A stretch of 64,000 nt of DNA, from assembly GCF_029910215.1 (NCBI RefSeq), contig NZ_CP110395.1:3038001-3102000 (forward strand). The letters run 5' to 3'. Position numbers and translations under genes: made by a program. This document shows positions 1 to 64,000 of this stretch, in pieces. The notes beneath the pieces were generated by a model that was not told the origin of the DNA, did not search any database, and worked only from the letters and a program-made list of their open reading frames with translations. This DNA is from Paraburkholderia sp. D15. GTDB lineage: Bacteria; Pseudomonadota; Gammaproteobacteria; Burkholderiales; Burkholderiaceae. The stretch's first letter is position 1. Every line of letters begins with the position of its first letter.

Positions 1-1
1 G

Positions 2-424
2 ATGTACTGGAGCAATCGCGAGAAGTCGCGCGCGACCTTCCTCGGCGAATGGATCCGCAGCGGCGACAAGTATTGCCGCCTGCCGAACGGCTGCTATGTT
101 TACGCGGGCCGTAGCGACGACATGCTGAAAGTCAGCGGCCAGTACGTGTCGCCGGTGGAAGTGGAAATGGTGCTGGTGCAGCACGACGCGGTGCTCGAAG
201 CGGCGGTGGTCGGCGTCGATCATGGCGGCCTCGTGAAGACCCGCGCATTCGTGGTGTTGAAGAACCACGCGGCGCCGTCCGAAGCACTCGCCGACGAATT
301 GAAGGCCTTCGTCAAGGAACGGCTCGCGCCGCACAAGTATCCGCGCGATATCGTGTTCGTCGACGATCTGCCGAAAACCGCGACCGGTAAAATTCAGCGC
401 TTCAAACTCCGCGAACAGTCATAA
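2..424 (+). CDS. bclA: Benzoate-CoA ligase, C-terminal part (5' end outside window)
   Basis: This is the C-terminal domain of an AMP-forming acyl-CoA synthetase of the benzoate-CoA ligase type. The family activates benzoate to benzoyl-CoA for the aerobic box or anaerobic benzoyl-CoA routes. Visible are the hinge motif GRSDDMLKVSG, the SPVEVE stretch and the C-terminal PKTATGKIQRFKLRE with the catalytic lysine. About 140 residues are present of a family length near 520. The reading frame is open to the window edge, so the start lies upstream. It ends 8 bases before the next gene, which suggests co-transcription. The benzoate assignment rests on resemblance of this domain; a related aryl-CoA ligase is possible. 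Confidence 0.8.
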   Translation: MYWSNREKSRATFLGEWIRSGDKYCRLPNGCYVYAGRSDDMLKVSGQYVSPVEVEMVLVQHDAVLEAAVVGVDHGGLVKTRAFVVLKNHAAPSEALADELKAFVKERLAPHKYPRDIVFVDDLPKTATGKIQRFKLREQS

Positions 425-432
425 GGTCAGCC

Positions 433-1287
433 ATGCGCAATCCTGCCAGCGAAACCCCGGTCAGCGTCAATGCCAAGGCCAAGGCCAACCTCGGCCGCTT
501 CGCTGAACTACCCGCCACGGCCTCGCGCGGCGCGCTGCGGATCGAATATCGCTGGATCAACGAGGCGGCCGGCGACGCGCCGATCGCCGTGTTTCTGCAC
601 GAAGGGCTCGGCTCGCTCGCGATGTGGCGCGACTGGCCGCAGGCGTTGTGCGAACGGCTGGGCATGCGTGGGCTCGTCTACTCGCGGCCCGGTTATGGCC
701 AGTCGACGCCGCGTGCGCAGGAAGATCGATGGCCGGTCGATTTCATGACGCTGCAGGCGCGCGACGTTCTGCCCGCGCTGCTCGACGCATTGCACGTCGA
801 TGCGAAAGAGCGCCGCCGCATGTGGCTGATCGGCCACAGCGACGGCGGCTCGATCGCGTTACTGTACGCCGCGCTGCATCCGGATGCGCTGGCCGGCGCG
901 GTGGCGATCGCGCCACACGTGTTCGTCGAAACGATCTCGGTCGAGAGCATCGCGCAGACGCGGCAGCTTTACGAAACCACGGATCTGCGCGATAAGCTCG
1001 CGCGCTATCACGCGGATGTCGACTCGGCGTTTTATGGCTGGAACGATATCTGGCTGAACCCGGCGTTCAGGTCGTGGTCGATCGTCGACGAACTCGCCGC
1101 GATCCGCGCGCCGCTGCTGGCAGTGCAAGGCCATGACGACAACTACGGCACGATGGCGCAGATCGACACCATCGCGCGGCAGGTGAAGCACGCGCGGCTC
1201 GTCAAGCTCGACGCGTGCGGACACTCGCCGCACCGCGACGCGCCGCAGGCGCTGAACGAGGCGATCGCGGCGTTCGTCGAGCGGTAG
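433..1287 (+). CDS. Alpha/beta hydrolase, box-cluster-like
   Basis: A 284-residue alpha/beta-hydrolase-fold protein with no signal peptide, so probably cytoplasmic. The nucleophile elbow is GHSDGG (Ser136), preceded by an oxyanion HEGLG segment near residue 56. The acid is probably in GHDDNYG near 239 and the histidine in CGHSPH (His264). The ATG at 433 follows an AAGG Shine-Dalgarno and sits 8 bases after the ligase gene. Hydrolases of this sort accompany benzoyl-CoA (box) genes in Burkholderiaceae, where an editing thioesterase or lactonase role has been suggested. The substrate cannot be read from the sequence. Confidence 0.8.
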   Translation: MRNPASETPVSVNAKAKANLGRFAELPATASRGALRIEYRWINEAAGDAPIAVFLHEGLGSLAMWRDWPQALCERLGMRGLVYSRPGYGQSTPRAQEDRWPVDFMTLQARDVLPALLDALHVDAKERRRMWLIGHSDGGSIALLYAALHPDALAGAVAIAPHVFVETISVESIAQTRQLYETTDLRDKLARYHADVDSAFYGWNDIWLNPAFRSWSIVDELAAIRAPLLAVQGHDDNYGTMAQIDTIARQVKHARLVKLDACGHSPHRDAPQALNEAIAAFVER

Positions 1288-1316
1288 CGCAATCGCCGGA
1301 TCGCGCAGCAGTGCGG

Positions 1317-2687
1317 TCACACCACCGCGGCCAATCCCAACGTCAACAGCAGCGCCGTCACCGAAATAATCGTCTCGCACACGGTCCACGTCTTGAACGT
1401 CTGCGGCACGGTCATTCCGAAGTATTCCTTCACCAGCCAGAAGCCGCCGTCGTTCACGTGCGAGAGGATCAGCGACCCCGCGCCGGTCGCCAGCACCAGC
1501 AACTCGGGGCGCACACCGCCCGCGGTGCCCACGGCCGCCGCCGCGATCGGCGCGATGATGCCCGCGGCGGTGGCCATCGCCACCGTCGCCGAACCCGTCG
1601 CCACACGAATCAACGCCGCCACCAGCCACGCGAGAATCAGCAGCGGCACGTGCGCGCCGGTGGCCACATCGACGATCGCCTTCGACGCGCCGCTGTCGAT
1701 CAGAATGCGCCCGAAGCCCGCGCCCGCGCCCACCACCAGCGTGATGCTCGCGGTCGGCGCGAGACATTCGTTGGTGAACTTGAGGATCTGCTCGCGGTTG
1801 AAGCCGCGCGCCTTGCCGAACGTGATGAAGCTCAGCAGCACGGCCAGCAGCAACGCCATGTCCGGATGGCCGATCAGCCGCAGCACGTTGTTCGCCGTCG
1901 ACTTCGCCGGCACGATCGCGTCGGCCCAACTGCCGACCAGCATCAGCAGCACCGGCAGCAACACCGTCAGCAGCGTGATGCCGAAACCCGGCAGTTCCTG
2001 CTGCGAACGTTTTGCGTCCTGCTCGATGAACTGCTGCGCCATGGGGTTCACGCCGTCGAGCACGACGAACCGCGCGATCAGCTTCGAGAACAGCGGCCCC
2101 GCCAGCGCGGCGGTCGGAATCCCGACGATCAGCGCATAGAAGATCGTGTGGCCGATGTCCGCGTTGTACGCGGTCACCGCGAGCAGCGCGGCCGGGTGCG
2201 GTGGAATCAGACCGTGCACGACGGAGAGCCCCGCCACCATCGGAATGCCGACGCGGATCATCGACGTGCCGGTGCGTTGCGCGACGTTGAACGCGATCGG
2301 AATCAGCAGCACGAAACCGACTTCGAAAAACACCGGCAGGCCGACCAGAAACGCGATGCACATCATCGCCCAATGCACGTTCTTCGGTCCGAACACACCG
2401 ATCAGCGTGCGCGCGATCCGCTCCGCGCCGCCCGACTCGGCCATCATCTTGCCGAGCATCGTGCCGAGCCCGACGACGATCGCGATATGGCCGAGCGTGC
2501 CGCCCACGCCGGTTTCGAACGACTTGAGAATCGACGTCGCCGGCATGCCGACAGCCAGCGCCAACGCCACCGACACCACCATCAAGGTGATGAACGGATT
2601 CATCTTGAAGCGCGCGATCAGCACGACCAGCGCGATGATCGCGATCAACGCATAGACGAGTAACAGACTTCCTTGAACGGTCGCCAT
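1317..2687 (-). CDS. GntP-family gluconate/organic acid permease
   Basis: A 456-residue, very hydrophobic inner-membrane protein with about 12 to 14 predicted helices, matching the GntP/GntT family in length and in its glycine-rich helices. GntP proteins are proton symporters for gluconate, other sugar acids and, in some members, D-serine. The gene lies downstream of the porin on the same strand (88-base gap) and near a SelA-like PLP enzyme, so it probably imports the substrate of that unit. It converges with the hydrolase gene. Specificity is not visible; an amino sugar acid or hydroxy amino acid would fit the neighbours. Confidence 0.85.
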   Translation of the reverse strand: MATVQGSLLLVYALIAIIALVVLIARFKMNPFITLMVVSVALALAVGMPATSILKSFETGVGGTLGHIAIVVGLGTMLGKMMAESGGAERIARTLIGVFGPKNVHWAMMCIAFLVGLPVFFEVGFVLLIPIAFNVAQRTGTSMIRVGIPMVAGLSVVHGLIPPHPAALLAVTAYNADIGHTIFYALIVGIPTAALAGPLFSKLIARFVVLDGVNPMAQQFIEQDAKRSQQELPGFGITLLTVLLPVLLMLVGSWADAIVPAKSTANNVLRLIGHPDMALLLAVLLSFITFGKARGFNREQILKFTNECLAPTASITLVVGAGAGFGRILIDSGASKAIVDVATGAHVPLLILAWLVAALIRVATGSATVAMATAAGIIAPIAAAAVGTAGGVRPELLVLATGAGSLILSHVNDGGFWLVKEYFGMTVPQTFKTWTVCETIISVTALLLTLGLAAVV

Positions 2688-2775
2688 AGGTGCTCCTGAA
2701 TGGATGGAACCGCGCCGCCGCGCACGCGTCGAGCGCGTGGCGGTTCGATTGCCGTCGACGGCGCGGGCCGCGTGC

Positions 2776-3894
2776 TTAGAATTTGTGGCGGATGCCGGCG
2801 ACGGTCACGAACTGGCCGTTGTTGCTCGACGGATTCGAAATGCCCTCGACCCAGGCATGCGAGCCGGACGCGCGCTGGTAGATGCCGTTCAGGTACAGGT
2901 CGGTGGTCTTCGACAGGAAGTACTCGCCGCCCACGCTTAGCTGGTTGTAGTGCGCGTTGCCCGCGGTCGTGCCGCTCGCGTTCTGAGTGGTGTAGATGTA
3001 GCCGAGCGCGAGCAGCGTGGCCGGCGTGAGCTGATACTTCAGGCTCGCCTCGTAGTTGGCGAAGCGCAGGCTGCCGCCGGTCAGCAACTGGAATTGCGAG
3101 TTCGTGTACAGCAGCGCGACGGTCGCCGGGCCGAACACGTAGGCGCCGCCCGCGCCCCACACCTGGTTGCGCTTCACGCCGCTGATGATCGACGAGCTGG
3201 TGCCGTAGTAGTTATCCGACGGTGCCGCGCCGGCCGTGTTGCTGGCCGGCTGGTTGACCAGCGAGTACGCCGCGTCGAGGCGCAGCGGACCGTTCACGTA
3301 GTCCGCGCCGACGCTCCATGCGCGGTTGTTGGCGAATTCGCCCGCGGTATTCGAGAACGCGTACATCGCGTTCGCGGTGAAGCCCGCGATGGTCGGCGTG
3401 GTGTACTTGACGGCGTTGTCGGTGCGGTACGTGTTGTTGATGTCGTCGTTGTCGTAGATCGCGTTGCCGTACTGGCTCATCGCGCCGACGCCGTTGATCT
3501 GCAGGTTCGACAGACAGTCCTGCACGCTGTTGTACTGACGGCCCAGCGTGATCGTGCCGGCCTTGTCGTTGGCGAGCGCGACCCATGCGCTGCGGCCGAA
3601 CATGCGGCCGCCCTGACCCGATGCACCCGACTCCAGGCTGAAGCCGTTCTCGAGGCGGAACATCACCTTGTTGCCGCCGCCCAGATCTTCCGTGCCGAGC
3701 AGACCCCAGCGCGAACCCTGCACGTTGCCCTGGGTCGCCTGCCAGGCCTTGTCGCCCTTCTGGTTATTCGTGAAGGTGAAGCCCGCGTCGACGATACCGT
3801 AAAGCGTCACGCTGCTTTGCGCGTGAGCGGCTTGCGCGGCGAGGCCTGCCGCGGCGAGAGCGAGCGTGGTACGAAGGATCTGCTTGTGCATCAT
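2776..3894 (-). CDS. Gram-negative general porin (OmpC-like)
   Basis: A 372-residue outer-membrane trimeric porin of the Burkholderia type. It begins with a signal peptide (hydrophobic LALAAAGLAAQA, cleavage after AHA) followed by QSSVTLYGIVDAG, the typical first strand. Alternating aromatic strands run through the protein and it ends in HKF, the terminal phenylalanine needed for Bam-dependent insertion. A GAGGA Shine-Dalgarno lies 5 bases before the first of two adjacent ATGs. It sits between the PLP enzyme and the permease genes on the same strand and may bring the same substrate across the outer membrane. Confidence 0.93.
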   Translation of the reverse strand: MMHKQILRTTLALAAAGLAAQAAHAQSSVTLYGIVDAGFTFTNNQKGDKAWQATQGNVQGSRWGLLGTEDLGGGNKVMFRLENGFSLESGASGQGGRMFGRSAWVALANDKAGTITLGRQYNSVQDCLSNLQINGVGAMSQYGNAIYDNDDINNTYRTDNAVKYTTPTIAGFTANAMYAFSNTAGEFANNRAWSVGADYVNGPLRLDAAYSLVNQPASNTAGAAPSDNYYGTSSSIISGVKRNQVWGAGGAYVFGPATVALLYTNSQFQLLTGGSLRFANYEASLKYQLTPATLLALGYIYTTQNASGTTAGNAHYNQLSVGGEYFLSKTTDLYLNGIYQRASGSHAWVEGISNPSSNNGQFVTVAGIRHKF

Positions 3895-4031
3895 GGTTTC
3901 CTCAAGTCGTGAGAGAGTGACGAACGCCGGTCACATCGCAGTGTTCCGGCGATATTTGGAGTACTAAACAGGCAAGTCAAAGCGGCGCCGGACTGGCGCC
4001 CGGCGCGGAGGTGCAACACAGTTATCGATGT

Positions 4032-4055
4032 GGCGGGCGTTGGCCAACACCCGCC
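4032..4055. terminator. Inverted repeat between the PLP enzyme and porin genes
   Basis: GGCGGGCGTTGG is followed directly by its near-perfect inverse CCAACACCCGCC. A second palindrome, CCGGACT-C-AGTCCGG, covers 4083-4097 and overlaps the stop of the PLP gene. The two together could form stable hairpins that terminate or attenuate the minus-strand transcript before the porin. There is no U-tract, so intrinsic termination is uncertain. Confidence 0.4.
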
Positions 4056-4088
4056 GGAAGATACTCCGGCCCGGACTCGGCCCCGGAC

Positions 4089-5288
4089 TCAGTCCGGCCA
4101 GTTGCGGCGCGCGGCCAGCCGGCGCGCGTCGCGTCGATGGAACGGCGTGACGACCGGTTCATCCGCGCCACGCGCCCGTTCCAGCTCGGCCAGAATGCGC
4201 GCGAGCACGACCTGCTCCTCGCCCGGATGCAGATTGCACGGGTCGAGAAAGAAGAAATGCAGTTCCGCTTCGTGATCGCGCACGATCACCGGCGCCTCGC
4301 CCTCGGGCGGACGCGCGAGCGCATCCGCGAGATCCCATGCGGAGATGCCGGCCTGTTTCGGGTCGATATGCAATTTCAGACGGTCGAGCGGATTGCCGGT
4401 CGGATCGGCGTCGATTTCCGCCCACACGCCGTCGCAGCGATTCAGCGATTCGCGCCACAGCGTCAGATAGCCGCGCTCGCGGGCGCGAACCGCGACGTGA
4501 TCGCGCTGCCGCCACTGTTCGAGCGCGACGATCGTGCCGACGATACCTTCCTTGCCGACCTTCATGCCGCGGCCGATGCCGCCGTTCTGGAAATACGCGG
4601 CACGGACCAGCTTTTTCGTGCCCGCGACGATGCCGGCCGTCAGGCCGCCGAGAAATTTGTGCGCCGAATACAGCGCGAGATCCGCGCCGGCCGCGATGAA
4701 ACGCTTGAGGTCGTATTCGGAAGCCGCGTCGACGATCACCGGCACGCCACGCGCATGCGCCAGCGCGACGAACTCCTCGAACGGAATCAGCCCGAACTGC
4801 ACCGTATGATGCGAGACGACATACAGCGCGGCAGCCGTGCGCTCGTTGATGGCGGCGTTCAACTGGTAACCGTGCGCCTCCGTGGCCGCCCCGACCGGGA
4901 CCACGCGCGCCCCCGACAGGCGGATCGCCTGATCCACCGGTGCGCCATAATTGACGAGATGGCCGGTCTGGATCACCACTTCATTGCGCAGCCCGGTGGT
5001 GTCCGGCAGTCGCTCGATCAGGCCGAGGTCGTCGCCGGTCATCGCGGCGGCAATGCCCAGCGTGATCGCCGCCGAACACGACGCGCTCACGTAGCCGGCC
5101 TCGCTGCCGCACGCATCGGCAATCGCCGCCGACGCCTTGCGTTGCAGATCGTCGATCTCGACGAAGTGCGGCAGTATGTGCGCCACCGCGTCGATCACCG
5201 GCGCGCCGACGCTGGACGCGCCCAGACTCGTCATCGTGCCCGAGGCATTGATGACGGCGCGTAAGCCATAACGAGAGCGAATGTCCAT
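4089..5288 (-). CDS. SelA-like PLP-dependent lyase/transferase (DgaE/YhfS-type)
   Basis: A 399-residue fold-type I PLP enzyme of the group containing SelA, DgaE (D-glucosaminate-6-phosphate ammonia-lyase) and YhfS. Key features are N-terminal NASGTMT, the PLP aspartate in VIVDAAS (Asp187) and the Schiff-base lysine in YSAHKFLGG (Lys211). GGAGG lies 6 bases before the ATG. It reads divergently from an IclR regulator and has a RidA gene next to that regulator. RidA removes the enamine/imine intermediates that PLP eliminases release, so a dehydratase or ammonia-lyase acting on an amino acid or amino sugar acid is inferred. SelA itself is unlikely: the protein is about 60 residues short and no selB or tRNA-Sec gene is adjacent. 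Confidence 0.8.
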   Translation of the reverse strand: MDIRSRYGLRAVINASGTMTSLGASSVGAPVIDAVAHILPHFVEIDDLQRKASAAIADACGSEAGYVSASCSAAITLGIAAAMTGDDLGLIERLPDTTGLRNEVVIQTGHLVNYGAPVDQAIRLSGARVVPVGAATEAHGYQLNAAINERTAAALYVVSHHTVQFGLIPFEEFVALAHARGVPVIVDAASEYDLKRFIAAGADLALYSAHKFLGGLTAGIVAGTKKLVRAAYFQNGGIGRGMKVGKEGIVGTIVALEQWRQRDHVAVRARERGYLTLWRESLNRCDGVWAEIDADPTGNPLDRLKLHIDPKQAGISAWDLADALARPPEGEAPVIVRDHEAELHFFFLDPCNLHPGEEQVVLARILAELERARGADEPVVTPFHRRDARRLAARRNWPD

Positions 5289-5406
5289 GAAGCGCCTCCA
5301 ACCTGGTATTTCTTAATTATGGAATATATGTTGTAATTACGGATCAGTCTAGCATACAATCCCCCTGCGTCAACTGGACAAAAACAACCTGCGACAGAGG
5401 AGCACG
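5289..5406. promoter_or_regulatory. Divergent control region of PLP enzyme and IclR genes
   Basis: This intergenic stretch has an AT-rich core (about 5311-5345) that stands out from the surrounding GC-rich DNA. It contains TTAATTATGG, GGAATATATG and the palindrome GTAATTAC (5333-5340). IclR proteins usually bind a short palindrome in their own divergent promoter, and this core is the natural candidate. No -10/-35 pair was assigned with certainty. Confidence 0.5.
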
Positions 5407-6291
5407 ATGGCCCGCACGTCCCGACCTTCCGCGTCGGCAACCTCCGCCGAGAGCACACCTGTCGACCCCGCATCCGTCGACACCCCAGCGCACGCCGGGG
5501 CCGGCACGCCCGCGCCGCGCACGCGCACCAGCGCGCTCGACCGCGCGGTGCAGATTCTCGACGCGCTCCAGCAGGCGAACCGCCCCGCCACCGCGTACGA
5601 GGTCGCGCGCATGGTCGGCGCGCCGCTGTCCACGGTGTATTCGATCATCAACGATCTGGTGGACAAGAATCTGCTCGCGCGCCGTCTCGACGGCACGATC
5701 TGGCTCGGCTCGCGGCTGTACGGTTACGGGCTGACCTACGCGAGTTCGCTCGATTACTTCGCGGTCGCGCACGAGGAAATGGAGCGTCTGTCGGCGGAAG
5801 TCGAGGAGACCGTGCAGGTGTGCGGTCTCGAAGACGGCATGATGGTCGTGCAGCAGATGGCCGAGGGGCCGGGACATTTCCGCGTGACGTCGCGGGTCGG
5901 CAGCCGCGTGCCGCTGAACTGGACCGCATCGGGCCGGCTGCTGGTCGGTCATCTGCCGGACGCCGAGCGCGTCGCGTTCTTCGCGCAGCACGCGCAAAGC
6001 TCGCCGACCGGCCGCGCGGAAACGCGGCCCGAGGTGCTCGCGCGGATCGCCCGCGAAGCGCTCGACGCGAGATTGTCGATCCAGATCGGCGAATCGGACG
6101 CGTCGGTGGCCTGCCTCGCGGCGCCGGTGCTGGATAACAGCGGCGCGTGCGTGTTCACCATTTCGATCGTGATGCCCGAGGCGAAGGCCGAACTCGGCAC
6201 CGAACGTTTCGCGCAAGCCGTGCAGACGGTGGCCGCGCGCATCGAAACGCGCCTCGGCTGGCGCCGCCGCGATGCGGAACCGGCTGCCTGA
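5407..6291 (+). CDS. IclR-family transcriptional regulator
   Basis: A 294-residue regulator. After a Pro/Ala/Thr-rich leader of about 38 residues comes an IclR winged helix-turn-helix (ALDRAVQILDALQ, then EVARMVGAPLSTVYSIINDL). The rest is the IclR effector-binding domain, including LNWTASGRLLVGHL and VACLAAPVLDNSGACVFTIS. The ATG at 5407 follows GAGGAG at 4 bases. Being divergent from the PLP gene and upstream of ridA on its own strand, it probably controls the PLP-porin-permease genes in response to their substrate. Confidence 0.92.
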   Translation: MARTSRPSASATSAESTPVDPASVDTPAHAGAGTPAPRTRTSALDRAVQILDALQQANRPATAYEVARMVGAPLSTVYSIINDLVDKNLLARRLDGTIWLGSRLYGYGLTYASSLDYFAVAHEEMERLSAEVEETVQVCGLEDGMMVVQQMAEGPGHFRVTSRVGSRVPLNWTASGRLLVGHLPDAERVAFFAQHAQSSPTGRAETRPEVLARIAREALDARLSIQIGESDASVACLAAPVLDNSGACVFTISIVMPEAKAELGTERFAQAVQTVAARIETRLGWRRRDAEPAA

Positions 6292-6359
6292 CCGAACCAC
6301 ACGCCAATCCACGCCGGTTCAAACAACCTGATAACCGCTCACCCTCACGACTCCATTCG

Positions 6360-6821
6360 ATGAACTGCTACGACCGGCTGCACACGCGCGGCCTCAAGCT
6401 TCCGCAAGTGCCGACGCCGATCGGCAACTTCACGCACTGCACGCGCGAGGGCAATCTGCTGTTCCTGTCCGGCCAGGGGCCGCTCGACGAACGCGGCGAA
6501 CTGCTCACCGGCAAGGTCGGTGCGACCGTCAGCGCGGAAGAAGCGTACCGTCACGCGCAACTGGTCGGTCTCAATCTGCTGGCCGTGCTGCACAACGAAC
6601 TCGGCGATCTGCGGCGCGTGAAGCGCGTCGTCAAGCTGCTCGGCATGGTCAACGCGGCGCCGGATTTCACCGAGCATCCGCGCGTGATCAACGGTTGCTC
6701 GGATCTGTTCGTCGACGTGTTCGGCGACGCGGGACGTCACTCGCGCTCGGCGGTCGGCGTGGGTTCACTGCCGGGCAATATTACCGTCGAGATCGAGGCG
6801 ATCGTCGCGGTCGCGGACTGA
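6360..6821 (+). CDS. RidA/YjgF-family enamine/imine deaminase
   Basis: A 153-residue member of the RidA family, which hydrolyses reactive 2-aminoacrylate-type enamines made by PLP enzymes. Family marks are LLFLSGQGPLDERGEL near the start, the middle VKRVVKLLGMVNAAPDF and the C-terminal SRSAVGVGSLPGNITVEIEA with the conserved arginine. The frame is open further upstream, but the ATG at 6360 starts exactly where the family begins. No strong Shine-Dalgarno is seen. The gene is 68 bases after the IclR gene and probably protects the cell from the product of the nearby SelA-like enzyme. Confidence 0.87.
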   Translation: MNCYDRLHTRGLKLPQVPTPIGNFTHCTREGNLLFLSGQGPLDERGELLTGKVGATVSAEEAYRHAQLVGLNLLAVLHNELGDLRRVKRVVKLLGMVNAAPDFTEHPRVINGCSDLFVDVFGDAGRHSRSAVGVGSLPGNITVEIEAIVAVAD

Positions 6822-6943
6822 ATTTCCGTCCGCTGTTCGCGGGGTCGCTCGCGGGCCGGTTTGCAGTCTGGTGGTTGCGCCGCCGCTGCAATACTTATTT
6901 CCTCAATTTTCCCCAACTCACCAATACTTCACAAAAGTTACAC

Positions 6944-6976
6944 AGGTCAGCGACTATCCTTCGGCATCGCTGACCT
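6944..6976. promoter_or_regulatory. Perfect 10-bp inverted repeat upstream of the lipoprotein gene
   Basis: AGGTCAGCGA and its exact complement TCGCTGACCT are separated by 13 bases and lie 46 bases before the lipoprotein ATG. It could be an operator or an mRNA hairpin in the leader. There is no U-tract, so a terminator for ridA is less likely. An AT-rich promoter-like stretch (6890-6940) precedes it. Confidence 0.4.
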
Positions 6977-7022
6977 GGGCACATGACTGCCCCGGCGCTC
7001 CCCCCGTGCTGGAGACATTGCC

Positions 7023-7397
7023 ATGTCCTTTGCGTCGAAGCCGACAGTTTCCTCGCATCGCAAACGTTTGACTTACGGGCTGTTCGCCGCCGCGCTGTGC
7101 ACGCTTTGCACGCTGAGCGCCTGCGGCAACGACGACGACGCGCCGGCCCGCGGTCAGACGAACGCCAACGCGATGACCGCCGGCAACGACGGCGCGAATG
7201 GCAACGCCAGCACGAGCAACGACAACGCGAACGGCCCCGGCGCCGCGCAGTTGTCGGCGAACCCCGCATCCGTAGCACCCGCACCCGCAGCACTCGCGAT
7301 TCAAAGTCCAGCACTGCCCGCCTCAAGCGCCGACCCGGCATTGTCCGCCGCCGCGTCGACGCCGCTCGCCACGCCCGTCATCCACACCGTGGATTGA
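7023..7397 (+). CDS. Small low-complexity lipoprotein
   Basis: A 124-residue protein with a basic, hydrophobic leader and the lipobox LSAC (Cys34), so probably a lipid-anchored protein. The mature part is Ala/Asn/Pro-rich without a recognisable domain (NANAMTAGNDGANGN, then repeated PAPAAL stretches). Its ATG follows a weak GGAGA. It ends 81 bases before the phospholipase C gene on the same strand. The low-complexity composition means the protein may not be conserved, but a lipobox in the right place supports a real gene. Function unknown. Confidence 0.6.
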   Translation: MSFASKPTVSSHRKRLTYGLFAAALCTLCTLSACGNDDDAPARGQTNANAMTAGNDGANGNASTSNDNANGPGAAQLSANPASVAPAPAALAIQSPALPASSADPALSAAASTPLATPVIHTVD

Positions 7398-7478
7398 GTT
7401 TCGCGCCTTGCCCGGCGCATGGCTCACGCTCGCGCGCCGGGTGCCTCGTTCCTCTTTCGAAGATCGACCGCCCATACC

Positions 7479-9590
7479 ATGACCTCAAAAAATCGCCGTG
7501 ATTTTCTGCGCTCCGCCGCGCATGCCGCCGGTTCCGCCACCGCGCTAAGCATGTTGCCGCTGGGCATCCGCAACGCCCTCGCCATTCCGGCGAACAACAA
7601 GACCGGCACGATCCGCGATGTCGAGCACATCGTCGTGCTGATGCAGGAAAACCGTTCGTTCGACCACTACTTCGGCACGCTGAAGGGCGTGCGCGGTTTC
7701 GGCGATACGCGCGCGATCAACCTGCCGAACGGTCAGCCGGTGTGGTACCAACCGCTCGCCGCGGATGCGGGTTACGTGCTGCCGTTCCGCCCGAGCGCGC
7801 CGAACCTCGGCCTGCAATTCCTGCAGGATCTCGCGCACGACTGGACCAGCACGCACGCAGCCTGGAACGGCGGCCGCTACGATCAGTGGGTGCCCGCCAA
7901 GGGCACCACGACGATGGCCTACCTGACGCGCGACGACATTCCGTTCCACTATCAACTCGCCGACGCCTTCACGATCTGCGACGCGTACCACTGTTCGCTG
8001 ATGGGCCCGACCGATCCGAACCGCTACTACATGTGGAGCGGCTGGGTCGGCAACGACGGCAGCGGCGGCGGCCCCGTGATCGACAACTCGGAACTCGGCT
8101 ACGGCTGGTCCACGTACCCGGAAGTGCTGCAAAGCGCGGGCATCACGTGGAAGATCTATCAGGACATGGGCACGGGTCTGAACGCGAGTGGCTCGTGGGG
8201 CTGGACGCAGAATCCGTACATCGGCAACTACGGCGACAACTCGCTGCTCTACTTCAACCAGTACCGCAACGCGCAGCCGGGCAATCCGCTGTACGACAAC
8301 GCGCGCACGGGCACCAACGCCGCGCAGAGCGACGGCTACTTCGACATCCTCAAGCGCGACGTGCAGAACAACGCGCTGCCGCAAGTGTCGTGGATCGTCG
8401 CGCCGGAAGCGTATTCCGAGCATCCGAACTGGCCGTCGAATTACGGCGCGTGGTACATCGATCAGGTGTTGCAGATTCTCACGTCGAACCCCGAGGTGTG
8501 GAGCAAGACCGTGCTGCTGATCAACTACGACGAGAACGACGGCTTCTTCGACCACATGGCGCCGCCGTTCGCGCCGGCGTCGAGCGCAAACGGTCTGTCC
8601 ACCGTCGACACCAGCAACGAAATCTACGCCGGCAGCGGCAGCACGCCGGCAGGCCCGTACGGCCTCGGCCCGCGCGTGCCGATGCTGGTGGTGTCGCCGT
8701 GGTCGAAGGGCGGCTACGTGTGCTCGGAACTGTTCGACCATACGTCGGTGATCCGCTTCATCGAAAAGCGTTTCGGCCACGACCATAACCTCGGCGAATC
8801 GAACATCACGCCGTGGCGCCGCGCGGTGTGCGGCGACCTGATGTCGGCCTTCAACTTCAGCAACCCGAACGACGCGTTCCCGACGCTGCCGAGCACGAGC
8901 GGCTACGTGCCGCCGGATCAGAACCGTCATCCGGACTACGTGCCGCTGCCGCCGGCGGTGCAGGCGGTGCCGAAGCAGGAGCCCGGCGTGCGTCCGGCGC
9001 GCGCGTTGCCGTACGAACTGTTCGTGCGCGTGCATGGCGAAGGTTCGGCCAACAAGCTGACCATGCGCTTCGTCAATACGGGCCGCACGGGTGCGGTGTT
9101 TCTCGTGTACGCCGCCAACAGCAGCGACGCGCCGCGCACGTACACGGTCGAAGCCGGCAAGCGGCTTCAGGATCAACTGCCGTGCAACGCCGACGGCACG
9201 TACGACTTCACCGTGTACGGTCCGAACGGGTTCCTGCGCCGCTTCGCGGGCAAGCCGGTCGCGCGCAGCTGGTGGAACGGGTCGGACATCGCGCGTCCGG
9301 AAGTGGCCGAAGGCTATGACGTGTCGAACGGCAATCTGCAATTGCGTCTGGAAAACGTCGGCAGCGCGCGCTGCACGTTCACGATCGTCAACGCGTACGA
9401 CGCCGGCAAGCCGATCAAGCACTCGGTGCGCGGCGGCGATACGGATCAGGTCTACCTCGATCTGCGCAATGCGCACGGCTGGTACGACCTGGCGATCACC
9501 GTCGATACGGACCCGACGTTCGCGCGGCGCCTTGCCGGTCACGTGGAAACGGGCAAGAGCAGCATGAGCGATCCGGCGCTGGGGAGCTAA
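7479..9590 (+). CDS. plcN: Non-hemolytic-type phospholipase C, Tat-exported
   Basis: A 703-residue phosphocholine-type phospholipase C of the acid phosphatase/PLC superfamily. It hydrolyses phosphatidylcholine-like lipids outside the cytoplasm. A twin-arginine signal (NRRDFLRS, Arg6-Arg7) is followed by a hydrophobic run ending near ALAIPA. The catalytic region starts with QENRSFDHYFG (Glu57 onwards), and YDENDGFFDHM appears later. The last 200 residues fit the two C-terminal domains seen in bacterial PLCs. The ATG at 7479 was chosen because it puts the RR motif at the very start. Hemolytic versus non-hemolytic activity cannot be decided from sequence. Confidence 0.92.
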   Translation: MTSKNRRDFLRSAAHAAGSATALSMLPLGIRNALAIPANNKTGTIRDVEHIVVLMQENRSFDHYFGTLKGVRGFGDTRAINLPNGQPVWYQPLAADAGYVLPFRPSAPNLGLQFLQDLAHDWTSTHAAWNGGRYDQWVPAKGTTTMAYLTRDDIPFHYQLADAFTICDAYHCSLMGPTDPNRYYMWSGWVGNDGSGGGPVIDNSELGYGWSTYPEVLQSAGITWKIYQDMGTGLNASGSWGWTQNPYIGNYGDNSLLYFNQYRNAQPGNPLYDNARTGTNAAQSDGYFDILKRDVQNNALPQVSWIVAPEAYSEHPNWPSNYGAWYIDQVLQILTSNPEVWSKTVLLINYDENDGFFDHMAPPFAPASSANGLSTVDTSNEIYAGSGSTPAGPYGLGPRVPMLVVSPWSKGGYVCSELFDHTSVIRFIEKRFGHDHNLGESNITPWRRAVCGDLMSAFNFSNPNDAFPTLPSTSGYVPPDQNRHPDYVPLPPAVQAVPKQEPGVRPARALPYELFVRVHGEGSANKLTMRFVNTGRTGAVFLVYAANSSDAPRTYTVEAGKRLQDQLPCNADGTYDFTVYGPNGFLRRFAGKPVARSWWNGSDIARPEVAEGYDVSNGNLQLRLENVGSARCTFTIVNAYDAGKPIKHSVRGGDTDQVYLDLRNAHGWYDLAITVDTDPTFARRLAGHVETGKSSMSDPALGS

Positions 9591-9696
9591 GTTGGGGCGC
9601 TGAGTCGAGGCGGCGCTTCGGGTTGGTGTTCCGGCTCGCCGCTTGAACCGCTCGAACCGCTTTAGCCGCTTGAACCGCCCGAAACACGCTGAACGA

Positions 9697-9736
9697 AACG
9701 GCCGCCGCGACTCGATTCGCGGCGGCCGTTTTTTCA
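9697..9736 (+). terminator. Rho-independent terminator after plc
   Basis: AACGGCCGCCGCGA pairs perfectly with TCGCGGCGGCCGTT across a CTCGAT loop, followed by a run of T. It terminates the phospholipase transcript just before the convergent flavoprotein gene. Two copies of GCCGCTTGAACCGC lie just upstream (9638-9651 and 9665-9678). Confidence 0.85.
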
Positions 9737-9752
9737 TCGAGCCGTCATGACA

Positions 9753-11042
9753 TCACGCCGCCACGGCCGTCGTTCGCGACTCGCGTTTGCCTGCCTCGTC
9801 CGCGATGGTCTGCACGATGAACTCGGCGTCGCGCGCAATCCCCGAGAAGCGCCCCGATCCCCACGTATGCAGCCATGGCAGTCCGACGAAATACAAGCCG
9901 TCGATCGGCGTCACGCCGCGCGCATGGGCCGGATAACCGCGTCCGTTGAACACTGGCGCGTCGAGCCAGCTGAAATCCGGCGTGAAACCGATGCACCAGA
10001 CGATCGCCGCAATCCCGCTGGCGTCGATGTCGAGCGTCGTGCGCTCCCCGGACGGCTGCCACACCGGTTCGTACGCGCCGCCGGCCGGCACATCGATCCC
10101 CTGCTTCGCGATGAAGCTGTCGATGCTCGCGTTGATGCGGTTATACACGGCGTCGGCCGCATCGAGACTGGCGGCCAGCGTCGGCGCGAAATGAAAGCGG
10201 CCGTCGCGCAGATCGTCGAGGCGGCCATACAACTCCATGCCCTCGGCGGCGAACCGGCGCAGATCGATATCGCGTCCGCCGTCGCGGCCGGTCACGTAGT
10301 GATTGGTGTTATCGCGCACCCCTTCGCGCAGCGGATGCTGTTCGACCGGCATGTCGTAATACTGCATGTCGGCGAGCCAGTCGACCACGTCGCGGCCGCG
10401 ATAGAAGCGCGCGCAACGTGGCGCCTCGCCGACCGCGAGCACCACCTTGCGTCCGGCCAGATGCAGATCCTCGGCAATCTGCGCGCCGGATTGTCCCGTG
10501 CCGACCACCATCACCACGCCGTCGGGCAACGCCCGCGGGTTGCGATACGCGGACGACTGCATCTGCACGATCCGCGCGGGCAAGCGCTCGGCGAGGCGCG
10601 GCACGATCGGCGTGTGATAGCCGCCAGCGGCCACCACCAGTCGATCGGCGGTGAAGTCGCCCTGCGTCGTCGCGATCGCATATACGCCGTCGTCGCGCCG
10701 TTTCGCGCGTTTGACTTCGGTGCGTTCGAGCACCGGCGCGCCGACATGTTCGATGAATCCGTCGAGGTACGCGACGATCTCGTCCTTCTTCATGAAGCCG
10801 TGCGGATCGTCGCCGCGATACGGATAACCGGGCAGCGCGCATTGCCAGTTCGGCGTGACCAGACAGAACGCGTCCCAGCGCTGTTCGCGCCAGGTGTGCG
10901 TGACCGTGTTCTTCTCGACGACCAGATGATCGATGCCGGCCTGCGTCAGGTAATAGCTGATCGACAGACCCGCCTGCCCGCCGCCGACGACGAGCACGCT
11001 GTAATGTCCATCGGCGCGCGCGGGTTGTTCTCGATTCGACAT
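9753..11042 (-). CDS. Nit1C flavoprotein, MSMEG_0569-like FAD/NAD(P) oxidoreductase
   Basis: A 429-residue flavin-dependent monooxygenase-like enzyme. It has an N-terminal FAD-binding GGGQAGLSISYYL, a second Rossmann motif VVGTGQSGAQIAEDL near the middle, and a C-terminal GLYFVGLPWLHTWGSGRFSG. The frame is open upstream, but the ATG at 11042 follows AGAGGA and puts the FAD motif at residue 18. It is the last gene of the seven-gene Nit1C-type operon, matching NitH/MSMEG_0569. Its reaction is unproven; oxidation of an intermediate made by the nitrilase or radical SAM partner is inferred. Confidence 0.88.
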   Translation of the reverse strand: MSNREQPARADGHYSVLVVGGGQAGLSISYYLTQAGIDHLVVEKNTVTHTWREQRWDAFCLVTPNWQCALPGYPYRGDDPHGFMKKDEIVAYLDGFIEHVGAPVLERTEVKRAKRRDDGVYAIATTQGDFTADRLVVAAGGYHTPIVPRLAERLPARIVQMQSSAYRNPRALPDGVVMVVGTGQSGAQIAEDLHLAGRKVVLAVGEAPRCARFYRGRDVVDWLADMQYYDMPVEQHPLREGVRDNTNHYVTGRDGGRDIDLRRFAAEGMELYGRLDDLRDGRFHFAPTLAASLDAADAVYNRINASIDSFIAKQGIDVPAGGAYEPVWQPSGERTTLDIDASGIAAIVWCIGFTPDFSWLDAPVFNGRGYPAHARGVTPIDGLYFVGLPWLHTWGSGRFSGIARDAEFIVQTIADEAGKRESRTTAVAA

Positions 11043-11068
11043 GATGCGTCCTCTACGAAAATGAGCGG

Positions 11069-11353
11069 CTAGCTGAAACCGATAATCCTGACCGTCGCGC
11101 CGGGCCGGTCGCGATAGCGCGCCGCATCGCGTTCGATCTGCGCGAGCTGATCCAGCGCGGCCGAACACGCGAAGCCGTATTTCTCGCGCACCCGCTCCGA
11201 CGCGATGCCGAGCGCCTGCCGCGAACGGGCGACGAATTCGTCGAGCGCGTACACGTCGCCCGCCGAGAAGAACTCGCCGACCACGCGCGACGGCGAATAG
11301 CAGCTCGCCTCTTCGCCGTCGGGCCATTGAATATGAAAGTGAGTGACGGGCAT
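11069..11353 (-). CDS. MSMEG_0570-like nitrogen-starvation family protein
   Basis: A 94-residue protein without signal or membrane segment, resembling the MSMEG_0570 family (NitG position). It begins PVTHFHIQWPDGEEASCYSPS and contains FSAGDVYALDEFV, typical of this short family found only beside the other Nit1C genes. GAGGAA precedes the ATG by 5 bases. It sits between the AIR-synthase-like and flavoprotein genes with gaps of 9 and 26 bases. Function is unknown; it may be an accessory or carrier-like partner. Confidence 0.82.
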   Translation of the reverse strand: MPVTHFHIQWPDGEEASCYSPSRVVGEFFSAGDVYALDEFVARSRQALGIASERVREKYGFACSAALDQLAQIERDAARYRDRPGATVRIIGFS

Positions 11354-11362
11354 CGCGATTCC

Positions 11363-12391
11363 TCAACGCGTGGCGGGCAACGCATCGTCCGGCGGTTGCA
11401 TCGCGGGTCGTTCGCTATCACCTTCGCCGGCCATGAACGCTTCACGCTCGAAGTCCCACAACACCGCCGTCTCTTCCCGCCGATGCAGAATCACCTGACG
11501 CGGCGCGTGAACCACACCGATCACCGAACACGCGAGCGAGCGTTCGTCGAACAGCGCCTGTACCGCCTCCACGTGATGTTCACGCACCGACAGCAGATAG
11601 CCGAAGCTCGGAAACGCCGTCACCCAACGCGACAACGGCACGTCATCCGGTTTCGGAATCCGTTCGAGGTCGATGCGCGCGCCCACCTGCGAGCACTCGA
11701 GCAACATCAACGCGGTACCGAGCGCGCCCGCCATGCTGATGTCCTTCGCCGCATCGCACAGCCCGCTTTCCGCGAGATGCGGCAACACGTCGAGATCGCC
11801 GCGCAGACGTTCCGGCGGCGCACCGGTCGACGCATTCCAGAACGGATACGGTTCTTCGAAGCGTCCGCGCAAATCGGCCGCCATCATCAAACGGTCGCCC
11901 GGCTTCGCGTGAAAACTCGACAGCAAGGTCTTCGCGCGGCCAACGATCGACACCGCCAGTTGCGCGGCCTCGCTGCGCGTATTCGTATGACCGCCGACAA
12001 TCGGCACGCCATACGCGGTGGCGGCCGCGGCCATGCCAGCCAGCACGTCTTCCGCCGCGCCGAGGCCCGGGCTCCACAACGCATCCACCACGGCCAGCGG
12101 ACGGCCGCCCATCGCATAGATATCGCTGACGTTGACCATCACGCTGCTGTAGCCCGCGAACCACGGCATCGCGTCGACGAAATCGCTGACCATGCCTTCG
12201 ATCGCGAACAGCAGATAGCCGTCGCCCTCCGCGAGCGCCGCGCAGTCGTCGCCGAGCGCGACCGCCTGATCGAGATCGCGGGCGCCGCGCGGCAGACGTC
12301 TCGCCAGCGCATCGACCACGCCGGCGATATCGGTCTTGTGCAGAAAGCCGCGACTCGCGCGCAGACCGGCGACCAGTTCGGCGACACTCAT
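11363..12391 (-). CDS. AIR-synthase-like ATP-binding protein (sll0787/NitF type)
   Basis: A 342-residue protein of the PurM/AIR synthase superfamily, related to HypE, ThiL and SelD. Marks are LGDDCAAL, the NVSDIYAMGG motif, VGGHTNTR and SMAGALGTALMLLE. Members form dimers and use ATP to phosphorylate a substrate carbonyl or carboxylate. It starts with an ATG that overlaps the stop of the GNAT gene (ATGA, 12388-12391), so the two are translationally coupled. It corresponds to sll0787-family proteins of the Nit1C cluster. Purine synthesis is excluded by context and by divergence from PurM; the natural substrate is unknown. Confidence 0.87.
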   Translation of the reverse strand: MSVAELVAGLRASRGFLHKTDIAGVVDALARRLPRGARDLDQAVALGDDCAALAEGDGYLLFAIEGMVSDFVDAMPWFAGYSSVMVNVSDIYAMGGRPLAVVDALWSPGLGAAEDVLAGMAAAATAYGVPIVGGHTNTRSEAAQLAVSIVGRAKTLLSSFHAKPGDRLMMAADLRGRFEEPYPFWNASTGAPPERLRGDLDVLPHLAESGLCDAAKDISMAGALGTALMLLECSQVGARIDLERIPKPDDVPLSRWVTAFPSFGYLLSVREHHVEAVQALFDERSLACSVIGVVHAPRQVILHRREETAVLWDFEREAFMAGEGDSERPAMQPPDDALPATR

Positions 12392-13062
12392 GCCGCGCTC
12401 CGTGCGCCAACCTCGGCCGCGTCCGAGGTTGTGGCTTCCGCTCGTGGAGACACGACCTGCGTGCGCGTGACAAAACCGCCGTTCGGCGTGGTGCACGGCG
12501 GATACCAATCCAGTTGCGCCCGCATCAAATGATGCGGACGGCCGAGCAGCGTTTCCTCCGCGAGCGTGTCCCAATGCATCGCGTTAAAGAGCGGCACGTT
12601 CTGGCTCTGTACATGGGCGAGGAAGGTCTCGCAACCCAGCGCATGCGCGCTGCTGACTGCGAGCCGGATCAGCGTCGCGCCGATCTTGCCGTGACGCCGG
12701 AACGCCGCGTGCACCGCCAGCCGCGAACCGAACCACACGTTGCCGCGATCGCGATGAATGCGCACGGTGCCCACCACCTGCTCCGGCATGCCGGCCACGC
12801 AACTGAGCGCGACCAGTTGCTGCGCGTGGCGGTCGATCTCGTCGCGATCGTCGCCGACGAAAATGCCCTGCTCGATGCAGAACACCGCGCGCCGCAAGCG
12901 GAACGCCTGCTCCGCTTCCCAGTCGAGCGTGGTCCACTTGATGCGGAATTCGTTCGGCGTATAAGGCGTAGCGGGAATGCGAGGCGCGTGGCGTTCATCG
13001 CTGACGCGCCCGCTCCGGGCTTCCGCATCCGGCGCCAGACCGGCAATCGCTTCACCAAACAT
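12388..13062 (-). CDS. GNAT-family N-acetyltransferase (MSMEG_0567/NitE type)
   Basis: A 224-residue protein with a GNAT fold: FRLRRAVFCIEQGIF near residue 70, VVGTVRIHRDRGNVWFGSRLAV, then the acetyl-CoA loop region RRHGKIGATLIRLAV. The C-terminal YPPCTTPNGGFVTR is typical of the Nit1C subtype. The start at 13062 lies 2 bases after the radical SAM stop, and the stop overlaps the next start. It would acetylate, or otherwise use acetyl-CoA on, an amine product of the pathway. Substrate unknown. Confidence 0.87.
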   Translation of the reverse strand: MFGEAIAGLAPDAEARSGRVSDERHAPRIPATPYTPNEFRIKWTTLDWEAEQAFRLRRAVFCIEQGIFVGDDRDEIDRHAQQLVALSCVAGMPEQVVGTVRIHRDRGNVWFGSRLAVHAAFRRHGKIGATLIRLAVSSAHALGCETFLAHVQSQNVPLFNAMHWDTLAEETLLGRPHHLMRAQLDWYPPCTTPNGGFVTRTQVVSPRAEATTSDAAEVGARSAA

Positions 13063-13064
13063 GC

Positions 13065-14177
13065 TCACACCTCGTACGATGAAAGCGACGAACACGCGCC
13101 GCATTTGCCGCAGCCAGCCTTGATATCCGACGAACGCATCGCCGCCTCTTTCAGCATCGCGCCGAGCGGTTGCAACACGGTCTTCATGAATGCCGGCGTC
13201 GGTGCGGGATGATCTTCGAGCGGCGTGCCGCTGATCGGCACGAACGGCACCACGAACGGATACACGCCGAGCGCGATCAACTCGCGCGACATCGCGAGCA
13301 TCGCTTCCGCGCTATCGCCCAGGCCCGCGAGCAGGTAGGTGCTGACCTGTCCGCGCCCGAACACCGCGACCGCCGCCTTGAACGCATCCATGTAGCGCGA
13401 CAGCGGCACGCTCGCCTTGCCCGGCATGATGCGTTCGCGCAGCGCGGGCGTCACCACTTCCAGATGCATGCCGAGCGTATCGATGCCGCTCGCCTTCATG
13501 CGCGCGAACCAGCGGTCGTCGTCGGGCGGTTCGCATTGCGCCTGGATCGGCAGATCCACCGCGGCCTTGATCGCGAACGCGCTGTCGCACAGTATCTGCG
13601 CGCCGCGATCCGGCGTCGGCGGCGTACCCGTGGTCAGCACCATGTGCTTCACGCCGTCGAGCAACACCGCCGCGCGCGCCACTTCCGCCAGTTGCTCCGG
13701 CGTCTTGCGCGCGATCGTGCGGCCCGCCGCGAGCGACTGGCCGATCGCGCAGAACTTGCAACTCTTGCGGCGGCTCTCGTAGCGGATGCAGGTCTGCAAT
13801 ACCGTGGTCGCCAGTACGTCCGCGCCGTGCAGCGTGGCGATCTGCGCGTACGGCACGCCGTCGAGCGTCTGCATGGCGTAGAAACGCGGCGCCTTCGGAA
13901 AGCTCACGCTGGCGATCGGGATCGTGCCGCGCAGCAGCGCGCTCGTGCCCGCCGCGTCCGGCGTCTGCGCGACGAACGGCGAATGCCATGCGCTGCTCGT
14001 ATGCACGGGCACCATGATCGTCACGCCGTCCACCGTCACGGCCTTGTGGTCGGACGGCCCCGCGCCGCCCCGGCGGCTTGCCGCGCCCGCATCCGGCGAC
14101 ACCAGCCGCAGGCCGGCCGACTGCAACTCAGTCATCAATTGCCGGCTCGCGGCCGACGGCGTCTCGCTGGCGTTCAT
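13065..14177 (-). CDS. Radical SAM protein, MSMEG_0568/NitD type
   Basis: A 370-residue radical SAM enzyme. The cluster motif is Cys130-x9-Cys140-x2-Cys143 ([14 protein letters not shown]), longer than the usual CX3CX2C, followed by [13 protein letters not shown] and the barrel. A second cysteine group, CGKCGAC (Cys356, Cys359, Cys362), near the C-terminus suggests an auxiliary Fe-S site. It overlaps the nitrilase end by about 50 bases if the first ATG is used; a Met15 start also overlaps. It matches the MSMEG_0568 family of Nit1C clusters. The reaction is unknown; a radical rearrangement or Fe-S-dependent step on a nitrile-derived compound is inferred. Confidence 0.88.
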
Positions 14178-15177
14178 CGCCTTCTCCGGTGGAAAGGAAA
14201 TCGGTATCGGCGGCGCCGGACCACGCCGGCATCGGCGCGACGGTTCCGGCGGGCCGCCGGTTGATCGCGAGACTCAGCAACTCGGGACGCGCGTAATGGC
14301 CGACCGAATCCATCATCCGCTTGCGCTTGGTGATCAACGCCATGTCGAGATCGGCGATCACCATGCCCTCGCCCTCGCGCAACGGCGGCGCGAGGTGCTG
14401 CCCTTCCGGCGACACGATCGCGGTATTGCAGCCGCCACGCAGCGCCTTCTGCAAACCCGGGTCGGCGCTCACCGAGGCAATCTGCGCCTCGCTCAGCCAA
14501 CCGGTCGCATTGACGACGAAGCAGCCCGACTCCAGCGCGTGATGACGGATCGTCACCTCGATCTGATCGGCGAAGATCGGCCCCACCAGCGAACCCGGGA
14601 ACTGGCTGCAATGAATCTCTTCGTGCTGCGTCATCAGCGCATAGCGCGCGAGCGGGTTGTAATGCTCCCAGCAGGCGAGCGCGCCGACCCGCCCGAGCGC
14701 CGTGTGCGCAACTGTCAAGCCGGCCGCGTCGCCCTGCCCCCAGATCATCCGTTCGTGAAACGTCGGCGTGATCTTGCGGCGCTTGAGCAGCAGGCGGCCG
14801 TCCACGTCGAAGATCAGTTGCGTGTTGTAGAGACTGCCGTGATCGCGTTCGTTGACGCCGAGCACCACGACCATGCGATGCAACCGCGCCTGCTCGGCCA
14901 CCGCCTGCGTGACCGGACCGGGCACCACCACGGCCTGCTCGTACAGCTTCATGTGCTCGGCGCCGGATGCGACCGGCGGCCTCACGAACGAAAAGTACGG
15001 GTAATACGGCACGAAGGTCTCGGGAAAGACGATCAGTTGCACGCCTTCGCGCGCGGCCTTGCCGATCGCCTCGCACACCTTGTCGAGCGTGCCGCCGGCG
15101 CGTTCGAAGTCGGGTGCGATCTGCACCGCGGCGGCTCGCACCACGCGTTTGCCGGGCATGTCTGATTTCTCGGCCAT
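14128..15177 (-). CDS. Nit6803-type nitrilase (Nit1C nitrilase)
   Basis: A 349-residue cytoplasmic nitrilase (C-N hydrolase superfamily). The triad is Glu53 ([11 protein letters not shown]), Lys135 ([11 protein letters not shown]) and Cys169 (ACWEHYNP); as recalled, these are the same numbers as in Synechocystis Nit6803. The ATG at 15177 is preceded by GGTGATC, complementary to the 16S 3' end; a GTG at 15186 with GGAG upstream is the alternative. It is gene two of the operon. Family members convert aliphatic or aromatic nitriles to acids plus ammonia, and homologues are tied to cyanide assimilation in Pseudomonas. The true substrate is open. Confidence 0.92.
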
Positions 15178-15196
15178 GGTGATCACCCGCGCTCCG

Positions 15197-15679
15197 TCAG
15201 ACCGTCCATGTGTGAATGACCAGTGCGTTGTCCTTGCGATGCAGTAGCTGCAGATCGAGCACGTCGAGCGGATTGATCGGGCGGATGCCCTCGATCAGCG
15301 AAGCCTCGCCATGCCCGTAGAGCGCCTGCAATGCAAAGCGGCACGCGTAGACCTTGCCGCCCTCTTCCATGAACTTCGTCAGTTGCTTGTTGAAGTTCAG
15401 GTGACCGGGAAACGCCTCGTCGCCGAGTGTCGGGAAGCCGCGTTGCAGACCGAGCGTGACGCCCGGCCCATACAGCAGCACCGAGGTCTCGAAGCCCTTG
15501 CGTTGCAGACGCGTGGCCTGCAGCATGTTGACGAAGCCGATCGAGCCTTCGAACGCGACCGTATGAAACGTGACGAGCGCCTTTTCTCCGGGTTCGGCTT
15601 TCACATCCTCGAAGACTTTCTCCTCGTAGTCGACGAGATAGTCGCCCTTCTGATGCAGCGGTTTATTGACGGCTGGCAT
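15197..15679 (-). CDS. Sll0783/MSMEG_0572-family protein (NitB type)
   Basis: A 160-residue soluble protein of the Sll0783/MSMEG_0572 nitrogen-starvation family. It contains [35 protein letters not shown] and a cysteine in [16 protein letters not shown]. The pattern resembles a DsrE/sulfur-relay-like fold with a single conserved Cys, though this is an inference. GGAGAG lies 4 bases before the ATG. As first gene of the Nit1C operon it directly follows the sigma54-like promoter. In Synechocystis the homologue was linked to polyhydroxybutyrate formation under nitrogen starvation; mechanism unknown. Confidence 0.87.
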
Positions 15680-15747
15680 GACACTCTCCGATCAGGTTCA
15701 CTAAGTAAAGTCCGGCGCGCTTCAAGTTCTCACGCACGGTCCTTAAT

Positions 15748-15762
15748 GCAACGCCCATGCCA
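15748..15762 (-). promoter_or_regulatory. Sigma54 (-24/-12) promoter for the Nit1C operon
   Basis: On the minus strand the sequence TGGCATGGGCGTTGC has the exact GG-N10-GC spacing and near-consensus -24 (TGGCAT) and -12 (TTGC) elements, followed by AT. Transcription would start about 12 bases downstream, leaving a leader near 57 bases before the sll0783-like gene. Sigma54 control fits a nitrogen-scavenging operon, and Nit1C clusters are often preceded by a Fis-type sigma54 activator gene. No such activator is present here. Confidence 0.6.
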
Positions 15763-15788
15763 TTGATCGGCCGCGCGAATGCGATCAA
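15763..15788. promoter_or_regulatory. Inverted repeat abutting the Nit1C promoter
   Basis: TTGATCG and CGATCAA are separated by 12 bases and begin directly upstream of the -24 element. The right arm belongs to GCGATCAATC, which recurs at 15959-15968 next to the mocR start. A regulator bound here would touch RNA polymerase, so it could repress or activate. Confidence 0.5.
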
Positions 15789-15958
15789 TCGACAATCAAT
15801 TCCGCCTCGATTCGAAGTCCGACACAAAATTTTTTAGGTGCGAAGTTTGCATACAGCGCAGCACGGCCGCGCCGGCGCCTTCGCCGCGTTGCCGGCGCAC
15901 CAGCCGGGTGCGATTGCGTGGTGAACGCGTGTCGGCGTGGTGCAGTCATTCACCACGG

Positions 15959-15997
15959 GCGATCAATCCGATCATTGCGCGCGCATCGATCCGATCA
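15959..15997. promoter_or_regulatory. Direct repeats upstream of mocR, probable MocR operator
   Basis: ATCAATCCGATCA (15962-15974) and ATCGATCCGATCA (15985-15997) are tandem copies with a 23-base period. GabR and PdxR of the MocR family bind direct repeats. They lie 35 to 70 bases before the mocR ATG, so autoregulation is likely. Confidence 0.5.
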
Positions 15998-16031
15998 ACC
16001 GTCGTCCTGTCCAAAGCGCAGACTGCACACG

Positions 16032-17423
16032 ATGAATAGCCCGACCCATCACTGGATCAAACGTCTCGCCGACCTTCGCAAGCCGGCCTATCTCGCGATT
16101 CCCGATCTGATCGAGGAAGACCTCGCCACGGGCCGGCTGCGTCCGCGCGACCGCCTGCCCGGTCTGCGCGATCTCGCCGAGGAACTCGCGCTGAACTACA
16201 CGACGGTCGCGCGCGCGTACGCGGAGGCTCGCAAGCGCGGCCTGCTCGATTCGCGCGCGGGCAGCGGCACGTTCGTGCGCGGGCGCACCGCGACCTTGCC
16301 GCTCACGGGCGGCAGCAGCATCGAAATGTCGATGAACACGCCGCCCGAACCGCCCGACTACGCGAACCGTTTGCGCGACTCGGCCGCGCGCCGCATGGCC
16401 GAGTGCGACCCTTACCAGTTGCTGCGTTATCAGGACTTCGGCGGATCGGCCGCCGATCGCGACGCGGGCGCCGCGTGGCTGCGCCGCCGCGTGCCGCACG
16501 CGGATGCGCAGAACGTGCTGGTGTGTCCCGGCATTCACAGCGCGCTGGTGGCGCTGGTGTCGCAACTCGCGCGGCCCGGCGGCACGATCTGTCTCGACAC
16601 GCTCGCGTATCCGGGCATCAAGGCGATCGCCGCGCAACTCGGCGTGCGTCTGCAGGCGCTGCCGCGCGACGACGAAGGCCCGCTCGCGCACGCGTTCGAA
16701 GCGCTCTGCAAAACCGACAAGCCGTGCGCGTTCTATTGCAATCCGACCTTGCAGAATCCGAGCACGCTGACGCTCACGCACCAGCGCCGCGAGGCGCTGG
16801 CCGATGTCGCGCTGCGCTACAGCGTGCCGCTCATCGAGGACGACGCGTATGCGATGCTGCCGCACGGCGCGCCCGATGCGCTCGCCACGCTCGCGCCCGA
16901 GTTGACCTACTACGTGACGGGTATGTCGAAGAGTTTCGGCGCCGGCTTGCGCGTCGCCCATCTGCATGCGCCGACGCCCCGGCAAACGCAGCGTCTGGCC
17001 GGCGCGCTGCGCGCGACCACCGTGATGGCGAGTCCGTTCACGGTGACGCTCGCCACGCAATGGATCGTCGACGGCACCGCGCTCGACATGCTCAACGCGA
17101 TCCGTCACGAGTCGCGCGCGCGTCAGGCGATCGCCGCGCGGCAACTCGAAGCGTGGCCGTTCGACGCGCATCCGGACGGTTTTCATCTATGGCTGCCGGT
17201 GCCCGCGGCGAGCGGCTGGAGCGCATCCGAACTCGCGCTGCAATTGCGCAACCAGGGCATCGCCGCCGTCGCGGGCGCGGCATTCTCGACCGATGGGAAT
17301 CCGCCCAACGCGATGCGCGTATGCCTCGGCGGTTCGAAGACGCGCGACGAATGCGCCGAGGCCTTGCATATCGTCGCGGAGACGCTCGACCATCCGCATC
17401 ATCTGCACTCGCCGGTGATGTAG
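16032..17423 (+). CDS. MocR-family regulator (GntR wHTH fused to PLP aminotransferase fold)
   Basis: A 463-residue transcription factor. Residues 10-85 form a GntR winged helix (RPRDRLPGLRDLAEELALNYTTVARAY). The rest is a fold-type I aminotransferase domain with the PLP lysine at Lys300 in TGMSKSFGAG and IEDDAYAMLPHGAP upstream. MocR proteins use PLP and an amino compound as inducer. The ATG at 16032 begins the family-typical N-terminus. It is divergent from the Nit1C operon and is the natural candidate to control it, in place of the Fis-type NitA described in other bacteria. The inducer is unknown. Confidence 0.92.
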   Translation: MNSPTHHWIKRLADLRKPAYLAIPDLIEEDLATGRLRPRDRLPGLRDLAEELALNYTTVARAYAEARKRGLLDSRAGSGTFVRGRTATLPLTGGSSIEMSMNTPPEPPDYANRLRDSAARRMAECDPYQLLRYQDFGGSAADRDAGAAWLRRRVPHADAQNVLVCPGIHSALVALVSQLARPGGTICLDTLAYPGIKAIAAQLGVRLQALPRDDEGPLAHAFEALCKTDKPCAFYCNPTLQNPSTLTLTHQRREALADVALRYSVPLIEDDAYAMLPHGAPDALATLAPELTYYVTGMSKSFGAGLRVAHLHAPTPRQTQRLAGALRATTVMASPFTVTLATQWIVDGTALDMLNAIRHESRARQAIAARQLEAWPFDAHPDGFHLWLPVPAASGWSASELALQLRNQGIAAVAGAAFSTDGNPPNAMRVCLGGSKTRDECAEALHIVAETLDHPHHLHSPVM

Positions 17424-17817
17424 ACCGATCTGTCTTCGCGGATTTTCGATGCGTCTTCGACGGGTCTTCGTCGGGTCTAGGACGGGTCTTCGTCGGGTCT
17501 AGGACGGGTCTTCGTCGACTTGCACGCGTTATCGTCAGACGAATACAACGCTTCGTGACCGGTGCAGCAGCTCGCCACGCCTTGCGCCATGCGGGTTTCC
17601 GCGCATGCTGAAAAGATCCGCGCGACGAAAAATTTTGTGTAGGATCGCGCCCAGCCGCCACAAGCGGCTCACGGGCGGCTCGCCGGCAGGTTTCCAGGGC
17701 CGCTGTCACAAACTGAAAGCATTACCTGCTCAAGTCCCAACTGCTCACGCCGTATACCTCCATGAGGCGCCCGCTTCACCGACTACGGCTCACTGCTCAC
17801 TCCGAAAGACTCCCGAC
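17424..17817. other. Intergenic region between mocR and the chemoreceptor
   Basis: About 394 bases without a convincing gene. It begins with a tandem repeat (17459-17517, listed separately). The remainder holds the presumed promoter of the chemoreceptor gene. The sequence ACTCCGAAAGACTCCCGAC just before the ATG shows only a weak Shine-Dalgarno. Confidence 0.5.
17459..17517. repeat. 22-bp tandem repeat, about 2.7 copies
   Basis: Perfect copies occupy 17459-17480 and 17481-17502, with a partial third copy (15 bases) to 17517. Each copy is built from GACGGGTCTTC followed by GTCGGGTCTAG, themselves near-duplicates. The array sits just after the mocR stop. It may be a slippage-generated minisatellite. 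Confidence 0.85.
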
Positions 17818-19617
17818 ATGTTCTCTACCATTCGCGCGCGCATCGTCGCCCTGTGCGTCGCCATCGTTGTGGTTGCACTCGCCACCAACGCGGCGCTCAA
17901 CTATGTCGTCGCCAATTCGTACAACGCCGACGCGATCGAAAGCAGTCTGAATGCAGTCGAAAGCGGTCACGCGGACGGGATCGACGACTGGGTCGTCACG
18001 CACAGCCAGATGATCAAGTCGTTGCAGGACACGGTGCTGCAACCCGATCCGACCGCGGCGCTCAAGCAGATCGCCGCCGCGGGCAAGTTCACCAACGTGT
18101 ACGTGGGCTATGCGGACAAGACCACCAAATTCTCCGACCCCGCCGGCATTCCGCCCGACTACGATCCGACCAGCCGTCCGTGGTACAAGCAGGCCGCCGC
18201 CGCGGGCAAGCCGGTCGTCACGCCGCCGTACGTCGACGTGGGCACGGGCAAGCTGGTGGTCGCGTTCGCGGTGCCGGTGGTGCGCGACGGCGCGGTCAAG
18301 GGCGTGGTCTCCGGCGACGTCGCGATGGACAGCGTGATCGCCAACGTCAAGGCGATTCATCCGACGCCCGCGAGCTTCGGCATGTTGATCGACGCGAGCG
18401 GTCATATCGTCGCGCATCCGGATGCGAAGCTGACCCTGAAGCCGGTCTCCGATATCGCCCCGGCCCTGACCAGCGACAAACTGGCGGCGCTGTTCGGCGC
18501 CGAGCATCCGCTCGAAGTCGACGTGAACGGCAGCGCCAAACTGCTGCGCGCCCAGGCGATTCCGGGCACCGACTGGTACGCGGTGGTCGCGCTCGACAAG
18601 GCCGAAGCGACCGCCGGCATGCGTTCGCTGCTGACCGCCTCGCTGATCGCGCTGATCGTGATCGCCGGCATCGCGGCCGCGATCGTGGCCGCGGTCACCG
18701 CCGTGTCGTTCAAGCGCCTGTCGAACGTGCGCGACGCGATGGACGCGATCGGCTCGGGCGAAGGCGATCTGACCCAGCGTCTGCCGGCCGAAGGCAACGA
18801 CGAAGTCGCGCAGATCGCGCGCTCGTTCAACACCTTCATCGACAAACTGAGCCACGTGATGCGGCAGATTCGCGACGCGAGCGAATCGGTGCGTGTCGCC
18901 GCGAATGAAATCGCCGCGGGCAACGTCGATCTGTCGGGCCGCACCGAATCGGCGGCGGCGAGCCTGCAGCAAACGGCCGCATCGATGGAAGAAATTACGT
19001 CGACCGTCACGCAGTCGGCGAGCGCCGCGAAGCAGGCCGACGACTCCGCCGTCTCCGCATCGCATGTCGCATCTCGCGGCGGCGTGGTGATCGCCGAAGT
19101 GATTACGACTATGGGCGAAATCGAACACGCGTCGGTGAAGATCGCCGATATCATCGGCGTGATCGATGGGATCGCGTTCCAGACCAACATTCTCGCGTTG
19201 AACGCGGCGGTGGAAGCAGCCCGTGCCGGCGAACAGGGCCGCGGTTTCGCGGTCGTGGCCGGTGAAGTGCGCAGCCTCGCGCAACGCAGCGCGCAGGCCG
19301 CCAAGGAAATCAAGGCGCTGATCGAATCGACGGTGGCAAGCGTCACGTCGGGCTCGGGTCAGGTGCGCCAGGCCGGCGAGACGATGACCGAAATCGTCAG
19401 CAACGTCGCCAACGTGACCACCATCATCTCCGAGATCACTCAGGCCGCGAACGAACAGACGCGCGGCATTCAGGAAGTGAATCGCGCGGTCAGCCAGCTC
19501 GACGAAATGGTTCAGCAGAACGCCGCGCTGGTCGAGCAATCGACCGCGGCCGCCGCCGCATTGCAAAGCCAGGCGGTAAGCCTCGCGGGCGCGGTCACGC
19601 AATTCAAGCTGGACTAA
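17818..19617 (+). CDS. Methyl-accepting chemotaxis protein with dCache sensor
   Basis: A 599-residue transmembrane chemoreceptor. TM1 spans about residues 8-28. A periplasmic dCache_1 domain follows ([19 protein letters not shown], then VVFAVPVV-type strand and GDVAMDSVI). TM2 is near 278-305 ([18 protein letters not shown]), then HAMP and a cytoplasmic signalling hairpin with [20 protein letters not shown]. There is no C-terminal CheR-tethering pentapeptide. dCache receptors of this type commonly sense amino acids or organic acids. The start at 17818 was chosen because TM1 follows directly. The next chemoreceptor gene begins 40 bases downstream, so the two may be co-transcribed. Confidence 0.93.
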
Positions 19618-19657
19618 CAAGAAACACGTACTACCGGTAAGCCGAAGGAAAATCGCA

Positions 19658-21238
19658 GTGACGTTTTATCGCAATCTGAAAATCGCCATCAAGCTGGCGT
19701 TGCTTGGCGCGGTGCTGCTCGCCGCGACCACGGTAGTCGGCCTCGAAGGCTGGCACGCGCTGACGCAAACCCACGCGTTGCAGGTGCAGTCCGCGCAGAC
19801 CTTGACGCAATACGCGCAAGCCGCCGATACGGCGCGCGTCGCGCAGGTCGAATTCAAGAAGCAGGTGCAGGAATGGAAAGACCTGCTGCTGCGCGGCGCG
19901 GACCCGGCGGCGTTCGCGAAGTATCGTGACGCATTCAATCAGGAAGGCGGCACGACCCACGCCGCGCTCACGCAATTGAAGGATCAGTTGAGCGCGCTCG
20001 GCGCGAACGCGGACGGCGTCGACAAGGCGCTCGCCACCCATGCGTCGCTGCAGGACAGCTACCTGGAAGCGCTCAAGCATTACGACGCCGCCGATCCGAA
20101 TACCGCGCACGTGGTCGACGGACTCGTCAAGGGTATCGACCGCGCGCCGACGGCCGCGATCGACGACATCGTCGCGTCGGTGATGCGTCAGGCGCAGGAG
20201 TCGAACGTGCGTACCACCGAAGCGGCGCAAAGCGCGTACACCCTCGCGTGCGTGCTGCTGTTGACGGTGGTGCTCGCCTCGCTCGGCGTCGGCGCGTTCG
20301 CGGTGTGGTTCCTCAGCCGCAGCATCACCGTGCCGGTCAAGCAGGCAGTCGGCGTCGCGCAAGCGGTGGCGGCCGGCGATCTGCGCGCGGATGTCGCCGT
20401 GATGAGCCGCGACGAAACCGGCCAGTTGCTCGTCGCGCTGAACGAGATGAATCATCGCTTGCGGCATATCGTCAGCGAGATCCGCGAAGGCGCGCACACC
20501 ATCTCGTCGGCCACCCAGGAAATCGCCGCGGGCAACCTCGACCTCTCCGCCCGCACCGAGGAACAGGCCGCGTCGCTCGAGGAAACCGCCGCGTCGATGC
20601 AGCATTTCACCGACTCGGTTCAGCGCAACGCGGACAACGCGCGCGAAGCCACCTCGCTCGCGCAAACCGCCGCGCAAGCCGCGCGCGAAGGCGGCGTGGT
20701 GATGAGCGACGCGGTGCGCACCATGGATCAGATCAACGTCGCGTCCAAACGGATCGTCGATATCATCGCGGTGGTCGAGGCGATCTCCGCGCAGACCAAC
20801 ATTCTCGCGCTCAATGCCGCGGTCGAAGCGGCACGGGCCGGCGCCCAGGGTCGCGGGTTCGCGGTGGTGGCGAGCGAAGTGCGCAGTCTCGCGCAGCGTT
20901 CGGCCGATGCCGCACGCGAGATCAAGACGCTGATTCGCGAATCGGTCGCGACGATCGATGCCGGCACCGAACTGATCAATCGCGCGAGTACGACGATGGA
21001 AGGCGTGGTGCAGAGCGCGGGCAGCGTGACGCGTATCGTCGAATCGATCGCGACGGCCAGTGTCGATCAGGCGACGGGTATCGCCGAAGTCAACGACGCG
21101 GTCAACCAGATGGACCAGGTCACGCAAAGCAACGCGGCGCTGGTCGAGCAGGCCGCGGCGGCCGCCGACTCGGTGCAGAGCAAGGCATCCGGGCTGGTGC
21201 AGAGCGTGAGCTTTTTTCAGTTGGGCGCGGCCGCCTGA
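19658..21238 (+). CDS. Methyl-accepting chemotaxis protein, 4-helix-bundle type
   Basis: A 526-residue chemoreceptor starting with GTG, supported by GAAGGA 7 to 12 bases upstream. TM1 covers about 11-30, the periplasmic part (31-190) is all-helical and Tar-like, and TM2 is near 192-215. HAMP and the conserved tip ([20 protein letters not shown]) follow. It ends in SFFQLGAAA without a NWETF-like tail. The ligand is unknown. It lies close behind another receptor gene on the same strand. Confidence 0.93.
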
Positions 21239-21259
21239 CGAACCGGACCGCCTGACACA

Positions 21260-21646
21260 TCAGGATTCGAAATCGAGCCCGCCGATCAACGCGACGGGCT
21301 CGCCCTGCGTATGCGACACGAAGTCCAGCTCGCGCGCATGGGTCCACGCGGCGAGCTTGCGCGGCAGCGCGGCCAGATAGCCCGCGAAGCGCGCCTCCCC
21401 CTCCTCGCCCATCAAGCGTTCGATCTCGTCGCTGTCCCACGTCAGATACAGATTCAGCGGATGCGCGTAATGCGCGTGGCCGGTGCCCTCAAGCAGCGCG
21501 GCATGAATCCGCACTCGGGTGGGATGCCCATGACCGCCGTACGGCAGCACGTCGGTCTGTACGTTCGCGGCCAGGCAGGCGGCGATCGCCGCCGCGATGC
21601 GCGGCGCGAACTGTTGGTCGAAACGGGCGGCACTCTCCGGACGCAT
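21260..21646 (-). CDS. Uncharacterised Burkholderia-type protein (possibly DUF5594)
   Basis: A 128-residue protein without signal or membrane segment. The start MRPESAARFDQQFAPRIAA is preferred over a start 16 residues further upstream. Visible features are YGGHGHPTRVRIHAALLEG and YLTWDSDEIERLMGEEG. It resembles a small family seen in Burkholderiaceae that I associate with DUF5594, but this was not checked. It converges on the chemoreceptor genes. Function unknown. Confidence 0.65.
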   Translation of the reverse strand: MRPESAARFDQQFAPRIAAAIAACLAANVQTDVLPYGGHGHPTRVRIHAALLEGTGHAHYAHPLNLYLTWDSDEIERLMGEEGEARFAGYLAALPRKLAAWTHARELDFVSHTQGEPVALIGGLDFES

Positions 21647-21767
21647 GGCGATCTCCGACACTCTGCTCGATGAGCGAAGCATCGTAGCATGCACGCCGGA
21701 TCGAACTTGTTGCCCTCACAGGGGTTTCCTATAATCCGCCGCTGGACCCAACAACAAGAGGCAGTGA

Positions 21768-22913
21768 ATGTCGACTCTCCGGCTGAAAACCCGGCTGCAT
21801 CCCCGTATCGCGCTGTTGCTCGCCGCCGGCTGCATCGGCACGCACGCGATGGCGGCCGACCTGATCGCGACGAAATCCGGCGTGATGTGCGTGTCGCCGC
21901 AAGCGCTCGCGCAACTCACGCTGCCCAACGGCGAGAGCCGCAGTCACGGTGCGTCGGCCACGCCTGAACAACTGGCGCAGGCGCAAGCCGGCGGTTGCAT
22001 CGACATTCAACCGGGTATCACGGTCAGCGTGGTGAGCGCGCGCAAGAATACGTCGGTGGTCACGTATCAGCGGCCGGGCGCGACGGCACGCGACACCTTC
22101 GTGATTCCGAACATCGATTTCTCGCCGGTGTTCGCCGACGATACGGCGGCGCAGCCGGGTGCGAATGTTCAGGCGACGGCGCAGGCATCGGCAGCAGCAT
22201 CCAAAGCCGCAACGACCGCAACGCCGGCATCGGCATCGACCACCGCCCCGCCCGCCGGCTACCACGTCGTGCAACGCGTGCCAGGCGCTGACGGCGATTC
22301 CATCGAACTGCTCGAAGACGAGCGCGTGACGCCGGCGCTGCAAAAACAGCTGTGGGGCACCGGTGAATCGCAGGAAGCGCTGCCCGGCAACGATCCGAAG
22401 CCGCTCGCGAAGGCGCAGCTGCGTCTGGTGTCGGCGGCGGGCGCGATCGCGGCCACGCGGCAACTCGACTATCCGCTCGCGCGCGTCGAACCCGCGCCGC
22501 TTCATGGCTTGCCCGGCCCCGCGTTGTTCCTGACCGTCGATGCCAGCGCGCCGATGGGTTCCTACAGCGGCCCCGCGACGGAGGTTTTGATGCCGGCGCG
22601 GCAGTCCCTCGACACGGTGCGATACACCGGCGCCGACGGCAGGAGCGGTTCGCTGATTCTGGCGCGAACCGGCAAGGCGGACTGGAAGATTTCGCCGGCG
22701 CGCAAAGGTCAAGGCGCACCCGACGAGATTCAGCAAGTGTCGAGCAGCCCGAACTTCGACAGCAAGAAGGCGAACAAGGATAGCGACGACGACTTCGTGA
22801 CGCGTTACGCGACCTTCCGTTTCGTCGACGGCAAATGGCAACTGGCGGAGCGTCAGCGGCCGGGTCTGTGGGAAAACGAAGGCGATTTCCCGAAGCGCAG
22901 TCTGTTTCCGTAA
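21768..22913 (+). CDS. Uncharacterised exported protein
   Basis: A 381-residue protein with a clear signal peptide (hydrophobic RIALLLAAGCIGTHAMA, cleavage near AMA-AD), so probably periplasmic or outer-membrane associated. The mature part has a Thr/Ala-rich linker near residues 130-165 (ASAAASKAATTATPASAS) and no domain I recognise. The C-terminal half contains FRFVDGKWQLAERQRPGLW. The ATG at 21768 fits the signal peptide. It is transcribed alone between convergent and divergent neighbours. Function unknown. Confidence 0.75.
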   Translation: MSTLRLKTRLHPRIALLLAAGCIGTHAMAADLIATKSGVMCVSPQALAQLTLPNGESRSHGASATPEQLAQAQAGGCIDIQPGITVSVVSARKNTSVVTYQRPGATARDTFVIPNIDFSPVFADDTAAQPGANVQATAQASAAASKAATTATPASASTTAPPAGYHVVQRVPGADGDSIELLEDERVTPALQKQLWGTGESQEALPGNDPKPLAKAQLRLVSAAGAIAATRQLDYPLARVEPAPLHGLPGPALFLTVDASAPMGSYSGPATEVLMPARQSLDTVRYTGADGRSGSLILARTGKADWKISPARKGQGAPDEIQQVSSSPNFDSKKANKDSDDDFVTRYATFRFVDGKWQLAERQRPGLWENEGDFPKRSLFP

Positions 22914-22931
22914 TACTGAATCGAAGCGAAG

Positions 22932-22979
22932 CGGTGTGACGCAGTATTCGCCGTACTACATCACACCCGCGTCACACCG
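22932..22979. terminator. Inverted repeat between convergent genes
   Basis: CGGTGTGACGC and GCGTCACACCG are perfect 11-base arms with a 26-base spacer. The right arm overlaps the stop of the minus-strand ribbon-helix-helix gene. It could act as a bidirectional terminator or mRNA 3' hairpin. There is no U-tract. Confidence 0.45.
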
Positions 22980-23367
22980 TCTTCAGCATCCGCGGCCGTG
23001 AGTCGTTCACGGCCGCCGCCAGCTCCGGCGCCGGCTCGGCCAGGCCCGCGCCCTTCTCCGTGCGCATCGACAGATAGCGCAGACAGCACACCCGCAGGAA
23101 CGACGCGAAGTTGGTCGGCATTTCGCCGCGCAACGCGATCAGTTCGTCGTAGAGCTTCACCGCAAACTGGCTGGTGGTCATGCTCTCGCGCGCGGCGATT
23201 TCGTGCAGCACGTCCCAGAACAGGTTTTCCAGCCGGACCGTCGTGATCACTCCGTGAATCCGCAACGAACGGGTGCGCGATTCATACAGGATCGGATCGG
23301 CGTTGATATAGACCCCACACATGACGTTTGCTCCCAGTTGCGCGGCGCGCGGCGGCGGCGCATTCAT
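22972..23367 (-). CDS. Ribbon-helix-helix domain protein
   Basis: A 131-residue protein. The middle part RIHGVITTVRLENLFWDVLHEIA, then MTTSQFAVKLYDEL, fits the RHH_4-type fold seen in small DNA-binding proteins. Met16 (MCGVYINADP) is a possible shorter start. It lies 75 bases after the GMC oxidoreductase gene on the same strand, so it may be the last gene of that operon. Its target is unknown. Confidence 0.7.
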   Translation of the reverse strand: MNAPPPRAAQLGANVMCGVYINADPILYESRTRSLRIHGVITTVRLENLFWDVLHEIAARESMTTSQFAVKLYDELIALRGEMPTNFASFLRVCCLRYLSMRTEKGAGLAEPAPELAAAVNDSRPRMLKTV

Positions 23368-23442
23368 CGCGCCGTCGCACGCTGCCGCTTGCCACGATGT
23401 ACCACTCGCGTACCACTCACGTACTATCCACGCACCATCGCG

Positions 23443-25029
23443 CTACACCGCGCGCTTGCCCATCTGCGCGGCGATGTGATCGGCCTGCCGGATCGCCAGC
23501 GTGACGATCGTCATGGTCGGATTTTCCGCCGCGCCGGTGGTGAACTGACTGCCGTCCGAGATGAACAGGTTCGACACCTCGTGCGTCTGGCCGAAGCTGT
23601 TGCACACGCCGTCGTCGGCACGCGCGCTCATGCGTGCGGTGCCGAGATTGTGCGTGGACGGATACGGCGGCACGCGATACACCGTCTTCGCGCCGGCCGC
23701 TTCGTACACCGCGCTGCCCTGCTTGAACGCATGCTCGCGCATCGCCTCGTCGTTCGGATGATCGTCGAAATGCACGTTGGCGACCGGCTGCCCGTACTGA
23801 TCCTTCACGTCCGTATTCAGGGTCACGCGGTTGCTGTCGCGCGGCATGTCCTCGCCGACGATCCACATGCCCGCCGTGTACGCATACTGATCCATCGCCT
23901 GCGTGAAGGTCGGCCCCCACGCGCCGGGGTTCAGGAAGGCCGCGTAAAACGGCAGGCCGAGCGAGATCGTCTCCATGTGATAGCCGCCCGCGAAGCCGCG
24001 CTGCGGATTGAACACCGCTTCGTCCTCGATGATGCCGGCCATCGTGGTGCCCTTGAACATGTCCACCTTGTCGTTGAACACCGCGTACACCGAGCCCGTG
24101 GTATGGCGCATGTAATTGCGGCCCACCTGCCCCGAACCGTTCGCCAGCCCCTGCGGAAATTTGCTGGAATGCGAGTTCAGCAGCAGACGCGGCGTCTCGA
24201 TCGAATTGCCGGCCACTGCGACGATACGCGCTTTCTGCCGCTGCAGCTTGCCGTTGCCGTCGTAGTACAGCACTTCCTTCGCCTTGCCGCGCGCATCGGT
24301 TTCGATCCGCACCACATGTGCCTGCGTGCGCAGTTCCATATGACCGGTAGCCTGCGCGCGCGGTAGCTCGGTGTATAGCGTCGACCATTTCGCGCCGGTC
24401 CGGCAGCCCTGAAAACAGAAGCCGCGCTGGAAACAATGCGAACGATCGTCGCGCACGATGCTGTTGATCGCCATGTGGCCGGTATTGCATTCCTTGTAGC
24501 CGACCTTGGTCGCGCCGGCCGACATCACCTTGAAGTTGTTGTTGCCCGGCAAACCCGGCAGACCGTTGGTGCGCGTGACGCCCATCTTCGCCTGTGCACG
24601 GTCGTAATACGGATCGAGTTCCTCGCGGGTGAGCGGCCAGTCGAGCAGGTTGGCGTCCTTGACATCGCCATAGGTGGTCTTCGCCTTGAACTCGTGCGGC
24701 TGGATGCGCAGGCTCGCGCCGGCCCAGTGCGTGGTCGTGCCGCCCACCGTCTTGCAGATCCACGCAGGCAGGTTCGGAAAGTCCTTCGCCACGCGCCACG
24801 TGCCCGAGGTCGTGCGTTTGTCGAGCCACGACAGCATCTGGAACGCGCCCCACTCGTCGGTGGTGAAATCGCCCTGCGTGTGCCACTTGCCGGCTTCGAG
24901 CACCACCACGTCGATGCCTTTCTGCGCGAGTTCGTTGGCCAGCGTGCCGCCGCCCGCGCCCGAGCCGATGATCACGACGACCTTGTCGTCGTTGTGCGAG
25001 AACCGCACCTTGTTGTTGTCCTGGTTCAT
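23443..25029 (-). CDS. GMC oxidoreductase, gluconate 2-dehydrogenase large-subunit-like
   Basis: A 528-residue FAD-dependent GMC-family enzyme. The FAD site is VVIIGSGAGGGTLANELA near residue 18, and the later histidine region THNLGTARMS matches the family's active site. It resembles the flavoprotein subunit of membrane gluconate or 2-keto-gluconate dehydrogenases, which oxidise sugar acids in the periplasm and feed electrons to ubiquinone. It has no signal of its own and would travel with the Tat-exported small subunit encoded 13 bases upstream. The usual third gene, a triheme cytochrome c, is not here. Confidence 0.87.
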   Translation of the reverse strand: MNQDNNKVRFSHNDDKVVVIIGSGAGGGTLANELAQKGIDVVVLEAGKWHTQGDFTTDEWGAFQMLSWLDKRTTSGTWRVAKDFPNLPAWICKTVGGTTTHWAGASLRIQPHEFKAKTTYGDVKDANLLDWPLTREELDPYYDRAQAKMGVTRTNGLPGLPGNNNFKVMSAGATKVGYKECNTGHMAINSIVRDDRSHCFQRGFCFQGCRTGAKWSTLYTELPRAQATGHMELRTQAHVVRIETDARGKAKEVLYYDGNGKLQRQKARIVAVAGNSIETPRLLLNSHSSKFPQGLANGSGQVGRNYMRHTTGSVYAVFNDKVDMFKGTTMAGIIEDEAVFNPQRGFAGGYHMETISLGLPFYAAFLNPGAWGPTFTQAMDQYAYTAGMWIVGEDMPRDSNRVTLNTDVKDQYGQPVANVHFDDHPNDEAMREHAFKQGSAVYEAAGAKTVYRVPPYPSTHNLGTARMSARADDGVCNSFGQTHEVSNLFISDGSQFTTGAAENPTMTIVTLAIRQADHIAAQMGKRAV

Positions 25030-25042
25030 GTCTCGTCTCCAG

Positions 25043-25720
25043 TCAGCTATCCGAGGGGATCGGGCCGCTATCCGCGGCGGGCGGGTTCGGCAGCCACGAC
25101 AGGCTGTCGAAGCCCTTGTACAGATACCCGCCGTCGCCCTCCGACGCGCCGTAGCCGAAATGCGCGTACGCCATCGTGTTCGCGTACAGCGAGACCACGG
25201 CCGTGCTGCGGATCGTGTTGAAGAACGGTGTGCCGGCCATCGCCGCGACGTCCTGCGCCTGCGCGGCGGCCCCGCGCTGGGTCCAGTCCGAGCCGGCTTG
25301 CGCGTCGAGTTGCTTGACGCCGTCCGCGAGTTGCCGGCGGATCGCGGGGTCCGCCTTCGCCTTCGCGTCGAGATCCTTGACCACCAGTGCGTAGACCGCG
25401 TTGTCAAGCGTCGGATGCGGATAGACCTGACGCGTGAACGCGAGGATCACTTCGCCCTGATGCGTGTCGAGTCCTTGCAGTTCGAGCGCCCACGCACGGC
25501 TCGGCGCGAGCGCCGACAGGATCGAGGACAGGGCCAGCGTCCCCATCAGCACGCCGGTGCCGCGCAGCAGTTCGCGGCGCGTCAGCGGAATGCGCAAGGC
25601 CGCCGAGGCCGCCTGCGCGGCGCGATGGGCATGATCGTGATCATGGTCGTGCGGGTGGGGATGAGGATGCGTGGGGCGTGCATGGTCGGACGCGACGATC
25701 GGAATGACCGTTGTTTTCAT
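25043..25720 (-). CDS. Gluconate 2-dehydrogenase subunit 3-like protein, Tat signal with His-rich leader
   Basis: A 225-residue protein with the twin-arginine motif LTRRELLRG (Arg48-Arg49) and hydrophobic GVLMGTLALSSILSALA, followed by a mature domain typical of gluconate 2-dehydrogenase subunit 3. Before the Tat motif is a stretch with nine histidines at residues 13-32 (THPHPHPHDHDHDHAH). This leader is unusually long and metal-binding in appearance, and would be lost on signal cleavage. The ATG at 25720 is the only start that keeps the RR motif. It precedes the GMC subunit gene by 13 bases; the two form a complex. Confidence 0.87.
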   Translation of the reverse strand: MKTTVIPIVASDHARPTHPHPHPHDHDHDHAHRAAQAASAALRIPLTRRELLRGTGVLMGTLALSSILSALAPSRAWALELQGLDTHQGEVILAFTRQVYPHPTLDNAVYALVVKDLDAKAKADPAIRRQLADGVKQLDAQAGSDWTQRGAAAQAQDVAAMAGTPFFNTIRSTAVVSLYANTMAYAHFGYGASEGDGGYLYKGFDSLSWLPNPPAADSGPIPSDS

Positions 25721-25834
25721 GTCTGTCTCCTTGTCGACCGGAGCGGCCGCTTTCGCTGCCGCTCCGGTCTTATGCAAACAACCTGCTGTGGGGGATAAAG
25801 CAACTACGCGCCGCGGCCGCCGGACTGATCTGTT

Positions 25835-26233
25835 CTATTGATAGTGGCCATGGCGCTCGAGCACTTCGATCTTGTAGCCGTCGGGGTCCTGAATGAAAAA
25901 GTAGCGCGCCAGCAATGCGCCGTCGTCGTCGTGAAACTCGCGCACGTCGTTGGGCGTCATGCCGAGGTCGACCAGGCGCTGCCGCTCGTTCTTCACATCG
26001 TCGACACAGAAAGCCACGTGACCGTAGCCGTCGCCGTGCGAATACGGATCGTCGCGGCCCTTGTTCCAGGTCAACTCGATTTCCGCGTCGTTCTCCGCGT
26101 TGCGTAGATAGACCAGCGAAAACTCGGGGAAGTCGAGCCGGTGCGACACGTCGAAACTGAAAGCCTTCTGATAGAACTGCAGCGAACGCGGCAGATCGTG
26201 CACGCGGATCATCGTGTGGATGAGTTTGGCCAT
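25835..26233 (-). CDS. gloA: Lactoylglutathione lyase (glyoxalase I)
   Basis: A 132-residue glyoxalase I of the short, bacterial nickel-type. It converts the methylglyoxal-glutathione adduct to lactoylglutathione. Metal ligands are visible at the expected places: His6 (LIHTMIRV), a Glu in AEIELTWN, His in GHVAFCVDD and Glu in YKIEVLE. A GAGGGGA-like Shine-Dalgarno precedes the ATG at 26233. The gene stands alone between the dehydrogenase pair and a DUF2000 gene. Confidence 0.93.
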   Translation of the reverse strand: MAKLIHTMIRVHDLPRSLQFYQKAFSFDVSHRLDFPEFSLVYLRNAENDAEIELTWNKGRDDPYSHGDGYGHVAFCVDDVKNERQRLVDLGMTPNDVREFHDDDGALLARYFFIQDPDGYKIEVLERHGHYQ

Positions 26234-26594
26234 CGGTGTCCCCTCCTCGTTTGATTCCAGTGTAGGAGGCGCGCCGCGCGGGTGGTAATGCACGGCTAAA
26301 TCGCGGCGCGCACAGGGGCCAGGGACTTGCCCCAGGTTGTGCGTGACTCGCGGTTGACTCGCGGTGGCGGCGATCCCGCGCGCGACGCGCAGGTTGCAAT
26401 GCAGCACGCGAGCGAGCGCGATGGCTTTTTTGCGCGACGCCGCCGAACCTCATCAGGCAAAACCCGCCCTCGCCGCCCCGCCAGCGCATCTCGACCGAAG
26501 CGCATTCGTATTTGACGCGAGGCGCTGCACAGGCGCCGTACTTTCCCTAACATTCGGCAGTGGATCACCTGTCGATAACGGAGCGTAGTGAAAG
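26234..26594. other. Intergenic region between divergent gloA and DUF2000 genes
   Basis: About 360 bases with no supported gene. It includes short GGTTGACTCGCGG-type repeats (CTCGCGGT twice near 26349-26366) and presumably both promoters. Nothing else was recognised. Confidence 0.4.
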
Positions 26595-27005
26595 ATGGAA
26601 TTCGATACGAAGGTCGCGATCGTCGTGCTGGACGATCTGGCTGTCTGGCAAAAACTGAACGTCACCGCTTTTCTCGCGACGGGGATCGCGGGCGCCGCGC
26701 CGGAAGCGCTCGGCGAGCCCTACGAGGATGCCGCCGGGCGTCGCCACGCGCGCCTGCTCGGCCAGCCGATGATGGTCTATCAGGCGGATAGCGCGGGTTT
26801 GCTGCGCGCATTCCGTCAGGGCATCGAGCGCGAACTGACGCGTGCGGTCTACGTGCGTGCGATGTTCTCCACCGGCCACGATCAGGCCAATCGCGACGCG
26901 TTCCGCGCGGAGCCGGCGGACGCGCCTGATCTCGTCGGGATCGCGGTGCGCGGGCCGAGGAAGGCGGTCGATAAGGCGGTCAAGGGGTTGTCGCTGCACG
27001 CGTGA
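26595..27005 (+). CDS. DUF2000 family protein
   Basis: A 136-residue soluble protein of the DUF2000 family (KVAIVVLDDLAVWQKLNVTAFLATGIA, with QPMMVYQAD and AVYVRAMFSTGHDQANR). The fold is thought to be peptidyl-tRNA-hydrolase-like, but activity is not established. GGAG lies 11 bases before the ATG. It faces the Lrp-type regulator gene convergently with a 12-base gap. No function can be assigned. Confidence 0.75.
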   Translation: MEFDTKVAIVVLDDLAVWQKLNVTAFLATGIAGAAPEALGEPYEDAAGRRHARLLGQPMMVYQADSAGLLRAFRQGIERELTRAVYVRAMFSTGHDQANRDAFRAEPADAPDLVGIAVRGPRKAVDKAVKGLSLHA

Positions 27006-27017
27006 AGCGCGGCCGCG

Positions 27018-27545
27018 CTACAACGCGGGACTCGGCCCGCGCTCCAGATACGTGGTCAACGCGATATAGCTGCGCGTGCCGGTGAACCCCTCGATCGCAT
27101 GAATCCGCGCGAGCAGCTGTTCGAGCGTCTGCGTGTCGCGCGTGCGGACTTTCAGCAGCATCGCGCTTTCGCCCGTCACCGTATGAATCTCCTCGACGTC
27201 GGACAGCTCCTTGAGCGCGAGCAGTTGCCGCGTCACGGCCCAGCTCGTGGTGTCCACATGCACGAACGCCAGCAGCGGGCGATTCAGACGCGCGGCGTCG
27301 AGCGCGGCGACCGTGCCCTTGATCACGCCGTCTTTCTTCAGGCGACGCGCGCGTTCGTGCACGGCCGGCGCCGACAGAAACAGCAGCTTGCCGAGTTCCG
27401 CGTAGGTACGCGTCGCGTCTTCGGCCAGCAGCGCGAGGAGCTTGCGATCGGTGTCGTCGAGTACGGCCGGCGCGGCGGGTTGCGCGCCAGGCGTCCTGAG
27501 CGACCTGGGCGCGCGTTTCGAGGGAGGACGAGGACTATCGCTCAT
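27018..27545 (-). CDS. Lrp/AsnC-family transcriptional regulator
   Basis: A 175-residue regulator. After a Pro-rich leader of about 28 residues come the helix-turn-helix (LDDTDRKLLALLAEDATR, then YAELGKLLFLSAPAVHERARRL) and the RAM/effector domain (VDTTSWAVTRQLLAL to LARIHAIEGFTG). Lrp proteins sense amino acids or small metabolites. It lies 32 bases downstream of the acyl-CoA synthetase gene on the same strand, so it may be the third gene of that operon. Confidence 0.9.
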   Translation of the reverse strand: MSDSPRPPSKRAPRSLRTPGAQPAAPAVLDDTDRKLLALLAEDATRTYAELGKLLFLSAPAVHERARRLKKDGVIKGTVAALDAARLNRPLLAFVHVDTTSWAVTRQLLALKELSDVEEIHTVTGESAMLLKVRTRDTQTLEQLLARIHAIEGFTGTRSYIALTTYLERGPSPAL

Positions 27546-27577
27546 GATGTCGGGTCGAGAGGATGCGTCATGAGGAT

Positions 27578-29284
27578 TCAGCGCGCCGCGGCATCCGGTG
27601 GGTTGGGTGCGCCTTGCGTGCCGGGTTGTGCCGCGGCTGGCGTCAGACCGTCGCGTAACGCCTTGCGGATCACCTTGCCGGTTGCCGTCAACGGCAGACT
27701 GTCGACGAAGCGGATCTCGCGCGGATACTCGTGCGCGGCGAGCCGGGTCTTGACGTGCTGCTGGATCTCGCGCACCAACGCATCGTCGCCGACCACACCC
27801 GGCTTCAGCACCACGAACGCCATCACGATCTCGGTGCGTTCGCGATCCGGCGCGCCGATCACGGCCGCCATCGACACCGCCGGGTGACGCAGCAACGAAT
27901 CCTCGATCGACGCGGGCCCGATCCGGTAGCCGGCGCTCGTGATCACGTCGTCGCCACGGCCGACGAAGCGGATGAAGCCGTCCGCGTCGCGCGTGCCGAG
28001 GTCGCCGGTGACGAGATAGCGGCCGCGATATTTGTCGCGCGTGGCCGCTTCGTTGCCCCAGTAGCCGAGGAACATCACCGGGTCCGGCGCGGCTACCGCG
28101 ATATCGCCGATCGCGCCTTGCGGCAGTTCGTTGCCGTCGGCGTCGATGATCGCGACGTGGTGCCCCGGCACCGCGCGGCCGATCGCGCCGAAGCACGGCT
28201 CGAACAACGCCGCGCACGACGACACCACCACGTTGCATTCGGTCTGCCCGTAGAACTCGTTGATGGTGACCCCCAACGCCTCGCGCCCCCAGCCGATCAA
28301 CTCTTCGCCGAGCGATTCGCCGCCGCTCGCCACCGAGCGCAACGCGAGCGGCCAGCGCTCGGGATGCGGAACGCCGCGCATCATCTTCAGCGCGGTCGGC
28401 GGCAGAAAGGTATGCGACACCGCGTGGCGCGCCATCAGATCGAACGCGGCCTCGCCGTCGAATTTCGCAAAGCGGCGCGCGAGCACCGCGACACCGTGAT
28501 GCCACGACGGCAGCAGCACGTCGAACAGACCGCCGATCCATGCCCAGTCGGCGGGTGTCCACATCAGCGTCGCGTGCGCGGGAAAACCTTGTTGCGAGAT
28601 CTCGACGCCCGGTAGATGTCCCGGCAACACGCGGTGCCCATGCAACGCGCCCTTCGGTTTGCCGGTCGTGCCCGACGTGTAGATGATCACCGCCGGATCG
28701 TCGGCGCCGGTGTCGGCGGGCGTGAACGCGGCGGGCGCGCTTCGCAATGCATGCCAGAACGAGCGCACGGGAGTGGCTTGAGCGTCGTCGCTGGCGCTAG
28801 CGTTGTCGTTGTCGATATCCACGCTGAACACGTCGCGCAGCGCGGGCAGCGCGCCACGAATCTCGGCGACCTTCGCGACGCCCGCGCGATCGGTAATCAA
28901 CGCGACCGCGCCGCTGTCGCCGAGCCGATGCTCGATCGCATCGATGCCGAACAGCGCGAACAGCGGCACCGCGACCATGCCTGCCTTGTACGCAGCCAGA
29001 TGCGCGACGGCGGTTTCGATGGATTGCGACAGAAAGATGCCGATGCGCTCGCCGCGTTGCGCGCCCGATGCCAGCAGCGCGTTGGCGAAACGATCCGACA
29101 ACGTCTTGAGTTCATCGAAGGTGTAACGGGTCGTGCTGCCGTCGGCATCTTCGACGATCAGCGCGAGGCGTGCGGAACCGTCGGCCCATTTATCGCAGAC
29201 ATCCACGCCGATGTTGTAGCGCGGCGGAATCCGCCACGCGAAACGGCTCGTCAGCGAATCGTAGGTCTGGCCGTCGAGATTCAT
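27578..29284 (-). CDS. AMP-dependent acyl-CoA synthetase
   Basis: A 568-residue AMP-forming acyl-CoA synthetase. It carries the P-loop YTSGTTGKPKGALHGH, the NEFYGQTEC motif and a C-terminal PLTATGKVIRKALRDG with the catalytic lysine. The N-terminal segment RYNIGVDVCDKWADG resembles medium-chain or branched-chain fatty acid ligases. Its ATG overlaps the SDR stop (ATGA, 29281-29284), so translation is coupled. Together with the SDR and the divergent TetR it probably activates a carboxylic acid for beta-oxidation. The exact substrate is unknown. Confidence 0.9.
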   Translation of the reverse strand: MNLDGQTYDSLTSRFAWRIPPRYNIGVDVCDKWADGSARLALIVEDADGSTTRYTFDELKTLSDRFANALLASGAQRGERIGIFLSQSIETAVAHLAAYKAGMVAVPLFALFGIDAIEHRLGDSGAVALITDRAGVAKVAEIRGALPALRDVFSVDIDNDNASASDDAQATPVRSFWHALRSAPAAFTPADTGADDPAVIIYTSGTTGKPKGALHGHRVLPGHLPGVEISQQGFPAHATLMWTPADWAWIGGLFDVLLPSWHHGVAVLARRFAKFDGEAAFDLMARHAVSHTFLPPTALKMMRGVPHPERWPLALRSVASGGESLGEELIGWGREALGVTINEFYGQTECNVVVSSCAALFEPCFGAIGRAVPGHHVAIIDADGNELPQGAIGDIAVAAPDPVMFLGYWGNEAATRDKYRGRYLVTGDLGTRDADGFIRFVGRGDDVITSAGYRIGPASIEDSLLRHPAVSMAAVIGAPDRERTEIVMAFVVLKPGVVGDDALVREIQQHVKTRLAAHEYPREIRFVDSLPLTATGKVIRKALRDGLTPAAAQPGTQGAPNPPDAAAR

Positions 29285-30198
29285 CGTGTCTGCTCCTGCA
29301 AGCCGGTCGGCGGTTGATAGCGGGGAAAGCCGTTGTATTCGATCGTACGCCCGGCGGCGGGCAGCGGAAATGAATGGCGCGCGTTCGGCACGCCGCCGTC
29401 CACGCGGATCACCGTGCCGTTGATGAAGGCCGATGCCTCCGACAGCAGAAACACCGCCGCGCCGGCCAGTTCGGATTCGGTGCCGAAGCGCTGCAGCGGC
29501 ACCTTGCGCTTCAGCGAACGCAGCAACGCCTGATAGTGTTCGTCGTAACTGTCCATGCCGGCGGACGCGATCCAGCCCGGTGCGACCGCGTTGACCCGCA
29601 CGCCCGCGTGGCCCCATTCGCAGGCGGCCGTCTCGGTGAAATTCCACACGCCCGCGCGCGCCGCGCCGGAGTGGCCCATGCCCGGCATGCCGCCCCAGAT
29701 GTCGGCGAGCATGTTGACGATCGCACCACCGTGGTCTTGCATCCACTGCGTGTAGCACTCGCGGGACATCAGAAAGGTACCGTGCAGATTGTTGCGGACC
29801 ACCGCGTCCCAGCCGTTCAGCGAAATCTTTTCCAGCCTGGCGGGAAACTGCCCGCCCGCGCAGTTGAACAAGCCGTCGATCCGGCCGAGGTCGCGAACGA
29901 TTGACGCGATCGTGTCGCGCACCTGCTGTTCGTTGCGGATGTCGCAGGGAAAGATTCGATGACCGCCCGCATGCGGGTGATCGGCACTCAACTCGTGTTG
30001 CACGGCCAGGAGCTTGTCTTCGTTGCGGCCGACCAGGGCGAGCGTGGCGCCCAGCGACGCGAGTTCGTGCGCGGTGCAGCGCCCTAGCCCGCTCCCGCCG
30101 CCGGTGACAATGACGACCTGGCCCGCGAACAGGCCGTCGCGGAACACGGAGCGATAGCCGGCCGAGGGCGGCGATGTGCCTGGCGAAGCGGTGGACAT
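29281..30198 (-). CDS. SDR-family oxidoreductase with atypical active site
   Basis: A 305-residue short-chain dehydrogenase/reductase. NAD(P) binding is shown by VTGGGSGLGR (residues 31-40) and the NCAGG segment. The usual YxxxK is replaced: the region reads MGHSGAARAG, with Ser177 and Arg181 where Tyr and Lys would fall. This resembles 2,4-dienoyl-CoA reductases and the AtuB citronellol-type dehydrogenases, and argues for a CoA-ester or terpenoid substrate. It is the first gene of the operon with the acyl-CoA synthetase. An operator lies just upstream. Confidence 0.85.
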   Translation of the reverse strand: MSTASPGTSPPSAGYRSVFRDGLFAGQVVIVTGGGSGLGRCTAHELASLGATLALVGRNEDKLLAVQHELSADHPHAGGHRIFPCDIRNEQQVRDTIASIVRDLGRIDGLFNCAGGQFPARLEKISLNGWDAVVRNNLHGTFLMSRECYTQWMQDHGGAIVNMLADIWGGMPGMGHSGAARAGVWNFTETAACEWGHAGVRVNAVAPGWIASAGMDSYDEHYQALLRSLKRKVPLQRFGTESELAGAAVFLLSEASAFINGTVIRVDGGVPNARHSFPLPAAGRTIEYNGFPRYQPPTGLQEQTR

Positions 30199-30232
30199 GC
30201 GGTTGTCTCCTTCATGTGCGCTCGATATTTTT

Positions 30233-30247
30233 TTGAGTTTAGCTCAA
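30233..30247. promoter_or_regulatory. TetR operator copy 1, SDR side
   Basis: TTGAG-TTTAG-CTCAA, read on the minus strand as TTGAGCTAAACTCAA. It differs by one base from the copy in front of the tetR gene and lies 35 bases before the SDR start. Confidence 0.7.
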
Positions 30248-30326
30248 GTTATTCGAAGTCTGCACGCAAACATTCATCGCAATGCAATTTCACGCGTCTT
30301 ATCACAATCTTCTTTCCGACCTTCAT

Positions 30327-30341
30327 TTGAGCTAGACTCAA
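30327..30341. promoter_or_regulatory. TetR operator copy 2, tetR side
   Basis: TTGAG-CTAGA-CTCAA, 32 bases before the tetR ATG. Its near-identity to the copy on the other side of the divergent region points to a single repressor acting on both promoters. Confidence 0.7.
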
Positions 30342-30372
30342 CAAAACCAACGCACAGCCCTTCTCTCACACG

Positions 30373-31071
30373 ATGACAACGTCCGCCGCCTCCCGCCGCG
30401 TGCCCGTGCAGGCCCGCTCCGAGCAACGTCTGAAGTCGATTCTCGACGCCGCGCGTCACGTGTTCTCCGAGGTCGGCTACGCCAACGCGACGATGACGGA
30501 AGTCGCACGGCGCGTCGGCGTATCGGAAGCGACGATCTTCACTTACTTCGCGAGCAAACGGGATCTGTGCGTGCGCGTTCTCGGCAATTGGTACGACGAG
30601 ATCATCGCGCAGGTGGAAAGCGAGTTGCCGATGATCGACGGCACGCGCGGCAAGTTTGCGTATCTGGTGCGCACGCATCTTTACCGCTTGACGGTGGACG
30701 GCACGGGCTTGTGTGCGCTGATCCTCTCCGAAGGCCGCGAGAAGGACGACAAGTTCGGCGACGTGATCGTCGAATTGCAGCGCCGCTATACGGCGCCGAT
30801 GATGAGCGTGCTGGCCGAAGGCGTCGCGAACGGCGTGATCCGCGGCGACATGCCGCTCGGGCTCTTGCGCTCGGCGGTCTACGGTCCGATGGAACATGTG
30901 CTGTGGGATGCGGTGCGCAAGCAGAAGGCGGTCGATATCGACACGACCGCGCTGTCGCTGAGCGATCTGCTCTGGCAGGGACTGGCGCCACCCGATGCGA
31001 GGCAGGCGGCGTTACGGCAGTTGCGCAACGATGTCATCGGTGCGGTACGGCGGTTCGAGGCGGCGCAGTAG
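30373..31071 (+). CDS. TetR/AcrR-family transcriptional regulator
   Basis: A 232-residue regulator with an N-terminal TetR helix-turn-helix (SILDAARHVFSEVGYANATMT, shown in two parts: SILDAARHVFSEVGY and ATMTEVARRVGVSEATIFTY). The C-terminal ligand domain is all-helical. It is divergent from the SDR/acyl-CoA synthetase operon, and two matched palindromes lie between them. Repression lifted by an acyl-CoA or related ligand is the likely mode, by analogy with other TetR proteins next to fatty acid genes. Confidence 0.92.
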   Translation: MTTSAASRRVPVQARSEQRLKSILDAARHVFSEVGYANATMTEVARRVGVSEATIFTYFASKRDLCVRVLGNWYDEIIAQVESELPMIDGTRGKFAYLVRTHLYRLTVDGTGLCALILSEGREKDDKFGDVIVELQRRYTAPMMSVLAEGVANGVIRGDMPLGLLRSAVYGPMEHVLWDAVRKQKAVDIDTTALSLSDLLWQGLAPPDARQAALRQLRNDVIGAVRRFEAAQ

Positions 31072-31084
31072 CGCCGCTCATGTC

Positions 31085-31124
31085 GACCTTCATGCGGACC
31101 TTCATGCGGGCCTTCATGCGGACC
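31085..31124. repeat. 12-bp tandem repeat over the dctA 3' end
   Basis: GACCTTCATGCG occurs at 31085-31096, 31097-31108 and, with one change, 31109-31120. The array overlaps the dctA stop codon at 31114. It lies between the convergent tetR and dctA genes. Confidence 0.8.
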
Positions 31125-32460
31125 GCTGGGCCTCCTCACGCTCCCGCGGCAATTGCGCCGCCACCGCCGCGTCGCTCGCCGGCGCACCCGGCATCGCGCG
31201 CCCCGGTTTCGCCAACGCCGCCTTCATCCTGTCGCGGTCCAGCTCCTTCTCCCACGCCGCGATCACGATCGACGCCACGCCGTTGCCCATCGTATTGGTC
31301 AGCGCCCGGCATTCCGACATGAAACGGTCGATGCCGAGTATCAGCACCATCGCGGTCACCGGCACGGTCGGCACCACCGACAGACTCGCGGCCAGCGTGA
31401 TGAACCCCGCCCCCGTCACGCCGGTCGAGCCCTTCGACGTGAGCATGGTCACCGCGAGCAGCGTGATTTCCTGCACGAGCGTCAGATGCGTATTGGTCGC
31501 CTGCGCGAGAAACAGCACCGCGAGCGTCATGTAGATGTTCGTGCCGTCCAGATTGAACGAGTAGCCGGTCGGCACCACGAGTCCGACGATCCCGCGCGAG
31601 CAGCCGAGCCGTTCGAGCTTTTCCATCAACTGCGGCAACGCCGCTTCCGACGTCGACGTGCCGAGCACGATCAGCAATTCGTCCTTGATGTAGACCACGA
31701 AGCGCCACAGGCTGAAGCCGCACAGCCGCGCGATCAGCCCGAGGCCGCACGCGACGAACAGGAACGCGGTCAGATAGAACGTGCCGATCAGTTTCATCAT
31801 CGGCAGCAGCGAGACGATGCCGTACTTGCCGATGGTGAACGCGATCGCGCCGAACGCGCCGAGCGGCGCGAGGCTCGTGATCATCCGCACGATCCGGAAG
31901 AAAGTCCGGGAGAGCAGTTCGACCAGGTTGATCAGCGGCCTGGCCGGTTCGCCCATCACCGCGAGCGCGGTGCCGAACAGCATCGCGATCAGCAGCACCG
32001 GCAGGATGTCGCTTTGCGTCAGCGCCCCCGCGAAGGTCTCCGGAATGATGTGCATGAAGAAGCCCGTGAGCCCTTCGCCATGCGCGGCCTGCGCGGCGTA
32101 CGACGACACCGCGGCGCCGTCGAGCGTGGCCGGATCGACGTTGAAGCCCGCACCCGGTTGCAGCAGATGCGCGGCGAGCAGACCGATCGCGAGCGCGAGC
32201 GTCGACACGACTTCGAAATACAGCAGCGCCTTGCCGCCGACGCGGCCCACCTTGCGCATGTCGTGCATGCTGGCGATACCGGTCACGACGGTGCAGAAGA
32301 TCACCGGGCTGATGATCATGCGCACGAGTTTGATGAAGGCATCGCCGAGCGGCTTCATCGCGACGGCGTCGGTGGGCAGATAGTGGCCGAGCGCCACGCC
32401 GATCACGATCGCGACGATCACCTGCACGTACAGCACCTTGTAGAGCGGTTTGCGTTTCAT
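31114..32460 (-). CDS. dctA: C4-dicarboxylate/cation symporter DctA
   Basis: A 448-residue inner-membrane transporter of the DAACS family. It imports succinate, fumarate and malate with protons or sodium. Visible are eight to nine hydrophobic segments, the serine-rich hairpin [18 protein letters not shown] and the helix motif [15 protein letters not shown]. The C-terminal tail ([10 protein letters not shown]) is charged. AGGAGACATG-type Shine-Dalgarno precedes the start. It is transcribed alone. A glutamate or orotate transporter is possible but less likely. Confidence 0.92.
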
Positions 32461-32570
32461 GTCTCCTCCGTTTTTTGCTCAGGGCAGCGGGATAATTGAT
32501 GGCAAAGCACGGCCCTTCCCTTCTCGTGGGGAATCGATCGCGCTATGCGGTTAATCGGGCAATGACGGTC

Positions 32571-32593
32571 GAGGCGGCGTGACGCGCCGCCTC
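32571..32593 (-). terminator. Hairpin after leuD
   Basis: GAGGCGGCG and CGCCGCCTC pair around TGACG immediately after the leuD stop. No clear U-tract follows on the minus strand, so it may be Rho-assisted or only a 3' stabilising hairpin. Confidence 0.5.
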
Positions 32594-32597
32594 GTGC

Positions 32598-33227
32598 TTA
32601 CAGCACGGCGGCCCAGGGATGCCGTGCGAAATGCTCGCGCTCGAAGGCCTCGATATCGGGCAGCGAAGCGAGCGTCAGGTCGATGGTGTCCATGCCTTCG
32701 ATCACCATCTGCTTGTGACGCGCGCCGAGCGGGAACGTGAACACCAGGCCGCGGGCGGACGTGACCGTTTGCTGTTCGATATCGATGCGCAGCGTTGCGG
32801 CCGGGTCATCGTTCGCGTCGCGCAGGAGCGCGTCCACCTGATCGCGTTCGAGCTGCACGAGCAGCAGGCGGTTGTTCATCGCGTTCGAATAGAAAATCTC
32901 CGCGAAGCTCGGCGCGATCACCGCGTCGAAACCGCCTTGCTGAAGTCCCCACACCGCATGCTCGCGGCTCGACCCGCAGCCGAAATTCGCGCCGCCGAGC
33001 AGCACGCGCGCACCGCGATACGCGGGCTGGTTCAGCACGCAATCGTCGCGCAGCTTGCCGTGCGCATCGACACGCAGGTCGTACAGCAAGCCCTCGCTGA
33101 GACCCGCTTTATCGATGATGCGCAGAAACTGCTTCGGCATGATCTGATCGGTGTCGAGGTTGTCGATCGGCAACGGCGCCGCCGTTCCCTCGATATGCGT
33201 GAGTCTCGTCGTCAGTCTCGTCGTCAT
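32598..33227 (-). CDS. leuD: LeuD-type isomerase small subunit
   Basis: A 209-residue small subunit of 3-isopropylmalate dehydratase (aconitase superfamily swivel domain). It shows DNLDTDQIMPKQFL, LLGGANFGCGSSREHAVW and FYSNAMNNRLL. It pairs with the large subunit whose stop overlaps its ATG (ATGA). leuB is not nearby and the first gene of the operon encodes a dehalogenase-like hydrolase, so this may be a catabolic paralogue rather than the leucine enzyme. The alternatives are hydration or isomerisation of citraconate- or maleate-like acids. Confidence 0.85.
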   Translation of the reverse strand: MTTRLTTRLTHIEGTAAPLPIDNLDTDQIMPKQFLRIIDKAGLSEGLLYDLRVDAHGKLRDDCVLNQPAYRGARVLLGGANFGCGSSREHAVWGLQQGGFDAVIAPSFAEIFYSNAMNNRLLLVQLERDQVDALLRDANDDPAATLRIDIEQQTVTSARGLVFTFPLGARHKQMVIEGMDTIDLTLASLPDIEAFEREHFARHPWAAVL

Positions 33228-34639
33228 GCTTGCGTCTCCAGCGTGCGCACGTCGGTGATGCGTCCGGTCAGCGCCGCCGCGGCGGCCATCGCGGGACTCA
33301 TCAGATGGGTGCGGCCGCCGCGTCCCTGGCGGCCCTCGAAATTGCGGTTGGTGGTGGACGCGCACCGCTCGCCCGCCGCGAGAAAATCGTCGTTCATCGC
33401 GAGGCACATCGAACAGCCCGGCTCGCGCCATTCGAAGCCCGCGTCGCGCAGCGTGGCAGCCACGCCTTCGCGTTCCGCCTGACGGCGCACGCTGCCCGAA
33501 CCGGGCACGATCATCGCGCGCACGCCCGGCGCGACATGACGGCCGGCCACGATCGACGCGACCACGCGCAGATCTTCGATACGTCCATTGGTGCACGAAC
33601 CGATGAACACGCGGTCGATCGGCGTGCCGGCAATCGGCTGGCCGGCGTCGAGACCGATATAGTCGAGCGCGCGTTCCAGCGAAGCGGCGGCTTCGGGCGT
33701 GGCTTGCGAAGCGGCCGACGGAATCCGCGCGTCGATCGCGATCGCCTGATCGGGGCTGGTGCCCCACGTGACGAACGGCGCGATCGCGTGCGCATCGAAA
33801 CGATGTTCGACGTCAAAGCGTGCACCGGCATCCGATTTCAGTTCGCGCCAGTCGTTCAGCGCGGCCTGCCACGCGGCGTCATCGAGCGAGGTGGCGTGAG
33901 CGCGGACGTAGTCGAAGGTGGTCGCGTCGGGCGCGATCAGCGCGGCGCGCGCGCCCGCCTCGACGGTCATGTTGCACAAGGTCATGCGCGCTTCGGCCGA
34001 CAGCGACGCGATCGTCGAGCCGTCGAACTCCACCGCGAAACCGCGTGCGCCCTGCGCGCCGATGCGGCTGATGATCCACAGAATCACGTCCTTCGACGAC
34101 GTGCCGAACGGCAGCGTGCCGTCGATCGTGATGCGCATGGTCTGCGCGATCCGGTACACGAGCGTCTGCGTGGCCAGCACGTGTTCGACCTCGGAGGTGC
34201 CGATGCCGAAGCCCAACGCGCCCAGCGCGCCGTACGTGGTGGTGTGGCTGTCGCCGCACAGCACCGCCATGCCGGGACGAATCAGGCCGCGCTCCGGCGC
34301 GACGATATGTTCGATGCCTTGCAACGGATCGTTCGCGTCGTGCAGCGCGATGCCCGCTTCCTTGCAGTTGCGCGCGAGGTTGGTCGCCTGCAACAGCGAC
34401 GCGGCGTCGCGAATCACGCGCGGCGATTCGGCGTGCGTCGGAATGATGTGGCTCACCACCGCGAGCTGCTGACGCGGCCGGCGCACGCGGCGCCCCTTGT
34501 CCTGCAACGCGCTGAATGCCTGTGGGCTGGTGTATTCGTTCATCAGATGCAGATCGACGTAGAGCAGCACGTTCTGCGCATCGATCCGCTTGATGACGTG
34601 CGAGTCGACCAGCTTCTGGTAAAGGGTTCGTGTTGACAT
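33224..34639 (-). CDS. leuC: LeuC-type isomerase large subunit, possible paralogue
   Basis: A 471-residue 4Fe-4S aconitase-superfamily large subunit. Cluster cysteines are in IGSCTNGR and GCSMCLAMN, and CGDSHTTTYGALGALGFGIG is present. The N-terminal active-site region departs from standard LeuC: VDLHLMNEYTSPQAF replaces IDRHLVHEVTSPQAF, and VVSHIIPTHAES replaces the usual MDHNV stretch, although Gln40 and His64 stay. This suggests altered substrate binding. The start lies 13 bases after the hydrolase stop, and the stop overlaps leuD. Isopropylmalate remains possible, but a catabolic 2-substituted malate/maleate is a fair alternative. Confidence 0.85.
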   Translation of the reverse strand: MSTRTLYQKLVDSHVIKRIDAQNVLLYVDLHLMNEYTSPQAFSALQDKGRRVRRPRQQLAVVSHIIPTHAESPRVIRDAASLLQATNLARNCKEAGIALHDANDPLQGIEHIVAPERGLIRPGMAVLCGDSHTTTYGALGALGFGIGTSEVEHVLATQTLVYRIAQTMRITIDGTLPFGTSSKDVILWIISRIGAQGARGFAVEFDGSTIASLSAEARMTLCNMTVEAGARAALIAPDATTFDYVRAHATSLDDAAWQAALNDWRELKSDAGARFDVEHRFDAHAIAPFVTWGTSPDQAIAIDARIPSAASQATPEAAASLERALDYIGLDAGQPIAGTPIDRVFIGSCTNGRIEDLRVVASIVAGRHVAPGVRAMIVPGSGSVRRQAEREGVAATLRDAGFEWREPGCSMCLAMNDDFLAAGERCASTTNRNFEGRQGRGGRTHLMSPAMAAAAALTGRITDVRTLETQA

Positions 34640-34652
34640 GATGAATGCGCGC

Positions 34653-35531
34653 CTAAGCCTGCAGGAAAGGAAGCACGCGTTCGAGCAGCAGCTCGGGCGC
34701 CTCTTCCGGAATGTAATGGCCGCACGGCAGCGCCTCGCCGCTCACGCGCGCCGACCACTGCCGCCATTCGGCGAGCGGTTCGAAACACTGTTCGATCACG
34801 CCTTGCGCGCCCCACAGCGCGAGAAAATCGCATGCGATCTTCTGCCCTTGCGCGAGCGACGCGCGGTCGTGTTCCAGATCGATCGTGATGCTCGCGCGGT
34901 AGTCCTCGCAGATGCCGTGCGCGGTCGCCGGGTCGCTCAGGCAGCGCAGATACTCCGCGTACGCTTGCGGCGTGAACGGCGCGAGCCCGGCGCTGCGCGC
35001 GCCGATGGTCTGCTTCAGATAGAGATCCGGGTCCGCGCGAATCAGCGTCTCCGGAAACGGCGCGGGCCGCACCAGAAAGAACCAGTGCCAGTAAGCGCGC
35101 GCGAAATCGAACGAGGTCTGTTCGTACATCGCGAGCGTCGGCGCGACGTCGAGCGTCACGAGTTTCGTCACCGCGCGCGGATGATCGAGCGCCATGCGCG
35201 CCGCCACCCGCCCGCCACGATCGTGGCCGATCACCGCGAATGCGTCGAAGCCTTGCGCCTGCATCAGCGCGACCTGATCGGCGGCCATGCGTTGCTTCGA
35301 ATAGTTGCCGTGATCCGGCGCGCCCTGCGGTTTGCCGCTGTCGCCGTAACCGCGCAGATCCGCGGCGATCACCGTGAAATGGCGCGCCAGCGTGGGCGCG
35401 ACCTTGTGCCAGATCGCGTGGGTCTGCGGGTGACCGTGCAACAGCAGCACAGCCGGGCCGTTGCCGCCGCGAATCGCGTTGATCCTGATGCCGTCGACCT
35501 CCGCCGACGCGTCCATGAACTCTGCAAACAT
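34653..35531 (-). CDS. Fluoroacetate/haloacetate dehalogenase-like alpha/beta hydrolase
   Basis: A 292-residue alpha/beta hydrolase very like fluoroacetate dehalogenases such as RPA1163. The nucleophile is Asp104 in GHDRGGR, with carboxylate-binding Arg105 and Arg108. The acid is Asp128, the histidine is His272 (GHYIPEEAPE), and the halide pocket His149, Trp150 and Tyr211 are all present. With recalled numbering these align with D110/R111/R114/D134/H155/W156/Y219/H280 of RPA1163 by constant offsets of 6 then 8. The Trp185 equivalent is absent. It is the first gene of an operon with leuCD and is divergent from a LysR gene. Activity on fluoroacetate is untested. Confidence 0.85.
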   Translation of the reverse strand: MFAEFMDASAEVDGIRINAIRGGNGPAVLLLHGHPQTHAIWHKVAPTLARHFTVIAADLRGYGDSGKPQGAPDHGNYSKQRMAADQVALMQAQGFDAFAVIGHDRGGRVAARMALDHPRAVTKLVTLDVAPTLAMYEQTSFDFARAYWHWFFLVRPAPFPETLIRADPDLYLKQTIGARSAGLAPFTPQAYAEYLRCLSDPATAHGICEDYRASITIDLEHDRASLAQGQKIACDFLALWGAQGVIEQCFEPLAEWRQWSARVSGEALPCGHYIPEEAPELLLERVLPFLQA

Positions 35532-35625
35532 CGTTGCCTCCAGTGAGTGAATGAAGTCTAATTGATGCCTGCAGCGATATGGTTTCTATTGAGGCAATCC
35601 GGAATTAACTTTTAGGAACGAATCG

Positions 35626-36528
35626 ATGGACAGTTTCTCCGACCTGAATCTGTTCGCGCTGGTCGCGCGCCATCGCAATCTGGCGGCTGCCGCGCGCGAA
35701 CTCGGCGTGACGCCGCCGTCCATCAGCAAACGTCTCGCGCAACTCGAACAGCGTCTCGGCGTGCGGCTCGTGAACCGCACCACGCGGCGCGTGAGTCTGA
35801 CGGCGGAGGGCGAGATCTATCTGGCGAACGGCTCGCGCATCCTCGACGATCTCGCCGAGCTCGAACATCTGGTCACGCAAAGCCGCGCCGAGCCGGCCGG
35901 TCTGCTGCGGGTGAATGCGTCGTTCGGATTCGGGCGTGCGCAGATCGCGCCGGCCATTTCACGCTTCAGCGAGCGCTTTCCGTCGATGAAGGTCCAGCTG
36001 CATCTGACGGACCGGCCGATGAGCCTGCAGGAAGAAGGCTTCGACCTCGGCATCCGTTTCGGCGACGTGCCGGATGCGCGCATCAACGCGCGTCTGCTGT
36101 TGAAGAACCGGCGGCTGGTGTGCGCGTCGCCCGCTTATCTGAAGCGGCACGGCGCGCCGCAAACGCCGCACGATCTCGCGCGCCACCCGTGCCTCGTGAT
36201 CCGCGAGAACGAATCGGCGTACGGCACGTGGCATTTCTCGCGCGGCAAGAAGTCGGAGACCGTCAAGGTGGATGGGCCGTTGAGCAGCAACGACGGCAGC
36301 ATCGTCACGCAATGGGCGCTGGAGGGGCGCGGCATCGCCATGCGTTCGGGGTGGGAGGTCGGCACTCACGTGCGGCAGGGCGAGCTCGTGCCGGTGTTGA
36401 ATGAATGGGCGCTGCCGAACGCGGACATCCACGCGGTTTATCTGGAGCGGCACAGTCTGTCGGCCAGGCTCCGGACGTTTATCGATTTTCTCGGCGAGGA
36501 ACTGCGCGGGCGCGTGCAGCCGTTGTAG
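35626..36528 (+). CDS. LysR-family regulator next to the dehalogenase operon
   Basis: A 300-residue LysR-type regulator with N-terminal helix-turn-helix (LNLFALVARHRNLAAAAREL, then TPPSISKRLAQLEQRLGVRL) and the periplasmic-binding-like effector domain. It belongs to the CrgA/DsdC-like subgroup by its GLLRVNASFGFGRAQIAPA hinge. Its 94-base divergent gap to the hydrolase gene makes it the probable activator of the hydrolase-leuC-leuD operon. The inducer would be a pathway acid. Confidence 0.92.
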   Translation: MDSFSDLNLFALVARHRNLAAAARELGVTPPSISKRLAQLEQRLGVRLVNRTTRRVSLTAEGEIYLANGSRILDDLAELEHLVTQSRAEPAGLLRVNASFGFGRAQIAPAISRFSERFPSMKVQLHLTDRPMSLQEEGFDLGIRFGDVPDARINARLLLKNRRLVCASPAYLKRHGAPQTPHDLARHPCLVIRENESAYGTWHFSRGKKSETVKVDGPLSSNDGSIVTQWALEGRGIAMRSGWEVGTHVRQGELVPVLNEWALPNADIHAVYLERHSLSARLRTFIDFLGEELRGRVQPL

Positions 36529-36541
36529 TGCGCCGCCGCTT

Positions 36542-36964
36542 TCAGCGCTCGCAGCGCACGTCCTGCCGGCGCACCTGGATAATCACCGGATACGTGCCGT
36601 GATCGAGCTCGACGCGCGCGACCACCGCCATCGTCGTATCGTCGACATCGTCATACACGCTGACTTCCTCGTTGCGCAGATTGGTCACACCGGTGCAGCC
36701 GGATGCGCGGCCTTCGTCGGAGACCTTGCAGTTGATCGGGTTGTCGGCGATATAGCGGTAGCGATCGCGCTCGGGCGTCGCCAGATACTCGTGAAAGCTC
36801 AGCGCCGCGCCGCCGACGCCGGTCACATAGCCGATCGCGCATTGCAGTTTCGGTGTGCCGCCGGCGGACGAGGCTTGCGCCAGCGCGGCGCCGCTGAAGG
36901 TCGCGGCGAGCGCGACGAACGCGGTGAGAGCGAGACTACGGGTCGAGGCAGAAAGAGATTTCAT
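36542..36964 (-). CDS. Small exported protein of unknown function
   Basis: A 140-residue protein with a signal peptide (RSLALTAFVALAATFSGAAL, cleavage after ALA). The mature part has four cysteines (LQCAIGY, INCKVSD, SGCTGV, VRCER) that could form two disulfides, and DVDDTTMAVVARVELDHG near the end. The ATG at 36964 fits the signal. It converges with the LysR gene (13-base gap). Function unknown. Confidence 0.75.
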   Translation of the reverse strand: MKSLSASTRSLALTAFVALAATFSGAALAQASSAGGTPKLQCAIGYVTGVGGAALSFHEYLATPERDRYRYIADNPINCKVSDEGRASGCTGVTNLRNEEVSVYDDVDDTTMAVVARVELDHGTYPVIIQVRRQDVRCER

Positions 36965-37105
36965 CGCGCGGTTCAGGCCGGTCAGGATCGAAGTACTGGA
37001 TTGTAATGGCAGGTGGACGACGAGGTCGTGGCGCCGCCCCGTTCCCGTACAATGGCCCGCTTTAAATCCGCCGCCAGACCGTCTTTCGCGTCGCCTTCTT
37101 TCGCC

Positions 37106-38683
37106 ATGAATCACGACATCGATCCCGCCATCGAACGAACCCTCGCCACGGCGCAACAGCATTTCGCGGCCGGACAATTCGACGACGCCGCGCGTTTGCT
37201 GCGCGAGATCGTGGCGAACTTTCCCGATCATGGCGAGGCGCATGAAGGTCTCGGCTATATCGCCGCGAAACAGGGCGACCCGGCGCGTGCGGCCACGCAT
37301 TTGCTGAAGGCGGCGGAGCACATGCCGATGTCCGTCGAACAGTTGAATCTCGCCGCCGATGTCTGCCGGCTCGCGCAGCGGCACGACGACGCGCGCACGC
37401 TGCTCGAACGCTGTATCGCCCGTGAGCCCAACCACGTCGGTTCGCTGCACGGCCTCGCGATGTCGCTGATCCAGTTGGGCGAACTGGAGGCGGCGCTGGA
37501 ACACATGACGCGGCTGTGCCGGCTCCAGCCGCAATCCGCCGAGGCGCAGTACAACCTCGGCACCCTGCTCGGCACGATGCGCCGCCATGACGACGAACTC
37601 GACGCCTACCGGCGCGCGATCGCGATCAACCCGCGCTTCGTGAACGCGTACGTGAATCTCGGCGTCGCGCTGCGCGATCTGCGGCGCTTCGACGAGGCCT
37701 TGCAGCAGTTCAAGAAAGCGCTCTCGCTCGATCCGAACGACGCCGGCGCCCGCACCAATCGCGCGCAGACGAATCTGCTGCTCGGCGAATTCGAGCATGG
37801 CTGGCGCGAATACGAATGGCGCTGGCGTGACGGCACGCAGAACCACGGCTTCGCGCAGAACACGCAATGGACCGGCAGCCAGCCGATCGGCGGCAAGACC
37901 GTGTTTGTGCACCATGAACAGGGATTCGGCGACACGCTGCAGTTTCTGCGCTTCGTCCGCAGACTCGACGCGGCCGGCGCACGCGTCGTATTGCGCGTGC
38001 AGGACGCGCTCGTGCCGCTGCTGCGCGGCACGCCCGGCGTCGCGGACGTGATCGGCGAAACCGCGGAAACGCCCGCTTTCGACTTTCATATTCCGATGCT
38101 CAGCCTGCCCGCCGCGCTGAAGCTTCGCGCGGACGATCTCGGTGTGGCCGCGCCCTACATTCACGCCGACCCCGCGCGGTTGCCGCAATGGGACGAGCTG
38201 TTCGCGGATCACACCAGGCGGCCGGCGATCGGCATCGTGTGGTCGGGCAGCCGCACGCATCTGAACGACCGCCAGCGTTCGATGTCGCTCGACGAACTCG
38301 CGCCGCTGCTCGATGCGAACGCGCAGTTCTTCTCGCTGCAGCCGGATATCCGCGAACGGGACCATGCACGCCTCGCGGAACTCGATCGACGCGGCGTGCT
38401 GCGCGACGTCGGCGGCCGGCTCACGTCGTTTGCCGACACTGCCGCGCTGATCGCGCGACTCGATCTCGTGATCACCGTCGACACGGCCGTCGCGCATCTG
38501 GCGGGCGCGCTCGGCAAGCCGGTGTGGATCGCGCTGCCGTTCATGCCCGACTGGCGCTGGCAACTCGACCGGCACGACAGCCCGTGGTATGCGCAGGCGC
38601 GGCTGTTCCGGCAGACGAAGCAGCACGACTGGTCGACGGTTGTCGGCGCGCTGCGCGACGCGGTCGATGCGTTAAAGACATAG
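37106..38683 (+). CDS. TPR protein with GT9-like C-terminal domain
   Basis: A 525-residue cytoplasmic protein. Residues 5-240 hold about seven tetratricopeptide repeats (for example EAQYNLGTLLGTMRRHDDEL and NAYVNLGVALRDLRRFDEAL). Residues 255-520 resemble heptosyltransferase-type (GT9) folds: FVHHEQGFGDTLQFLRFVRR and ITVDTAVAHLAGALGKPVWI. Such proteins are common in Burkholderiaceae and may glycosylate proteins or cell-surface material. The ATG at 37106 begins the conserved region; an upstream in-frame start would add 18 residues. Acceptor and donor are unknown. Confidence 0.82.
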   Translation: MNHDIDPAIERTLATAQQHFAAGQFDDAARLLREIVANFPDHGEAHEGLGYIAAKQGDPARAATHLLKAAEHMPMSVEQLNLAADVCRLAQRHDDARTLLERCIAREPNHVGSLHGLAMSLIQLGELEAALEHMTRLCRLQPQSAEAQYNLGTLLGTMRRHDDELDAYRRAIAINPRFVNAYVNLGVALRDLRRFDEALQQFKKALSLDPNDAGARTNRAQTNLLLGEFEHGWREYEWRWRDGTQNHGFAQNTQWTGSQPIGGKTVFVHHEQGFGDTLQFLRFVRRLDAAGARVVLRVQDALVPLLRGTPGVADVIGETAETPAFDFHIPMLSLPAALKLRADDLGVAAPYIHADPARLPQWDELFADHTRRPAIGIVWSGSRTHLNDRQRSMSLDELAPLLDANAQFFSLQPDIRERDHARLAELDRRGVLRDVGGRLTSFADTAALIARLDLVITVDTAVAHLAGALGKPVWIALPFMPDWRWQLDRHDSPWYAQARLFRQTKQHDWSTVVGALRDAVDALKT

Positions 38684-38770
38684 CGAACGGGTCGAGTCTC
38701 TACGGTGAACGCTGCGACACCGTTCGACGCGGAGTTCACTTCATCGCCCTATACGCATGCCGCCTCTGGT

Positions 38771-39730
38771 TTATTTGCGCGTCTTCCGCTGCGGCGCGCG
38801 CACGCCGCCCAACTCCGTTTCGTCGAGAAAATACTCGCGGTTATCCGCGAGCCGCTCGACCATGAAATCGATGAACGTACGCACCCGCAGCGGCTGTTCG
38901 GTTCGATGCGCGTAGTAGATATACATCGCGCCGTACACGGTGACATGTTGCGTCAACAACGGTACGAGCCGCCCGCCACGAATATGCGGCGCCGCATTGA
39001 AACTGCCGAGCTGCCCGATGCCGAGCCCCGACAACACCGCCTGCGTTTCCAGCTCCGTGTCGTTCACGCAGACGGCGGGCGGCACGTCGCGATACACGAT
39101 CTCGTCGCCGATGCCGAACTGCCATTGCGCGAGCTTGCCCGTATTCGCGCGCCGATAACCGGTGCAGCGATGCCGCGCCAGGTCGTCGATGGTGCGCGGC
39201 GCGCCATGCCGCTCGATATAGCCGGGCGACGCGCACACGATCAGCTGGATCGGCAACAGCCGGCGCGCGATCGACCCGGCCGCCGGCGGCGGCCCGCCAC
39301 GAAAGCCGACGTCGGCGCGCTCGGTCACGAGATCGGTGAAATGGTCGTCGAACTGGACTTCGAGCCGCACGTGCGGATACAGCCGCTGGAACGCCTCGAA
39401 GTGCGGCCACAGCACCGGCATGCCGAACGCGCGCGGCGCGCTCACGCGCAGCAGGCCATCCACTTCTTCCTTGGACCGACGCGCGTCGCCGAGCGCGGAC
39501 GCGAGGATCGCCAGCGCGGGCTGCACGCTGTCGAACAGGCGCTGGCCCTCCTCGGTCAGACTCAGCTTGCGGGTGGTGCGATGAAACAGCCGCACGCCCA
39601 GTTCCTTTTCGAGTTGCATCACCGCGTGGCTCGCGGCCTGCGGCGAGATGCCCTGATCGACGGCCGCGCGCCGCAGACTGCCCAGCGTGGCGGCACGCAC
39701 GAAGGTGGTGATCGCCCGGACTTCGTTCAT
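38771..39730 (-). CDS. LysR-family regulator
   Basis: A 319-residue LysR-type regulator. The helix-turn-helix is MNEVRAITTFVRAATLGSLR with SPQAASHAVMQLEKELGVRL, followed by the effector domain of the CrgA/DsdC-like group. The start at 39730 follows family practice; an upstream start would add 7 residues. It is divergent from an SDR gene 121 bases away, with an inverted repeat between them, and so probably controls it. The C-terminal tail (RAPQRKTRK) is basic. Confidence 0.9.
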   Translation of the reverse strand: MNEVRAITTFVRAATLGSLRRAAVDQGISPQAASHAVMQLEKELGVRLFHRTTRKLSLTEEGQRLFDSVQPALAILASALGDARRSKEEVDGLLRVSAPRAFGMPVLWPHFEAFQRLYPHVRLEVQFDDHFTDLVTERADVGFRGGPPPAAGSIARRLLPIQLIVCASPGYIERHGAPRTIDDLARHRCTGYRRANTGKLAQWQFGIGDEIVYRDVPPAVCVNDTELETQAVLSGLGIGQLGSFNAAPHIRGGRLVPLLTQHVTVYGAMYIYYAHRTEQPLRVRTFIDFMVERLADNREYFLDETELGGVRAPQRKTRK

Positions 39731-39770
39731 CGCCGCCCTCCCGATTCGCAAATAAAAATTGATTATGAGT

Positions 39771-39788
39771 CTAGCAATTGACGGCTAG
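39771..39788. promoter_or_regulatory. CTAGC-N8-GCTAG inverted repeat, probable LysR operator
   Basis: CTAGC and GCTAG flank AATTGACG in the gap between the LysR and SDR genes. The size and position fit a LysR-type binding site controlling both genes. Confidence 0.5.
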
Positions 39789-39851
39789 TTCGTGTCAGTC
39801 CGCGCCCCTACCATGGCCTCACTTCAACCGACGACACGCAGGAGCGACATC

Positions 39852-40721
39852 ATGGCCGACACCCCACGCGGTGGATTCAAGAAAGTCTGGTTCATTACCG
39901 GCGCATCGCGCGGCATCGGCGCGCTGATCGCCGGAGCCGCGCTCGCGGATGGCAATGCGGTGGTGGCCGCCGGACGCAATGTCGCGGCGATCGTCGAGCG
40001 GCTGGGTGCCGGTCGGGATACGTCGGCCACGTTGCTGCCGGTCGCGCTCGACGTCACCGACGAAGGCGAGGCCAAGGCAGCGGTCCACGCCGCGATGGAA
40101 AAATTCGGCCGCATCGACGTGCTGGTCAACAACGCGGGCTTCGGCCTGCTGGGCGCGATCGAGGAGTCCACCGACGCGGACGTGCGCCGCATGTACGACA
40201 CCAACGTGTTCGGCCTGCTGAACGTCACGCGCGCGGTGCTGCCCGTCATGCGCGCGCAACGCGCGGGACACGTGATCAATATCTCGTCGATCGGCGGCTA
40301 CCGGGCCGCGGCCGGTTTCGGCGCGTATTCGTCGACGAAGTTCGCGGTCGAGGGCATCACCGAATCGCTGCACGCCGAACTGAAGCCGCTCGGCATCCAC
40401 GCGACGGTCGTCGAACCAGGCTATTTCCGCACCGATTTTCTCGATGCCTCGTCGCTGGTCACGGCGCCGCACGTGATCGACGATTACGACGCAACCTCGG
40501 GCGCGGTGCGCCGCCGTGCAACGCAAATGAACCACAACCAGCCGGGCGATCCGCAAAAACTGGCCGCCGCGATGATCGAGCTGGTGGCCGCCGACGCGCC
40601 GCCGCTGCGCCTGCCGCTCGGCACCGACACGCTCGCCGCGATCGAAGCGAAAAACGCGTATGTCGCGCAGGAAATGGCGGCGTGGCGGCGCCTGTCGGCA
40701 TCGACGGATTTCGCGGCGTGA
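39852..40721 (+). CDS. SDR-family oxidoreductase
   Basis: A 289-residue classical short-chain dehydrogenase. TGASRGIGALIAGAAL binds NAD(P); NNAGFGLLGAIEE and the catalytic YSSTKFAVEGITESL (Tyr-x3-Lys) are intact, with NISSIGG supplying the serine. It resembles enzymes often annotated as oxidoreductase/retinol-dehydrogenase-like. The ATG at 39852 is chosen to start with MADTPRGG. The gene ends before a strong terminator. Substrate unknown; induction by the divergent LysR protein is likely. Confidence 0.9.
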   Translation: MADTPRGGFKKVWFITGASRGIGALIAGAALADGNAVVAAGRNVAAIVERLGAGRDTSATLLPVALDVTDEGEAKAAVHAAMEKFGRIDVLVNNAGFGLLGAIEESTDADVRRMYDTNVFGLLNVTRAVLPVMRAQRAGHVINISSIGGYRAAAGFGAYSSTKFAVEGITESLHAELKPLGIHATVVEPGYFRTDFLDASSLVTAPHVIDDYDATSGAVRRRATQMNHNQPGDPQKLAAAMIELVAADAPPLRLPLGTDTLAAIEAKNAYVAQEMAAWRRLSASTDFAA

Positions 40722-40802
40722 GCGGAAGGGGCTGTCTGGCGGCCTCGGCAACCCAAGCAAAATAAGCGACGCGCTTCACGCAAGCCACGTCGCCGATATG
40801 CA

Positions 40803-40840
40803 GCGGCCGTGCCCTCACCCGGGGCACGGCCGCTTCATTT
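40803..40840 (+). terminator. Rho-independent terminator after the SDR gene
   Basis: GCGGCCGTGCCC and GGGCACGGCCGC are perfect 12-base arms around TCACCCG, followed by TTCATTT. It closes the SDR transcript upstream of the rcnB-like gene. Confidence 0.8.
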
Positions 40841-40933
40841 GTGCGATTATTGGCCGGCGTCGGCCTTTGGGCGACCCTGCCCCGGCCACGTCGAACAACG
40901 GATAGTTCGTGACACTCTCTTCGAGGCGTAGCC

Positions 40934-41293
40934 ATGAAACCAGTCATCGCACCGCTTGTTGTCGCCGCTCTTCTCGGCACTTCGGTGGCCGCTTTCGCAC
41001 AACCCCATAACGACGATCACCATGGCGGTCCGCCGCACGGCGCGCGCGGACACGGCGCGCCGCACGAGGCCGACGCCAGCCGCCCCGGCGGTCCGATTCC
41101 TCATAGCGACTGGCACAAGGGCGAGCGGCTGCCCACCGAATATCGCGACCACAACTACGTGGTCGACGACTGGCGCGAGCATGGACTGCATGCGCCGCCG
41201 CGCGGCTATCAGTGGGTCGGTGTGAACGGCGACTATGTGCTGGCCGCCGTCGCGAGCGGTGTGATCGCGGACGTCCTGCTGTCCGGTCACTGA
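40934..41293 (+). CDS. RcnB-family periplasmic protein
   Basis: A 119-residue exported protein with a signal peptide (VVAALLGTSVAAFA) and a histidine-rich segment (HNDDHHGGPPHGARGHG). The C-terminal part, from RDHNYVVDDW to RGYQWVGVNGDYVL, is the RcnB/NipR-type domain linked to nickel and cobalt homeostasis. It is probably periplasmic. The ATG follows GAGGCGTAGCC. It sits alone between a terminator and a small membrane-protein gene on the opposite strand. Confidence 0.85.
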   Translation: MKPVIAPLVVAALLGTSVAAFAQPHNDDHHGGPPHGARGHGAPHEADASRPGGPIPHSDWHKGERLPTEYRDHNYVVDDWREHGLHAPPRGYQWVGVNGDYVLAAVASGVIADVLLSGH

Positions 41294-41332
41294 CCGGTAC
41301 GCCGGCGGGGCCCGCCGTCCGGCACGGCCACG

Positions 41333-41518
41333 CTACCTGTTGCGCTGATGCGCGCGGCTCGCGCGCCAGCGCAGCACGCCGTTCACCAGCACCGCGAAGG
41401 CCGCGGTGCCCGCATAACCGGCGACGCGAATCGCGTCTTCGCCCGGCAGACGCCACATCAACAGCGTGATCGCCGCGAGCGTCGCCAGCACGGCCAGAAA
41501 CCGGATCAGCCATTTCAT
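41333..41518 (-). CDS. Small membrane protein, hypothetical
   Basis: A 61-residue protein starting MKWLIRFLAVLATLAAI and holding two hydrophobic segments (about 4-21 and 31-47), with a basic end (RWRASRAHQRNR). An upstream in-frame start would add 19 residues, but the ATG at 41518 puts a hydrophobic helix right after the start. It has no recognisable relatives from memory and no obvious partner gene. Coding status is likely but unproven. Confidence 0.5.
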   Translation of the reverse strand: MKWLIRFLAVLATLAAITLLMWRLPGEDAIRVAGYAGTAAFAVLVNGVLRWRASRAHQRNR

Positions 41519-41756
41519 CCGCAGTCTCCGCGTCCGATGGATGGTGGATACAAGCGTCGCGTCGGCATCGCGCATTCACGTTCGATGCCGACGGCCCCTC
41601 GTTCCAGCATACCCACCCGGCCGGCAAAAACAATTCGCGGCTAACCCGATGCGGTGCGCCTCACGCCTCACGCCTCGCGCCTCACGCCTCGCGGATATTG
41701 CAGCTTCTTCCTGCATCCAGCGAGCGCTCGCGCGGCACATCACGCCCAGCCACCCG

Positions 41757-42665
41757 TCACGCGCCCGCCCCTCTGCCGCTGCCTTGCGCCTGCTCCAACA
41801 CGAAGTCGATGAAGGTCGACGCCGCGCGCGTATGGTGCCGGTTCGGCATGTACAGCATGTACATATGCGTGCCGAAAATGCTCAGCCGCCATTCGTCGAG
41901 CGCGGTCACGACCGCGCCGCGCGCCAGATCGTCCTGCACCACGTAATCGGGCACGAGCCCGACGCCCAGCCCCGCGAGTATCGCGTCGCGCAGAAACAGA
42001 AAGTTCTCGGAGATCAGCGTCGGTTCGAGCAGCACCTCGTGCCGTTCGTCGCGCCAATAGGCCGCCACGCGCAGTTGCCGCCCGACCACCGCCGAAGTGA
42101 TCAGCGGCGCGGTGCGCAGCTCGTCGAGCGCGACCGGCATGCCATGGCTCGCCGCGAACGCGGGCGAAGCGCAGGCGACGTAGCGCACCGGCCCCATGTC
42201 GCGCGCCACCAGGTTTTGCGGCGGCTCGGACATCACGCGCACGGCGATGTCGATTTCGTCGCGCATCAGGTCCTCGACGCGGTTCTCGAACATCACGTCC
42301 AGCACGATGCCCGGATACAGACGCTTGAACGCGATCAGCCACTCCGACATCACGAGTTGCCCGTAACCGCTCGGCACGCTCAGCCGCACGCGCCCCTGCA
42401 GACTCTGGCCGAGCGTGGCGACCGATTCGCGCGCGGCCAGCAGCGCGTTCTGGATCGCGCGGCCGTGTTCGACCAGTTGCAGGCCGATCTCGGTCGGCTC
42501 GACCCGGCGCGTGGTGCGCCTCACCAGTTGCAGACCGATCGACCGCTCCAGCTGGTTCAGGTGGTAGCTGACGTTCGCGCGGCTCATTTTCAGGCGGCGC
42601 GCGGCCTCGCTCAGGTTGCCCGCGTCGAGAATGTCCACCAGCAAGGTCAGCGAATTGACGTCCAC
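41757..42665 (-). CDS. LysR-family regulator of the Pim-like operon
   Basis: A 302-residue LysR-type regulator, with the helix-turn-helix in SLTLLVDILDAGNLSEAARR and MSRANVSYHLNQLERSIGL, and a CrgA-like effector domain. The start is GTG, preceded by GGGGAG at about 7 bases. It is divergent from the FadB/PimF-like gene. Its own promoter has a GTCAAAA-type palindrome. It probably controls the beta-oxidation genes in response to an acyl or dicarboxylic acid. Confidence 0.9.
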   Translation of the reverse strand: MDVNSLTLLVDILDAGNLSEAARRLKMSRANVSYHLNQLERSIGLQLVRRTTRRVEPTEIGLQLVEHGRAIQNALLAARESVATLGQSLQGRVRLSVPSGYGQLVMSEWLIAFKRLYPGIVLDVMFENRVEDLMRDEIDIAVRVMSEPPQNLVARDMGPVRYVACASPAFAASHGMPVALDELRTAPLITSAVVGRQLRVAAYWRDERHEVLLEPTLISENFLFLRDAILAGLGVGLVPDYVVQDDLARGAVVTALDEWRLSIFGTHMYMLYMPNRHHTRAASTFIDFVLEQAQGSGRGAGA

Positions 42666-42688
42666 GTTGTCTCCCCAAGACGGCCTTT

Positions 42689-42705
42689 GTCAAAACAATT
42701 TTGAC
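42689..42705. promoter_or_regulatory. GTCAAAA-CAA-TTTTGAC palindrome, LysR operator
   Basis: Perfect 7-base arms with a 3-base centre lie 24 bases before the LysR GTG. The sequence is AT-rich in a GC-rich setting, fits the T-N11-A form of LysR sites, and is followed by a further GACAGTCTGTC palindrome. Confidence 0.6.
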
Positions 42706-42800
42706 AGTCTGTCAACCGGCCATGGGATTGTCAATGAACCTTGACCGCCGCACAATCTTCAGGATCGCGGCGGCCGGTGTGCGCGCGCCTTGCGCGCCTT

Positions 42801-42860
42801 GCGCGTTGAAGCGCGTTGAAGCGCGTTGAAGCGCGTTGAAGCGCGCTTAAGCACGTTGTA
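42801..42860. repeat. 10-bp tandem repeat upstream of the Pim-like operon
   Basis: GCGCGTTGAA occurs four times exactly (42801-42840), followed by two degenerate units (GCGCGCTTAA, GCACGTTGTA). The period equals one helical turn, so a repeated protein contact on one DNA face is possible. Slippage may vary its number. It lies 73 bases before the start of the first operon gene. Confidence 0.85.
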
Positions 42861-42932
42861 GCCCATTCAGCCGTGCACACCGGCGCGCAGCCTGCCCAAA
42901 TTCCAGAACACCCAGCCTCGGAGACGATAACC

Positions 42933-45053
42933 ATGACCCTCACTCCCTCAGCCGATGTCGTCACGCACGCCTTGCGCGGCACCGTCCTGCTGGTGACCAT
43001 CGACCACGCGCCGGTCAACGCGCTCTCCGCCGACGTGCGGCGCGGCCTCGCCGCCGCCATCGATGCCGCCGAAGCCGATCCGGCCGTCGAAGCCGTGCTG
43101 ATCGTCGGCGCCGGGCGCAACTTCATCGCCGGCGCGGATATCCGCGAGTTCGGCAAGCCGCCGGTGCCGCCGTCGCTGCCGGACGTGTGCAACCGCATCG
43201 AAGCGTGCGGCAAGCCGGTGATCGCCGCGCTGCACGGCGCCGCGCTCGGTGGTGGACTGGAGGTGGCGCTCGCCGCGCACTACCGGATCGCGCTCGACGG
43301 CGCGAAGCTTGGCCTGCCCGAAGTGCAGCTCGGCCTGCTGCCCGGCGCGGGCGGCACGCAGCGCACGCCGCGTCTGATCGGCGCGGCTGCCGCGCTCGAT
43401 CTGATCCTCAGCGGCCGTCATGCAAGCGCGCGCGAAGCGCTGGAGCTGGGTCTGGTCGATCGCGTCGGCGCGAGCGACGACGTGCTCGCCGAAGGTCTCG
43501 CCTACGCGCAGGCGTTGCTCGCCGCGCACGCGCCGGTACGCCGCACGCGCGACGCCAACGCGCTCGCCGACCGCGCCACGAACCTTGCCGCCGTCGCCGC
43601 CGCGCGCACGGACACCGCGAAGAAAGCCCGCGGACTATTCTCGCCGCTGAAGATCGTCGACGCGGTCGAAGCCGCGATCGAACTGCCGTTCGACGACGGT
43701 CTGCGAGTCGAACGCACACTGTTCCTCGAATGCCTCGACAGCCCGCAGCGCGCGGGGCTGATTCACGCGTTCTTCGCCGAGCGCGAAGTGCTCAAGGCGC
43801 CCGAAACGCGCAGCGCGCAACCCCGCGCGTTCGAGACCATTGGCGTGATCGGTGGCGGCACGATGGGCGCGGGCATCGCGGTCGCGGTGCTCGACGCAGG
43901 CCTGCCGGTGACGATGATCGAACGCGACGACGCATCGCTCGCACGCGGCCGCGCGCACATCGACAAGGTCTACGACGGTCTGATCGCGAAAGGCCGCATG
44001 AGCGCGGAGAAAAAAGCCGCCGTGATGGCGCGCTGGAGCGGCAGCACCTCGTACGACGCGCTCGCGAATGCCGATCTCGTGATCGAAGCCGTGTTCGAAG
44101 ACCTCGCCGTGAAAAAGGCCGTGTTCGCCGAACTCGATCGCGTCTGCAAGCGCGGCGCCGTGCTCGCGACCAACACGTCGTATCTGGACATCGACGCGAT
44201 TGCGTCGAGCACCTCGCGCCCCGCCGACGTGATCGGCCTGCACTTCTTCTCGCCGGCCAACATCATGAAGCTGCTCGAAGTGGTGGTGCCGAAGCAGGTC
44301 AGCGCCGACGTGGTCGCCACCGCGTTCGACCTCGCGAAGAAGCTGCGCAAGACGCCGGTGCGCGCGGGCGTGTGCGACGGCTTTATCGGCAACCGCGTGC
44401 TCGCGGTGTATCGCGCCGCCGCCGATGCGATGATGGAGGACGGCGCGTCGCCGTATCAGATCGACGCCGCCGTGCGCGCGTTCGGTTTTCCGATGGGACC
44501 GTTTCAGGTGGTGGATCTGGCGGGCGGCGACATCGGCTGGGCCGCGCGCAAGCGCCGCGCGGCGACCCGCGATCCGGCGGCTCGCTACGTGCAGATCGCC
44601 GATCGCCTGTGCGAGCGCGGCTGGTTCGGCCAGAAGACCGGCCGCGGTTTCTATCTATACCCGGAAGGCTCGCGCAGCGGCGCGCCGGACCCGGAAGTCG
44701 CAGCGATCATCGACGCCGAACGGCAACGCGCCGGCATCACGCCGCGCACGTTCAGCGACGACGAGATCCTGCGCCGCTACATGGCCGCGATGATCAACGA
44801 AGGCGCGAACGTCGTGCACGAAGGCATCGCGCTGCGGCCGCTGGATGTCGACGTGACCTTCCTGTACGGCTACGGCTTCCCGCGCTATCGCGGCGGTCCG
44901 ATGAAGTACGCGGACACGGTGGGCCTGCCGAAGATACTCGCCGACATCCGCGAGTTCGCGAAGGAAGACCCGCTGTTCTGGCGCGCGTCGCCGTTGCTCG
45001 TCGAACTGGTGGAGCGCGGCGCGGATTTCGCGAGCCTGAACCAGCCGGCCTGA
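42933..45053 (+). CDS. Bifunctional enoyl-CoA hydratase/3-hydroxyacyl-CoA dehydrogenase (FadB/PimF-like)
   Basis: A 706-residue fusion enzyme. Residues 1-190 are a crotonase domain with both catalytic glutamates ([13 protein letters not shown] and [13 protein letters not shown]). From about 300 comes the NAD-binding part ([20 protein letters not shown]) and two 3-hydroxyacyl-CoA dehydrogenase C-terminal domains. It performs two steps of beta-oxidation in the cytoplasm. The ATG at 42933 follows GGAGACGATAACC. Next come two acyl-CoA dehydrogenase genes, matching pimF-pimC-pimD order in Rhodopseudomonas. Confidence 0.92.
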
Positions 45054-45104
45054 CGACCCCGCACCCGCGCGCCGCCCTCCTCACTCTTTACGGAACCCTC
45101 CGCC

Positions 45105-46313
45105 ATGGACCTGAATTTCACGCCCGAAGAAGAAGCCTTCCGCGCCGACGTGCTGGCATTTCTGCGCGACCGGCTCCCGTCGCGCATCGCCGGCAAGGTG
45201 CGCGGCGGTCTACGGCTGACGCGCGACGACATGGCGCAGTGGCACGCGATCCTCAACGAACGCGGCTGGCTCGCCAATCATTGGCCGCAGGCATACGGCG
45301 GCCCGGGCTGGACGCCGGTCCAGAAATTCATCTTCGAAAACGAATGCGCGCTGGCGGGCGCGCCGCGTATCGTGCCGTTCGGCGTCAATATGCTCGGGCC
45401 GGTGCTGATCAAATACGGCAGCGAGGAGCAGAAGCGCCATTGGCTGCCGCGCATTCTCGACGGCTCGGACTGGTGGTGCCAGGGCTATTCGGAACCGGGC
45501 GCGGGCTCGGATCTCGCGGCCGTCAACACCCGCGCGGTACGCCAGCGCGACGCGCAAGGCGAGTACTACCTCGTCAACGGTCAGAAAACGTGGACCACGC
45601 TCGGCCACTTCGCGAACATGATCTTCTGCCTCGTGCGCACCGCGACCGACGTGCGCAAGCAGGAAGGCATCAGCTTTCTGCTGATCGACATGAATACGCC
45701 GGGCGTCGACGTGCGCCCCATCATCACGCTCGACGGCGAGCACGAAGTCAACGAAGTGTTTTTCAGCGATGTGCGCGTGCCGGTCGAGAACCTCGTCGGC
45801 GAAGAGAACAAGGGCTGGACCTACGCCAAGTATCTGCTCACCTACGAGCGCACCAATATCGCGGGCGTCGGCTTTTCGGTGGCGGCCTTCGAGCGGCTGC
45901 GCAAGATCGCCGCCACGCAGCGCCGCAACGGCCGGCCGCTCGCCGACGATCCGTCGTTCGCGGCCCGCATGGCGCGGGTCGAGATCGATCTGGAGAACAT
46001 GAAGACCACCAACCTGCGCGTGATCGCGGCGGTCGCGGGCGGCGGCGTGCCCGGCGCGGAAAGCTCGATGCTGAAGATTCGCGGCACCGAGATCCGTCAG
46101 GAGATTCTCTCGCTCACGCGCCGCGCGATGGGACCGTATGCGCAGCCGTTCGTCGAGGAAGCGCTGCACGACGGCTCCACCGGCGCGCCAGTCGGCCCCG
46201 CCGACGCCGCGAGCGCCGCCGCGCAGTACTTCAACAATCGCAAGCTGTCGATCTTCGGCGGCTCGAACGAGATCCAGAAGAACATCATTTCCAAAATGAT
46301 CCTCGGACTGTAA
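45105..46313 (+). CDS. Acyl-CoA dehydrogenase, PimC-like large subunit
   Basis: A 402-residue FAD-dependent acyl-CoA dehydrogenase. Visible are EPGAGSDLAAVNTRAV, VNGQKTWTTLGHFANMIFC and the C-terminal SIFGGSNEIQKNIISKMILG. The sequence and partner arrangement fit the large subunit of heteromeric pimeloyl-CoA dehydrogenases, which introduce the first double bond into dicarboxylyl-CoA or fatty acyl-CoA. It lies 51 bases after the bifunctional gene and 12 bases before the second dehydrogenase. Chain-length specificity is unknown. Confidence 0.9.
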   Translation: MDLNFTPEEEAFRADVLAFLRDRLPSRIAGKVRGGLRLTRDDMAQWHAILNERGWLANHWPQAYGGPGWTPVQKFIFENECALAGAPRIVPFGVNMLGPVLIKYGSEEQKRHWLPRILDGSDWWCQGYSEPGAGSDLAAVNTRAVRQRDAQGEYYLVNGQKTWTTLGHFANMIFCLVRTATDVRKQEGISFLLIDMNTPGVDVRPIITLDGEHEVNEVFFSDVRVPVENLVGEENKGWTYAKYLLTYERTNIAGVGFSVAAFERLRKIAATQRRNGRPLADDPSFAARMARVEIDLENMKTTNLRVIAAVAGGGVPGAESSMLKIRGTEIRQEILSLTRRAMGPYAQPFVEEALHDGSTGAPVGPADAASAAAQYFNNRKLSIFGGSNEIQKNIISKMILGL

Positions 46314-46325
46314 GGGGCACACCCG

Positions 46326-47528
46326 ATGAACTTCCAGCACACCGAAGACCGCCGCATGCTGGCGGATACGCTGAACCGCTTCGTCAGCGAGCAATACGGC
46401 TTCGAGACGCGCGACCGCATCGCGCGCTCGGCGCAAGGTTTCAGCGGCGACCTGTGGCAGCGCTTTGCCGGGCTTGGCGTGATCGGCGCATTGTTCGACG
46501 AGGCGCAAGGCGGTTTTGGCGGCGAGGGTTTCGACATCGCCGTGGTGTTCGAATGCCTCGGCCGCGGACTCGTGGTCGAGCCGTTTCTCGATACGCTGAT
46601 CGTCGGCCAGGCGCTGGCGCGTGGCGGCGATGGAGCGCAGCAGGCGTTGCTCGAAGGCTTGATCGACGGATCGCGGATCGTCGCGCTCGCGCATGGGGAG
46701 CCGGACGGGCACTACGAGTTGGCGCAAGTGACGGCGCGGGCGCAGCGTGAAGGTCAAGCGGCGGATGCAGGCGCCTACGCCGGCGCGGACGCGGGTTCGC
46801 GTGTCGGTAACGACAACGCCGCGTGGCGATTGAACGGCGCGAAAGCCGTCGTTCAGCATGGCGAACAGGCCGCGCTGTTCCTGGTGTCGGCGCGCACGCA
46901 CGGCGACGACGACGCGCCCGACGGCATCAGCCTCTTTCTCGTCCCGCGCGATGCGGCCGGCGTGACCGTGCGCGGCTATCGCAAGATCGACGGCGGCCGC
47001 GCCGCCGAGGTGACGTTCGAGCACGTCGCGCTCGACGCCGGCGCGCTGGTCGGCACGGCGGGCGAAGGCTTCGCGACGCTCGAATACGCGATCGGCTGCG
47101 GCGTGCTCGCGCTGTGCGCCGAAGCGCTCGGCGCGATGGACGTCGCGAAAGATCACACCCTCGACTACCTGCGCACGCGCAAGCAGTTCGGCGTGCCGAT
47201 CGGCAGCTTCCAGGCGTTGCAGCACCGGATGGCGGATCTGCTGCTGGAAATCGAACAGGCGCGCTCGGCGGTGATCAACGCGGCGGCCGCGCTCGGCGCG
47301 CCGCGCACCACGCGCGAACGGGCGTTATCGGCGGCCAAGTACAGCATCGGACGGATCGGCACGCTCGTCGCCGAGGAGTGCATTCAACTGCACGGCGGCA
47401 TCGGCATGACGTGGGAGCTGCCGCTCGCGCATTACGCCAAGCGTCTGGTGATGATCGATCATCAGTTGGGCGATGAGGATCACCATCTCGAACGATTCAT
47501 CGCGTTGGGGAAGGAACCGGCGGTTTAG
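46326..47528 (+). CDS. Acyl-CoA dehydrogenase, PimD-like small subunit
   Basis: A 400-residue acyl-CoA dehydrogenase that follows its partner by 12 bases. FAD/substrate segments include the dehydrogenase tail ECIQLHGGIGMTWELPLAHY and TRKQFGVPIGSFQALQHRMA. There is a Gly/Ala/Asp-rich insert near residues 140-155 (ADAGAYAGADAGSR). It probably forms a heteromer with the PimC-like subunit. No acyl-CoA ligase or thiolase gene is in this operon. Confidence 0.9.
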   Translation: MNFQHTEDRRMLADTLNRFVSEQYGFETRDRIARSAQGFSGDLWQRFAGLGVIGALFDEAQGGFGGEGFDIAVVFECLGRGLVVEPFLDTLIVGQALARGGDGAQQALLEGLIDGSRIVALAHGEPDGHYELAQVTARAQREGQAADAGAYAGADAGSRVGNDNAAWRLNGAKAVVQHGEQAALFLVSARTHGDDDAPDGISLFLVPRDAAGVTVRGYRKIDGGRAAEVTFEHVALDAGALVGTAGEGFATLEYAIGCGVLALCAEALGAMDVAKDHTLDYLRTRKQFGVPIGSFQALQHRMADLLLEIEQARSAVINAAAALGAPRTTRERALSAAKYSIGRIGTLVAEECIQLHGGIGMTWELPLAHYAKRLVMIDHQLGDEDHHLERFIALGKEPAV

Positions 47529-47584
47529 CGCGTCGTTCAACGCGCCGGAGCCGGCATTGCCGGCCCCGTCTGCCCCGTCTGAGT

Positions 47585-49156
47585 TCAAGCGCCGAATGCC
47601 GCCTCGACGTTGAACACCGAGACCGCGACGCGCAACTCGCGCGCCTGTTCGGCAAGCGCCTGGGCCGCTGCCGATGCCTGCTCGACGAGTGCCGCGTTCT
47701 GCTGCGTCACTTCGTCCATCTGCGTGACGGCCTTGTTGACCTGGCCGATGCCGGTGCTCTGCTCTTCGGACGCGGCGGCGATCGCGTTCATGATGCCGGT
47801 CGTGCGTCCCGCCGACGCGACGATTTCGTCCATCGTGCGGCCCGCGCTTTCGACCAGCTTCGAGCCGTTGTCGATGCGCGTCACCGACTCCGTGATCAGT
47901 TCCTTGATTTCCTTCGCGGCGCTCGCGCTGCGCTGCGCGAGCGTGCGCACCTCGCCCGCGACGACCGCGAAACCGCGCCCTTCCTCGCCCGCGCGCGCCG
48001 CCTCGACGGCCGCGTTGAGCGCGAGGATGTTGGTCTGAAACGCGATGCCCTCGATCACGCTGATGATTTCCGCGACCCGCGCCGAACTCTCGGCGATGTC
48101 CTGCATGGTCGTCACCACCCGGTTGATCTCCTCGCCGCCACGCTGCGCGACGCTCGATCCCGTGCCGGCCAGTTGACTCGCCTGGCGGGCGTTGTCGGCG
48201 TTCTGCCGCACCACGCTCGTCAACTGCTCCATGCTCGACGCGGTCTGCTGCAGCGACGCCGCCTGCTCCTCGGTGCGCTGCGACAGATCGGTATTGCCTT
48301 GCGCGATTTCGGCAGCCGCCAGCGAGATCGATTCGCTCGACTGCTTGATGCCGCGCACGATGCCGGTCAACTGCTCCTTCATCGCGACGAGCGAATGCAT
48401 CAGGCTGCTGGTGTCGCCGGCTCGCAGCGGCACGGCGATGCGCAGATTGCCCCCGGCGATCGCGCTGGCCATCGCCGCCGCTTCACGCGGTTCGCCGCCG
48501 AGTTGCCTGACCACGCCGCGCGCGATGATCAGCGCGACGCCGAGTGCAATCAACGCCGCCACGACGATCGACGCGATCGTCAGCACGATCGCCGAGTGAT
48601 AGGCGTCGTTGGCGATCGCGCCTTCCGAGGCCGCGCCCTGTTCGCTGCTCTTGACCATCGCGTCGATGCCCTTCGCGAGCGCGTCGCGCACCTTGCCGGC
48701 CTGACCGGTCAGGATGCTCATGGCCTGCTGCGCGTTGCCGCTCTTCGCTTGCGCGCGCACCTGCAGATCCAGATCCAGGTATTGCGCGACGAGCGGTTGC
48801 AGGTCGTCGAACGCGGCCTTTTCTTGCGGGGTGGAGATCAGCTTTTCGAAGTCGGCGCTCGCACGACGGTAAGCGTCGATGCGCGGCTGCATCCGCGATT
48901 CGACGCCTTGCACTTCGTCGAGCTTGCTGGTGGAGGCCATCCGGAATTCGGCCAGACGGATCTGGTTCAGCGCGTCCTGCATCCGCAGGCTGCTGCTGAC
49001 GCTCGCCGACCATTTGTCACGCAGTACCGCTACGTGGTCGTTTTCCGCGCTGACCTCGCGCAGCGAAAACACGCCTAAACCAATCAGCAAAACGATGACG
49101 ACCGCGAAGCCTGAAACGAGCTGCGTCGCCACTTTCATGTTCCTGAAATACGTCAC
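47585..49156 (-). CDS. Methyl-accepting chemotaxis protein, 4HB type
   Basis: A 523-residue chemoreceptor with TM1 near residues 12-30, a helical periplasmic domain (4HB_MCP_1-like), TM2 near 190-212, HAMP and a signalling tip ([20 protein letters not shown]). It starts with GTG; an ATG six residues later has a short-spaced AGGA, so the start is uncertain. No C-terminal CheR-binding pentapeptide is present. Its ligand is unknown. It converges with the acyl-CoA dehydrogenase gene. Confidence 0.92.
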
Positions 49157-49381
49157 GATAAATTGTCCGGTTCGTTGCGATCGAGGCGCCGGATACCGGA
49201 CCTGAGTGCCGGTCCGGTGCGTCGCCCTCGTGCAGCCTCAGCCAATATATGGAATTGGTGAAGATACCTATACGTTTACGGGTATCCCGGTCGAATCTTG
49301 AACGAACCGTTGGAAAAATCGTGGCGTCGTGGTGGCGTGCTCCGTCGTGGTGCGTGCGTGTGCGCGTACTTTTTCGATGCG

Positions 49382-50245
49382 TTAGACGTGCTGGTGGAAC
49401 CAGTCGAGTTGCCGCGCAATGCTGCTGTCGAAGTGCGAGCCGTCATACATGTCGTAGTGACCGGCGCCATCTTCGACGTGCAGTTGCTTCGTGGTTGCGG
49501 CAACCGACTCGAAGAGCGCGATGCCCTGCTCCGGCGGATTCACGCCATCGGCACCTGCAACGATCACCAGCGTGGGGCACGTGACGCGCGCGGCGTGTTG
49601 CTTCGGTTTGTAGTGCAGCATCTCGCGCACGGTGAGGAAAGGAATCTTGATGTCCATCGCGGGATAACGCTGACGGTTCTCCTCGACGAACGCCTTCGAT
49701 TGTTCGTCCGCCAACACCTTCGTGATCGACACGAACATTTCCTTGCCGGTGTTCACTTTCTTTTCGTGCATACGATCCAGCGTTGCAGCGAACGCCTGCT
49801 GTTCCTCTTCGCTCATGTGACCCGTGACGACCTGCTGGCCATCGGCAAAACTGAGCTGGCTGACCACGGCCTTGATCGACGGATCGCTGGCCGCCGCCGC
49901 GAGTACATGCGCGCCGCCCAGCGATGTGCCCCACAACGCGATACGCGCCGTGTCGATTTGCGGCAAGCCCTTCACGAAGTCGATGACGGTATGGATATCC
50001 TCGATCTGCATGGCCGGCACGAGACGTCCCTTCTCGCCGCCGCTGGCGCCGAAACCGCGATAGTCGAAGGTGATCGCGGCGTAACCGGCGGCAACGAAGG
50101 CATCCGCGAAGCGCGGGAGCAGGACTTCCTGGATGCCGCAGAAACCGTGGCAGAGGATGATCGCCGGGACATTTTGATCCTGAACGTCGGGACGATGGAC
50201 GGTGAGCGCGATGTCGTTGGGCGTGCGGAGCGAGACAGTTGCCAT
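49382..50245 (-). CDS. Alpha/beta hydrolase (dienelactone-hydrolase/X-Pro-like)
   Basis: A 287-residue alpha/beta hydrolase with no signal. It shows ILCHGFCGIQE (oxyanion), the nucleophile elbow WGTSLGG (Ser108), and later PTLVIVAGADGVNPPEQG with the acid, then GAGHYDMYDG with His. The type is often annotated as X-Pro dipeptidyl-peptidase-like or dienelactone-hydrolase-like. The Shine-Dalgarno before the ATG at 50245 is weak. The neighbour genes do not suggest a substrate. Confidence 0.82.
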   Translation of the reverse strand: MATVSLRTPNDIALTVHRPDVQDQNVPAIILCHGFCGIQEVLLPRFADAFVAAGYAAITFDYRGFGASGGEKGRLVPAMQIEDIHTVIDFVKGLPQIDTARIALWGTSLGGAHVLAAAASDPSIKAVVSQLSFADGQQVVTGHMSEEEQQAFAATLDRMHEKKVNTGKEMFVSITKVLADEQSKAFVEENRQRYPAMDIKIPFLTVREMLHYKPKQHAARVTCPTLVIVAGADGVNPPEQGIALFESVAATTKQLHVEDGAGHYDMYDGSHFDSSIARQLDWFHQHV

Positions 50246-50280
50246 GGAGTGGATAGGTGCGGGTGGTGAAAGTTGGAGCG

Positions 50281-50325
50281 GATGCGGACGATGCGCTTGA
50301 TGCGGTTGATGCGCCTGATGCGATC
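50281..50325. repeat. 9-bp repeat, five copies of GATGCGNNN
   Basis: GATGCG recurs every 9 bases from 50281 to 50319 with variable third triplets. It lies in the gap between the hydrolase and NTF2-like genes. It is probably a neutral slippage product. Confidence 0.7.
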
Positions 50326-50416
50326 GCGCGGAGGAAAACTTGCCGCGCGAAATCGCGAAGGATTAAAGCACGTATCGGCGACCGCCGTATGAAGGAAAAA
50401 ATTCGGCGGACTACGT

Positions 50417-50911
50417 TTACTCGGATGTCGGATAAGCGGTGTAGAACTCGCTGGCGATTTTCCATTCGCCTCTGACGCGTAGCAGATGCAGCACCTTCCA
50501 GCCGTAACCGACGTGGCCGGTGGCCACATCCTTGGTTGCATAGTCCAGTGAGACTTGCGCCAGATCGCCCATCTGCTCGATGGCGATGTTGTGGAACTGC
50601 TGCTCGAATTGCTCGCCGCTGTCGAAGATCACCGCCTTGAAGCTCGCGTAGTTTCGCGTTTCGACGGACTTGTTCGCCTCGTCCGGCTTGGGCAGGACGC
50701 GAGTCGATGAAAATGGAATGTCCGGGTGGAGAAGCAGGGACTCGAAGCGTGGTTTGTCGTTGGACGTGACGCTCTGGGTGTAGCTCGTCAACAGCCGTTC
50801 GATTGCTTCGCGGTCTTCTGGCGTGCCGTGGTGCTGGCCGAAATTAGCGGGGATGGCGGTCAAGGTAGTTGCTCCGAAAGGCGATGCTGTGCTGTGCTGT
50901 GCGATGCGCAC
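50417..50911 (-). CDS. NTF2-like/SnoaL-type protein
   Basis: A protein of up to 164 residues with an NTF2/SnoaL-like cone-fold pattern: EDREAIERLLTSYTQSV at the start and VLHLLRVRGEWKIASEFYTAY at the end. The first start is a GTG with no good Shine-Dalgarno; a TTG at 50863 with GGAGC upstream is a possible start, giving about 148 residues. A MarR-type palindrome lies upstream. No catalytic assignment is possible. Confidence 0.7.
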   Translation of the reverse strand: MRIAQHSTASPFGATTLTAIPANFGQHHGTPEDREAIERLLTSYTQSVTSNDKPRFESLLLHPDIPFSSTRVLPKPDEANKSVETRNYASFKAVIFDSGEQFEQQFHNIAIEQMGDLAQVSLDYATKDVATGHVGYGWKVLHLLRVRGEWKIASEFYTAYPTSE

Positions 50912-50937
50912 GATCGGATGGATTGGAGCACGATATA

Positions 50938-50988
50938 ATTAGCATGGCAACTAATAAGCACGTTGTTCACAAAGTGAACTTGCGTGCT
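50938..50988. promoter_or_regulatory. Two palindromes and -10-like box upstream of the NTF2-like gene
   Basis: ATTAG-N8-CTAAT (50938-50955) resembles a MarR-family operator. Next to it AGCACG-TT-GTTCAC and GTGAAC-TTG-CGTGCT form a second, imperfect inverted repeat (50957-50988). A TATAAT box lies at 50934-50939 on the plus strand. Together they look like a regulated promoter, but no MarR gene is in the window. Confidence 0.5.
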
Positions 50989-51075
50989 CTCAGGTCACGG
51001 ACCGAAACTGCGATGACCGCCGTCGCGTGACCCGAGTACTGCATGTACTCCGCTACGCCGCTACTCCGGTCACGG

Positions 51076-51696
51076 TTAGCGAAACCGCTGCAGGGACGGG
51101 TCCGTAATCGCCTGCTCCGGCAGATTCAGAAGGGCCGGCAATGCGCTCAAATGCGGCAGGCCGCTGACGTCTGCCCATCGGCCGCCGCTCGTCTGGTAAA
51201 TGATCGTCGGTGTGCCGTCGAAGCCGAAGTCCTTGAACATCTTCGCGTTGCCGTTCAGCTTCGTTTGCGTTGCAAACGACACCTTGTCTAACGGCTTGAT
51301 GCCGCCGGATTCGTCCTTCTCGGAAAATTTGGTCTCGAGTTCGCGCATCAAGGCCGGCGCATTCTGTGCCTCGAGCAGCGCAGCGGCCTTGCCTGGCGAA
51401 TCCGGCTTCAGGAAGCCCATCGGAATCCAATGCACCTGCAAGCCCGCGGCCTCGTACGGCTGGAGTGCTTTCCATGCGTAGTGGCAGAAGATGCAGTTCG
51501 GGTCCATGAAGACGTAGATCGTCGATTTGACGTTTTTGCCCGAAGCGCCTTCGACGATCGCCGGCGCGTTCTCGAAGGTCGCGGCAGCCGAAGCTGGCAG
51601 GTAAGTGACAGCGGGTGCGTCCGCCGCCGCGGCGATACCCGAGAACATCCCCGCGGCGCCGATTGCGGCAACAACAAGTCTTACAGCTTTCAACAT
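51076..51696 (-). CDS. DsbG-like thioredoxin-fold protein, short form
   Basis: A 206-residue exported thioredoxin-fold protein. A signal peptide (VVAAIGAAGMFSGIAAAA) is followed by about 30 residues and then the CIFC active site (Cys68, Cys71), with the cis-Pro loop in GTPTIIYQ. It resembles the catalytic half of DsbG/DsbC thiol-disulfide isomerases but lacks most of the N-terminal dimerisation domain. The ATG at 51696 has AGGAG at 5 bases and is preferred over a GTG two codons upstream. Role in the periplasm: disulfide isomerase or reductase. Confidence 0.85.
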   Translation of the reverse strand: MLKAVRLVVAAIGAAGMFSGIAAAADAPAVTYLPASAAATFENAPAIVEGASGKNVKSTIYVFMDPNCIFCHYAWKALQPYEAAGLQVHWIPMGFLKPDSPGKAAALLEAQNAPALMRELETKFSEKDESGGIKPLDKVSFATQTKLNGNAKMFKDFGFDGTPTIIYQTSGGRWADVSGLPHLSALPALLNLPEQAITDPSLQRFR

Positions 51697-51915
51697 GTTC
51701 ACTCCTGTTCGCTACGAGATAAGAGGTCGGCTTCGTATGTTCATCGCAGGACGAAGCCTGCTACGCGAATGATAGTAGCGAAGTGGAGGCCGGCTTGCAG
51801 CGGGTTGACCAGGAAGCTCACGATGCTTGCGACGCTGCGAAGATCGCCTCGGCGATTTTCGTTGTGCCCGCATGAAAGGGAGTGCGAACGCGATCGCGTT
51901 CTGATGCGAGAAACG

Positions 51916-51946
51916 AAAAAGCCGCAACATCTTTCGATGTTGCGGC
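51916..51946 (-). terminator. Rho-independent terminator after tRNA-Pro
   Basis: GCCGCAACAT pairs perfectly with ATGTTGCGGC around CTTTCG. On the minus strand the stem is followed by TTTTTCGTTTC, a proper U-tract, so it terminates the tRNA-Pro transcript. Confidence 0.85.
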
Positions 51947-51950
51947 TTTG

Positions 51951-52032
<82 letters not shown>

Positions 52033-52095
52033 AACAGCACGAAACTATAACAGAAACTTCATTCGATTAGAACCGCCCCGCGCCAAGAAAGTGGT

Positions 52096-52527
52096 CTAGT
52101 GCTTCAACAGATCGATCACGCCCAGCAGCGCCTTGCGCAACTGATCGACGTCGACCGAAGGCGAAGCGGCAGCCGCCGCCGATGCCTGCGCCGACTCTGC
52201 GGCAACGCCCTCGCCTTCGTCCTGCATCTCGCCCGACGACGCGCCATGCGCCCCACCGCCATGCGAGTCGAGCCGATTGCGCGCGCCGTTGATCGTGAAA
52301 CCCTGCTCGTACAACAGCTCACGAATCCGCCGGATCAACAGCACCTCGTGATGCTGATAGTACCGACGATTGCCGCGTCGCTTGACCGGCCGCAACTGCG
52401 TGAACTCCTGCTCCCAGTAACGCAACACATGCGGCTTCACGCCGCATAGTTCGCTGACCTCACCAATCGTGAAGTAGCGCTTCGCCGGAATCGGAGGCAA
52501 GACGACTTTTTCGATCGTCGCTGTCAT
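52096..52527 (-). CDS. MerR-family regulator (ihfA-linked)
   Basis: A 143-residue MerR-type protein. The winged helix ([20 protein letters not shown], then [21 protein letters not shown]) is followed by a short helix and a Gly/Ala/Ser-rich tail. It lacks the metal-binding cysteines of CueR/MerR. It follows ihfA on the same strand, an arrangement conserved in many beta- and gammaproteobacteria at the end of the pheST operon. Its targets are unknown. Confidence 0.9.
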
Positions 52528-52570
52528 CGTCGGTTAGCCGTGATGGGTTGCGCAGGCGCGCGCCAGTCGC

Positions 52571-52981
52571 TCAGCGCGCGAAGCTCGCTTCGGCGCCGTT
52601 CTCAACCAGCGCTTTCAGCTTTTGACTTGCATGGAACGTCACAACACGGCGCGCGGCGATGGGAATCGCCTCGCCGGTTTTCGGATTGCGGCCGGGACGC
52701 TGCGGTTTGTCGCGCAACTGGAAGTTGCCGAAGCCCGACAGCTTCACGCTGTCGCCACTCTCCAGCGCATCGCGGATCACCTCGAAGAACGCTTCGACCA
52801 TATCTTTCGCTTCCCGCTTGTTGAGTCCGACATTGTCGAACAGCAACTCGGCAAGTTCAGCTTTGGTGAGCGTCGGCGTTTCAGTGGAAACGACGGCGGG
52901 TGATGTCGGAATTTCGCGAATCATGGCGCTGCGTTGCGCCGTAAGAAGGGCTTCGAAATCACTCGAGTTCATTTCATTCAT
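52571..52981 (-). CDS. ihfA: Integration host factor subunit alpha
   Basis: A 136-residue IHF-alpha, the DNA-bending nucleoid protein subunit. The core ([20 protein letters not shown] to [16 protein letters not shown], then [20 protein letters not shown]) is well conserved. About 37 extra residues ([20 protein letters not shown]) precede it, as is usual in Burkholderiaceae. The ATG at 52981 was chosen; a shorter start at an internal Met is possible. It follows pheT by 69 bases. Confidence 0.95.
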
Positions 52982-53050
52982 ATCTATCAAATGGCGCGCC
53001 AGGCAAAAAACAAAGGAAGCGGAAACAGCCGTGCAATTGTTTGATGCGGG

Positions 53051-55486
53051 TTATCCGCGCAAGCGTGCGCCATATACTCGAGCCAGACGTTCCACCAGAG
53101 TTTGAATGGCCAGATCGACCGTCTCATCCTGAAGGGTTCCGCCAGTATCTTGCAAGGTCACACGGAACGCAAGGCTTTTCTCGTGCGCTGCCAGGCCGCC
53201 GGAAGTGTTTGATTTTGGACGGAATTCGTCGAAAAGCGCAACCCGCTGGACGCTCTTGCAAGCGGCCTCGGACTGCGCCGCGCGCAGCTCGTCCAGCAGC
53301 GCCTGGACCTCGATTTTCTGATCGACGACCACGGCAATATCGCGACGCACCGGCGGGAATTTAGATACTTCCGCGGGAGTCGGCAATACACGCTGCATTA
53401 ATGCTTCCGCTTCGATTTCAAACAGAATCGGCGCATGCGGCAAATCATATTTTTGCATCCAGCGCGGATGCAATTCGCCAATCCAACCCACGGCGCGGCC
53501 ATTAACTTCGATACGCGCGCTACGTCCCGGATGCAATGCCGGATGTTCCGCTTTCACGAAACGCGCCACCGCTGGCGCCAGCAATGCCTCCAGATCGCCC
53601 TTCACGTCGAAGTAGTCGACCGTGCGCGTCGTCGCGCCCCATTGTTCGTCCAGCGCCGGGCCGTAGGCGAGCGCGCCGATCATCTTCGGCTGCGCGAAAC
53701 CTTCGACCGTCAGTTCGCCCGCCTTGATCGACGGATCGTGCAGGAACACGCGCCCCGCTTCGAACACGCGCACGCGATCCGCGGCGCGACGGTTCAGGTT
53801 CGTGCGCAGCACGTGGATCAGGCTGCCGAACAGCGTCGTGCGCATTACCGACAACTGGCTTGCGATCGGATTCAGCAGACGCACGGGCTTGTCGTTGCCG
53901 GCGAAATCCTGCTCCCATTCGGCGTCGACGAAACTGAAGTTGACCGTTTCCGCGTAGTCGCGCGCGGCGAGCGCGTGGCGCACCACGTGGATCGAACGCT
54001 GGGTCTCGTTGGTCGCGCGCATTTCGCTGCGTGCGACCGGCGGACGCGCCGGAATCTTCTCGAAGCCGTAAATACGCGCGACTTCCTCGATCAGGTCCTC
54101 TTCGATCTCGATGTCGAAGCGATACGACGGCGGCATCACCGAGAAGGTGTCCTCGCCGCGCTCGAACGTCAGACCGAGGCGCGTGAAAATCTGCGCGATC
54201 TCGTCCGCGTCGATCTTGATGCCGATGATGCGGTTCGCACGCGACACACGCATGGTCACCGGCTCGCGCTTCGGCACGTTGACGATCTGATCGTCGACCG
54301 GGCCGGCCGCGCCGCCGCAGATGTCGAGGATCAGTTGCGTGATGCGTTCGATATGCTCGACCGTGGTCGCGTAATCGACACCGCGCTCGAAGCGATGACC
54401 CGCGTCAGTCGAGAAGTTGTACTTGCGCGAGCGGCCGCGGATGCTGTCCGGCCACCAGAACGCGGCTTCCAGATAGATGTTCGTGGTGTCGAGCGTGACA
54501 GCCGTGCTGTCGCCGCCCATGATGCCCGCGAGACTCTCGATGTGTTGCTCGTCCGCGATCACGCCGACGCTTTCATCGAGCTCGACCGTGTTGCCGTTCA
54601 GCAGCTTGAGCGTTTCGCCCTTGCGGCCCCAGCGCACGTCCATGCCACCGTGGATCCTGTCCAGATCGAACACGTGCGAAGGACGGCCCAGCTCAAGCAT
54701 CACGTAGTTCGAGATATCGACCAGCGCGGAAATGCTGCGCTGACCCGAGCGCTCGAGACGCTCGACCATCCATTGCGGCGACTTCGCGCGCGCATTCACG
54801 CCGCGAATCACGCGGCCCGAGAAACGGCCGCACAGATCCGGCGCCGAAATCTTGACCGGCAGCGTTTCATTGAGCTTGACCTCGGCTGGCTTGATTTCGA
54901 GCGGACGCAGCGGTGCACCCGTGATCGCCGAGGTTTCGCGCGCCACGCCGAAGACCGACAGGCAGTCCGCCTTGTTCGGCGTCAGCTTGATTTCGAAAAC
55001 CGTGTCATCGAGATTGAGCGTTTCGCGGATGTCCTGACCGATCGGCGTGGCCTCCGGCAGGATCATCAGGCCGCTATGGTCTTCCGACAGCTTCAGCTCG
55101 CGCGCCGAGCACAGCATGCCCTGGCTTTCGACGCCGCGCAGCTTGGACAGCTTGATCGCGAACGGCGCGCCGCCCTCTTCGGCCGGCGGCAGTTGCGCGC
55201 CGACCAGCGCGACCGGCACCTTGATGCCCGGCGCCACGTTCGGCGCGCCGCACACGATGTTCAGCGTCGCGCCGGTGCCGGCGTCGACCTGACACACGTT
55301 GAGCTTGTCAGCGTCCGGGTGCTTGACGACTTCCAGCACCTGGCCGACGACGATCTTCGAAGTCGGCGGCGCGGCCGGCCGCAGGTCTTCCACTTCGAGA
55401 CCCGCCATGGTCAGCGCGTGCGACAGTTCGTCGGTCGTCAGTTGCGGATCGACAAAGGTTCTCAGCCAGGATTCCGGAAATTGCAT
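53051..55486 (-). CDS. pheT: Phenylalanine-tRNA ligase beta subunit
   Basis: An 811-residue beta subunit of PheRS. Domain order: N-terminal tRNA-binding OB fold (about 39-148, [20 protein letters not shown]), B3/B4 editing domain, B5 and catalytic-like region, and the C-terminal anticodon-binding FDX-ACB domain ([14 protein letters not shown] onwards). It charges tRNA-Phe with the alpha subunit. It lies 185 bases after pheS. Confidence 0.98.
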
Positions 55487-55671
55487 GGTTCTGTGTACGT
55501 TCTGATCAGGTTAGGTCCGCGTCCGGCGGTGCGGACTCGAGATGCTGCCTTCGGTTGCTTTCGCTTGCCGCCCGAAGGCGCTGCTCTGGGCACTGCCGGG
55601 GACGCTGCGGGCGGCACGCTTCGCGCACCGCGCCGCGCTCTATGCTTGTCGCGTTCGACCGCGCCGCATCG

Positions 55672-56685
55672 TCAAGCGAATTGACGCAGGAAACGCAGGT
55701 CGTTTTCGAAGAACAGACGCAGGTCTTGCACGCCATAGCGCAACATGGTGAGCCGTTCGAGGCCGCTGCCGAACGCGAAGCCGATATAGCGCTCCGGGTC
55801 GAGACCCATGTTGCGGATCACCGTGGGGTGCACCTGGCCGGAACCCGAAATTTCGAGCCATTTGCCGGCGTTCTTGCCCGTTTCGAACAGCATGTCGATT
55901 TCGGCCGACGGTTCGGTGAACGGGAAATACGACGGACGGAAGCGCACCTGAATATCGTCGCGCTCGAAGAATTTCTTCAGGAAGTCCGTGTAGACGCCCT
56001 TCAGGTCAGCGAAGCTGATGTTCTCTTCGATCCACAGGCCTTCGACCTGGTTGAACATCGGCGAATGGGTGGCGTCGCTGTCCACGCGATACGTGCGGCC
56101 CGGCACGATCACCTTGATAGGCGGCGTGTTGGTGCGCGCGTAGCGCACCTGCATCGGGCTGGTATGCGTGCGCAACAGCAGTTGACGTCCGTCGGCGTCT
56201 TTGCCGTCGACGTAGAAAGTGTCCTGCATCGAACGCGCCGGATGGTTTTCCGGGCTGTTCAACGAGGTGAAGTTGTACCAGTCGGTTTCGATCTCGGGGC
56301 CGTCGGCCACGTCGAATCCGATCGTACGGAAAATCTGTTCGACGCGCTCCCATGTGCGCATCACCGGATGCAGGCTGCCTGCATCGGCGCCGCGGCCGGG
56401 CAACGTGACGTCGATGGCTTCGGCGGCAAGGCGCTGGTTCAGCAACGCGTCGGCCAATGCCTGACGGCGCGCGGTCAACGCAGCTTCCACCTGTTGCTTG
56501 ACGAGGTTGATCCGTGCGCCTTCGGTCTTGCGCGTTTCGGGATCGAGTTTGCCAAGGCCCTTCAATAGCTCGGTCAACGCACCCGATTTACCAAGAAAGC
56601 GCGCTTTCTCGTTCTCGAGGGTGGTGACGTCGGAGGCTTCTGCGAAGGCTTTTTGCGCGTCGGCGACAATCTGGTCCAGATCCAT
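55672..56685 (-). CDS. pheS: Phenylalanine-tRNA ligase alpha subunit
   Basis: A 337-residue catalytic subunit of PheRS, the standard length. It has an N-terminal coiled-coil domain (1-85) and a class II core with motif 2 ([16 protein letters not shown]) and motif 3 ([17 protein letters not shown]). The ATG at 56685 gives the family-typical [14 protein letters not shown] start. A strong hairpin lies between rplT and this gene and may attenuate expression. Confidence 0.98.
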
Positions 56686-56740
56686 TGATCCCATCATTTC
56701 AACGTCAGTGTTCAATTGAAGCAAAACTGGTTCTACCAAC

Positions 56741-56772
56741 AAAAACGGGGCTCGGTGAGGAGCCCCGTTTTT
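56741..56772 (-). terminator. Terminator/attenuator between rplT and pheS
   Basis: AAAAACGGGGCT and AGCCCCGTTTTT pair perfectly around an 8-base loop. The minus-strand transcript ends in a U-tract. It lies 56 bases before pheS, so it either ends the rplT transcript or acts as the pheST attenuator. Confidence 0.85.
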
Positions 56773-56843
56773 GCTGCAGCGTCACCGAGACTACCGGATG
56801 TTCGCTGCAACGAACCACGCAGTGTTAATTGCCAGAAGCGCAA

Positions 56844-57203
56844 TCAGGCTGCAACGGCGGCTTTCACCTGCTGAACGATCGCAGCAAAAGCAGCCTTGTC
56901 GAACACAGCCATGTCGGCCAGCACCTTGCGGTCGAGTTCGATCGAAGCCTTCTTCAGGCCGTTGATGAACACGCTGTACGTCATGTCGTGCTGACGCACC
57001 GCCGCGTTGATACGCGTGATCCACAATGCGCGGAACACACGCTTCTTGTTGCGGCGATCGCGGTAGGCGTACTGGCCTGCGCGCATGACCGCCTGCTTGG
57101 CGATGCGATAGACGTTATTGCGACGGCCGCGGTAACCCTTGGCCAGCTTGATGATCTTCTTGTGACGGGCCCGTGCGGTAACCCCACGTTTTACTCGAGG
57201 CAT
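56844..57203 (-). CDS. rplT: 50S ribosomal protein L20
   Basis: A 119-residue L20 with the conserved basic N-terminus ([20 protein letters not shown]) and [20 protein letters not shown]. It binds 23S rRNA early in 50S assembly and represses the rpmI-rplT mRNA in other bacteria. It follows rpmI by 29 bases. Confidence 0.98.
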
Positions 57204-57232
57204 GTCTTGCTCCTATGAGTGTCGGTTAAGGG

Positions 57233-57430
57233 TTAAGCGAACGGCAGCATTGCGCGCACGGAGTTCAGATCGGAATCATGAACTGCCGTCGAACCGCGCA
57301 GATGGCGTTTGTTCTTGGTGGTTTTCTTGGTAAGAATGTGGCGCTTGAAGGCTTGACCGCGCTTGACGGTACCGCCCGGACGCACCACGAAGCGCTTTGC
57401 AGCACTCTTCTTGGTCTTCATCTTCGGCAT
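57233..57430 (-). CDS. rpmI: 50S ribosomal protein L35
   Basis: A 65-residue L35 ([20 protein letters not shown], then [16 protein letters not shown]). It follows infC after a 277-base gap on the same strand and precedes rplT. The gap is long for this operon and could hold the L20 control site. No further gene is seen in it. Confidence 0.98.
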
Positions 57431-57707
57431 GACAACTCCATTATTAGATGGACATGGGTGTGCGGTCGGCCAGAGGCCATGACCCGCCCTTCGAAACCCA
57501 TTCCACTTGGTATGCAGACCGCCGATACTGCCGACGGCCGCTTTTCAGGACCGGCCTGGATCACGCCGAGTTCACGTCACGTCAAACCCGATCGCTTTCC
57601 ACACCGTTCCGAAACCTGCCGACACCGCACCGGACACCCAGTGCGACATCGCTTCAATCCTGCACAACCGAAGCGCGCGCCACACGGCGCGCCGCTGCTT
57701 CAGCTGA

Positions 57708-58232
57708 TTACTTCTTTTTCTTCGGCGCGAGCACCATGATCATCTGGCGCCCTTCCATTTTCGGCATTTGCTCGACCTGACCGACTTCGTCGAGGTCCGT
57801 GCGCAGGCGTTCGAGCATGCGCATACCGATTTCCTGGTGAGCCATTTCGCGTCCACGGAAACGCAACGTGATTTTCGTCTTGTCGCCGTCTTCGAGGAAG
57901 CGAACGAGATTGCGCAGCTTGACGTTGTAGTCACCGTCGTCGGTACCCGGACGGAATTTGACTTCCTTGACCTGGATGACCTTCTGCTTGAGCTTGGCCT
58001 CGTGCTGCTTCTTCGCTTCCTGGTACTTGAACTTGCCGTAGTCCATCAAGCGGCAAACCGGCGGGACCGCTTGCGGGGCGATTTCGACCAGATCGACATC
58101 CTGCTGTTCCGACATGCGGAACGCATCAGCGAGTTTCACGATGCCGAGCGGTTCGTTCTCGACTCCGACCAGACGCACCTCGGGTGCCGTAATTTCACCG
58201 TTGATGCGGTGCGCAGACTTATCAGTAGCGAT
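57708..58232 (-). CDS. infC: Translation initiation factor IF-3 with ATC start codon
   Basis: IF-3 of 174 residues. The domains are the N-terminal KOW-like part ([19 protein letters not shown]) and the C-terminal 30S-binding part ([20 protein letters not shown], ending APKKKK). The conserved sequence [12 protein letters not shown] is encoded upstream of the first ATG/GTG, and the frame opens with ATC at 58230-58232, 9 bases after GAGGA. IF-3 genes commonly use rare AUU/AUC starts so that IF-3 represses its own translation. thrS ends 49 bases upstream. Confidence 0.93.
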
Positions 58233-58281
58233 GTTACGTTTCCTCTAAAAATTAAAAAAACGAGCCGGGCTGCCAGGTGGC

Positions 58282-60189
58282 TCAGTTGAACGACTGCACG
58301 TCCTGACGCAGACGCTCAATGAAGGTATCGACAGGCATCACACCCAGATCGACACCACCACGGGCACGCACGGCTACCGTTTGGGCTTCACGCTCTTTGT
58401 CGCCGACCACAAGCAGATACGGGACCTTCTCCAGCGTGTGCTCGCGTATTTTATAGCTAATCTTCTCGTTGCGCAAATCGGCCTCAACTCTAACCCCTTG
58501 TTTTTGCAACGATTGGGCTAGCGAATTTGCATATTCGGCCTGATTTTCCGCGATATTCATGACCACGACCTGCATCGGCGCGAGCCACGACGGCATGGCG
58601 CCGCCATGGTGCTCGATCAGAATGCCAAGGAAGCGCTCCATTGATCCGACGATTGCCCGGTGCAGCATGATCGGCCGGCGACGGCCGTTGTCTTCAGCGA
58701 CGTATTCCGCGCCAAGACGCTCCGGCAGCACCATGTCCAGCTGCAACGTGCCGCATTGCCACGAACGGCCCAGCGCGTCCTTGATGTGATATTCGACCTT
58801 CGGGCCGTAAAAGGCGCCCTCGCCCGGCAGCTCTTCCCACGTGACGCCGCAGGCGGTCAGCGCCTCGCGCAGGCCTTGTTCCGCGCGATCCCAGGTTTCA
58901 TCCGTGCCGGCGCGCGCATCCGGGCGCAGCGACAGCTTGATGTCGACGTTGTCGAAGCCGAAGTCCTTGTACACGCTCATGGCGAGCGTGTTGAACGCGA
59001 TCGACTCGCTGATGAACTGATCTTCGGTACAGAAAATGTGCGCGTCGTCCTGCACGAAACCGCGCACGCGCATCAATCCGTGCAATGCGCCCGAAGATTC
59101 GTTGCGATGGCACGACCCGAACTCCGCGTAACGCAGCGGCAGATCGCGGTACGAACGCAGACCGTGGTTGAACACCTGCACGTGACCCGGGCAGTTCATC
59201 GGCTTGATCGCGTAGTCGCGCTTTTCCGATTCCGTCGTGAACATGTTTTCACGATAGTTCTGCCAGTGGCCCGACGCTTCCCACAGCGAACGGTCCATGA
59301 TCATCGGCGTCTTGATTTCGAGGTAGCCGGCGTCGTTCACGCGACGGCGCATGTACTGCTCGACCTGCTGCCACAGCGTCCAGCCGCGCGGATGCCAGAA
59401 CACCATGCCCGGCGATTCGTCCTGCATATGAAACAGGTCGAGTTGCTTGCCGAGCTTGCGGTGATCGCGCTTTTCCGCTTCCTCGAGCATGTGCAGATAC
59501 GCTTCCTGGTCTTCCTTTTTGGTCCAGGCCGTACCGTAGATGCGCTGCAACTGCTCGTTCTTCGAATCGCCGCGCCAATAGGCGCCCGCCACCTTCATCA
59601 GCTTGAAAACCTTCAGCTTGCCGGTGGACGGCACGTGCGGCCCGCGGCACAGATCGGTGAAACCGCCATGCGAGTACAGCTTGATATCGTCGCTGGACGG
59701 AATCGATTCGATGATCTCGGCCTTGTACTTTTCGCCGATGCTCTTGAAGTAGTCCACCGCTTCGCCGCGCGACACCACGCGGCGCGACACCGGCTCGTCT
59801 TTCTTCGCGAGTTCCTGCATGCGCTTTTCGATCTTTTCCAGATCTTCCGGCGTGAAGGGACGGCTGTACGCGAAGTCGTAATAGAAGCCGTTGTCGATCA
59901 CCGGGCCGATCGTCACCTGCGCTTCCGGGAACAGATCCTTCACGGCATACGCGAGCAAGTGCGCGGTGGAGTGACGAATGATGTCGAGGCCGTCCGCATC
60001 TTTTTCCGTGACGATGGCGAGCGCCACGTCGTGATCGATCAGCGCGGACGTATCGACCAGTTCACCGTCGATCTTGCCGCCGAGCGCGGCCTTCGCGAGG
60101 CCGGGGCCGATCGACGCGGCCACTTCGGCGACCGTCACCGGATGCTCGTACTGTCGAACAGAACCGTCAGGCAGACGTATCGAAACCAT
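58282..60189 (-). CDS. thrS: Threonine-tRNA ligase
   Basis: A 635-residue class II synthetase, the standard length. Domain order: N-terminal TGS (1-60), editing domain with [20 protein letters not shown], the catalytic core ([20 protein letters not shown] and zinc/active-site residues), and the anticodon-binding end ([20 protein letters not shown]). The ATG at 60189 gives [14 protein letters not shown]. It begins the infC/ribosomal protein operon. Confidence 0.98.
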
Positions 60190-60248
60190 TGCGTTCTCCG
60201 TGGTGCCGACCGGCGGCGGCACATACAACAGGTCTAAAAGCCAAAAAA

Positions 60249-60278
60249 AATGCGGCCCCGCTTTCGAGGGGCCGCATT
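60249..60278 (-). terminator. Terminator between tRNA-Val and thrS
   Basis: AATGCGGCCCC pairs with GGGGCCGCATT around an 8-base loop. On the minus strand a run of eight U follows. It ends the tRNA-Val transcript or attenuates thrS. Confidence 0.85.
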
Positions 60279-60440
60279 CACATTTCCTGCAAACTACATT
60301 GGCGAAATTGGTCCTCGACTAGCGTCGCTCCGAAGCAGTTTCGGTCAACGTTCGCGGTGTCATAACCGTATTTGCCTTTTGCGCCGAGGGCACTTACTGC
60401 AGTTTGCGAAACCCCGGCAGAACCGGAATTTCTCTTTCGT

Positions 60441-60517
60441 TGGTAGGCTCGATTGGACTCGAACCAACGACCCCCACCATGTCAAGGTGGTGCTCTAACC
60501 AGCTGAGCTACGAGCCT
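60441..60517 (-). tRNA. tRNA-Val (GAC)
   Basis: A 77-nt tRNA on the minus strand, starting AGGCTCGTAGCTCAGCTGG and ending GAGCCT-ACCA with encoded CCA. The anticodon loop TTGACAT on CCACC/GGTGG gives GAC. It lies between relA and thrS. Confidence 0.96.
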
Positions 60518-60586
60518 GAAGAAACGAGATTATATGGAGCCCCACGCGGCTTGGCAAGTACTTTTATGAACCGACTTCAAATTTCT

Positions 60587-60612
60587 ACTCACGTACTCGG
60601 GCGTACGTGAGT
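60587..60612. terminator. Hairpin after relA
   Basis: ACTCACGTAC and GTACGTGAGT are perfect 10-base arms around TCGGGC, 48 bases after the relA stop. There is no strong U-tract. It may terminate relA or precede the tRNA-Val promoter. Confidence 0.45.
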
Positions 60613-60659
60613 GCATACGGGACCGGGCCCCGTTGCGCCATCAAACGCCCGCTGATCGA

Positions 60660-62903
60660 TCAACTCTTGCGCGACGCGCGCACCACGCCCGTCACTTCGC
60701 CGAGCACCGTGCACGCGCGCTGAATCTGCGCGGCGCTCGATACCTCGACGGTGAATTGCATGAATGCGGTGTTACGACGGGATTGTGTCTTCACACCGAT
60801 GACATTCATCTTCTCGCGCGCGAAAACTTCCGAAATATCGCGCAACAAGCCCTGACGGTCGGTCGCTTCGATACTCAGGTCGACCGGATACACCGACTGC
60901 CCGCGTCCGCTCATCACGTCCGCCGACCACGCGGTTTGCAGCACGCGCTCCGGCGCGCGCTCGGCCATGCGCACGAATGTCGGGCAATCGCTCCGGTGAA
61001 TCGACATGCCCTTGCCGCGCGTGACGAAACCGCTGATGTCGTCCGGCGGCGCGGGACGGCAGCAGCGCGCGAGCTGCGTGAGCAACGCGTCGACGCCGAC
61101 CACCAGCACGCCGGTCGACGCACCGCGCGCGACGCTCGCGCCGCTGCTGCGCTTTTCGAACTGCTCCGGCGCCTCGACCACGGGCTCGGGCGGCGGAGCA
61201 TCGTGCAACGCCTGCTCGACGAGCCGCAGACTGAACTCTTCCTTGCCGACCACCGAGAACAGATCGTCGGTGGTCTTGAAGCCGAGCCTGGATGCGAGCT
61301 GGTCGAGATTGACCGAGGTCTTGCCTTCGCGCTGCAAGGTCTTTTCGACCATCGCGCGACCGCTCGCGATGTGCTCCTGCACTTCGACCGCATTGAACCA
61401 CGCGCGCACCTTCTGCCGCGCACGTGGACTTTGCAGATAGCCGAGCTGCGGATTGAGCCAGTCGCGCGACGGCCCCCCCTCTTTCACCGCGACGATCTCG
61501 ATCGTCTGGCCGTTCTGCAGCGGCGTGTTGAGCGGCACCATCGCACCGTCGACGCGCGCGCCACGGCACCGGTGCCCCAGTTCGCTATGCAGGTGATACG
61601 CGAAATCCACCGGCGTCGCGCCATGCGGCAACGGAATAACGCGCGCCTGCGGCGTCAGCACGTAGATGTGATCGTCGTCAAGCGTGGCCTGGCGCAGTTG
61701 CTCCCACGGCTGCGCGGCGCGCTTCTCGCCGTGCTCGCCTTCCGAGACCTCGTCTTTCCATGCGAGCAGTTGCCGCAGCCACGCGATCTTCTCGTCGTAC
61801 TTCTCGTTGGCGCTGAACTGCCCGCCGTACCCACGCGTGCCCGCTTCCTTGTAGCGCCAGTGCGCGGCCACGCCATATTCGGCGAACTGATGCATGTCGT
61901 GCGTACGGATCTGCACCTCGAACGCGCGGCCATCGTCGCCGATCACCACCGTGTGCAGCGACTTGTAGCCGTTCGGCTTGGGTCGCGAGATGTAATCGTC
62001 GAATTCGCGCGGCACCGGTTGCCACAGGTTATGCACGATGCCGAGCACCGTATAGCAATCCTTGATGTCCGGCACGATCACGCGAAACGCGCGCACGTCG
62101 TACAGCTCGGCGAAGTCCAGCTCCTTGCCGCGCATCTTGCGCCAGATGCTGTAGATGTGTTTCGGCCGGCCGCTGACCTCGGCGCGTATATTCGCCGCGG
62201 CCAGTTCCTGCTGCAGCCGCCCGATGGCCTGCGCGACGTAACTCTCGCGCTCGACACGCTTTTCGTCGAGCAGCTTGGCGATGCGCTTGTAGGTCACCGG
62301 CTCCTCGAAGCGGAATGCGAGGTCTTCCAGCTCCCACTTCAATTGCCAGATGCCGAGGCGATTGGCGAGCGGCGCGTAAATATCCAGCGTTTCACGCGCC
62401 ACGTCCGGCGACGGCGTGATCTTCGCCGCCGCGTAGTAGCGCATGGATTGCAGACGCGATGCGAGCCGGATCAGCACCACGCGAATGTCCTGCGCGAACG
62501 CGAGCAGCATCTTGCGCAGCGCCTCGACCTGCGTACGGCGCGCAGCCTGTGCATCGCGACCGGCTTCGGGCATCGCGTTCTGCGCGGCGCGCAGGCTGAC
62601 CGTGCCGAGGCGCAGCAACTTGCGCACGTCGCCGACCAGTTGCGCGACTTCCTCGCCGAAGTTGTCGGCAATCACGCGCTCCGGGTCCTGCAAGTGCGGC
62701 GTCAGCGCGAACAGCGCCGCCGCCAGCACCGCCGGCGGGTCGACGTTGAGCGTGCGCATGATCGACGCCGTGCCCGCCGCGTGATCCGCCAGCAACTCGC
62801 CCGACGACAACCGCACCTCGCCCGCATGTTCGCGCACGAACGCCATCGCTTCGTCGAAGGAAGGCAGGGGGTGCGGCGCGTTCGTCACGATTTCGGTATT
62901 CAT
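60660..62903 (-). CDS. relA: GTP pyrophosphokinase RelA
   Basis: A 747-residue RelA-type (p)ppGpp synthetase for the stringent response. Domain order: degenerate HD domain (1-200), synthetase domain (YDVRAFRVIV, then the EFDD motif and YISRPKPNGYKSLHTVV), TGS (LTPQARVIPLPHGATPVDFA) and C-terminal ACT domain. The HD residues of hydrolases are replaced (AALFALTPH, Phe65-Ala66), so hydrolase activity should be absent. The EFDD signature is typical of RelA rather than SpoT. Confidence 0.95.
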   Translation of the reverse strand: MNTEIVTNAPHPLPSFDEAMAFVREHAGEVRLSSGELLADHAAGTASIMRTLNVDPPAVLAAALFALTPHLQDPERVIADNFGEEVAQLVGDVRKLLRLGTVSLRAAQNAMPEAGRDAQAARRTQVEALRKMLLAFAQDIRVVLIRLASRLQSMRYYAAAKITPSPDVARETLDIYAPLANRLGIWQLKWELEDLAFRFEEPVTYKRIAKLLDEKRVERESYVAQAIGRLQQELAAANIRAEVSGRPKHIYSIWRKMRGKELDFAELYDVRAFRVIVPDIKDCYTVLGIVHNLWQPVPREFDDYISRPKPNGYKSLHTVVIGDDGRAFEVQIRTHDMHQFAEYGVAAHWRYKEAGTRGYGGQFSANEKYDEKIAWLRQLLAWKDEVSEGEHGEKRAAQPWEQLRQATLDDDHIYVLTPQARVIPLPHGATPVDFAYHLHSELGHRCRGARVDGAMVPLNTPLQNGQTIEIVAVKEGGPSRDWLNPQLGYLQSPRARQKVRAWFNAVEVQEHIASGRAMVEKTLQREGKTSVNLDQLASRLGFKTTDDLFSVVGKEEFSLRLVEQALHDAPPPEPVVEAPEQFEKRSSGASVARGASTGVLVVGVDALLTQLARCCRPAPPDDISGFVTRGKGMSIHRSDCPTFVRMAERAPERVLQTAWSADVMSGRGQSVYPVDLSIEATDRQGLLRDISEVFAREKMNVIGVKTQSRRNTAFMQFTVEVSSAAQIQRACTVLGEVTGVVRASRKS

Positions 62904-62965
62904 GGTGCGGCGGTCCGACGGACCGGACGATTCAGCGTTGTGTCAGCAATGGCGATAAAGCCGGT

Positions 62966-63319
62966 TCAGTCGCGCTGCGCCGCGACCACGACGATCTCGA
63001 CGAGGCACTTCGGATTCGCGAGCTTGGCTTCGACGGTGGCGCGCGGCGGCGTGGCGCCCTGCGCGACCCACTCGTCCCACACCGCGTTCATGCCGGCAAA
63101 GTGCACCATGTCCGAGATATAGATCTGCACCGACAGCAAATGCGACTTGTCGCTATTCACTTCCGCCAGCAAACGGTCGATGTGGCCGAGCACTTCACGC
63201 GTCTGACCCGTGATGTCCTGATCCGCGTCTTCGGCGATCTGGCCTGCGAGGTACACCGTGCCGTTATGCACGGCGGTTTCGGAGAGGCGCTTGCCGACGT
63301 GATGACGAATGACTGCCAT
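62966..63319 (-). CDS. RidA-family protein
   Basis: A 117-residue member of the YjgF/RidA group. Segments include LSETAVHNGTVYLAGQIAED and PPRATVEAKLANPKCLVEIV with the conserved arginine. The ATG at 63319 is preferred over an upstream in-frame start. It sits between relA and a hydrolase gene, away from PLP enzymes, and could be a general enamine deaminase. It is a different subtype from the RidA at 6.4 kb. Confidence 0.9.
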   Translation of the reverse strand: MAVIRHHVGKRLSETAVHNGTVYLAGQIAEDADQDITGQTREVLGHIDRLLAEVNSDKSHLLSVQIYISDMVHFAGMNAVWDEWVAQGATPPRATVEAKLANPKCLVEIVVVAAQRD

Positions 63320-63400
63320 GAAGAATCCTGATTGGGTTGAAGATTGAACGGAGAGGCATCCGCGCGGCATCCATTCGCGGATGCCGCGCGCAACTGCATA

Positions 63401-64000
63401 TTATGACGCGTCGCCGGCGGCTCCGATGAAGAACTGCCGCGCGACATCGATCTGATCGGGCGAGAGAAATGCCGGCGCATGCCCGACGCCGGCGATTTCG
63501 ACGCTCGACACCGCCCGCCCGGTCTCGACCATCTTCGCGACGGTTTCGCGCGACAACAAATCGGACTGCTCGCCGCGCACCACCAGCACCGGCCCCTGGA
63601 AGCTCGCGAGCGAATGCCACAACGCGGCCTCGCCGAGTTTGGCGGCTTCCTCGGTGATCGCGGCAAACGGCACGGCGATGCGCGGGTCGTAGCGCAACAG
63701 CCAGGCGCCGTCTTGCTCGTGCAGCAGCGGCGTGTTGATTTCGCGCCAGTCGTCCGCCGACAGTGGCCCGAACGATTGCGCGAGCGAGGCCGCGTAGTCG
63801 ACACCTTGTTGCAGCGTATCGAAGCGCACCGGCTTGCCGAGATAGTCGCCAATGCGCTTCACGGCCACCGGTTCAAGATGCGGGCCGACGTCGTTGAGCA
63901 GCAGCTTGCGGATCGGCGTGTCCGGCAAGCCGGCGAGCGCCATGCCGATCAGCCCGCCCATCGAGGTGCCGAACCAGTCCACCGTCTCGACATTCAGCCG
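63401..64000 (-). CDS. Alpha/beta hydrolase, 3' part (start outside window)
   Basis: The C-terminal 199 residues of an alpha/beta hydrolase. The nucleophile elbow GTSMGG (VDWFGTSMGGLIG), later VLVVRGEQSDLLS with the acid, and GVGHAPAF with His are visible. The frame is open to the window end, so the N-terminal third is missing. It lies 81 bases upstream of the RidA gene on the same strand. Substrate unknown. Confidence 0.85.
   Translation of the reverse strand, partial: RLNVETVDWFGTSMGGLIGMALAGLPDTPIRKLLLNDVGPHLEPVAVKRIGDYLGKPVRFDTLQQGVDYAASLAQSFGPLSADDWREINTPLLHEQDGAWLLRYDPRIAVPFAAITEEAAKLGEAALWHSLASFQGPVLVVRGEQSDLLSRETVAKMVETGRAVSSVEIAGVGHAPAFLSPDQIDVARQFFIGAAGDAS

Follow-up and report, generated by a model that had tools for sequence, protein, structure and literature searches.

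The Nit1C operon of Paraburkholderia sp. D15 is best explained, as a whole and with a probability of roughly 70%, as a variant without a glycosyltransferase gene that is transcribed from a sigma-54 promoter under the control of a divergent PLP-type MocR regulator. The window, the whole stretch of DNA analysed, is 64,000 nucleotides long and carries the cluster on the minus strand at 9753–15679. The seven-gene cluster itself is known; judged from the sequence, the new part appears to be mocR together with the promoter and box region, outside these coordinates. As far as the literature searches reach, this conserved control region with its divergent mocR looks undescribed. In the open-licence PMC literature (preprints excluded), the searches turned up no MocR-type regulator assigned to Nit1C and no MocR protein acting at a sigma-54 promoter, so that the partnership, if the reading is true, would be without an earlier report there. 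The main text of a MocR regulon survey (PMC5320631) contains neither case, and the main text of a paper on nitrogen starvation in Paraburkholderia phymatum contains nothing on nitril-, radical SAM or MocR.

In a profile search, all seven proteins scored above the curated NCBIfam cut-offs. The Nit1C membership and gene order claimed in an earlier note were thereby borne out, and in the comparison with the MSMEG_0567-0572 and Sll0783 families that it had asked for, every protein fell inside its family:

15197–15679, minus strand: nitB (ORF1), Sll0783/MSMEG_0572 family; TIGR04044, 290 bits, cut-off 110
14128–15177, minus strand: nitC, Nit6803-type nitrilase; TIGR04048, 578 bits, cut-off 503
13065–14177, minus strand: nitD, radical SAM protein; TIGR04043, 599 bits, cut-off 304
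12388–13062, minus strand: nitE, GNAT acyltransferase; TIGR04045, 237 bits, cut-off 68
11363–12391, minus strand: nitF, AIR-synthase-like protein; TIGR04049, 479 bits, cut-off 321
11069–11353, minus strand: nitG, MSMEG_0570 family; TIGR04042, 130 bits, cut-off 80
9753–11042, minus strand: nitH, flavin-dependent oxidoreductase; TIGR04046, 679 bits, cut-off 498

The intergenic gaps, calculated from the most plausible start chosen for each gene, were 19 nt (nitB-nitC), −50 nt (nitC-nitD), 2 nt (nitD-nitE), −4 nt (nitE-nitF, ATGA), 9 nt (nitF-nitG) and 26 nt (nitG-nitH), in agreement with the spacing given earlier (gaps of 2-26 bases, one ATGA overlap and one overlap of 50 bases). An alternative start of nitC is the GTG at 15186. 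The closely packed, one-strand order ORF1-nitrilase-radical SAM-GNAT-AIR synthase-ORF6-flavoprotein is that of Nit1C; the cluster described by Podar et al. in 2005 (PMC1199592) and that of D15 have the seven families in common, arranged as in other Proteobacteria with nitH at the end.

Conservation was counted in three sets of loci. For the genus set, 60 long regions were taken from 96 listed NitB places, and L053, L054 and L090, with a paralogous NitB (59% identity), were set aside, leaving 57 loci with nitB above 70% identity. The even phylum sample started from 18 genomes with a match and was reduced to 14 by leaving out two weak matches (L105 and L106) and two genomes already sampled. The named set of 80 loci shares species with the genus set, so the counts are not independent. 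The gene order was identical in 56 of the 57 genus loci and 69 of the 80 named loci, and all seven genes were kept in 56 genus loci, the remaining one being cut by a contig end. The locus is a bona fide Nit1C operon, and a chance grouping is not realistic.

The cluster had also been called complete, which holds for the seven genes but not for the MSMEG_0565-type glycosyltransferase of most genus loci, which is missing here. Of the genus loci having both nitF and nitG, 41 of 56 carry a glycosyltransferase gene between the two, as do 37 of 72 named loci; that of L138 belongs to the MSMEG_0565 family (TIGR04047, 532 bits, cut-off 260). No gene intervenes in the 9-nt gap of D15, and the 21 matches to TIGR04047 in its genome all fall below the cut-off, the best having 87 bits. 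The D15 operon is a Nit1C variant without the glycosyltransferase, whereas in Burkholderia a glycosyltransferase is reported between ORF5 and ORF6 (PMC1199592).

The region upstream of nitB, with its divergent regulator gene, was left unmentioned in the earlier note and contains the following features:

15747–15762, minus strand: sigma-54 promoter with −24 GG and −12 GC elements, TGGCATGGGCGTTGCA, 0 mismatches
15763–15769, minus strand: inverted box copy abutting the −24 element, found in a minority of relatives
15779–15798, minus strand: tandem boxes TGATTG-N5-TGATCG + CAT with an 11-nt period, candidate MocR operator; box pair in 57/57 genus loci
15896–15912, no strand assigned: palindrome CGCACC-N5-GGTGCG, candidate NtrC-type enhancer, 150 nt upstream of the −24 element
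16029–17423, plus strand: MocR-type regulator gene with a GntR domain (PF00392, 49 bits) and an aminotransferase-like domain (PF00155, 92 bits)

The nitB promoter agrees with the sigma-54 pattern (GG-N10-GC, TGGCAY-N5-TTGC) and, with 0-1 mismatch allowed, is the only such site in the window. It was kept in 57/57 genus, 12/14 phylum and 78/80 named loci, against a background of 80 in 16000 random windows (0.5%). The second tandem box, with its end at 15782, is 19 nt upstream of the −24 TGG. A TTGATYG-like box pair was present in all 57 genus loci and in 66 of the 80 named loci, compared with 30/5700 and 87/8000 random windows, and its distance to the −24 element was 19 nt in 56/57 and 54/65 loci, respectively. 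The strict pair was found in just 3 of the 14 phylum-sample loci; a relaxed form (at most 1 mismatch), defined after these sequences had been viewed, was found in 11 of them (background 3.4%). This conserved promoter and box pair differ from the report of Podar et al. that no conserved upstream binding sites could be identified for Nit1C (PMC1199592). The control region of D15 holds 7 boxes in all. The inverted box over the −24 element was rejected as a general repressor site: of the promoter-bearing loci, 16/57 genus, 0/12 phylum and 17/78 named ones have it, at a background of about 1.8%.

The product of the gene at 16029–17423 combines the GntR DNA-binding domain and the class I aminotransferase-like domain of the MocR subfamily. 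Counted from the best match per genome, an orthologue of at least 61% identity was present in 88/88 NitB-positive and 0/56 NitB-negative genomes of the genus; the closest paralogues in the D15 genome share at most 31% identity over long matches. The gene was divergent from and adjacent to nitB in 57/57 genus, 13/14 phylum-sample and 68/80 named loci; of the remaining 12 named loci, 10 have mocR at a different position within the locus, and in 2 it was not seen. Across 78 loci, MocR distances correlated with those of NitD (0.88) and NitC (0.81), compared with 0.75 between NitC and NitD. Lys301 and Arg430, predicted to bind PLP and a carboxylate, were invariant in 79/79 proteins; Lys301 was scored by alignment, a lysine regex that missed 67 proteins being discarded. 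By these distributions, mocR is inherited together with the Nit1C operon, and it is proposed as its eighth member. The gene is adjoined by a chemoreceptor gene, and more TTGATCG boxes lie near its start.

The NtrC enhancer consensus is GCACC-N5-GGTGC, located 100-200 nt upstream of the promoter. Within the window, the palindrome alone was not above chance (3 matches at ≤2 mismatches, 3.6 expected). Among 21 close loci, 18 have it 149-151 nt upstream and one other has it at 161 nt, and the looser core GCAC-N7-GTGC was found in D15 and 19 of the 21. The other two genus groups had it in 1/27 loci, at a different distance, and in 0/9; thus, an NtrC role is unproven outside the clade of D15. Prediction of NtrC sites by genome-wide count was rejected, with 16 bare GCACC-N5-GGTGC sites against 18 for the reversed control. 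Because the bare palindrome is not enriched, only the combined geometry was used: GCAC-N7-GTGC with a sigma-54 promoter at 110-140 nt occurs twice in the genome, before nitB and before a nirB-like gene, which is cut by the locus end and scored below the full-length cut-offs (559/578 and 607/883 bits). The nirB gene of Burkholderia cenocepacia is NtrC dependent (PMC5491218). Among the other bare palindromes, 14 of 15 were inspected; 11 lie under long open frames, and L248 and L256 are each no more than 350 nt from a sigma-54-like match. L256 is thus a third genomic palindrome near such a site, here with an ATGC −12 element, so the pairing of nit and nirB depends on the chosen pattern.

In the proposed switch, MocR would bind the tandem boxes and gate the nitB promoter, and NtrC would activate from the palindrome about 150 nt upstream, at least in the clade of D15. 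With MocR gating and NtrC activation combined, the operon would require nitrogen limitation and a small PLP-reactive effector together. Candidates for the effector are an amine, an amino acid or aminonitrile, a nitrile, or cyanide itself as the PLP cyanohydrin. Nitrogen-starvation control of Nit1C is exerted by NtcA in cyanobacteria and GlnR in mycobacteria, and if the sigma-54 link is true, Proteobacteria would join both in linking the cluster to a nitrogen-starvation control of their own. The conserved PLP-type regulator also offers an experimental handle, in that any ligand of MocR should either be the substrate or an intermediate of the pathway or mimic it.

Nit1C has been recognised in several phyla since 2005. 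NitC matched the solved nitrilase 3wuy (E 1e-147), and all nitrilase motif regexes matched in 127 of 152 NitC stretches, which are partly truncated. The motif C-x9-C-x2-C was present in 135/135 NitD proteins. NitB, for which Podar et al. tentatively gave a YchN fold (PMC1199592), is predicted to have a DsrE/YchN fold with an invariant Cys113. Its predicted likeness to the DsrE/TusD/YchN sulfur carriers is at the fold level; sequence similarity was not significant (E 0.9), and Cys113 aligned with the DsrE/TusD-like active-site cysteine solely within that match. Cysteines 18 and 63 of NitG were invariant in an alignment of 23 sequences, and its structure model (pLDDT 89) had no PDB match at E 0.001. 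From these assignments, the nitrilase would release ammonia from a nitrile, and the radical SAM, AIR-like, GNAT, flavin and DsrE-like proteins may make or remodel the nitrile or its product.

The cluster may be biosynthetic and, in nitrogen-starved cells, produce a small metabolite that is secreted or acts as a signal, with the nitrilase as a tailoring enzyme and the optional glycosyltransferase decorating the product; this is plausible at a little short of an even chance. The mix of enzyme families, the frequency of the nitF-nitG glycosyltransferase and the weak similarity of NitE to the FeeM N-acyl amino acid synthase (31 bits) are in its favor. Nevertheless, none of the seven genes encodes a transporter, the neighbours surveyed are MocR, a phospholipase and the chemoreceptor, no conserved genes are described outside the cluster (PMC1199592), and no product is named in the Nit1C literature examined.

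A catabolic role in the assimilation of cyanide or nitriles, in which the nitrilase obtains ammonia by cyanohydrin hydrolysis and the remaining proteins play accessory parts, is a possibility held with some doubt. Cyanohydrin hydrolysis requires the nitrilase alone, yet the genus loci retain the full gene set. In Synechocystis, moreover, the first gene is induced by nitrogen starvation, and its loss affects polyhydroxybutyrate and the NADPH balance (PMC3901256). In Pseudomonas oleovorans CECT 5344, nitC is required for growth on cyanide and has a part in the use of 3-cyanoalanine (PMC11049912, PMC8567248), and two other MocR-type regulators, that of CECT5344 and MpaR of P. aeruginosa, act on cyanide-responsive genes (PMC8567248, PMC10790758). 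The multistep pathway suggested earlier in place of simple nitrile hydrolysis is the better fit to the gene set, the NitD motif, the DsrE-like NitB and the optional glycosyltransferase, but the nitC-dependent growth on cyanide keeps the catabolic role a live reading.

MocR and the sigma-54 promoter could also be mere neighbours, with MocR controlling itself or the chemoreceptor gene and the boxes binding IHF, an enhancer-binding protein or another factor. Sigma-54 promoters often require an architectural protein near this position, and the additional boxes by the mocR start are consistent with autoregulation. Where mocR has moved away, 6 of 10 loci lack the strict boxes before nitB; L148 has such boxes without a linked mocR. 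However, the boxes stay with nitB in the other four of the 10 (L173, L187, L192 and L208), and in the NitA-type genus, boxes and MocR are missing jointly in 10/10 loci (1.5 kb upstream covered). Furthermore, the exact 20-nt operator occurs once in the 8.3-Mb D15 genome, unlike sites of global factors, and direct repeats, two or three in number, are a frequent type of motif in MocR regulons (27%; PMC5320631). A mere-neighbour arrangement is unlikely.

The proposed control of the operon by MocR differs in several respects from known systems. EnuR/EhuR of ectoine use (PMC8739950) is the top NCBIfam match of the D15 MocR and has the same two-domain build, but the score of 382 bits is below the NF052286 cut-off of 480, and EnuR acts at a sigma-70-type promoter (PMC8739950). 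MpaR of P. aeruginosa is a cyanide-responsive MocR-type regulator for which its authors proposed sensing of a PLP cyanohydrin (PMC10790758). Compared by description only, both proteins are MocR-type, and the cyanide-linked targets are those of MpaR; its site is a palindromic ATCTGAT with a predicted −35/−10 promoter (PMC10790758), whereas D15 has tandem boxes and a sigma-54 promoter.

The structural genes of D15 and of the nitABCDEFGH cluster of CECT 5344 are alike, and both have sigma-54-type control (PMC11049912, PMC8567248). CECT 5344 has the enhancer-binding regulator nitA, and D15 has mocR and the tandem boxes instead. No nitA-like enhancer-binding gene was found in the 64-kb window (25 PF00158 matches lie elsewhere in the genome), and no GAFTGA-type motif was found in the 13.5-kb Nit1C locus. 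MocR, not NitA, accompanies 13 of the 14 clusters of the even phylum sample, which widens the picture based on Pseudomonas. It is tentatively proposed, at under even odds, that the ancestral proteobacterial Nit1C had eight genes, that its PLP-bearing MocR at helically fixed boxes senses cyanide, a nitrile or an aminonitrile via the PLP aldehyde in a two-key switch with NtrC, and that the NitA of Pseudomonas is a later replacement. The published regulator of Pseudomonas, NitA, is in keeping with a minority type of locus that has neither MocR nor boxes. In the NitA-type genus, an enhancer-binding ORF lies within 1.5 kb upstream in 8/10 loci (none seen in two), and the variant promoter TGGCAC-N4-TTCGCT is present in 10/10.

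On the best-supported account, the nit operon (nitBCDEFGH) answers to nitrogen starvation but has a further key that depends on a metabolite, so that expression would require nitrogen starvation plus a second condition set by that metabolite. The upstream features that bear on this account are as follows.

15747–15762, before nitB: exact −24/−12 element, the sole match in the window at 0–1 mismatch
16029–17423, adjacent to nitB and divergent from it: gene for a MocR-type regulator
150 nt upstream of the −24: palindrome CGCACC-N5-GGTGCG, a candidate enhancer site

The single window match to the −24/−12 element proves nothing alone, because shuffled sequence gave a mean of 2.7 such matches at 0–1 mismatch. 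The evidence for the putative sigma-54 promoter is instead its conservation across loci. The element lies 45–140 nt before nitB in 57/57 loci of the genus, in 12/14 of an even phylum sample and in 78/80 named loci, against a background of 80 in 16,000 random windows. The named set spans beta-, alpha- and gammaproteobacteria (e.g., Cupriavidus, Marinobacter, Methylobacterium, Rhodomicrobium and Serratia).

The mocR gene is divergent from and adjacent to nitB in 57/57 genus, 13/14 phylum-sample and 68/80 named loci. In the remaining 12 named loci, it had moved but was nearby in 10 and was not seen in 2, one of which (L200) has a sequence that stops 483 nt upstream of nitB. A MocR orthologue of at least 61% identity was found in 88/88 NitB-positive and 0/56 NitB-negative genomes of the genus; in the latter, MocR matches reached only about 37–41%, among the matches listed. 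Paralogues in the same genome as this MocR share at most 31% identity over long matches. Across 78 loci, MocR distances correlated with those of NitD (r = 0.88) and NitC (0.81), compared with 0.75 between NitC and NitD, so MocR tracks these two proteins at least as well as they track each other. The expected lysine, which we take to carry PLP, and the expected arginine, presumably the carboxylate binder of this fold, are invariant in 79/79 MocR proteins. The closest NCBIfam model is EnuR/EhuR, whose cut-off is not reached.

Tandem boxes (TGATYG-N5-TGATYG), the candidate MocR operator, were found in 57/57 genus and 66/80 named loci, against 0.5% and 1.1%, respectively, of random 220-nt windows. 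The boxes end 19 nt upstream of the TGG of the −24 in 56/57 genus and 54/65 named loci; in the other named loci the spacing is 18 nt (6 loci) or 28–30 nt, about one helical turn further (5 loci). Genome-wide, there is a single copy of the full operator. Where mocR had moved, the boxes were retained before nitB in 4 of the 10 loci (L173, L187, L192 and L208), and the strict pair was absent there in 6. The phylum sample has the strict pair in 3/14 loci, and several of the others spell the boxes TTGAATG, TTGTATG or TTGACTG. A relaxed pattern, drawn up after these sequences had been seen, matched 11/14 loci at up to 1 mismatch (background, 3.4%). A reduced locus of Caballeronia sp. dw_19, in which only nitB, nitE and nitH were recognised, retains the sigma-54 site and the boxes despite having no linked MocR.

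MocR proteins are not known to carry an ATPase domain that acts on sigma-54, and activation at such a promoter therefore requires an enhancer-binding protein; no gene for one was found within the window. The GCAC-N7-GTGC core of the palindrome lies 149–151 nt upstream of the −24 in 18/21 close relatives, with one more having it at 161 nt, and it was found in 1/27 (at 95 nt) and 0/9 loci of the other two genus groups. One further place in the genome, ahead of a nirB-like gene, has this core 110–140 nt before a sigma-54 site, although a looser promoter pattern would add another (L256). The nirB gene of Burkholderia cenocepacia is NtrC dependent (PMC5491218). The palindrome in close relatives and the core shared with the nirB-like gene suggest that NtrC is the likely activator in this clade and no more than a candidate elsewhere.

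A different arrangement, resembling the published NitA arrangement of Pseudomonas, was found in the genus of genome G333, where NitB occurs in 10/149 genomes. Within 1.5 kb upstream, none of the 10 loci has MocR or the boxes, and 8/10 have an enhancer-binding ORF. All 10 carry a variant promoter, TGGCAC-N4-TTCGCT, that retains the GG-N10-GC frame. The NitA-like arrangement is the exception in the phylum sample (1/14 loci).

As for the metabolite, the authors of the MpaR study propose PLP-cyanohydrin as the signal (PMC10790758), and a MocR of CECT5344 apparently represses a cyanide-induced cluster, for which the paper cites unpublished data (PMC8567248). By analogy with these two cases, an effector derived from cyanide or a nitrile is a reasonable first guess, with low confidence.

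The Nit1C cluster itself is already known from published descriptions. It was defined by Podar et al. in 2005, including a Burkholderia case with an additional glycosyltransferase (PMC1199592). Pseudomonas oleovorans CECT 5344 carries nitA, which encodes a sigma-54-dependent regulator, ahead of the cluster and needs nitC in order to use cyanide (PMC11049912, PMC8567248). Synechocystis sll0783 is raised under nitrogen starvation, and the authors of that study were unable to establish what it does (PMC3901256).

The earlier note described a complete, tightly coupled cluster. All seven genes are present (9753–15679, minus strand), each product scoring above the curated NCBIfam cut-off of its own Nit1C family, and the tight coupling was borne out by spacings of 19, −50, 2, −4, 9 and 26 nt with sensible starts. 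Completeness holds for the seven families but not for a glycosyltransferase that many relatives encode between nitF and nitG. The nitF–nitG distance exceeds 1 kb in 41/56 genus and 37/72 named loci; all of these inserts, and none of the shorter gaps, encode relatives of one glycosyltransferase, whose copy in locus L138 belongs to the MSMEG_0565 family. In a genome-wide profile search, no gene of this genome (8.3 Mb in three contigs, the window lying at 3.04–3.10 Mb of contig 1) reached the cut-off of that family, indicating that this lineage either lost the glycosyltransferase or never acquired it. Two genus genomes (G120 and G030) have extra NitB paralogues of 59% identity (L053, L054 and L090), which in L054 and L090 adjoin a nitrilase (83%).

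Convergent with nitH is a gene for a phosphocholine-specific phospholipase C (7479–9590, plus strand; TIGR03396, 909 bits), kept on that side in 18/57 genus loci. Just past mocR is a dCache-domain chemoreceptor gene (17815–19617, plus strand), kept there in 11/57. In P. oleovorans, a chemoreceptor gene is limited to nit1C-bearing members (PMC11049912), so chemotaxis toward nitrile or cyanide is worth considering. In a plasmid collection, NitB matched 374 Klebsiella and 30 Escherichia records, and a MocR relative, counted separately, matched the same numbers (52.5% identity in Klebsiella, among the matches listed), suggesting that the unit probably moves on plasmids. Genes for proteins resembling a DgaE-type PLP ammonia-lyase, an IclR-type regulator and a Rid-family protein lie close together at 4089–6821, and all score below the curated cut-offs of the corresponding models. 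Between 50000 and 60000, G+C falls to about 0.59–0.60 in 4/5 2-kb steps, compared with about 0.65 elsewhere, and this stretch is possibly acquired DNA.
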